Shown in pieces: positions 1 to 25,568 of a DNA stretch of 25,568 bases (positions are counted from its first letter, which is position 1; the number at the start of each line of letters is the position of its first letter). The notes beneath the pieces were generated by a model, which was not told the DNA's origin, did no database searches, and worked only from the letters and a program-made list of their open reading frames with translations. Origin of the DNA: a virus. The DNA lies in the IMG/VR virus record IMGVR_UViG_3300028596_000057, positions 1-25,568 of that record. One strand, 5' to 3'. The translations under genes were made by a program, and so were the position numbers.

Positions 1-3000
1 GGGCTGCGACTTGCTGGTTGGAGAGGATGCGTTCGCCGGGGGTGAGCATGGCGGGGACGGTGTCTTTGTTGCCGCTGCCGGGGACGACGCCGCCCTTGTT
101 GAAGCCGAGGGAGATGCTCGGCAGCGTGATTTTGGAGCTGATCTTTCCGGCGATGGAGTTCCACATTTTGCGGATGCCGTTGTTGTAGACCGAGTTCACA
201 ACGAACCGGACCGGTGAGGCGATCTTCGACTTCACGCCGTCCCAGATGGTGCCCAGGCTGTCACGCAGGGTCGAGAACGCCGTCTTCATCGAAGACTTGA
301 ACGTGCTGATCTTTCCGTTGATCGTGGAGAAGATCGACGAGATCTTGTCGCGGGCCCCGTTCCAGAGGTTGTTCCACGTGTTCGTGACGCCGTTCTTGAG
401 GTCAGAGACACCGTTCCGCACGGTCGTCCACGCCCCCGAGATCGCCGACCGCAGGCCGCCCCAGAAGCTGTTCCACTTGGAGCGCACGCCATCCCACAGT
501 GAGTTCCACGTGGTCACGACCCAGTTCTTCAGGTCGGTAAAGATCTTCTTGGTGCCGGTCCACAGCGACCCGAACCACGAGATGATCGCCCGCACCATGT
601 CCGGGATGATGCTGTGCCCGACCAACTTGTCGTACAGCCACTGGAAGGCGTCGACAATCCAGCCCACCACTTTCTTCACCCCGTCAGCGAGGGCTGTGAG
701 CCAGCCGATGACCGTCGTGATGACGGGCACCAGCAGGTTGACCGCCCCGGCCAGCACGGTCGCCAGCAACGTCGCCAAACCGGTGATCAGCGGCATCAAC
801 GGAGTAATCACTTGCATGGCCAGCTGCAGCAGCGCCGTAATGAGCTGCCCGAGCGGCGGAAGCAGCGGCGTCAACGCCGTCAGCAACTGCGGGAACAGCG
901 GGGCCATCGCGGCGAGGAACTGGCCCACCAGCTGCACCGCCGGCAGTAGCGCGGCGAAGATCGGCACCAGGGCCTGGGCCAGCATCGCGACGAACGGGAC
1001 AAGGGCGTCGAGCAGGGTCTTGATGAACGGGGCGATCGCCTGAATGACGGTCGCCAGCAGGTTGCCGATGGGCTGCAGCAGCGGCATGACCGCCTGCACC
1101 AGGCCGACGAGAACGCCACCGACGTCCTTCACCACGGGCAGCAGCGCCGTGATGATCGGCATCAGCGCCTTCCCGAGCGACGCCGCCAGGTCGGCGAGGA
1201 CCGGGGCGAACTTCTCGGCGAGCTCGGTCACGACGGGCGCGAGCGCGGCCAGCAGCGGCAGCGCCGCCTGAATCACCGCGCCAAGCGTGCCAGCCAGCAA
1301 CTTCGCGATGGCATTGATTGCCGTGAAGATACTCGTGAGAGCCTTCTGCACTTCCGGCATGGCGGTGATTTTGCGGAGCTCCTTGAAGGCCGCACCTATC
1401 GCGCCGAGGGCGTCCCCGCCACCGGCCGCGGCTGCCTTCAGTACGTTGCCGATCGTTCCGGCGATGTCCGCGATCAGGTGCCCGAACTGCTTGGCGATGC
1501 CCACGGCCGTGTTGATGGCGTCGGCCATCCGGCCGGACTTGAAGGCGTCGCCCAGCTTCTGGCTGATGGTGTCGGCGACGCCGCTCGCCGCGGTGGTGAG
1601 CCGCTTGAAGGCCGGGCTGGCGGCTACCGAGATCTGCGCCAGGCCGGTAATGAACTGGCCGGGGATGCGGGTGAGCGGCTTCATCCCCTCGTTGAGGCCA
1701 TCGAACAACCGCCGCAGCATCCCCGTCTTGCCGAGCTCGGTGACTGCGCTCGCAGCGTTCTTCGCCATGCCGTTCAGGACCGTGGCCGTGCCCGTCAGTC
1801 CGGTCGTGAGCGACGGCAGGATGGCCGTCGACATCGTCGTGAACGTCTGGCCGAGCCCGGCGAACAGCGCGTTCTGTACGTCGAGCTTCAGCCCACGCCA
1901 GGCTTCCCGCTGCGCGAGGACGGCGTTGACGAACTCACGGGCATTGGGTGCGAGCTTCGCCATGGCGTCAGCGGTCTTGTTGACGGCCGCGGCACCGGAG
2001 GTCTGTGCGTCCGCGAGCGCCCTTGCCGCATCGGCTACCGCGGCCTGCGCGTCGGCGATCTGCCGCGCGCCATCGACGGCCGCCTTCACTGCAGCGGCGC
2101 GGGCGTCGGCGACGGCCCGCTCCGCGTCGGCGACCTTTTGGGCGCCCTCGACCTGCGTGCGCGATGCCTCGATCTCCGCGTCCTTCAGGGCGCGGGTCTT
2201 GTCGGCGATCGTCTGGTTGGCGTCGGCGACCTTGGCCTTGGCGTCCGTGACCTGCTTGGAGCCCTCGACGCCCGCCTTGTTCGCGTCGGCCGCATCCTTC
2301 GTGAGCCGGTCCTGCTGGAGCTGGACTTCCTGGAGGTGCTGGACAGCCTCGTCGTAGGTGAGCTGCGCCTCCGCTCGCTGCTTCTGGGTAGCCTTCGGAT
2401 CGGCGAGGGTCTTGTTCAGCTCGTCCTGGGCATCCTGAACGCGGAGGACGCCCTCGCGGCGGTCGAGCTCCACATCCTTCTGCTGGTTGGCCAGATCCTC
2501 GAGCTGCCGGGCGGCGTCCTTGCGGGCTGCGGTCAGGTCCAGTTGTGCCTGCCGGGCCGACTTCTGGGCGTCGGCGAGATCCTGCTCGGCCTGCGTCACC
2601 TGCTCGGCTGCGCGACGGTTGGCATCCGCCACGTCCGAGACGGTCGACTTCAGGGAGCGCTGCGCGTCCTGGATCTGCCGGGCCGCCTGTACGCGAGCTG
2701 CTGCGGCGGCGACTTCGGCGTCCTTGACGCCCTGCTGGGCCTTGGCGAGGGAGCGTTGAGCGTTCTCGACTTGCCGGATCGACTTGCTGGCCGCGCCCGC
2801 GCTGGATGTGGCCGGCGCGAACGCGGTCTTGAAGGCGTCCCCGACTCCCGACGTGCCGATCTTGATTGCGGCGAAGGCTGCGCCCAGCGACAGCACGGCG
2901 GGAGCCGCGACGGCTGCGGCGGGGCCCATCTGGATGATGGCCTGCCCCAGGGAGGCAAGCATTGGAGCGGCGCCAGTGGCGACGACCTTCAGGTTGGTCA

Positions 3001-3592
3001 GGGCTGAGTAGAGCTTCTTGAGCCCACCGCTGCCGCTTTCCCCTCCGCCGCCAAGGCTGGACAGAGCGCCGAGCATGGACCGGTCGACGTCCACGCGGAC
3101 GTTCATCCGGCGGTCGCGGGTCAAGGCGTCGAGGCGGGCGCGTGCGGCTGCCGTGTCGGCGTCTGCAGTAATGCGCGTGGTGCGCGGCCGGGTGAGGAGG
3201 GCAAGGTCGTCCGCCGCAGCACGGGTGTCGGCGTCGGCGGTGATACGGGTCGTGCGCGCGCGGGTCAGCAGATCGAGGTCGTCGGCTGCGGCCCGAGTGT
3301 CCAGGTCCGCAGTGATGTGGACCGTGCGGGGCGCGGTCAACCGGTCCAGTTGCTGAGTGACGCGGCGTACCGAGGTCTCGGACAGGTCGGCGTCGATGAC
3401 GGCTTTGAGGACGGTGCGGGCGTGCTGGTCGGCAAACTGGCGGAGTTTGGCGAGGGCAGCCGTGTCGTCGAGGTCGAGGACGATGCCGACCTTGTTCTTC
3501 TTCTGCTGCAGCCGCTGCATGGCGCGGTCATAGGCAGTCTCGTCGGCCGTGACCTCGACGTACCCCTCGGCGATACGAAATGAGCCCGCCAC
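1..3592 (-). CDS. Tape measure protein (3' end outside window)
   Basis: Open frame from a GTG at 3592 to the left edge with no stop, so at least 1197 residues; the C-terminus is outside the window. A GGAGGAGG ribosome site sits 7 nt before the GTG. The tape measure sets tail length, fills the tail lumen with help from the chaperones encoded just upstream, and leaves during DNA ejection. In order: a short N-terminal domain; four tandem 24-residue repeats (about residues 85-180, LTRxRTTRITADADT type); a long Ala/Lys/Gln/Asp coiled coil (about 268-535); hydrophobic Leu/Pro-rich segments (about 775-965); a run of Trp-centred repeats (WNSLW, WNSFW, WNNLW); and near the edge PGSGNKDTVPAMLTPGE, a motif seen in many actinophage tape measures. 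The length, position after the frameshifted chaperones and composition agree, so the call is firm. Confidence 0.95.
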   Translation of the reverse strand, partial: MAGSFRIAEGYVEVTADETAYDRAMQRLQQKKNKVGIVLDLDDTAALAKLRQFADQHARTVLKAVIDADLSETSVRRVTQQLDRLTAPRTVHITADLDTRAAADDLDLLTRARTTRITADADTRAAADDLALLTRPRTTRITADADTAAARARLDALTRDRRMNVRVDVDRSMLGALSSLGGGGESGSGGLKKLYSALTNLKVVATGAAPMLASLGQAIIQMGPAAAVAAPAVLSLGAAFAAIKIGTSGVGDAFKTAFAPATSSAGAASKSIRQVENAQRSLAKAQQGVKDAEVAAAAARVQAARQIQDAQRSLKSTVSDVADANRRAAEQVTQAEQDLADAQKSARQAQLDLTAARKDAARQLEDLANQQKDVELDRREGVLRVQDAQDELNKTLADPKATQKQRAEAQLTYDEAVQHLQEVQLQQDRLTKDAADANKAGVEGSKQVTDAKAKVADANQTIADKTRALKDAEIEASRTQVEGAQKVADAERAVADARAAAVKAAVDGARQIADAQAAVADAARALADAQTSGAAAVNKTADAMAKLAPNAREFVNAVLAQREAWRGLKLDVQNALFAGLGQTFTTMSTAILPSLTTGLTGTATVLNGMAKNAASAVTELGKTGMLRRLFDGLNEGMKPLTRIPGQFITGLAQISVAASPAFKRLTTAASGVADTISQKLGDAFKSGRMADAINTAVGIAKQFGHLIADIAGTIGNVLKAAAAGGGDALGAIGAAFKELRKITAMPEVQKALTSIFTAINAIAKLLAGTLGAVIQAALPLLAALAPVVTELAEKFAPVLADLAASLGKALMPIITALLPVVKDVGGVLVGLVQAVMPLLQPIGNLLATVIQAIAPFIKTLLDALVPFVAMLAQALVPIFAALLPAVQLVGQFLAAMAPLFPQLLTALTPLLPPLGQLITALLQLAMQVITPLMPLITGLATLLATVLAGAVNLLVPVITTVIGWLTALADGVKKVVGWIVDAFQWLYDKLVGHSIIPDMVRAIISWFGSLWTGTKKIFTDLKNWVVTTWNSLWDGVRSKWNSFWGGLRSAISGAWTTVRNGVSDLKNGVTNTWNNLWNGARDKISSIFSTINGKISTFKSSMKTAFSTLRDSLGTIWDGVKSKIASPVRFVVNSVYNNGIRKMWNSIAGKISSKITLPSISLGFNKGGVVPGSGNKDTVPAMLTPGERILSNQQVAA
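3053..3340 (-). repeat. Four tandem 72-bp repeats inside the tape measure gene
   Basis: Units start on the minus strand at 3340, 3268, 3196 and 3124, exactly 72 nt (24 codons) apart. Units 2 and 3 are almost identical at protein level (LTRARTTRITADADT and LTRPRTTRITADADT, each followed by RAAADDL or AAARARL). Unit 1 is close and unit 4 has diverged (LTRDRRMNVRVDVD). The predicted structure is strand plus helix, unlike the coiled coil downstream. Confidence 0.85.
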
Positions 3593-3595
3593 CCG

Positions 3596-4371
3596 CTACC
3601 CTCCTCCGCTCACGATTCCGGGGAACATGACCCGGAATGCCGTCAGTGAGACCTCTCGGTTCTCGCCGCCGCCCTGTCGGGCTGGCTGGGTGCTGCTGGT
3701 GCGGGTGGTTGTGCTGCTGTTCTGGTCTTGCTCGTCGCGTTCTTCTTCGACCCGGGCGGCCATCACGCCCTGGTAGGCGGTGAGCCTGTGGACGAGGGCG
3801 AAGTAGCGGGGGGCGGAGACATCGGCTTGCTCAAGGTCGATGCCGTAGATGGCGAGGAAGTCGGCGTCGATGTCGTCCTGATGGTCGAGGACCCACATGA
3901 CCTGACTGAGCCGGTCCGCGATGGCCTCCAGCCAGCCCTGGCCGTAGATCCACTCGTGCAGGCGGGTCAGCCACGCCGGGCCGCTTTTCCCCCCGTCCCC
4001 TCCTGCTTGCCGAGGGCCTGGCCGACGATGATGTTGACGATCTTCTCCAGCTGCTCCTCCGACAGGCCACGGGACTCTTCCAGCGCCGTGTACGCGTCCT
4101 CCCCGAGCACCCGGATCAGAAGCGGCGCAGTCGCCAGGTCGTGGCCGACCTCGCTGGCCTGCCGCAGGTACTGCAGGGCGACACCCTTGGGGATGGTCTT
4201 GGGGATCGTGTACTCGTCGTCGCCGATGTAGAAGAGCGGGACCCTCTCCTCTTCGATCTCGTCGTTGGCGGCGATCCGGATCGGCTCAAATTCCAGGTCG
4301 CCGCCGACGACCGGCTTGGCTGCCGCGCGCTTCCGTGCGGCAGCGGTGCTCTGACGTGTGGTGGATGCCAT
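3596..4371 (-). CDS. Tail assembly chaperone, long frameshift product (gpG-T type)
   Basis: Predicted product of a -1 ribosomal frameshift: codons 1-129 of the upstream chaperone, then from AGC (3985-3983) in the -1 frame to the TAG at 3598-3596, about 258 residues in total. The second part begins SGPAWLTRLHEWIYGQGWLEAIADRL and has no good start of its own: the first ATG at 3898 lies inside a region that reads well upstream of it and lacks a ribosome site. It ends in a polar, Thr/Ser/Gln-rich tail. In many long-tailed phages the short and long forms coat the tape measure in a fixed ratio and recruit major tail protein. The overlap, the heptamer and the place directly before the tape measure all support this; the shift itself is inferred from sequence. 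Confidence 0.85.
3967..4371 (-). CDS. Tail assembly chaperone, short form (gpG type)
   Basis: 134 residues from ATG at 4371 (GAGGAG about 10 nt upstream) to TGA at 3969-3967. The open frame extends further upstream, but the ribosome site and protein-like composition start here. The N-terminus is basic and Ala-rich (MASTTRQSTAAARKRAAAK), followed by an acidic globular part with VPLFYIGDDEYTIPKTIPKG and a helical region with LSEEQLEKIVNIIVGQAL. This is the usual look of actinophage gpG-like chaperones. It acts in tail assembly with the frameshifted long form and lies between the major tail protein and the tape measure. Confidence 0.88.
   Translation of the reverse strand: MASTTRQSTAAARKRAAAKPVVGGDLEFEPIRIAANDEIEEERVPLFYIGDDEYTIPKTIPKGVALQYLRQASEVGHDLATAPLLIRVLGEDAYTALEESRGLSEEQLEKIVNIIVGQALGKQEGTGGKAARRG
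3985..3991 (-). promoter_or_regulatory. Programmed -1 ribosomal frameshift site (GGGAAAA)
   Basis: On the minus strand the end of the short chaperone reads GGG GGA AAA GCG. The heptamer G GGA AAA is a canonical X XXY YYZ slip site, similar to the lambda G-T site GGGAAAG. Slipping back one base after AAA joins the frame that stays open to 3596. A GC-rich segment follows directly and could slow the ribosome, but I did not identify a definite stimulatory structure. Confidence 0.85.
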
Positions 4372-4409
4372 GGGTGGTGCTCCTCGAAGCGTGCAGGGGC
4401 GAGCGTCGG

Positions 4410-4973
4410 CTAGCTGGTCTGGTCGACGATGTGAACAGGGGCGATGGACGCGGACACGTAGTGGCCGCTGAACTTCACGCCGTACAGCGTCTGCTTGTCC
4501 TTCGTGTAGGCGATCTCGACGGCGTCCGTGGACAGGGCCTTGCGGACGATCACGCGCCGAGTGAACGTCCCGCCGGGGGCCCATCCGTCGAAGAGCAGCG
4601 CCTTGTAGGTGGGCTGGGTAGCCGAGCTCGCGAACGACGGCTCGAACGACGCGTAGCCCGCGCCACTCGCGCTGGTGCCGCCGTTGAGGGAGAGTGACAG
4701 GTTCGCGAGCGTGGGCTCGGCCATCGACGTCTCGACGGTGAAGTCGCGCTTGGTCAGCCGGCTGCCGACCCGGTCGACGACCTGGTCGACTTCCAGCTCC
4801 GTGTAGGACTGGTCGATGGTCAGCTTGACGCCGTCCTGAGTGCCGCCAACATCCGTCCAGCTGGAGGCCGCGGGAGTGGTGTTGACGGCGGTGTCGAGCG
4901 GCTCGGCGGCGCCGAAAGCGCCCGAGTACAGAGTCGCCGGGCCCTGTACCAAGTTGGTCGCAAGTACGGCCAT
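4410..4973 (-). CDS. Major tail protein (tail tube)
   Basis: 187 residues from ATG at 4973, with AAGGAGA just upstream overlapping the end of the preceding small gene. The product forms the tail tube around the tape measure. The sequence is Thr/Ser/Val/Gly-rich and beta-like with few cysteines, and contains GGTQDGVKLTIDQSYTELEVDQ and FTVETSMAEPTLANLSL, typical of the siphovirus major tail protein family with a GxTxxGV...E.D...G/D pattern. Size, composition and position immediately before the chaperone pair fit. Family assignment is by pattern and synteny. Confidence 0.9.
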   Translation of the reverse strand: MAVLATNLVQGPATLYSGAFGAAEPLDTAVNTTPAASSWTDVGGTQDGVKLTIDQSYTELEVDQVVDRVGSRLTKRDFTVETSMAEPTLANLSLSLNGGTSASGAGYASFEPSFASSATQPTYKALLFDGWAPGGTFTRRVIVRKALSTDAVEIAYTKDKQTLYGVKFSGHYVSASIAPVHIVDQTS

Positions 4974-4975
4974 GG

Positions 4976-5152
4976 TCAGTTCTCCTTGCTAGCGGCCGGC
5001 TGGGCGGCCTTCTTGGTGGCCGGCGCGGCTGCTGCGGCCTGCTCGGTGTGGTCGACGAGGACGAGGCCCTGCCGCATCAGGTCGACGTATTCGGCGTCGT
5101 CGACCTCGATGGGCTTGTCGGGCTGCATGGTCGTAGCGATGGTGTGGGTCAC
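4976..5152 (-). CDS. Small structural-module protein, 58 residues
   Basis: Starts at GTG 5152, which overlaps the previous TGA (GTGA), and stops at TGA 4978-4976, 2 nt before the major tail gene start. An in-frame ATG at 5128 (MQPDKPIEVDD) is an alternative start. The core PIEVDDAEYVDLMRQGLV resembles the short proteins found between the tail-completion and major tail genes of many actinophages, whose role is unknown. The C-terminus is an Ala/Lys/Pro tail (AAAAAPATKKAAQPAASKEN). It is coupled to its neighbours and probably translated with them. Confidence 0.75.
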   Translation of the reverse strand: MTHTIATTMQPDKPIEVDDAEYVDLMRQGLVLVDHTEQAAAAAPATKKAAQPAASKEN

Positions 5153-5373
5153 CGGAAGTCCTTACGGTCGAGGGGCCACGTCACGGAGGCGAAGTTGGGG
5201 TGGAAGCGGATCTCGAGCGTCCGCTCGGGCGGAATGTCCCGGGGGCAGTCGATGACGCGGACGTCGCCGGTGACCAGGAACTCCATCTCGGCCCGGTCGC
5301 CGTGGACGAGGACCTTGCCGTTCCACGTCAGGAGGTCCCGGGACAGGGCGCCTTGGAGGGCGTAGCGGCTCAT
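5149..5373 (-). CDS. Small protein of the head-tail module, 74 residues
   Basis: The ATG at 5373 overlaps the stop of the upstream tail gene (ATGA). A longer reading of the frame exists upstream, but its composition is Arg/Pro/His-rich shadow sequence. Product MSRYALQGALSRDLLTWNGKVLVHGDRAEM... ending WPLDRKDFR. No membrane segment or catalytic motif is visible, and it looks like a compact beta protein. Position between the tail terminator-like gene and the major tail gene suggests a small virion or assembly protein. I do not recognise the family. Confidence 0.7.
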   Translation of the reverse strand: MSRYALQGALSRDLLTWNGKVLVHGDRAEMEFLVTGDVRVIDCPRDIPPERTLEIRFHPNFASVTWPLDRKDFR

Positions 5374-5819
5374 GACGGCACCTCCACCCAGGCGATGGCC
5401 AGGCCGGGGATGCTGTAGCGGGCATACGAGGACGGGTCGTCGGGGATGCGGCGCGGCTCCCCGGTGCAGTACGCCGACCGCACCTGCACCGCGGGGTATC
5501 CGGCAGGCAGGGCGACAGTCTGCGGAATGCCGCGGTGGTCCCAGCAGGCCGCCTGAATGGCCTGCGCCAAAGTCGACGCCTTGTTCCATGGCGGCTTCTG
5601 GCTGCCGGGGTTGAAGGCCCAGCAGTCGACGGACATGACGGGCTCGCGCAGCGGGACGTAGATGTTCGGGCTGCCGCCGACGGTGTCGATCGTGCAGAAC
5701 CCGGACGCCGCCCAGCTGCTGTTGTCTTTGGGGAGGGTCACGGAGACGCGGTCGCCGACGACAGTCTTCAGCCAGGCGATCGTGACCAGCTCATGGTTGG
5801 CGCGCAGCAGGAGGCTCAT
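5370..5819 (-). CDS. Probable tail terminator / tail completion protein
   Basis: 149 residues from ATG 5819 (ATGA overlap with the upstream gene) to TGA 5372-5370. It starts MSLLLRANHELVTIAWLKTVVGDRVSVTLP and continues with a beta-rich region, SVDCWAFNPGSQKPPWNKASTLAQAIQAACWD, which is the pattern of actinophage tail terminators in which a helix AxxLAxAIxxA follows a strand describing a tail or ligand-binding edge. In this gene order (gp10-like, terminator, major tail) the product is expected to cap the tail tube and join it to the head. Assigned by order and pattern. Confidence 0.72.
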   Translation of the reverse strand: MSLLLRANHELVTIAWLKTVVGDRVSVTLPKDNSSWAASGFCTIDTVGGSPNIYVPLREPVMSVDCWAFNPGSQKPPWNKASTLAQAIQAACWDHRGIPQTVALPAGYPAVQVRSAYCTGEPRRIPDDPSSYARYSIPGLAIAWVEVPS

Positions 5820-6187
5820 GCGGTCCTCCGCTGGAACAGGGCGGGACGCAAAAACGGCTGAGGCTCCCGGGCCAGGAGATTGACCTTCTTCACCGGGTGG
5901 TCGGCACCCTCCCAGAACAGCGCCTTCTTGAACTTCGGGAAGATCGTCATCGGGGGCAGGCCCATCTCGATGGCCTGGCAGTAGTTGACGTCCAGTGAGC
6001 CGACCCGCAGTACCTTGTCGTGCACTTCGGCACGCAGCGAGTCGTGCAGGCGGCTGGACCGCTTGGGCACGTACTGCTTGGCATCGGCGAGGATGGAGCG
6101 GCCGATGGACTCATCCAGCCACCGGTTGATGGCGGCGTCGACGTGCGTGCGTGCGGACGGGTCGATCCGCATGCGGGATCGCGCCAT
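5816..6187 (-). CDS. HK97 gp10-like neck / minor head protein
   Basis: 123 residues from ATG 6187 with GGAGAGGAGG upstream. Contains ILADAKQYVPKRSSRLHDSLRAEV, the typical gp10-family pattern of a helix followed by P.+.G.L+.S. It then has YCQAIEMGLPPMTIFPKFKKALFWEG and ends QPFLRPALFQRRTA, matching the usual end (PFLRPAL) of this family. Such proteins sit in the neck between connector and tail. Its stop overlaps the next start (ATGA). Confidence 0.85.
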   Translation of the reverse strand: MARSRMRIDPSARTHVDAAINRWLDESIGRSILADAKQYVPKRSSRLHDSLRAEVHDKVLRVGSLDVNYCQAIEMGLPPMTIFPKFKKALFWEGADHPVKKVNLLAREPQPFLRPALFQRRTA

Positions 6188-6223
6188 GGCCGCCTCCTCT
6201 CCGAAGGTGGTCTCGTGCTGGCC

Positions 6224-6240
6224 GCCCGGTCTCCCCGGGC
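6224..6240. other. GC hairpin in the short intergenic gap before the gp10-like gene
   Basis: GCCCGG (6224-6229), a 5-nt loop and CCGGGC (6235-6240) form a 6-bp stem. It lies in the 104-nt non-coding gap 6188-6291, on the minus-strand mRNA 37 nt before the start at 6187. Confidence 0.5.
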
Positions 6241-6260
6241 GTGTGGCCTGTTCGGTTGTC

Positions 6261-6288
6261 GGCTTCTTCCTGCTGTCAGGAAAAAGCC
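6261..6288. terminator. Long intergenic hairpin between head-closure and neck genes
   Basis: A 12-bp stem, GGCTTCTTCCTG (6261-6272) with CAGGAAAAAGCC (6277-6288), broken only by one G-U-type pair, with a 4-nt loop. It begins 3 nt beyond the stop of the head-closure gene on the minus strand. No T-run follows, so it may be a partial terminator, an mRNA-stabilising end or a processing point. It sits in one of the few real gaps in the virion operon. Confidence 0.55.
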
Positions 6289-6291
6289 AGG

Positions 6292-6627
6292 TCAGGTGGT
6301 GCGCCGCAGGTCGAGCCGCAGGTCTGCGGTGAGTGCTGGGTTGGCCATCGAGGAGACGGCGTCGACGATGTACACGGCGCCGGTGCGTTCGTCACGCACC
6401 CGGTCCTGGTCGGTGACGTCCGTTCCGGCGGTCACGCGGGCGACGGCGTAGCGGACGATGCGCGGGGTCGGGTCGTCGCGGGTCGTGACCCGGCGGGACT
6501 GCTCGGTCAGGCTCGCCGGGATCCCTGTGTAGATGGGGGTGTCGGTGTCCTGCTCGTCGCCGTAGCCGTCGGTGGCGGTGCCGCGCAGGATGGCGATGCT
6601 GGTGGTGGCGATCGCGACGGGCATCAC
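6292..6627 (-). CDS. Head-tail adaptor / head closure protein
   Basis: 111 residues from GTG 6627 (GTGA overlap with the upstream stop); an ATG at 6624 directly after gives a TGATG junction and may be the true start. The beta-rich sequence with LRGTATDGYGDEQDTDTPIYTGIPASLTEQSRRV and later VTDQDRVRDERTGAVYIVDAVSS fits the SPP1 gp16/HK97-type stopper group, where an acidic loop is followed by strand - P - strand and a D.V.D..TG..Y.V pattern. Expected to close the head exit channel after packaging and accept the tail. Confidence 0.78.
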   Translation of the reverse strand: MMPVAIATTSIAILRGTATDGYGDEQDTDTPIYTGIPASLTEQSRRVTTRDDPTPRIVRYAVARVTAGTDVTDQDRVRDERTGAVYIVDAVSSMANPALTADLRLDLRRTT

Positions 6628-7070
6628 GCACCACCCCGGTACGGCGCCCAGTACAGATGGTCGTCAGAGCCGTCCGTGAGGGCATCCCCGACGATCGGGC
6701 CAGCGCCCTCGATCGCGGACCGGATGTGAACGGTCCTGGACCGCATCCACGACACCCGCTTCAAGGAGCGGGCGGCCATGGGTGCGAGGACCAGGCCGTC
6801 GCCCTGCAGCGTGGTCGAGACCTGATCCTGCTGGATCTGCGTGGCATCCAGCCGCGTCTCCAGCCCGAACTGGCCCGCAATCCACGCCGCTTGATGGGCG
6901 ACGGCCTGGCCCAGCCAGTAGAGGTCCCGCATCCGCATGCGCGCCTCGTCGCCGAAGATGCGGTTGGAGAAGACCTCCACAGCCTTCTGCGCCTGGACAA
7001 GCTGCCGATCCGTCACCGAAACCCCTGTGGAGTCGGTGACGTCCTGCGCGGTCGCCCAGGCGTTGACCAT
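6624..7070 (-). CDS. Head-tail connector protein (gp6-like)
   Basis: 148 residues from ATG 7070, 1 nt beyond the previous stop, with GAGGAC as ribosome site. It begins with a helical domain, WATAQDVTDSTGVSVTDRQLVQAQKAVEVFSNRIF, followed by YWLGQAVAHQAAWIAGQFG. The order 'AxxxDvxxxTGxxVtxxxlxxAqxxIexfsgR' is the hallmark of gp6/gp15-type adaptor proteins that bind the portal. Position between capsid and closure protein agrees. Confidence 0.85.
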   Translation of the reverse strand: MVNAWATAQDVTDSTGVSVTDRQLVQAQKAVEVFSNRIFGDEARMRMRDLYWLGQAVAHQAAWIAGQFGLETRLDATQIQQDQVSTTLQGDGLVLAPMAARSLKRVSWMRSRTVHIRSAIEGAGPIVGDALTDGSDDHLYWAPYRGGA

Positions 7071-7071
7071 G

Positions 7072-7449
7072 TCAGTCCTCGCCCTCGATGACGTCGCGGG
7101 GCGTGGTCGTGTCCTCCGGGCTGTGGTCGACGGAGGCGGGCACCGTGTCCACCGAGTACGTGAGGATGAGCGAGAGGCCGTCCGGGTGCAGTTCGCCGCC
7201 GTCGAAGGACACGTCGCCGCGCGGGTGGAGGCCGCGCTGGATGGCCTCGTTGACGACGCCAGCGCGGTTGGCCTCGTGCTGATAGTCCTCGTCGGTCCAC
7301 CGCGCGGCGAGCACGACGAAATCCTTGACGAACCGGGTGCCGTCGCTGCCGTCGGCGGATCGCTCGTCGACCTCTACCTCGGGCTCGCCGGCCTTGGCCG
7401 GGTGCTGCCTGGCGCGGGCGCTGCTGGCGGTCTTCTTCGCTGCTGCCAT
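7072..7449 (-). CDS. Structural-module protein of unknown role, 125 residues
   Basis: Starts at ATG 7449 (AGGGAGGTGAGCC before it) and stops 1 nt before the connector gene. The N-terminus is basic and Ala-rich, as in proteins carrying a charged tail. The core has GTRFVKDFVVLAARWTDEDYQHEANRAGVVNEAIQRGLHPRGDV and ends in an acidic stretch. I know proteins of this type only as the hypothetical gene directly after the major capsid gene in actinophages. It may be a capsid decoration or head-completion protein, but the sequence does not show which. Confidence 0.6.
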   Translation of the reverse strand: MAAAKKTASSARARQHPAKAGEPEVEVDERSADGSDGTRFVKDFVVLAARWTDEDYQHEANRAGVVNEAIQRGLHPRGDVSFDGGELHPDGLSLILTYSVDTVPASVDHSPEDTTTPRDVIEGED

Positions 7450-7471
7450 GGCTCACCTCCCTGGTTGTCCG

Positions 7472-7502
7472 CCGCACCGCCCGGAGCCGTCGGGCGGTGC
7501 GG
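7472..7502. terminator. Perfect 12-bp GC hairpin after the major capsid gene
   Basis: CCGCACCGCCCG (7472-7483), a 7-nt loop and CGGGCGGTGCGG (7491-7502) pair perfectly. It starts 15 nt beyond the capsid stop on the minus strand and has no T-tract. Streptomyces terminators often lack one, so it may be a partial terminator or 3' stabiliser that makes capsid mRNA more abundant than the genes behind it. Confidence 0.72.
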
Positions 7503-7517
7503 GGATTGGAGGACTGG

Positions 7518-8432
7518 TCAGCCGACGAGGATGGACGCGCCGTTGGGGTGGCCGTAGGCCCAGCCGCGACGGGCGCGCATCTTCAGGATCGACTCGTCCG
7601 TCAACGCGCTGAGGCCGTCGCGTCCGTCGATGAACACCGACTCGGGGCCGGAGCGGACGCCGAGGAGCATCAGCTCGGGGTTGACGAACGCCATGACGGG
7701 GCGGCCGGTCGGGGCCGAGGTGGCGGTCGCGGTGAGCTTCGCTCCGAGGCTCCACCGGATCGGCACATTGAAGATCGTGTCCGGGGTTCCGGCCGTGCCT
7801 TCGATGAAGATGGGCCGGTTCTGGGAGTCGAGGACGCCGCGCAGGCTCTTGCGGAACGCGGTGTGCGCGATGGCCACCATGGAGCCCGGGTCGAAGTAGT
7901 CGCCGGTCTCGACGCTGCCGATCGCGGTGGAGAACTCCGAGTAGCTGGGGGCACCGGAGGATGCGGCGGTGGTGATGTTCGCGCCGCCGGTGTAGCTGAG
8001 GGTGGCGTCGGTCGTGTTCAGCAGCTGGTACAGCGACGTGAACGGGACCGTGGTGCCGTTGGACGCGGCCGAGACGGCGAGGGACGCGTTGTCGATGAGC
8101 TTGGCGTAGGACTTGCCCCAGCCGATCATCTTCGCTTCGATGATGTTGGCGACGGAGTCGTCGATGTCTTCCTCGGCGATGCGCGCGGCCTTGCCGAACT
8201 TGATCGCGGAGAGCAGGACTTCGTCGTTGAGCGACGTGTCCTCGCCGTAGGTGCCGCCCTTGGCGACGACCGCGACGTCCATGCCCGCGGTGCGGGGGAC
8301 GTGCTTGGTGTCGGAGCCCATGGGGATGCGGGCGGCAAGCGCCTCAACGGCGGAGATCTGGGTGATGGACTGGATGACCCGGCTGGTCTCCCACTCTTCT
8401 GGGATCCATGCCTCGAGCGTATTGCGCGTCAC
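7518..8432 (-). CDS. Major capsid protein (HK97 fold)
   Basis: 304 residues from GTG 8432 with GGAGGG 8-10 nt upstream. It forms the icosahedral shell. The pattern is that of actinophage HK97-type capsid proteins without a delta domain: N-terminal arm (TRNTLEAWIPEEWETSRVIQSITQISAVEALAARIPMGSDTKHVPR), E-loop region (VAVVAKGGTYGEDTSLNDEVLLSAIKFGKAARIAEEDIDDSV), spine helix (IEAKMIGWGKSYAKLIDNASL), P-domain and A-domain ending in RARRGWAYGHPNGASILVG. A separate scaffold gene is upstream, agreeing with the absence of an N-terminal scaffold here. It is flanked by structured gaps on both sides, unlike the other virion genes. Confidence 0.93.
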   Translation of the reverse strand: MTRNTLEAWIPEEWETSRVIQSITQISAVEALAARIPMGSDTKHVPRTAGMDVAVVAKGGTYGEDTSLNDEVLLSAIKFGKAARIAEEDIDDSVANIIEAKMIGWGKSYAKLIDNASLAVSAASNGTTVPFTSLYQLLNTTDATLSYTGGANITTAASSGAPSYSEFSTAIGSVETGDYFDPGSMVAIAHTAFRKSLRGVLDSQNRPIFIEGTAGTPDTIFNVPIRWSLGAKLTATATSAPTGRPVMAFVNPELMLLGVRSGPESVFIDGRDGLSALTDESILKMRARRGWAYGHPNGASILVG

Positions 8433-8452
8433 TGTGGCCCTCCTGCGGGCGG

Positions 8453-8488
8453 CGTGATGGGGAGTTGTTGGGCTCGGGCCCCATCACG
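8453..8488. promoter_or_regulatory. Hairpin in the capsid gene leader
   Basis: CGTGATGGGG (8453-8462) and CCCCATCACG (8479-8488) form a perfect 10-bp stem with a 16-nt loop that contains a smaller GGGCTCGGGCC structure. It lies 20 nt before the capsid start on the minus-strand mRNA, between that start and the scaffold gene. It could affect ribosome loading, mRNA stability or read-through. Confidence 0.55.
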
Positions 8489-8515
8489 GGCGCCTTCGCA
8501 AAGCAGGGCGGCGGT

Positions 8516-8536
8516 TTGTTCCGATCACCGGAACAA
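8516..8536. other. Second hairpin in the scaffold-capsid gap
   Basis: TTGTTCC (8516-8522) and GGAACAA (8530-8536) with a 7-nt loop. It lies on the minus strand about 30 nt beyond the scaffold stop, upstream of the capsid-leader hairpin. The region around it is less GC-rich than its surroundings (gaatatac near 8550), so a promoter for the capsid gene here is possible but I cannot point to a clear -35/-10 pair. Confidence 0.45.
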
Positions 8537-8566
8537 TTCACCTGGTGCTGAATATACCTCTTGGGG

Positions 8567-9262
8567 TCAAGCCCTGCCCAGGAGCCGGGCAGCGTGCTGC
8601 TCGGCCGTCGACTTCGGCTTCTCCTGGGCGGCCGGCCGGGGTGCGCCGGTAGGCCTGACCTTCGGCTTCCTGGCGGGCGCCGAGAACAACTCCGGGTAGT
8701 CGCGGCGCAGATCGTCTATCGCGGCGTCCAGGCCGGAGACGGATCCGTCGTCGCTGACGTCGAGGCCGTCCATGTCGACGAGCTTCAGCAGGCGGGACAG
8801 GCGGGACTCGCCCTTCTCGCGGGCCGCATCCGATTCGGGCTCCTTCTCGTCCTGCAGGAACGCCAGCGCCCCGGCCTCGACGAGCGCGGACCGGGCCGCG
8901 GTGCGCACGAGGGGCTGCCGGTAGCGCTTCTCGCCCTCCTCGCGGGCTTCGCGGAGCGCCTTCTCGTGCTCGGTCTCGTCGCCGCGGGCCTTGTCCTCGA
9001 GTTCCTTGTTGCGGAGCCGGTGCCGCTTGGCGTCCTCGTTGGCCTTCTTCAACGCCGCCTGCGTGCGCGCCCACTCGGTCCTGGAAGGCGGCTCGTAGTC
9101 GTCGTCGCCCGGCTTCGGCTCGTCCTTCTTCGCGGGCGGCTTCGGCTTCGGAGCCTCGTCCGGCTCGATGTCGGGTCCGGCGTCCACCTCGGCGTCCGGC
9201 TCGTCGTCGACTTCGACGTCGATGTCGGGCTCGTCGGTGGCGGTGTCGGTCTGGATGCCCAT
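8567..9262 (-). CDS. Capsid scaffold protein
   Basis: 231 residues from ATG 9262 (GGGAGA upstream). The N-terminus is very acidic (TDEPDIDVEVDDEPDAEVDAGPD), then Lys/Pro-rich, then a long coiled coil (TQAALKKANEDAKRHRLRNKELEDKARGDETEHEKALREAREEGEKRY), a small globular part (AARSALVEAGALAFLQDEKEPES...LVDMDGLDVSDDGSVSGLDAAIDDLRRDYPELF) and a Pro/Lys-rich end. This is the usual structure of actinophage scaffold proteins: the coil drives prohead assembly and the C-terminal end contacts the capsid. It lies directly before the capsid gene. Confidence 0.88.
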   Translation of the reverse strand: MGIQTDTATDEPDIDVEVDDEPDAEVDAGPDIEPDEAPKPKPPAKKDEPKPGDDDYEPPSRTEWARTQAALKKANEDAKRHRLRNKELEDKARGDETEHEKALREAREEGEKRYRQPLVRTAARSALVEAGALAFLQDEKEPESDAAREKGESRLSRLLKLVDMDGLDVSDDGSVSGLDAAIDDLRRDYPELFSAPARKPKVRPTGAPRPAAQEKPKSTAEQHAARLLGRA

Positions 9263-9316
9263 CGTGTTCTCCCATCGCGGGGTTGGTTGTCGGCGTCCGT
9301 CGCGGGCGCCCGTGGG

Positions 9317-10336
9317 TTATGCGGCTTGGGTGAAGCGGCCGGTGCGCACGGCGGTACGGGCGCGCGCTTCCACGGCAGGCAGCAGGTCGGGTTCGGTACG
9401 CAGGAGTTCCCGGGCGGCGCGCAACCGGGCGGCCCGGGACTCAGAGGGGCGGGCGGTGCCGTAGCCGAGGGAGCGGTGCGCCTCCCGCTGCAATGCCAGC
9501 GGAAACGGCACGCCGGACGTCGTCCAGGAGTCGTTCCAGGGGACGGTGCGGCATCGGCAGTGCGCATGTAGGGGCGGCCCGTCGATCCCCTCGGCACCGA
9601 TGTGGCGCTGCCGGGGATCCCACGACAAGCCGCCCGGGAAGGGTTCGTCGACAGGGACAGCGCGGCCCGTGTAGGCGAGACAGCGCACGCACGCGTCTGC
9701 CTCCGACACCCACAGCCTGACCTTCGCTGACGCCCGGATCACAGTGTCCAGGCCCTCGTTCACGGCGGTGTTGACGACCCAGGCGACGTGCGCGCGGATC
9801 GCGGAGAAAGTGGCGTGGCCGGCGCCGATCCCGGTCAGCAGGTGCGACCAGCGCGACACCCGGTCCAGTTGCAGCAGCTGCAGGGCGCGGTCGCGGCGCC
9901 GGGTGATGAGGTCGCCGATGCGGCTGGCCTCGTCGCGGACCGCCCGGCTCAGTCGCGGACGGGCAGGCGCACGGCGGCGGCGGCGCCCCGTAGCGGCCCG
10001 CAAGAACTCGCCACCCTGCGCTATCCCCAGGGTCAACGCCTCGCCGAGGCTGTCACCGAGTGCCGTGTCAGCTCGCGGGATGACGCCGTCGAGGATGCGG
10101 CGGATCGCGGCGCGCACGGCGGCGAGAATGCGGCGCAGCACGCCCCCGGGCACGGCAGGCTCGTCGGGGCCGCCGAATGCGCGGGTCCATGCGGCGAGGG
10201 TGCGGCGGATCAGCTGGGCGAACAGAGTGTCGCTGTCGCCGAGCGCCTCCCCGACGATGCGGTTCTCAAGGTCGATGACCTGGCCGGTGTGCTCGTCCTG
10301 CACGAGGCGGGCCAGGTGCTCGCTGCGGTACGGCAT
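9317..10336 (-). CDS. MuF-type head morphogenesis protein
   Basis: 339 residues from ATG 10336, the stop of the portal gene overlapping (ATGA). A helical N-terminal half is followed by a C-terminal MuF domain: VRLWVSEADACVRCLAYTGRAVPVDEPFPGG...PPLHAHCRCRTVPW, with the CxxC and HxxCRC residues of this family, probably binding zinc. MuF proteins are minor head components bound to the portal. In some phages the C-terminal end carries a toxin domain; here only a short Arg-rich tail follows, so no toxin is seen. Confidence 0.9.
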   Translation of the reverse strand: MPYRSEHLARLVQDEHTGQVIDLENRIVGEALGDSDTLFAQLIRRTLAAWTRAFGGPDEPAVPGGVLRRILAAVRAAIRRILDGVIPRADTALGDSLGEALTLGIAQGGEFLRAATGRRRRRAPARPRLSRAVRDEASRIGDLITRRRDRALQLLQLDRVSRWSHLLTGIGAGHATFSAIRAHVAWVVNTAVNEGLDTVIRASAKVRLWVSEADACVRCLAYTGRAVPVDEPFPGGLSWDPRQRHIGAEGIDGPPLHAHCRCRTVPWNDSWTTSGVPFPLALQREAHRSLGYGTARPSESRAARLRAARELLRTEPDLLPAVEARARTAVRTGRFTQAA

Positions 10337-11862
10337 CAGCCCTCCTCTTGCGCCTGCGCGAGGAGTTCGAGGTCGTCGATCGTCCCGGACAGCAGCGCGG
10401 TCACCTGCTCGCTACTGATGACGCCGAGCGCGGTGGCTGCGCCCAGCTTCTGAGCCGAGTCCGCCAGGCTCGCGAGGACGTCGACGCGGCGCTGCAGCTC
10501 GGAGTCGTCGACGCCGGTCAGCCACTCGTCGACCTGCTCCGCCCGGTATCCGGCCTCCATAAGGGCCTGCTTGCGCGGGACACCGGCCCGGATCTTCTCA
10601 TTGACGGTCTGCCAGCCCTGCGCGTCCGTCACCGACTTCGCTGGCACCCAGTCCACGGACAGGACCGGGTCGATGACTCCGAGACGGCGCAGGGCGAACA
10701 TGAACGCCTCATGCGTGGCGGCTCCGTAAGCCGTCTGCCGGATTTCGACCTTGCTGATGAACGGGCCGTCTTCCTCGCGGTAGGACTCGCCGGACCGCTG
10801 GTTGGACTGCGGGTCGAACATCCGCAGCGGCGTGTCCGTGATCTGCGCCATCGCACGAATGTTGAACTGGATCGGCTCCAGGAACACGCCAGGCTGTGCC
10901 GCATCGAACTGGCCGACGGCCTTGAAGCCGCGCAGCAGCATCATTTCGCCGGGTCCGGCTTTCAGGCTGCTGTCGTCGCCAGAGTCTTTCGGGCCGACGC
11001 CTTTCTCGGGGAGGGGCCAGTCGCCGTCATCGAAGTCGCCGGGTTCCAGATCTGAAGTGTCGGTGTTGGCGGCTTCGGTGAGGGCGTAGCGCTGCGGGAA
11101 TCCCTGGTAGTCAACGGTACCCATGTGGGTGGACTGGAGTTTGGTGATGGCGTTCTGCGGGCCGTAGGCGCCGTAGTGCTCCGGTACGCCGTAGGGGCGG
11201 TCGTTGCGGAAGTGGAAGACGGGCTGCTCGCCCCAGTCGTGGTCGATAGTCCACGACTCGGGGTCTGCGTCGTCGGCAGGCCAGTGCATCCAGTCGGCGG
11301 GCTTGTCACCCTTCGAGTTCTTGCCGGTGGTCCAGCGTTCGATGCGATCGTCGTACAGCAGCTCGACCCGGTGGTAGGGGCCGTCGCACCACTTCTTGAT
11401 CGTGTACGCCTTGCGGCGCGGATTGTCCTGGCTGTAGATCACGCGCACGGTCTGCGGCGAGTTGTAGAACATGTCGACGCGGACGACGTTGCCCTTGTCG
11501 TCCTCGACGGGCAGCACCATCAGGTAGGCGTCGCCGTACTCGCCGGCCCTGCGGAACAGGTCGGGCATCTCCAGGTTGAGCTGGTTGTCCTGCCAGATCT
11601 TCGAGATCAGCGTGTTCGTGGCCTCGTCAGGACTGGTGATGGACGCGATCTTCAGGCGGTTCGTGACCGCGTTCACCGGGGTCTTGGCGAAGTTGAGATC
11701 GAAATCGATGTCATGGATCGCGAGGGCGCGGCGGATCCGGATGCTGGTGAAGACCTCGGGGACCTTGCCGTCGTAGTAGGTCTGCGCCTGGTCGTAGCCG
11801 GGGCGCGCTTCCTGCAGCTCTTCGATGCCGTACATGAGGTCGGCACGCGACAAGTCATCCAA
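10336..11862 (-). CDS. Portal protein (SPP1 gp6-like)
   Basis: 508 residues from TTG 11862, chosen because GGAGG lies 5 nt before it and no ATG or GTG is in frame nearby. The product forms the dodecameric vertex through which DNA enters the head and binds the terminase. Features match the phage portal SPP1 Gp6-like family: an N-terminal helix, FAKTPVNAVTNRLKIASI, SKIWQDNQLNLEMPDLFRRAGEYGDAYLMVLP, then ITDTPLRMFDPQSNQRSGESYREEDGPFISKVEIRQ and a helical C-terminus (AGVPRKQALMEAGYRAEQVDEWL). Its stop overlaps the MuF gene start. Confidence 0.93.
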   Translation of the reverse strand: MDDLSRADLMYGIEELQEARPGYDQAQTYYDGKVPEVFTSIRIRRALAIHDIDFDLNFAKTPVNAVTNRLKIASITSPDEATNTLISKIWQDNQLNLEMPDLFRRAGEYGDAYLMVLPVEDDKGNVVRVDMFYNSPQTVRVIYSQDNPRRKAYTIKKWCDGPYHRVELLYDDRIERWTTGKNSKGDKPADWMHWPADDADPESWTIDHDWGEQPVFHFRNDRPYGVPEHYGAYGPQNAITKLQSTHMGTVDYQGFPQRYALTEAANTDTSDLEPGDFDDGDWPLPEKGVGPKDSGDDSSLKAGPGEMMLLRGFKAVGQFDAAQPGVFLEPIQFNIRAMAQITDTPLRMFDPQSNQRSGESYREEDGPFISKVEIRQTAYGAATHEAFMFALRRLGVIDPVLSVDWVPAKSVTDAQGWQTVNEKIRAGVPRKQALMEAGYRAEQVDEWLTGVDDSELQRRVDVLASLADSAQKLGAATALGVISSEQVTALLSGTIDDLELLAQAQEEG

Positions 11863-11900
11863 TGCGACCTCCGGGCAGCGGCTTTCGGATCACGAGCGGG

Positions 11901-13478
11901 CTAGGCATAGGAGGCCCTGGTGGCTGTCGCAGGGGTCTTCTTCGGCGGGTTCAGGAAGCGACGAACGGCACTGCCGACCGCGTCGACCATGTCGTCGTTG
12001 GCGCCCTTGGGGAATGTGCACATCTGCTGTTCCAGCTCCGGGAGCCTGCGGGCATGCAGGACCCGGCCGCGCTGGTAGTGGTTGAGGACGCCTTCGGCGC
12101 GGGCGAACTTGGGCTCGTTCTGGTTGACGGGCTTCACCTTCACTGGCATGCCGTGGAGGATCGACTGCCACGTGTCGCCGCCCTGGTTAACCTCGACGAG
12201 GATCAGGCCGATCTGCGGGTACTCATCGAGGATCGCCAGCACCCGGTCGCGCAGCAGCGGGCCGGGCGTCACCTTCAGCGCCCACGCCGCGTGCACGGTG
12301 CAGCGCCGCAGCTGCGCCGACCACGACACCACCGCCAGGCCTGTGAAGTCCGAGCTCTTCTTCGCGGTGACCGCGGGGTCAATGCTGAGCATCATGTGGG
12401 TGATCGGGTCCGCGCCCTCGTCGCCCGGATAGCGGAAGTCGTCCGGCGTCCACAGCGCGCCGTCCGCAGCCAGGGGATCATTGGCCATGTTTTTCGCATA
12501 CGCCCTGGTATGCCGTATGGACGTCAGGTACGAGAGGGGCCACTTCTCCGGCCACACCGACCGCTCCGTGCCGTCCTCGCGCTGCTCGATGGGCAGGTGG
12601 TGGTGGACGCGGAACTTCTCGTCACCAACCCAGGCGTTGACGTCGTCCCGCTCACCCTTACCCCAGCGCACCAGCTGATGCGTGACGGACCCGGGCATCG
12701 TCACCGTGCCGCTGAGCACCACCCGCGCATAGATGTTGAGGGGCAAGATCGCGTCCGTAATGGTCTTGAGCCGCTTGCCCGCCTGATAAGCCGAGTACAT
12801 CGCCTCATCCGGCTCAACATCATCTAGCAGTAGAAGGTCGGGCCGCCGCTCGCCGACCTTCATACCAAGGGAACTGGAGTCGATCCCCTTCGCCGCGAAC
12901 ACGAAGCCGTTGCTGCGGATGACCATGTGCTTCGCATCAGACTCCGACGCGCCCGACGGACGCCGGCCAGCCGCACAAAGCTTGGGGAAGTCGCGGCGCA
13001 GCGCGGCATTCTGATCGACCTCCTTACGGAAGGTCGCGAGGTGCATTTCCGCCTGCGGACCGGAATCGGCGAACACCGCGGCGAACTTGACGTGCTCGTG
13101 GGCTGCGGCCCACAGCGGCAGGATGAACAGCATCCACGTGCTCTTGCCGGTGTCGCGGGGTGCGAGGAACGCGTCCCGCTGCTCCATGGGCGCGGCCGGC
13201 GGGATGACCCACTGGCGGGCGATGCGCACCCATTCGAGGTGCGCGTCGGCGAAGGAGACCTGGCCTTCCGGGTCCCGCAGGTGGTGGAGGCAGTAGAGGA
13301 CGGCGAAGAGCAGGGGATCGAGGCGGGTTGCTTCGATGCGGGCGTCGCGGTATTCAGGGCTGCCGTCGAGGAGGCGCGCGTCGATGCTGGCGACCCAGGC
13401 GGGGAAGTCGAACGTCTCTGCGTTCGCTGCCGGGTCGTAGGGGTCGGCGATGCGCAGCTGGTCGACGGCGGTGTTCAC
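11901..13478 (-). CDS. Terminase large subunit
   Basis: 525 residues from GTG 13478, which overlaps the small terminase stop (GTGA); the frame stays open upstream but only as Arg/Pro-rich shadow. This is the DNA-packaging motor: N-terminal ATPase with Walker A APRDTGKST (about 106-114) and Walker B DLLLLDDVE (about 215-223), then a C-terminal RNase H-like nuclease with acidic residues in MMLSIDPAVT, ILVEVNQGGD and GANDDMVDAVG. The Walker A is of the deviant R-x-x-GKS/T type common in terminases. The pairing with a small subunit just upstream and a portal downstream makes the call sure; the packaging mode (cos or headful) cannot be read from this. Confidence 0.95.
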   Translation of the reverse strand: MNTAVDQLRIADPYDPAANAETFDFPAWVASIDARLLDGSPEYRDARIEATRLDPLLFAVLYCLHHLRDPEGQVSFADAHLEWVRIARQWVIPPAAPMEQRDAFLAPRDTGKSTWMLFILPLWAAAHEHVKFAAVFADSGPQAEMHLATFRKEVDQNAALRRDFPKLCAAGRRPSGASESDAKHMVIRSNGFVFAAKGIDSSSLGMKVGERRPDLLLLDDVEPDEAMYSAYQAGKRLKTITDAILPLNIYARVVLSGTVTMPGSVTHQLVRWGKGERDDVNAWVGDEKFRVHHHLPIEQREDGTERSVWPEKWPLSYLTSIRHTRAYAKNMANDPLAADGALWTPDDFRYPGDEGADPITHMMLSIDPAVTAKKSSDFTGLAVVSWSAQLRRCTVHAAWALKVTPGPLLRDRVLAILDEYPQIGLILVEVNQGGDTWQSILHGMPVKVKPVNQNEPKFARAEGVLNHYQRGRVLHARRLPELEQQMCTFPKGANDDMVDAVGSAVRRFLNPPKKTPATATRASYA

Positions 13479-14080
13479 TCGCTCTGCCCCCGCTCGGCGC
13501 GCAGCTGATCGGTGGTGGTGGCGTTCTTCGCCTTCATCTCGGCGACGAGCTCTTGCACCGCGATGTCCTGCTGGGTGACTTCGGTGACTTGCGCCTCCAC
13601 CTTGGTGGGGGCGTCGAGGCCGAGGAGTTTGCGCTGTTCGGCGTTGTTCTTCCGCCGCGCGTCTTCGATCTTGATGAGGCGGTCGATGGCGGCGAGGACG
13701 GGGCCGTCGTCCTGGAGGGGTTCGCCGTCGATGGCGATGACGCGGCCGTTGTTGACGGTGATGTGATGCCGGCCGAGGACGAGCCTGGCGCGCTCCTCCA
13801 GCTCGCCGAGGCGGACGAGTTCGCCTTCGAGGCGTTCGAGGTGGAGCGCCCGGTACTGGTCGATCTTCGGGTCGACGCGGCGGGCGAGCTCTTCGCGCAG
13901 GAGGTCGCGGGCTGTGGTCCAGGGGATCCGGTCTCCGCCGGTGGGTCCGTCGGGGGCGGCGGTGATCGCTTCGATGGCGCGGAACGAGTGGCCGTCGAGC
14001 TTCAACTGGAAGACGATCGCGGCCTTCTCGGCTTGCTCGGCCGGGTTCTTCCGGTTGTACGGGCCGGGTCCTGCAGCCAT
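13475..14080 (-). CDS. Terminase small subunit
   Basis: 201 residues from ATG 14080 with GGAGGG upstream. It recognises viral DNA and recruits the large subunit. The N-terminus holds a helix-turn-helix-like segment (AAIVFQLKLDGHSFRAIEAITAAPDGPT...PWTTARDLLREELARR), followed by a helical region (KIDQYRALHLERLEGELVRLGELEERARLVL) and an oligomerising part with NGRVIAIDGEPLQDDGPVLAAIDRLIKIEDARRKLLGL-like sequence. It is the first gene of the virion operon, just after the divergent gap 14081-14224. Confidence 0.85.
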   Translation of the reverse strand: MAAGPGPYNRKNPAEQAEKAAIVFQLKLDGHSFRAIEAITAAPDGPTGGDRIPWTTARDLLREELARRVDPKIDQYRALHLERLEGELVRLGELEERARLVLGRHHITVNNGRVIAIDGEPLQDDGPVLAAIDRLIKIEDARRKNNAEQRKLLGLDAPTKVEAQVTEVTQQDIAVQELVAEMKAKNATTTDQLRAERGQSE

Positions 14081-14103
14081 CCCCCACCCTCCTCGTGCCG
14101 TCG

Positions 14104-14160
14104 ATTCTTCAGAATTACATCACCTACACCTTTGAATCGTAGGACATGGACGCGCATTAG
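14104..14160 (+). promoter_or_regulatory. Candidate divergent control region between terminase and small plus-strand genes
   Basis: The 144-nt gap 14081-14224 is markedly richer in A/T than its neighbours. On the plus strand TTGAAT (14132-14137), a 17-nt spacer and CATTAG (14155-14160) form a plausible sigma-70-like promoter for the gene at 14225. ATTCT-TC-AGAAT (14104-14115) is a perfect 12-nt inverted repeat, and GATTC/GAATC (14103-14107, 14134-14138) a wider one, which could be operators for the virion operon on the other strand. I saw no equally clear minus-strand promoter. Confidence 0.4.
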
Positions 14161-14224
14161 TCGCTACTCCCCTACCGCAACGCCTGTCGCGGGGGCAGCA
14201 TTGAAGGTGACGGAAGGGGCAGGG

Positions 14225-14419
14225 ATGGTCTCCGATCGAGGCGGACGCGCCGGCTTCGTGTACCGAAGCCGCTTCGCGGTCTACCGCGCGCTGCGCCGAC
14301 AGGGCGCCAGCGAGTCCAAGGCGGCGCGGATCAGCAACGCCGGCCGGACGTTCCCGCAGCGATCCCTTATGGGGCGGAAAGCGGCGAAGACCCGTCAGGC
14401 GCGCGGCCGTCGGCGGTAG
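14225..14419 (+). CDS. Small basic protein of the 'SKAARIxNAG' type, 64 residues
   Basis: Plus strand, opposite to the virion operon. ATG 14225 is preceded by GGAAGG; a GTG at 14207 is an alternative. Product contains FVYRSRFAVYRALRRQGASESKAARISNAGRTFPQRSLMGRKAAKTRQARGRRR: an (A/V)YRALR+xG-S-SKAARI-NAG helix-turn-helix-like segment and a very basic tail. Short proteins with this signature are common in actinophages and Streptomyces prophages, often near terminase or HNH genes, without a known role. A nucleic-acid-binding function is inferred from charge only. Confidence 0.7.
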   Translation: MVSDRGGRAGFVYRSRFAVYRALRRQGASESKAARISNAGRTFPQRSLMGRKAAKTRQARGRRR

Positions 14420-14469
14420 CATCCGCGGACCGCGCGCAGGGGGTGCGTGCGCTTGTTGGGGGGATTGCG

Positions 14470-14703
14470 ATGGGGATTCGACTGTCGGGCGGGATCGGCC
14501 CATTGAGGGTGTCGGCCTCGCCTGGGCGTGCCGCGTCCGGCTTCTTCGGGCTGGGGATTGCGGCGGTCGTCGGCATGTTCAAGCTGATGCTCTGGATGCT
14601 GTACGCGGGCTACTGGATCCTGCGGGCCGTGTATTGGGAGGCGCCGCGGGCGGGCTGGCGGTGGTGGCAGCGGCACCAGGCGGCGAGAGCGACAACGCCG
14701 TGA
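14470..14703 (+). CDS. Small membrane protein with DUF4236-like N-terminus
   Basis: 77 residues if begun at ATG 14470 (GGGGGG just upstream); a GTG at 14443 would add 9 residues. It opens MGIRLSGGIGPLRVSASPGR, a strand-type G.+.S..IGP.RV pattern similar to small Streptomyces proteins with DUF4236-like starts, followed by one hydrophobic span (FFGLGIAAVVGMFKLMLWMLYAGYWIL) and a Trp/Arg-rich end (WEAPRAGWRWWQRHQAARATTP). Probably a small inner-membrane protein. It lies 51 nt after the previous plus-strand gene and before a strong hairpin. Confidence 0.65.
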   Translation: MGIRLSGGIGPLRVSASPGRAASGFFGLGIAAVVGMFKLMLWMLYAGYWILRAVYWEAPRAGWRWWQRHQAARATTP

Positions 14704-14711
14704 GCACGCCA

Positions 14712-14743
14712 CAGGGCCCGCCCCAGGCTGGAGGCGGGCCCTG
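14712..14743. terminator. Bidirectional terminator between convergent genes
   Basis: CAGGGCCCGCC (14712-14722), a 10-nt loop and GGCGGGCCCTG (14733-14743) form a perfect 11-bp GC stem. It begins 9 nt after the plus-strand stop (14703) and ends 12 nt from the minus-strand stop (14755). No T-run, as is usual in Streptomyces. The stem arm is nearly the same as that of the terminator at 17702. Confidence 0.85.
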
Positions 14744-14754
14744 CACGGTGCGGG

Positions 14755-14988
14755 TCATCGGCGGGTGCCGGCAGCTGCCCGCTGGATCCAGGACGCGATG
14801 ACGGCGAACGTCGACCAGTCCGCATAGCCGGCGAACCAGCGGACGATCCGTTCGTCATAGGCGCCGAGTTCGACTCCGGCGCCGGCCAGCACGTCGCGGA
14901 GGATGGCCTCCTGCTCGGCGTGCGGCCGGTAGTCGAGGGGCTCGGATTCGATCGGGCCGGCGGGAATGCCGGTCGGTTCGGCGCTCAC
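14755..14988 (-). CDS. Unknown small protein, 77 residues
   Basis: Starts at GTG 14988 overlapping the upstream stop (GTGA). The product is acidic in its first half with RPHAEQEAILRDVLAGAGVELGAYDERIVRWFAGYADWSTFAVIASWIQRAA, resembling small helical proteins common in Streptomyces elements (a 'WDxxTVATIASWIxRA'-type end). Role unknown. It is the last gene of the run 15996-14755 and abuts the bidirectional terminator. Confidence 0.65.
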   Translation of the reverse strand: MSAEPTGIPAGPIESEPLDYRPHAEQEAILRDVLAGAGVELGAYDERIVRWFAGYADWSTFAVIASWIQRAAAGTRR

Positions 14989-15155
14989 GCCCCGCCCCCC
15001 GCCTGCTGCGCCTCGAGGTGCCGCCGCAGGTTCTGGCTGGCCAGCGACAGGTCAGGCCAGGGAACGCCGTCCAGGTCCTGGTGGACGTCCTTCACGTCCC
15101 GGGGAGTGAATTCGATGGTGACGGTGCCGTCGTCGGCAACTTTGATGATCTGCAC
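14985..15155 (-). CDS. Unknown small protein, 56 residues
   Basis: GTG 15155 with GAGGAG 6-8 nt upstream, TGA 14987-14985 overlapping the next start. Product VQIIKVADDGTVTIEFTPRD followed by a polar helix (LSLASQNLRRHLEAQQ). It looks like a compact strand-strand-helix protein. No known family recognised. Confidence 0.6.
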   Translation of the reverse strand: MQIIKVADDGTVTIEFTPRDVKDVHQDLDGVPWPDLSLASQNLRRHLEAQQAGGGA

Positions 15156-15164
15156 GGGGACTCC

Positions 15165-15338
15165 TCAGCAGTAGTAGTGGTCGGACGGGTCGTCGTAGTC
15201 GCCGTCCCAGTCGCGGTCGGTCCAGTGGTCGCGGTCGGCGCGTCCGGCGGCGGTCGGCGTCTCGTCCCAGTCTCGGCGGGGTTCGGTGATCGGCTCCGGC
15301 ACGTCGACAGCCGGGGCAGGCTCGGCGGGGGCGGCCAT
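15165..15338 (-). CDS. Small acidic protein, 57 residues
   Basis: ATG 15338 overlaps the upstream stop as TGATG. Begins MAAPAEPAPAVDVPEPITEP and ends in an Asp/Tyr-rich tail (DHWTDRDWDGDYDDPSDHYYC). No structure is evident and the low-complexity acidic end suggests a disordered protein. The coupled start supports a real gene. Function unknown. Confidence 0.5.
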   Translation of the reverse strand: MAAPAEPAPAVDVPEPITEPRRDWDETPTAAGRADRDHWTDRDWDGDYDDPSDHYYC

Positions 15339-15811
15339 CAGGCGTCTTCCCAGCCGCGGGCCACGTCGTAGGCGCGGGACAGCGCGGACGCCAGCGGCAG
15401 GCGCTGCGCCTCCGGCAGGCGGGTGGAGACGGTCTCCTTCCGATCCGCGCCGTGGTCCTCGGTGACCTCGATGACCACTCCGTTGGCGTCCGGGACCACG
15501 ATGAGAACTCCGGCGATCAGGTTCGCGTCCCACCACGTGGCCTGCTCGGTGAGCGCGCCGATCAGGGCGGGCAGGCTGCTGGTGGCCACGCCGACCTCGG
15601 CGACCCCGCGACTGTCCGGCCCGGTGATGCCGAACTCGTACAGGCCGGTGGCGTCCGGGCGGGTGAGGCGGATGAGGACCTCGGCGTAGCCGGCGTCTTC
15701 GCGGAGTCCGGCGGGGATGACGCGGAGGGTGATCCCGTCGGGGGTGGCGTAGTCCCAGGGCTGCGGGGTGAGTTCGGCGGTGACGATGGTGAGGGCGTCG
15801 CGGAAGTCCAC
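15338..15811 (-). CDS. Unknown protein of 157 residues
   Basis: GTG 15811 with AAGGAG before it; the longer open frame upstream is the shadow of the next gene. VDFRDALTIVTAELTPQPWDYATPDGITLRVIPAGLREDAGYAEVLIRLT is followed by VGVATSSLPALIGALTEQATWWDANLIAGVLIVVP and a polar end. Alternating strands and no membrane span suggest a soluble alpha/beta protein. Proteins like this occur in Streptomyces phages and prophages with no assigned role. Confidence 0.65.
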   Translation of the reverse strand: MDFRDALTIVTAELTPQPWDYATPDGITLRVIPAGLREDAGYAEVLIRLTRPDATGLYEFGITGPDSRGVAEVGVATSSLPALIGALTEQATWWDANLIAGVLIVVPDANGVVIEVTEDHGADRKETVSTRLPEAQRLPLASALSRAYDVARGWEDA

Positions 15812-15831
15812 GGGTGGCTCCTTCGGTTCGG

Positions 15832-15846
15832 GTCTGACGGTCAGAC
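15832..15846. promoter_or_regulatory. Near-perfect palindrome GTCTGAC-G-GTCAGAC
   Basis: A 15-nt perfect inverted repeat with a single central base, overlapping the stop of the small Cys-rich gene (TGA 15843-15841) and 20 nt before the next start. The one-base centre makes a hairpin unlikely, so a protein-binding site is the better reading. Confidence 0.45.
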
Positions 15847-15996
15847 GAGGCGGGTGTCGCGCTTCCAGGCGTTGCGTTCGCTGCGCTTCACCCGCCGACG
15901 GGCGGTCTTGCGCTGCCGCCCGGGCGGCTGCCCGCAGCAGTGACAGTCGCGACCTCCGGGGCCGTCCGGGCAACGCCGGCCGATCATGCGGGGCAT
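15841..15996 (-). CDS. Small basic Cys-rich protein, 51 residues
   Basis: ATG 15996 with AAGGAG upstream. MPRMIGRRCPDGPGGRDCHCCG has C-x8-C-x-CC spacing fit to hold zinc, followed by a strongly basic helix (RQRKTARRRVKRSERNAWKRDTR). Likely to bind nucleic acid. Short 'RDCHCCG' proteins recur in Streptomyces phages, with no known role. In the same short operon as its neighbours. Confidence 0.65.
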   Translation of the reverse strand: MPRMIGRRCPDGPGGRDCHCCGQPPGRQRKTARRRVKRSERNAWKRDTRLV

Positions 15997-16006
15997 CGGG
16001 TTCTCC

Positions 16007-16129
16007 TTACGGTGCGGTGACGGTGACGGCGGGCTGCGGGGTTACTGCGTGCACGTTGTGCGGGGCGAGGACGCACCACGCGAACAGCAGCGACAGGAGC
16101 AGGCAGAGGCCGGAGGTTTGGGGTTTCAT
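16007..16129 (-). CDS. Small exported or membrane peptide, 40 residues
   Basis: ATG 16129 (AAGGACC upstream); TAA 16009-16007 lies over the ribosome site of the next gene. MKPQTSGLCLLLSLLFAWCVLAPHNVHA is a short signal-peptide-like segment, followed by VTPQPAVTVTAP. Could be secreted or membrane-anchored. No family recognised. The tight spacing supports a real gene. Confidence 0.5.
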   Translation of the reverse strand: MKPQTSGLCLLLSLLFAWCVLAPHNVHAVTPQPAVTVTAP

Positions 16130-16155
16130 CGCGGGTCCTTACGCGGCGAGTTGGA

Positions 16156-16710
16156 TCACGAACGCTGTTGCTTGCGGCGGTAATAGGCCCGGTAGGCAGC
16201 GTTGTTGCAGATGCGGCACACCCTGTGCGTAGGTGTCCGCTGGTACGTGTTCTCAGGCGTGAACTCGTGGCCGTTGTCGCAGTGGGTCTTCTGGGCGTTC
16301 TTGGCACTGAAGCTGACACCCCGCAGGGTGTTGGTGCGCTGCGCCACGGCTTCCAGATGGGCCGGGTTAACGCAGTTCCGCACTCGACATAGGTGATCTA
16401 TGTGGAGCCCGGCCGGAATGGGGCCGACAAAGGCTTCGTAGGCGAGCCTATGAGCGGCGCGCGTCTTCCCGTCTGCGTCCACCATGCCGCCGTACCCGCT
16501 CGGGGTGCAGTAGCCCTGGAAGAGCCAGCAGCCCGACGGGGCCTTTTTGACCTTGTCGAGGAGTCGATCCTTCACGGACCGGGCCGGACTGTGGCCGATG
16601 CGGCAGATTTCCCCCGCCTCAAGGGCGGCCTTGTAGCAGCGCTTGCACCGGTTCTGGGCGTGGACCGGGCTCTTGCCGCAGAAGGAGCAGGCGGGCTTCG
16701 GCTTCTTCAC
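16156..16710 (-). CDS. HNH homing-type endonuclease with zinc fingers
   Basis: 184 residues from GTG 16710 with AGGAG upstream. N-terminal zinc-binding part CSFCGKSPVHAQNRCKRCYKAALEAGEICRIGH; central HNH core with RAAHRLAYEAFVGPIPAGLHIDHLCRVRNCVNPAHLEAVAQRTN (catalytic H-I-D-H, then C..N...H), of the family in which the H-N-H residues and two Cys coordinate metal; C-terminal second zinc part with THCDNGHEFTPENTYQRTPTHRVCRICNN. Such enzymes nick or cut DNA, either as homing elements or as partners of terminase in DNA packaging. It is a free-standing gene between two small genes and not inside any other gene. Confidence 0.92.
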   Translation of the reverse strand: MKKPKPACSFCGKSPVHAQNRCKRCYKAALEAGEICRIGHSPARSVKDRLLDKVKKAPSGCWLFQGYCTPSGYGGMVDADGKTRAAHRLAYEAFVGPIPAGLHIDHLCRVRNCVNPAHLEAVAQRTNTLRGVSFSAKNAQKTHCDNGHEFTPENTYQRTPTHRVCRICNNAAYRAYYRRKQQRS

Positions 16711-16729
16711 TGATGAATCTCCTGGGTGT

Positions 16730-17068
16730 TCACGCAGCCAGCGCGAGCCGCGCGGCCACGATCTTGTAGGCGGGCTTCCTCGGCTTGTAGCTGAGGGCGA
16801 TGACCGCGACCTGCTGGGGCGTGTACCGCAGGCAGTCCCGCATCCGACGCCCGGCATGGCTGCGGCCGGCGGTGCCGACGATGGCGAGCTTGGCGGCGAC
16901 CTTGCGGAGGGTGCCGACCATGCTGGCCGCGTCGCAGTGGCTGAGCCCCTGCGCCATGGCGTGACTCGCGAGGGTGCCGGTTCCGCGTCGGGCGATGCGG
17001 GCGGCGGCGCGGGTGGCGATGCTGCGGGCCTTGACGGTGGCACGGCGGCTGCGGTTCGAGGCGATCAT
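16730..17068 (-). CDS. Unknown basic protein, 112 residues
   Basis: ATG 17068 preceded by AAGGGGGAC. The first third is Arg/Ala-rich (RSRRATVKARSIATRAAARIARRG); the rest is helical (AQGLSHCDAASMVGTLRKVAAKLAIVGTAGRSHAGRRMRDCLRYTPQQVAVIALSYKPRKPAYKIVAARLALAA). No catalytic motif or membrane span. The 'RYTP.Q.A.IA..YKPRKP.YK' end looks like a recurring Streptomyces mobile-element protein of unknown role. It is the first minus-strand gene after the control region 17111-17230 and probably leads the HNH-containing operon. Confidence 0.65.
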   Translation of the reverse strand: MIASNRSRRATVKARSIATRAAARIARRGTGTLASHAMAQGLSHCDAASMVGTLRKVAAKLAIVGTAGRSHAGRRMRDCLRYTPQQVAVIALSYKPRKPAYKIVAARLALAA

Positions 17069-17110
17069 CTGCGGGTCCCCCTTGGTGCTTGCCGGGGAGG
17101 TTCCCCCGAC

Positions 17111-17230
17111 TTCCTTACGAACCTTACAGTTCAGACCCAGAGGTTCGCAAGGTTCTCGCAGACCTTACAGACAAGGATCTTCGTAAGGTTGCCGCCTCGC
17201 GTTCCTTACAGACCTGACGCGCCTTACACT
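17111..17230. promoter_or_regulatory. Repeat-rich divergent control region (CCTTAC operators)
   Basis: CCTTAC occurs at 17113-17118, 17122-17127, 17163-17168, 17204-17209 and 17222-17227 and, inverted (GTAAGG), at 17183-17188, with near-copies GCAAGG (17147-17152) and ACAAGG (17171-17176). The copies at 17122, 17163 and 17204 are each 41 bp apart and continue as CAG. The pair 17183/17204 forms an inverted repeat. This is the only region of its kind in the window and lies between the divergent genes 17068 and 17237, so repeated binding by a regulator is the simplest reading. Confidence 0.72.
17121..17150 (-). promoter_or_regulatory. Candidate minus-strand promoter for the HNH operon
   Basis: On the minus strand TTGCGA (17150-17145), an 18-nt spacer and TAAGGT (17126-17121), a TAnnnT-type -10. 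The -10 lies inside the CCTTAC repeat at 17122. Transcription would start near 17114 and lead into the gene starting at 17068. Confidence 0.45.
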
Positions 17231-17237
17231 CCTCACA
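17202..17237 (+). promoter_or_regulatory. Candidate leaderless promoter of the Phd-like gene
   Basis: TACACT (17225-17230) is a good -10 (TAnnnT), 6 nt before the ATG at 17237, so transcription would begin at or next to the start codon; no ribosome site is present upstream. The -35 position (about 17202-17207, TTCCTT) is weak and lies in the CCTTAC repeat at 17204, consistent with regulation there. Confidence 0.5.
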
Positions 17238-17461
17238 TGAAGAAGCCGCAGAGCGTCCCCGTCGAGCAAGCACGTAAGGAGTTCGCCGACCTCCTGGACG
17301 GCAGCCAGCACAAAGGCGAGTTCGCCGAAATCACGCGCCGCGGCAAGTCAGCCGGCGTACTTGTTCCGCCCGACTGGTACGAGTCGGCGGTCGCCGCCCT
17401 CGGCGAGGTCAGGGAGCTGCGTCGCGAAAACGCCGAGCTGAAGCAGGCCGCCGCCAACTAG
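17237..17461 (+). CDS. Phd/YefM-like antitoxin-type DNA-binding protein
   Basis: 74 residues from ATG 17237. The frame is open far upstream, but the product only looks like a protein from here: MKKPQSVPVEQARKEFADLLDGSQHKGEFAEITRRGKSAGVLVPPDWYESA, the Phd/YefM pattern (strand, helix with AR..F..LL, ITRRGK.AGVLV strands, then helix), ending in a coiled coil (LGEVRELRRENAELKQAAAN). Such proteins are antitoxins that dimerise on their own promoter. No Doc, RelE/ParE or VapC-like toxin follows: the next gene is an unrelated 60-residue protein. It may thus be a lone regulator that binds the CCTTAC repeats upstream. Confidence 0.78.
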   Translation: MKKPQSVPVEQARKEFADLLDGSQHKGEFAEITRRGKSAGVLVPPDWYESAVAALGEVRELRRENAELKQAAAN

Positions 17462-17515
17462 CCCGCTTCCCGCATTCCGCCCCGTCTCCCCCACCACCCC
17501 GGGCACACTGCGGGT

Positions 17516-17698
17516 ATGGCGATCCGGGTGGGTGTGCAGGCTGACAGCGAGGACGAGTGCGCGGAGGGTTTGGCGCAGCTGGTCGACGCCGGGTTCGTGC
17601 CTGTGATGCTGCCCCGGCTGCTGACCGACAACCGGTGGATGGCCCGCGCCGTACCCGCCCGCACAACGAAGGCCCCGGCCGCGGAACCCACTGCATGA
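17516..17698 (+). CDS. Unknown small protein, 60 residues
   Basis: ATG 17516, 54 nt after the Phd-like gene; there is no clear ribosome site. CACACT lies 6 nt before the ATG, the same spacing as at 17237. Product MAIRVGVQADSEDECAEGLAQLVDAGFVPVMLP followed by LLTDNRWMARAVPAR: a strand-helix-strand fold with EDECAEGLAQLV as helix, similar to small Streptomyces element proteins of unknown role. It ends just before a strong hairpin. It is in the place of a toxin but does not look like one. Confidence 0.6.
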   Translation: MAIRVGVQADSEDECAEGLAQLVDAGFVPVMLPRLLTDNRWMARAVPARTTKAPAAEPTA

Positions 17699-17701
17699 CG
17701 A

Positions 17702-17734
17702 AGGGCCCGCCCCCGATATCCGGGAGCGGGCCCT
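17702..17734. terminator. Bidirectional terminator between convergent genes
   Basis: AGGGCCCGC (17702-17710) and GCGGGCCCT (17726-17734) form a perfect 9-bp stem; the loop (CCCCGATATCCGGGA) can pair further. It lies 4 nt after the plus-strand stop at 17698 and 13 nt from the minus-strand stop at 17747. The arm is the same 9-mer as in the terminator at 14712. Confidence 0.85.
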
Positions 17735-17746
17735 CGCTGCAATCCA

Positions 17747-18106
17747 TCAGCCGATACTGCCGTCGATCGTTCCGTTGTCGTAGTAGTCGAGCAGGTCCCG
17801 ATCCTTCTTGCGCATGCCGTCGATCACGCTGGCGATGACGAGTGCGTCATAGTCGTCCTTCTTTACGTCGTTGCAGGCGGACGGCTTGCCCTTCCCGCCC
17901 GCCTTCGACTGGGCGGCGAGCGCCTTCTGGCAGCCCTTCACGATGTCGTCGTAGGACGGCCGGCTGATCCAGTAGACGGTCCCGCCGATAGCGAGGGCGA
18001 TCGCTACGACGGCGACAATGATCAGCGGGAGGCGTCTCTTCGCCGCGGGCTTCGGTGCGTGCGCGGGCATGGGCGGGGTGTCGGGCAGCGGCGGCAGGTT
18101 CGTCAT
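17747..18106 (-). CDS. Single-pass membrane protein, 119 residues
   Basis: ATG 18106 with GGGGGGA upstream; the longer frame upstream is not protein-like. A Pro-rich cytoplasmic head (MTNLPPLPDTPPMPAHAPKPAAKRR) is followed by one membrane span (LPLIIVAVVAIALAIGGTVYW) and an outside domain with two Cys (IVKGCQKALAAQSKAGGKGKPSACNDVKKDDYDALVIASVIDGM) that could form a disulfide. The head-TM-domain layout is frequent among Streptomyces proteins. Function unknown; it lies at the junction of accessory and transfer-like zones. Confidence 0.7.
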   Translation of the reverse strand: MTNLPPLPDTPPMPAHAPKPAAKRRLPLIIVAVVAIALAIGGTVYWISRPSYDDIVKGCQKALAAQSKAGGKGKPSACNDVKKDDYDALVIASVIDGMRKKDRDLLDYYDNGTIDGSIG

Positions 18107-18198
18107 GGTCCCCCCAGGGATGTGTGGAGTCGGCAGGCTATCGGCGGTTGATGCTGGTGGGCGGCGGGATGGCGGATGTTCCACCGGTTCGAGCAGGA

Positions 18199-18226
18199 CG
18201 CCCCCGACCGGATGCGGCCGGGGGCG
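18199..18226. terminator. GC hairpin after the 73-residue gene
   Basis: CGCCCCCG (18199-18206) and CGGGGGCG (18219-18226) pair perfectly over a 12-nt loop, 15 nt beyond the minus-strand stop at 18242. The rest of the gap 18107-18241 shows nothing else I can name. Confidence 0.65.
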
Positions 18227-18241
18227 CGATGGTGCGGTGGG

Positions 18242-18463
18242 TCAGATGTCCTTGGCGAGGCGCTTGAGCCCCTTGGGCAGCTTCTTCCCAGCGTCGATGA
18301 CGGCCTGGTTGAGGCGCAGATACTCGTCGGTCTCGTGGAAGATTCCGGCGGCCGATTCGCGGGCGGCGTTGGCGTACAGGTCGGCTTGGGCGCGCCTGAA
18401 AGCGGCGAGGAGCTCGTTCTCCTCGGCGTCGACGCGGAGCTGTTCGGCGGTGGGCTTGGGCAT
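18242..18463 (-). CDS. Small helical protein, paralogue of the gene at 24905
   Basis: 73 residues from ATG 18463 with AGGAGGAG upstream. Rich in Ala/Glu/Leu helices: AEENELLAAFRRAQADLYANAARESAAGIFHETDEYLRLNQAVIDAGKKLPKGLKRLAKDI. The central AAGI..ET.EYLRLN.A matches AAGIREETPEYLRLNAA in the 61-residue product encoded at 24905-25090, so the two are paralogues or share a module. No known domain. They lie on either side of the transfer genes. Confidence 0.65.
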   Translation of the reverse strand: MPKPTAEQLRVDAEENELLAAFRRAQADLYANAARESAAGIFHETDEYLRLNQAVIDAGKKLPKGLKRLAKDI

Positions 18464-18475
18464 GACGGTCTCCTC

Positions 18476-18964
18476 CTACTGCTGGTTGTTAGTTTTGGCC
18501 CACACGCCGCGGGTGCTGCTGTGGACGTTGCGCTGGTCCTGGTAGACGGGCCCGTTGTAGTGGTTGTGGATCTCATCCGGGGCGGTTTCCTTGGCGCGCT
18601 TGACGAGGCGGCTGAGGGCGAGGATGAGCGTGGTGGGGGCGGCGCAGATCACGGCGATGACCATGGGGTCGGCGTGCCCGGATGCCCAGAGAACGAGGCT
18701 GGCCGCAGCTCCGATGGGCAGGGAGGCGAGACCGCCGGACAGCATCAACGCGCTGACGTCGGTGGCCTTCTGGGACATCGGCGGCCGTCCGGGCTGCGCG
18801 ACGGGCGGGGCGGTGCCCACCATGGGGACGGGTGCGTCGTCGCGGTACGAGGTCGGCGTGCGCATCGCATCCTCTACGGCGGCGAGCAACTGGCGGGCCT
18901 GGTCGTCGAGGTGGGCCTGCCCGGCCGCGGGGGCGACGGGCTTCGGCTCGGGCAGGACGGTCAT
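18476..18964 (-). CDS. Spd-like plasmid spread membrane protein
   Basis: 162 residues from ATG 18964 with AAGGAGACC upstream. A polar N-terminal half (residues 1-65, with VPMVGTAPPVAQPGRPPMSQKATDVSALML) is followed by two membrane spans (LSGGLASLPIGAAASLVLWASG and PMVIAVICAAPTTLILALSRLV) and a polar end, HNHYNGPVYQDQRNVHSSTRGVWAKTNNQQ. The 'NHY.GPV.QDQR.V.S.TRGVWAKTNNQ' end recurs in Streptomyces plasmid and integrative-element proteins named Spd, which affect intramycelial spread and pock size. The assignment is from pattern memory; the exact subfamily is not certain. Confidence 0.75.
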   Translation of the reverse strand: MTVLPEPKPVAPAAGQAHLDDQARQLLAAVEDAMRTPTSYRDDAPVPMVGTAPPVAQPGRPPMSQKATDVSALMLSGGLASLPIGAAASLVLWASGHADPMVIAVICAAPTTLILALSRLVKRAKETAPDEIHNHYNGPVYQDQRNVHSSTRGVWAKTNNQQ

Positions 18965-18984
18965 AGGGGCGGGTCTCCTTCGGG

Positions 18985-19326
18985 TCAGAGGTACTTGCGG
19001 GCGGCTCGGTCGGCGCGGCGCTGCTTGTCCTTGGCGTCGTTGTGGGCTCGGCGGGCGGCGGACTTCTCGGAGCCGCTGGCCGCGCGCAGGGCGGCTTTGG
19101 CGCGGGCGACTTCGTCCTCGGCGGCCTCAAGCTGCCCGAAGGCGGCGCCCGCCTCACGCTGGTAGCGGGTGGCGGCCCGGTCTTCGATGCGGTCGAGCGC
19201 GTTGTCGATGCGCGCGTCCACCGCGTGCTCGCTGCCGCGCTGGACTGCCTGCCGGCCGCCCTTGATGGCGAGCCGGGCGATCTGGAAGCGCTCGCTGGCG
19301 GTGTAGATACGGCCGTCGTTGGCCAT
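18985..19326 (-). CDS. Coiled-coil protein beside the translocase gene, 113 residues
   Basis: ATG 19326 (GGGACTTCCGACC upstream, weak GGGA site). Highly charged helix throughout: RFQIARLAIKGGRQAVQRGSEHAVDARIDNALDRIEDRAATRYQREAGAAFGQLEAAEDEVARAKAALRAASG, ending in a basic stretch (KDKQRRADRAARKYL). No membrane span. Proteins like this recur next to traB/spd genes in Streptomyces elements. Could be a partner of the Spd or TraB proteins; function unknown. It is separated from the translocase gene by the 238-nt repeat-containing gap. Confidence 0.62.
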   Translation of the reverse strand: MANDGRIYTASERFQIARLAIKGGRQAVQRGSEHAVDARIDNALDRIEDRAATRYQREAGAAFGQLEAAEDEVARAKAALRAASGSEKSAARRAHNDAKDKQRRADRAARKYL

Positions 19327-19487
19327 GGTCGGAAGTCCCTTCGTTGGGCGCCTGCGCGGGGTGCTCAGGCGGGGGGTTGGGGCGGTTTTCGGAGTCTCCT
19401 ATGGACGGTTATGCGGTGCTTTGCGGGCTGTTTGACGGATGTTCGTCGGGCCTTGAGGCTGCGCGCGGTGAGCAGCCTCCTGCTGCC

Positions 19488-19551
19488 GCATGCAGCCGAC
19501 ATGCACCCTCTGGCCTGGGCTTACGTGCGGGCATGCACCCCGCACGCACCC
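19488..19551. repeat. Cluster of GCATGCACCC-type repeats, candidate clt-like transfer site
   Basis: The gap 19327-19564 (no gene) contains four imperfect direct copies of a 10-mer: GCATGCAGCC (19488-19497), ACATGCACCC (19499-19508), GCATGCACCC (19531-19540) and GCACGCACCC (19542-19551). Copies 1-2 and 3-4 are each 11 bp apart and copies 2-3 are 32 bp apart, close to whole helical turns. It lies right beyond the 3' end of the TraB-like gene, where Streptomyces plasmids such as pSVH1 carry the clt site with repeated TraB-recognition octamers. The rest of the gap (19327-19480) shows only a Gly/Cys-free reading frame shadow and no clear signal. Confidence 0.55.
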
Positions 19552-19564
19552 ACCAAAGCGGGGT

Positions 19565-21709
19565 CTATCGGACGCAGTCGTTGGCGGTGATCAGGTCGTC
19601 CAGCCGCCAACCGCGGGGCCTTTGGGTGCCGCGTTGCATCGTGGCGATGGGCACATCAACGCCCATGGCGTCGAGGCGGGTTTTGATCTCGGTTCCGGCG
19701 CGGGTCGCATACGCGCCGTCCGTCTCGTCGGCGCCCTGAACGAAGTCGTCGTCCACGGTGGCGAGGTAGGCGAAGGCTTCGGCCCGGGTGACGTTGCCCT
19801 GCCCTGTCCCGGCCGCCGCCTTGATCAGGTGGTCGAGGATCGTCACCTCCGGCGCGACTGCGACCGGCAGGACTCCGGCCGCGGCGCGCAGCTCGTAGGC
19901 CCGCCGCAGGATCGCCTCGACCTCGTCGTCGGTGTAGAAGTACGACTGCGTGAGCGTGGGCTCCGAGGTCTCGCCGGTCTGCAGGTAGCCCACGCCGCGC
20001 TGCGACTTGAGGATCCGCTGCGCGTTGTAGCCGGCGGACGCCCGGCCCTTGCCGAGGATGGTGTCGGACGCTTCGGGGGTCATGCAGCGGCCTGCCCAGC
20101 GGGTGGACAGGATGTCGCGGATGCCGGTGGGTACGGCGTTGGAGTCGGGCTTCTGCGTTGCCGCGATCACGATCACGCAGTAGGCCCGGCCCTGCTGCGT
20201 GATGAGCCTCAGGAGGCGGTCGAGTTCCTTCTGCTGCTCCTGGGTGGCGGCGGCCATATAGGAGGCCCACTCGTCGATGTAGACGACCGTCCAGCGGACC
20301 CGATCGTCCTGTGCGGCAAGGGTCTCGGAGAACTTGCGGACCGAGTGATCCTTGACGACCTGCTTCAGGTCGGGCAGGACCACCTCCCACAGGTGCGTCA
20401 GAATCGCGAGCAACTTCGCGGGGTCACCATCGGTGTCGATCATCTGGGCGATGCCCTCGAACGGCGACAGGTCGAAGCCACCCTTGCCGTCCGCCAGATA
20501 CAGGTCCGCGATCACGTCCAGAGCTGCAGCGAGCAGCGGGTTATTCGCCGCCGCCGACTTGCCGGAGCCGGGTTCGCCGCCGAACAGGGCGGTCTTCTCG
20601 AACCACTCCACAGTCGTGACGTCACCACGCTCGGACACGGCCATCGGCACAGGTGCCCACAGGTTGACCTTGTCCGCGGTGACCAGGGGCCCCTTGTGGG
20701 GCTTGCCGGTGAACGGCACCTTGAGGGTGACACGCAGGGTGATCCAGTCCTCCCGCGCCCCCTTGGTCTGCGAGATCTGCTGCACGCTGACGCCGAAGCC
20801 GTTCGCGAGCTGCGGTGTCGCACCGAGGGCCTTCGAGGCGGGTATCCCGTCCGGCAGTTCGAGCCGGACTTCCCAGGCGGAGCCGTCTGCCGTCAGAGTG
20901 CACGGCGACAGGAGCTTGACCACGTCCTCCGCTCCGATGATCTTGGCGCTGCGGTAGACGCGGTTGACCATCTCGTCGGTCATCCGGTCGCCGTCGCCGA
21001 TCTTCGCGTCGCGGTCGGTGTACAGCTCGCCCGCGGCGGTACGGCGGCCGAGCAGCGCGAACCCGAGGAGCGTCGACCCGGTGGCGAGGAGCCCGCCGGG
21101 TCCGCCGAGCAGGGACAGGCCGGCTCCTTCGGCGGCGGCGATCGGGCTCAGCGCGACGGCGCCGCGGACAAGGCGCCGGAGGCGCGCGTCACGCTGGGCC
21201 GCCTTGTACCTGCTCATCGCCGACACGGACTCGGCGAAGGACTTCTCCATGTCCTTGCGGCGCCGGTCCTTCTCCTTGCCGGGGACCAGGCGCCGGTCGT
21301 GAGCCCACTTGGCGGTCTTGTAGTCGCGCTGCGTCTGCTGCACCTCATGCCGGGCGGCGGTGATCTGCGTTCCCTCGGTGCCCTGGATCCACAGGAAGGT
21401 GCGGCGCATGCCGCGGAAGGCCTGGGCGCCGTGCCCGTGCTCGGTCTTCTGGCGGCGCACCCACTTGCGGAACCGGCGGGTGGAGTTGACGCGGCCGACC
21501 GCGGTGCGACCCTTCCAGCCGCCGGTGGTGCGCGCCCATCCTGGTACGAGGGGGGTGTCGCCCATCGGGTCGGCGGGCAGCGTCTGCTTCGCGGCGGCCG
21601 GGCCGGCGGACTGCAGAGCGGGCTCGGGCGCGGGGGCGTTGAGGTAGCCGGCGACGAGCTGCTCCCACTCCGGGTCGGGGCTGCTGCTGGGGATCCTTTC
21701 GATGCTCAC
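19565..21709 (-). CDS. traB-like: TraB-like FtsK/SpoIIIE DNA translocase
   Basis: 714 residues from GTG 21709 (AAGGAC upstream, over the end of the previous gene). In Streptomyces plasmids TraB alone moves double-stranded plasmid DNA between hyphae. Visible parts: a basic N-terminus (1-165), hydrophobic membrane part (about 176-222, LVRGAVALSPIAAAEGAGLSLL...LLATGSTLLGFALLG), a beta/alpha region, Walker A GGEPGSGKS (377-385), Walker B WTVVYIDEW (473-481), an RAYCVIVIAATQKPDSN sensor-like strand (Q residues), a GRCMTPEASDTILGKG segment, and a C-terminal winged-helix-like domain (NVTRAEAFAYLATVDDDFVQGADETDGAYATRAGTEIKTRLDAMGVDVPIATMQRG...RGWRLDDL) expected to read the repeats of the transfer site. 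The alternative, a phage chromosome-partition FtsK, is less likely given the Spd-like neighbours. Confidence 0.85.
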   Translation of the reverse strand: MSIERIPSSSPDPEWEQLVAGYLNAPAPEPALQSAGPAAAKQTLPADPMGDTPLVPGWARTTGGWKGRTAVGRVNSTRRFRKWVRRQKTEHGHGAQAFRGMRRTFLWIQGTEGTQITAARHEVQQTQRDYKTAKWAHDRRLVPGKEKDRRRKDMEKSFAESVSAMSRYKAAQRDARLRRLVRGAVALSPIAAAEGAGLSLLGGPGGLLATGSTLLGFALLGRRTAAGELYTDRDAKIGDGDRMTDEMVNRVYRSAKIIGAEDVVKLLSPCTLTADGSAWEVRLELPDGIPASKALGATPQLANGFGVSVQQISQTKGAREDWITLRVTLKVPFTGKPHKGPLVTADKVNLWAPVPMAVSERGDVTTVEWFEKTALFGGEPGSGKSAAANNPLLAAALDVIADLYLADGKGGFDLSPFEGIAQMIDTDGDPAKLLAILTHLWEVVLPDLKQVVKDHSVRKFSETLAAQDDRVRWTVVYIDEWASYMAAATQEQQKELDRLLRLITQQGRAYCVIVIAATQKPDSNAVPTGIRDILSTRWAGRCMTPEASDTILGKGRASAGYNAQRILKSQRGVGYLQTGETSEPTLTQSYFYTDDEVEAILRRAYELRAAAGVLPVAVAPEVTILDHLIKAAAGTGQGNVTRAEAFAYLATVDDDFVQGADETDGAYATRAGTEIKTRLDAMGVDVPIATMQRGTQRPRGWRLDDLITANDCVR

Positions 21710-21717
21710 GGCGGCTC

Positions 21718-23016
21718 TCAGTCCTTCTTCTCGGTGGTCCGCTCGACGGCGGCCTGCTTGCGTGCGACGGGATGGTTCGGGGCGGCGTCGCCGGCTCGAC
21801 GGACGGGCGGGGTGCCGCCGTTGTTGCGGCGTCCGTCGGGGGCGTTCGGGTCACGCTTTTCGCGGGCGGGTCGTTGGGAATCGACCAGCGAAAACTCACC
21901 GATTATCGGAGTGCTGGTGACGTTCTGCATGCGGGCCTGCGCGGCGCGCGACTCGGCTTCGATTTCGGCGGTCACGCCGACCAACTTCGAGCCCGTCTTG
22001 CGGTACCAGGCCTCGGCCCAGATCTGCTCCGTGACGTACTGCGAGCCGCGAGCGGAACGCATCGCCTCAGCGGTCTTCCAGATCTCCGGGTGACCCTCGC
22101 GACGGTCATCGTCGCGGCGCCGCTGCTCCTCCTCGACGCGCTCCTGCGCAGCCTTCTTCTCGGCCGCCGCCGCCGTCTCGGCCGCTTCCCTCTCCAGGCG
22201 CGCCTGCTCAACAACGGCGGCCTCCGCCTCCGCGACCTTCTCAGCGCTGCGCCGCTCCCGCCACGACGGGATCCCGTCCGCCTTCTGGGCGATGCCGTGC
22301 TCGTAAGCCATCAGGACGATCGGCCCGCCAAGGGAGGCGATCGCACCGATCAGGCCGGCGTTGAAGCCGATCCGCGGATCGGACAGACCCCCGTACATGT
22401 TGATGCCGGCGGCGATCACGGCGCCGAGCATGATGCCGACCCGGTACGGGGCGACGTCCCGGCGGTGGGCGACCGCCCACGCGGCGCCGAACGCCAACAC
22501 GAGGGCGAGGCCTTCGAGGAGCGCAGGCGCCGCGATCAGGAACGGGCGGGCCCGGTCCCAGAAGTGCATGAACTGCACCGGCGCCGCGATGACCAGGCCG
22601 ACGGCGTAGATGCCGCGGGCGCCCCACCTCCACCACAGCTCGGTTCGCTGCTGCTCGGCGTCCCTCTTCGCTTCGGCCGCCTCCTTCTCGGCGGCGGCCT
22701 TGTTCGCCTTCTCCTTCTCGGTGTTGGACTTGGCGGTCTCGGCGTTCTTCTTGGCGAGGTACGCCTGGTGGTCGGCCTGCTCCTTCTCCAGCCGCATGGC
22801 GGCGCGCTCGTTGGCGATCCGCTCCTTCTCGGCCTTCTCGACGGCGAGGATCTTCTCGGCCTCAGCCTTGCCCGCCGCTTCGGTGCGCAGAGCGTCGGCT
22901 TCGGCGGCGGCTCGGGTACGGATCGCCTCCGCCTCGGCCAGCGCGCGCGGGTCGAATCGCGGCTCGGGCGAGGTCTTCGGCGTGCCGTTGACCTTCTCGA
23001 CGGATGTGGCGGTCAC
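21718..23016 (-). CDS. Spread/transfer membrane protein with coiled coils (DUF2637/SpdB-like)
   Basis: About 432 residues from GTG 23016 (AAAGGA 11 nt before); the longer frame to a TTG at 23076 has no ribosome site. A charged coiled coil of about 120 residues (AEAEAIRTRAAAEADALRTEAAGKAEAEKI...KEAAEAKRDAEQQRTELWWRWG) is followed by four membrane spans (GIYAVGLVIAAPVQFMHFW; FLIAAPALLEGLALVLAFGAAWA; VGIMLGAVIAAGINMYGGL; GLIGAIASLGGPIVLMAYE), then a second coil (AEKVAEAEAAVVEQARLEREAAETAAAAEKKAAQERVEEE) and a soluble end. The four-span core is like the DUF2637/SpdB group seen with TraB. It stops 8 nt before the translocase start, so the two are probably cotranscribed. Confidence 0.78.
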   Translation of the reverse strand: MTATSVEKVNGTPKTSPEPRFDPRALAEAEAIRTRAAAEADALRTEAAGKAEAEKILAVEKAEKERIANERAAMRLEKEQADHQAYLAKKNAETAKSNTEKEKANKAAAEKEAAEAKRDAEQQRTELWWRWGARGIYAVGLVIAAPVQFMHFWDRARPFLIAAPALLEGLALVLAFGAAWAVAHRRDVAPYRVGIMLGAVIAAGINMYGGLSDPRIGFNAGLIGAIASLGGPIVLMAYEHGIAQKADGIPSWRERRSAEKVAEAEAAVVEQARLEREAAETAAAAEKKAAQERVEEEQRRRDDDRREGHPEIWKTAEAMRSARGSQYVTEQIWAEAWYRKTGSKLVGVTAEIEAESRAAQARMQNVTSTPIIGEFSLVDSQRPAREKRDPNAPDGRRNNGGTPPVRRAGDAAPNHPVARKQAAVERTTEKKD

Positions 23017-23082
23017 GGTGATCGGTGTCCTTTCGAGGCTCGGTGGGGGTACGGGACGGCTTGTGGCGGGGGGCAAGCCGGA

Positions 23083-23169
23083 TCAGAGGCAGGCGACCAG
23101 CAGGATGATCACCAGGGCGATGAGTCCGGGGATCACGAAGCTGAGGACCTCCCAAGTGCTTTCGCGCAT
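23083..23169 (-). CDS. Tiny single-span membrane protein, 28 residues
   Basis: ATG 23169 with GAGAGGGG 8 nt before it; an in-frame GTG at 23178 overlaps the previous stop (GTGA) and would give 31 residues. Product MRESTWEVLSFVIPGLIALVIILLVACL: one short polar part and one membrane span. Such small membrane proteins are regular members of spd operons. It is real if translational coupling is counted, but too short to be certain. Confidence 0.5.
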   Translation of the reverse strand: MRESTWEVLSFVIPGLIALVIILLVACL

Positions 23170-23174
23170 GGCGG

Positions 23175-23378
23175 TCACCCCTCTCGGTTACGTCGGGTGC
23201 GGGTGGACCTGTAGCCGAACGGGCCGGGCAGGTTGAGCGAGGTGGTGTCGCGGCCGGTCGAACTGCGGGTGTGCTGCAGGCCGTTCCGGGACCCGACGGT
23301 GATTGACCAGGAGCGCCGGTTGATGTTGAGCCGGACGCCGGGGAAGATCCGGATGCTCTTGCGGAACGTGATCGGCAT
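23175..23378 (-). CDS. DUF4236-like small protein
   Basis: 67 residues from ATG 23378, TGATG junction with the previous stop, GGGAGG upstream. Starts MPITFRKSIRIFPGVRLNINRRSWSITVGSRNGLQHTRSSTGRDTTSLNLPGPFGYRSTRTRRNREG, i.e. the DUF4236 pattern (F+KSI+I.PGVRLN.....S...G) with a basic end. Function of that family is not known. It is unusual because these proteins are often far longer. Confidence 0.75.
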   Translation of the reverse strand: MPITFRKSIRIFPGVRLNINRRSWSITVGSRNGLQHTRSSTGRDTTSLNLPGPFGYRSTRTRRNREG

Positions 23379-23587
23379 CAGCGCCTCCCGGCAGGCGCAG
23401 GAGCGGGCTTGCGGCGGGCGGACGTGATCAGGGCGACGACTGCGGCGAGCAGCAGCACGGCCGGCTGCGCCAGCACGGTGAACGCGCCCGTCGCAGCCAG
23501 CTCGACCGGGGTCGCAGCCGCAGGCCACAGGCCGACGACCAGCAGGTACGTTCCGGCGAGCAGCCAGAGGATGGGGTGACGACGCAT
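23378..23587 (-). CDS. Small two-span membrane protein, 69 residues
   Basis: ATG 23587 with GAGAGAGG upstream; the open frame continues upstream without a ribosome site. Two membrane segments (PILWLLAGTYLLVVGLWPAAA and FTVLAQPAVLLLAAVVALIT) and a Pro/Arg tail (SARRKPAPAPAGRR). The Spd-type operon context suggests a role at the membrane in spread or transfer. Family not recognised. Confidence 0.65.
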   Translation of the reverse strand: MRRHPILWLLAGTYLLVVGLWPAAATPVELAATGAFTVLAQPAVLLLAAVVALITSARRKPAPAPAGRR

Positions 23588-23640
23588 GACGGCCTCTCTC
23601 GAAGGTTTCGGTGGGGTGGTGCTGGCCAGATCTCCAGGGC

Positions 23641-23657
23641 GCACGTCCGGGACGTGC
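23641..23657. terminator. Hairpin beyond the 65-residue gene
   Basis: GCACGTCCGGGACGTGC: a 6-bp stem with a 5-nt loop (or an 8-nt inverted repeat around one base). It lies 16 nt beyond the stop at 23673 on the minus strand. A similar hairpin follows several of the small genes in this part. Confidence 0.5.
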
Positions 23658-23672
23658 ACCGAGGGCTACCGG

Positions 23673-23870
23673 TCAGCGGCTGTAGCGGACCTGGATGTTG
23701 TCGGTGTCGACCTTTTCGCCGGACGCGATGTTCTTGCCGAGCTGGGTGGCGGCGTCAGCGCGGGCCCTGTCGTGCGTGTACATGGGGCTGGACTGCTCGA
23801 CGGTGCCGGTGACCTCGCGGGTGGTGCCGTCACGGCCGGTGACCTTCGCGACGATGTTGAACTTCGGCAT
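23673..23870 (-). CDS. Unknown small protein, 65 residues
   Basis: ATG 23870 with GAGGAG upstream. MPKFNIVAKVTGRDGTTREVTGTVEQSSPMYTHDRARADAATQLGKNIASGEKVDTDNIQVRYSR: alternating strands then helix, similar to the next but one gene (24228-24431) in having strand-strand-helix order and a 'V+SV+L/I.VRY' end. No catalytic site. Function unknown; probably a small soluble protein. Confidence 0.62.
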   Translation of the reverse strand: MPKFNIVAKVTGRDGTTREVTGTVEQSSPMYTHDRARADAATQLGKNIASGEKVDTDNIQVRYSR

Positions 23871-23916
23871 GCGGTTCTCCTCGGGTGGGGGTTGGAACGC
23901 TGAGCGGTTCCCCTCA

Positions 23917-23937
23917 CCGCCCGTTCGAGACGGGCGG
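23917..23937. terminator. Hairpin beyond the 62-residue gene
   Basis: CCGCCCGT (23917-23924), loop TCGAG and ACGGGCGG (23930-23937), 13 nt beyond the stop at 23951. The loop and stem closely resemble the hairpin at 24192-24216, which has GCGAG as its loop. Confidence 0.6.
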
Positions 23938-23950
23938 ATCGGGCAGCCGG

Positions 23951-24139
23951 TCAGCGGCGCTTCAACTCCTCGTTGATCCGGTCGCGCTCCAGCCTGTACA
24001 TGGCGAGGGCGTTGTCCTCACCACTGGGGGCGGTCGCCCCGAACGCCGCCTGCATCCTGGCGGCTGACTCCACGTTGACCTGCGCCTGCTTGGCTTCGGC
24101 GTGAAGTTCGTCGGTCGTGTAACGGCTGAACAGGCCCAT
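23951..24139 (-). CDS. Unknown small protein with MGLFS start, 62 residues
   Basis: ATG 24139 with GAGGAACCCC upstream. MGLFSRYTTDELHAEAKQAQVNVESAARMQAAFGATAPSGEDNALAMYRLERDRINEELKRR: all-helical after the short start, ending in a charged helix. The first residues and the DNA around the start are shared with the gene at 24472-24639, another sign of duplicated cassettes. No known function. Confidence 0.62.
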   Translation of the reverse strand: MGLFSRYTTDELHAEAKQAQVNVESAARMQAAFGATAPSGEDNALAMYRLERDRINEELKRR

Positions 24140-24191
24140 GACGGGGTTCCTCTCGGGTCGGGTGGTGGAGTGCTGATCGCGCTCCCCTCGA

Positions 24192-24216
24192 CCGGGCCCG
24201 TGCGAGACGGGCCCGG
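24192..24216. terminator. Perfect 10-bp hairpin between small genes
   Basis: CCGGGCCCGT (24192-24201), loop GCGAG and ACGGGCCCGG (24207-24216), 11 nt beyond the stop at 24228. The strongest of the cassette hairpins. Confidence 0.72.
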
Positions 24217-24227
24217 CGGGCAGCCGG

Positions 24228-24431
24228 TCAGCCGAACAGGCCCCGCTTGACGAGCCGCACGCTCTCGACCGTCCTGTCAGCCCACTTCGCGCTGTGGGAG
24301 TTCGGAGGCGCGTCGGCGGCCCTCTCGATCGACCGTTCCGCGAACCGCTGGGCTTCGGCCTCGCTCCGGGCGCTGGAGAACGTCATCTTGGCGCCGTCGT
24401 CCAGCTCGACTTCGTACTTGTTGACTCTCAC
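24228..24431 (-). CDS. Unknown small protein, 67 residues
   Basis: ATG 24431 with GGAGGA upstream. MRVNKYEVELDDGAKMTFSSARSEAEAQRFAERSIERAADAPPNSHSAKWADRTVESVRLVKRGLFG: strands, an acidic helix and a strand end. The ending GLFG shares DNA with the MGLFS starts of the neighbour genes (CCGAACAGGCCC against CTGAACAGGCCC). It looks like a compact alpha/beta protein of unknown use. Confidence 0.62.
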   Translation of the reverse strand: MRVNKYEVELDDGAKMTFSSARSEAEAQRFAERSIERAADAPPNSHSAKWADRTVESVRLVKRGLFG

Positions 24432-24471
24432 GTTCGATTCCTCCTGGGTTGCGGGCGGATCGGGCAGCCGG

Positions 24472-24639
24472 TCAGCGCTTGGTCTTGGCGCCGTAGAAGC
24501 CGCTACTGGGGGTCTCGGTGTGGCTCTTGTGGATGCGGGCGCCGCTGTCCTTGGTGCGGACGGCCGGGTCTTGCTGGGTGGTCTCGTGGCCGCACGCCTG
24601 GCAGGGCTTGCCGGTCTCGTTCTTGCTGAACAGGCCCAT
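24472..24639 (-). CDS. Small zinc-binding type protein, 55 residues
   Basis: ATG 24639 with GAGAGGAG upstream. MGLFSKNETGKPCQACGHETTQQDPAVRTKDSGARIHKSHTETPSSGFYGAKTKR: one CxxC (CQAC) followed by H, with the later H-K-S-H pair; this could be a zinc site. Polar otherwise. Its start is copied from, or to, the gene at 23951. Function unknown. Confidence 0.58.
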   Translation of the reverse strand: MGLFSKNETGKPCQACGHETTQQDPAVRTKDSGARIHKSHTETPSSGFYGAKTKR

Positions 24640-24678
24640 GGAGGGCTCCTCTCGGGTGGGGGCGATCGGGTCGGTCGG

Positions 24679-24867
24679 TCAGGCCTGGCGGAGCTGGTCT
24701 TCGGTGAAGGTCGGGGTCCCGAGCGCGAGGTCGAGGTGCGGGTCGCGGAGGCCGTCGACCTCCACCCGTCCGTCGCCTGTCGGCCAGGCCTCGCCGGTCT
24801 TCCCGACCAGGCCGGGGGCGTCCGGGCTGGACGTGACGGTCACCTGGTCACGCTTCTTGATCGCCAT
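24679..24867 (-). CDS. Unknown small protein, 62 residues
   Basis: ATG 24867 (GGAGACCC upstream). MAIKKRDQVTVTSSPDAPGLVGKTGEAWPTGDGRVEVDGLRDPHLDLALGTPTFTEDQLRQA: a beta-barrel-like small protein of SH3/KOW look (+GD.V.V...P...G+.G.+...D.+V.V), as in small RNA-binding or conjugation-related proteins. The KOW-like reading is only from the pattern; the family is not certain. Confidence 0.58.
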   Translation of the reverse strand: MAIKKRDQVTVTSSPDAPGLVGKTGEAWPTGDGRVEVDGLRDPHLDLALGTPTFTEDQLRQA

Positions 24868-24876
24868 GGGTCTCCT

Positions 24877-25121
24877 TCGATGCGGTGGACGGGTGTGGTG
24901 CGGTTCAGCGGCGCCACCAGGACGCCTTGGAGGCGGCCTCGTTCGCGGCGGCGTTCAGCCGCAGGTACTCGGGGGTCTCCTCGCGGATCCCGGCGGCGAT
25001 CTCCTTCCGCTGGTTCGCGTGGAGCGCGGCGTCGGCGGTCTTGCTCGCCTGGTTGGCGGCCTTGCGTGCAGCGCGGGATTCCTTCGACATGCGGGGTTCC
25101 TCTCGATGCGGTGGACGGGTG
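24877..25121 (-). repeat. 19-bp direct repeats in two gene leaders
   Basis: TCGATGCGGTGGACGGGTG occurs exactly at 24877-24895 and 25103-25121, in each case 10-13 nt before a start codon on the minus strand (genes at 24867 and 25090). The GA-rich ribosome site follows the repeat in both. Confidence 0.75.
24905..25090 (-). CDS. Small helical protein, paralogue of the gene at 18242
   Basis: ATG 25090 with GAGAGGAA upstream. MSKESRAARKAANQASKTADAALHANQRKEIAAGIREETPEYLRLNAAANEAASKASWWRR is an Ala/Lys-rich helix with the same AAGI..ET.EYLRLN.A core as the 73-residue product at 18242-18463. The ending is short and Trp-rich. Function unknown; duplicates at both sides of the translocase region suggest a module with a shared role. 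Confidence 0.62.
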   Translation of the reverse strand: MSKESRAARKAANQASKTADAALHANQRKEIAAGIREETPEYLRLNAAANEAASKASWWRR

Positions 25122-25181
25122 GCGGTGCGCGCCCCGGGCTGCGTTCGCGGCTACGTCCGTGGTGACCGGACCGGGGCTGGG

Positions 25182-25224
25182 CCGTGGCGGCGGGGCCGCG
25201 GGGGAACGAATCCCACCGCCACGG
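25182..25224. terminator. Hairpin beyond the last small gene
   Basis: CCGTGGCGG (25182-25190) and CCGCCACGG (25216-25224) form a perfect 9-bp stem around a 25-nt loop that contains its own GC-rich fold. It lies 12 nt beyond the stop at 25236. Confidence 0.55.
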
Positions 25225-25235
25225 GGATCAAGGGG

Positions 25236-25520
25236 TCAGGCGGCCACGGGGTAGTCGGTGAGCGCGGCCAGCTGGTCGACGAGCCGCTCCCCGAACGGGT
25301 TCGCGGCGTCGATCTCCTTGGCCCGCTCGCGGATGACGTCCAGCGCAGCCCAGTCGCCAGCCCGGTCGGCGGCGATCACACGGAGGGTGAGCTCGGCCGA
25401 CTCATCGCCGCGCACCTCCTCCCAGGAGGCGTCAACCTGGTCGACGACGAGCCCGGCGCGGATCTCCCGAACGGTCGCGGAAACGGTGTTCAGATCGGCG
25501 CTGAAGATGAACGGAGACAT
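25236..25520 (-). CDS. Unknown protein, 94 residues
   Basis: ATG 25520 with AAGGG 7 nt before; an upstream TTG at 25544 lacks such a site. MSPFIFSADLNTVSATVREIRAGLVVDQVDASWEEVRGDESAELTLRVIAADRAGDWAALDVIRERAKEIDAANPFGERLVDQLAALTDYPVAA: mixed alpha/beta, acidic, no membrane span. It has an F..D.NT.S.TVR.IRAGLV start like small Streptomyces element proteins. The remaining 48 bases to the window end hold only its leader. Confidence 0.6.
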   Translation of the reverse strand: MSPFIFSADLNTVSATVREIRAGLVVDQVDASWEEVRGDESAELTLRVIAADRAGDWAALDVIRERAKEIDAANPFGERLVDQLAALTDYPVAA

Positions 25521-25568
25521 GGGGGTGCCCTTCAAGGTGGTCAATCAGGAATGGGATGGGGGTGAGGT

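Follow-up and report, generated by a model that had tools for sequence, protein, structure and literature searches.

Known systems and their comparison with the present locus

The closest described systems are the toxin-antitoxin pairs Phd-Doc of phage P1 and YefM-YoeB, in which an N-terminal Phd/YefM domain binds DNA and an autoregulatory operator overlaps the promoter. For YefM, the arginines R10 and R31 are reported to be essential for DNA binding, and the known operators are TGTACA-type palindromes 12 bp apart (PMC4803016). P1 Phd is helped by Doc toward tight binding (PMC4803016), while PfiA, the antitoxin of the PfiT/PfiA pair of the Pf4 prophage, requires its toxin for tight binding and represses only together with PfiT (PMC7264888). 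PfiT/PfiA influences its phage and resembles our case in two respects, a Phd-family antitoxin carried by a phage and a palindrome on the -35 region (PMC7264888). The locus analysed here shares with Phd-Doc and YefM-YoeB the DNA-binding domain, a probable operator overlapping the promoter and the arginines matching R10 and R31 of YefM. It differs from them in that a toxin is absent, the C-terminal tail is unconserved and the promoter is predicted to be leaderless; unlike the YefM palindromes, the half-site is CCTTACAG, paired in inverted orientation at a distance of 16 or 21 bp.

In temperate-phage heteroimmunity, the specificities of repressor and operator vary between relatives. In heteroimmunity regions such as those of Cluster A mycobacteriophages (PMC6550527), this variation is found at one genomic site, as it is here. 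However, the operators here lie in one intergenic region, the regulators have unrelated folds, and a separate HTH locus is linked to the integrase.

Source of the DNA and neighbouring genes

The window, i.e. the whole stretch of DNA analysed, has 25,568 nucleotides and is the virus record IMGVR_UViG_3300028596_000057, which is itself only a 25.6-kb fragment. The phage host is probably Streptomyces, as suggested by the nearest phages of the portal protein (33-37% identity). The Phd protein was confirmed in none of 84,980 genomes scanned by alignment and single sequence, so phage similarity is the sole basis of the host call. Among annotated phages, tblastn with the Phd protein gives no relative, and DNA similarity gives three 36-bp matches, all in mycobacteriophage coding DNA and uninformative.

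On the minus strand, the array described below is followed by a 112-aa gene (16730-17068; phrog_10890, 1e-25), which belongs to a highly conserved family present in 20 related contigs and is likely a co-regulated target. The model of its protein is mostly helical (pLDDT 86), with no PDB match in the fold search. An HNH endonuclease gene (16156-16710) adjoins it; this gene is missing in the close relative L007, a recent gain or loss. On the plus strand, the 74-aa Phd/YefM-type gene (phd, 17237-17461) is followed by a 60-aa gene (17516-17698), which closes the plus-strand unit in most relatives and whose family has a W-x-A-R-A motif. A strong GC hairpin without a T tract (17703-17733; -36.4 kcal/mol, z -4.7, computed on 17690-17760) is a terminator candidate and separates this convergent plus-strand unit from a minus-strand 119-aa gene. 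Farther downstream, 19565-21709 encodes an FtsK/SpoIIIE-like protein (phrog_1358) and 21718-23076 a 452-aa protein without Pfam match; this transfer-like pair occurs in a phage that also has genes for the portal and further structural proteins.

The CCTTAC array and its conservation

The array consists of six CCTTAC hexamers and one near-copy between 17113 and 17227, 5' of phd, with CCTTAC on the plus strand at 17113, 17122, 17163, 17204 and 17222 and on the minus strand at 17183. Overall, the window contains 12 CCTTAC matches, while 2.2 ± 1.3 are expected and 12 is reached in 0 of 100 shuffles; half of the 12 fall within the 115 bases of the array. We denote the copies O1 to O7 and give their distances from the ATG. 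O1 (17113-17118, plus strand, -124) is invariant in six relatives, and O2 (17122-17127, plus strand, -115) covers the -10 element TAAGGT of the divergent promoter. The near-copy O3 (17147-17152, -90) reads CCTTGC on the minus strand (GCAAGG on the plus strand) and is invariant in 7/7 sequences; it overlaps the -35 element TTGCGA of the divergent promoter and lies 16 bp before O4, arranged like the lone dyad of distant relatives. Both O4 (17163-17168, plus strand, -74) and the inverted O5 (17183-17188, minus strand, -54) are conserved in relatives. O6 (17204-17209, plus strand, -33) overlies the -35 region of phd's promoter and is the sole copy kept at one position in all ten phd loci. The weak copy O7 (17222-17227, plus strand, -15) overlaps the -10 box; its first base varies among relatives (CCTTAC, tCTTAC, gCTTAC), probably because the site is in truth the -10 box TACACT (17225-17230). 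A possible extra copy within phd (17274-17279, minus strand; GTAAGG on the plus strand) is found in 6/6 close relatives and may be mere codons.

The consensus from 36 sites is roughly (A/T)CCTT(A/G)C(AG/GA)A. In the window this 10-bp consensus is confined to the array, and the single CCTTAC occurrences elsewhere are without it; of these, the copies at 16005 and 16137 resemble ribosome-binding sites, reading GTAAGG at 8-9 nt 5' of an ATG. The inverted pair -90/-74 has the 16 bp of the dyad, and a second one, -54/-33, is 21 bp apart.

The positions, the conservation and the link between array and gene given here are computed. Nine relatives of the Phd protein are found in IMG/VR, and all nine have the array or a dyad before phd, so the absence of the repeats beside the same gene, which the preliminary description had named as a refuting observation, is not what is seen. 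Six of these proteins are 73-100% identical, and at their loci the hexamers stand at -124, -115, -74, -54 (inverted) and -33 and the near-copy at -90, with identical distances; the search of related elements for conserved CCTTAC spacing thus has a positive outcome, and the exact 41-bp spacing noted before holds for 17122, 17163 and 17204 and is kept in the six relatives. Invariance over seven sequences is seen at 41 of 42 positions within the hexamers and at 57 of 89 in the rest of the region (Fisher p 9e-6), and the sequence conservation ends at about -130. The array between the divergent genes, first noticed from the sequence alone, is therefore real, in excess over shuffles and under selection. 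As to the number of copies, the five plus-strand hexamers and the inverted one stand, while of the two near-copies proposed only one is clear.

The remaining homologues, L008-L010, are distant (44-53% identical) and have one perfect dyad, CTGTAAGGT-N8-ACCTTAC, the rest of the array being absent. With the likely true start codons used, CCTTAC at -33 is present in 10/10 phd loci, which are few and amount to about eight distinct lineages (L002/L003 and L007/window are near-identical pairs). The array stays constant while the neighbouring divergent gene varies among relatives, showing that the array goes with phd. In 2.9 million IMG/VR viral contigs, the exact 17-base core occurs only 5' of phd and in two coding sequences of unrelated phages. 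A scan of the collection with the 16-bp dyad core gives nine matches without phd, about the chance level by our own estimate. CCTTAC repeats were not found upstream of the genes of two plasmid Phd proteins (37-43% identical), and thus the operator code appears limited to this Phd subfamily.

The Phd-type protein

The 74-aa protein matches Pfam PF02604 (6e-9; 35.9 bits, above the curated cut-off of 29.8) and phrog_375 (7e-7), annotated as 'Phd-like antitoxin', and its profile matches P1 Phd in PDB. AlphaFold gives a poor model (pLDDT 72), for which two YefM antitoxins rank first in the fold search without reaching significance (E 1.6). Nearly all invariant residues of the family are located in V9-Y48, including A12-R13 and I32-T33-R34, and the alignment has no invariant column past W47-Y48. 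By this alignment, the invariant R13 and R34 would correspond to the basic-patch arginines R10 and R31 of YefM. The family members have 57-83 aa, with a C-terminal tail that is variable or missing.

At the ten phd loci no adjoining toxin gene is recognisable, in agreement with the earlier view of a lone Phd-like regulator. The genes 3' of phd are the 60-aa gene, DUF6221 genes, an HD-domain gene, or nothing. Since the tail is variable or missing and no toxin is recognised downstream, we take the protein to be a predicted repressor rather than a working antitoxin. The HD-domain gene resembles (p)ppGpp hydrolases and is observed at 6249-6770 of L006 and in the regulator slot of L030 described below, in the plus-strand unit behind the regulator.

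Promoters and the proposed mechanism

The promoters were assigned by conservation, and a generic sigma-70 scan detects neither of them; their geometry is computed. For phd, the predicted -10 box TACACT (17225-17230, plus strand) corresponds to a TAnnnT at -12 to -7 in 10/10 loci. With the box at this distance, transcription would start at or beside the ATG at 17237, giving a leaderless messenger. Leaderless messengers are common in Streptomyces. The predicted divergent promoter TTGCGA-18-TAAGGT (17121-17150, minus strand; TTGCGA at 17150-17145, TAAGGT at 17126-17121) reads toward the 112-aa gene and is as the preliminary description had drawn it; its hexamers are invariant in 7/7 sequences. 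The further statement that the repeats lie over both divergent promoters is borne out too, with O2 and O3 on the minus-strand promoter and O6 and O7 on that of phd. A feature of autoregulation is thereby present, i.e. conserved repeats overlapping phd's own promoter (CCTTAC at -33 and TAnnnT, 10/10). The conservation of O3 as CCTTGC would fit a double duty as the -35 element TTGCGA.

Based on these results, the repeats are very probably the docking site of the Phd-type repressor encoded beside them. Our main reading, to which we give a probability of roughly 0.74, is that the array serves as operator region to a self-contained repressor module, whose Phd protein would bind it, repress its own and the divergent promoter, and move together with its operators. 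The binding itself, the sign of the regulation and the geometry of the dimer are what we infer from the sequence, as is the benefit to the phage. The 74-aa protein would represent the DNA-binding part of an antitoxin without the conserved toxin-binding tail and would recognise half-sites (A/T)CCTTAC(AG/GA)A. The basic unit would be the inverted pair GTAAGG-N10-CCTTAC, with hexamers 16 bp apart, and the group of the window would have six or seven half-sites. Phd bound at -33 would block the -35 region of its own leaderless promoter, resulting in autorepression, and Phd at O2 and O3 would cover the -10 and -35 elements of the divergent promoter reading into the 112-aa gene. The module and its operators would travel together, alternating with other small regulators that bear their own, different repeats. 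Several features count against this model: the CCTTAC half-site is not a palindrome, unlike the known YefM operators, and no toxin is visible, unlike in Phd/Doc of P1 and PfiA/PfiT. The poor AlphaFold model, the promoters missed by the generic scan, the small number of loci, the weak HTH matches of many slot regulators and the slots without repeat excess also weigh against it.

An exchangeable regulator slot beside the 112-aa gene

The gene order near the 112-aa gene is largely common to its 20 contigs, and we followed the gene divergent from it (the slot; loci L012-L030 and L041). In 19 related loci without phd, another small regulator-type protein is encoded on the divergent strand, as the first gene in most of them. 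Representatives of the slot regulators were scanned with Pfam and PHROGs, and for most of these the match, usually a weak one, is to HTH families or to a repressor of Arc-like type; by BLAST the slot regulators form about ten groups. Their upstream regions have repeats of different sequence, namely GTCTAN5TAGAC in L013/L017/L019, AGTTGGCA in L020/L024/L030, TGTGGCTACACA in L022, TGTTGCAC in L029 and CTTGGCCA in L026. Overall, repeats are in excess (p<=0.05) in 13 of 19 slot upstream regions, compared with 16 of 100 control windows, with kinship within groups lowering the number of independent cases; the excess is not seen in the other 6 of 19. Over whole contigs, the exact GTCTAN5TAGAC is found in the slot only (three in L017, two in L019), and the three copies of AGTTGGCAG in the L030 contig are all within the slot. 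An A-N3-T box is present at -11/-7 in 12 of 19 slot loci and one base farther upstream in 7 of 19. Judged by these sequence features, slot regulators other than phd usually appear to have their own repeat family and a predicted leaderless promoter.

The histories of the two divergent genes are incongruent. L012 and L014 have a 112-aa protein 90-92% identical to that of the window, yet they are without phd, whereas in L006 phd is 74% identical and the 112-aa protein only 55%. The near-identity between the DNA of the window and that of L012 extends through GGGTCCCCCTTGGT, the ribosome-binding leader of the 112-aa gene, and is lost directly beyond. By these computed comparisons, regulator and operators are replaced together, with the seam in the leader, and the pair looks like one exchangeable module at the slot.

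A Phd-dyad-HNH insert among tail genes

In L008-L010, phd is surrounded by tail genes and has its strand to itself; an HNH endonuclease gene (PF01844) lies divergent to it, with the dyad between the two. Among 80 relatives found by the tail-tube protein, the gap between the tail-terminator and tail-tube genes is 73-92 bp in 78. The two exceptions, L097 (885 bp; same contig as L010) and L156 (947 bp; same contig as L009), both carry phd, in an insert of about 0.8 kb made up of HNH gene, dyad and divergent phd (2108-2920 in L097, 2060-2900 in L156). Short copies of the tail-terminator gene's 3' end (CACCCG..TCCTGA) border the L097 insert. Such an arrangement resembles a mobile endonuclease cassette that brings along its own regulator.

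Small element-encoded regulators of a DNA-cutting gene are also represented by the C proteins of restriction-modification systems. CvkR of CAST elements is comparable to the Phd-HNH pair of L008-L010 as a small element-encoded regulator of a DNA-cutting or mobility gene (PMC9938897). The protein families differ from those of CvkR and the C proteins, and regulation of HNH by Phd is putative.

Alternative explanations

The preliminary description had suggested that an antitoxin-type protein may be the master switch of the element. Phd would then act as master repressor of lysogeny, with the array as the phage's main immunity operator, and it is true that the slot specificities differ among relatives, as in temperate-phage immunity regions, and that the array covers divergent promoters. 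We consider this unlikely in view of the relative L004, whose contig (G001) has 75.5 kb. At 8.4-9.7 kb this contig bears an integrase-like gene, which matches Phage_int_SAM_3 with E 0.001, short of the curated cut-off. Beside it, at 7.2-8.0 kb, lie a gene of HTH_31 type (above cut-off) and one with a weaker HTH match, some 38 kb from the array; a GntR regulator is found at 57.7 kb. The apparent lack of a classical repressor, on which the suggestion had leaned, is thus an effect of the 25.6-kb fragment. Moreover, CCTTACAG has three copies in this contig, all within the array and none at lytic promoters elsewhere, so the regulation would be local, and in L008-L010 the same module is a dispensable insert among tail genes. 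There is little probability, too, that Phd is a true autoregulated antitoxin against a toxin whose gene lies elsewhere, such as in the host or a rival phage, with the array as ordinary toxin-antitoxin autoregulation. Such a role would agree with the family PF02604 and with the autoregulation of type II antitoxins via the N-terminal domain (PMC4803016), but an adjacent toxin is recognised in 0 of 10 loci, the next gene in L008-L010 is a convergent tail gene, and the toxin-binding tail is unconserved and missing in the 57-58-aa members.

Our deduction that Phd itself binds CCTTAC leaves some room for another regulator of phage or host that binds the repeats, phd being merely the best-conserved target. 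This is quite improbable, however, since the motif tracks phd in two phage groups that are unrelated, relatives without phd do not have it, and the alternative slot regulators bring different motifs. A role of the repeats as a cis site for transfer or segregation, such as a TraB/FtsK clt-like locus or a centromere with Phd as bystander or adaptor, is very improbable, and we rejected it. The direct repeats with regular 41-bp spacing and the FtsK/SpoIIIE-like gene 2.1 kb downstream are in its favour, and a transfer switch had been considered before, but the array is present within the flanks of 0 of 12 loci fetched with the FtsK-like protein, the distant homologues keep one dyad only, placed on the phd promoter, and no parA-like gene is recognised nearby. 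Apart from these rivals, a broader idea is tentative and on balance doubtful: the site between the 112-aa and 60-aa genes might be a second immunity-like specificity locus of this actinophage family. Fold-unrelated repressors (HTH kinds, Arc-like, Phd) would be swapped there as cassettes, along with their matched operator arrays, under selection for new specificity, and a resident prophage would silence the 112-aa unit of a newcomer only where the cassettes of the two match; an HNH endonuclease would also have taken up the Phd version, giving a homing cassette that is mobile and represses itself.

Significance

Autoregulated repressors, Phd-type operators and the exchange of repressor specificity are already known. 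To our knowledge, three points are apparently unreported in the literature searched: a toxin-less Phd with a CCTTAC code, a slot open to regulators with different folds, each with its matched array, and the insert of Phd, dyad and HNH gene. If the module of Phd and operators is as we propose, an antitoxin fold would serve, free of a toxin, as a simple repressor with an operator code of its own. Since one genomic position would host about ten repressor-operator pairs that differ in fold, co-evolution and exchange of their specificity would be directly testable, and the slot pairs could yield small orthogonal regulators for Streptomyces. The Phd-dyad-HNH insert, in turn, suggests that free-standing endonuclease cassettes may bring their own off-switch.
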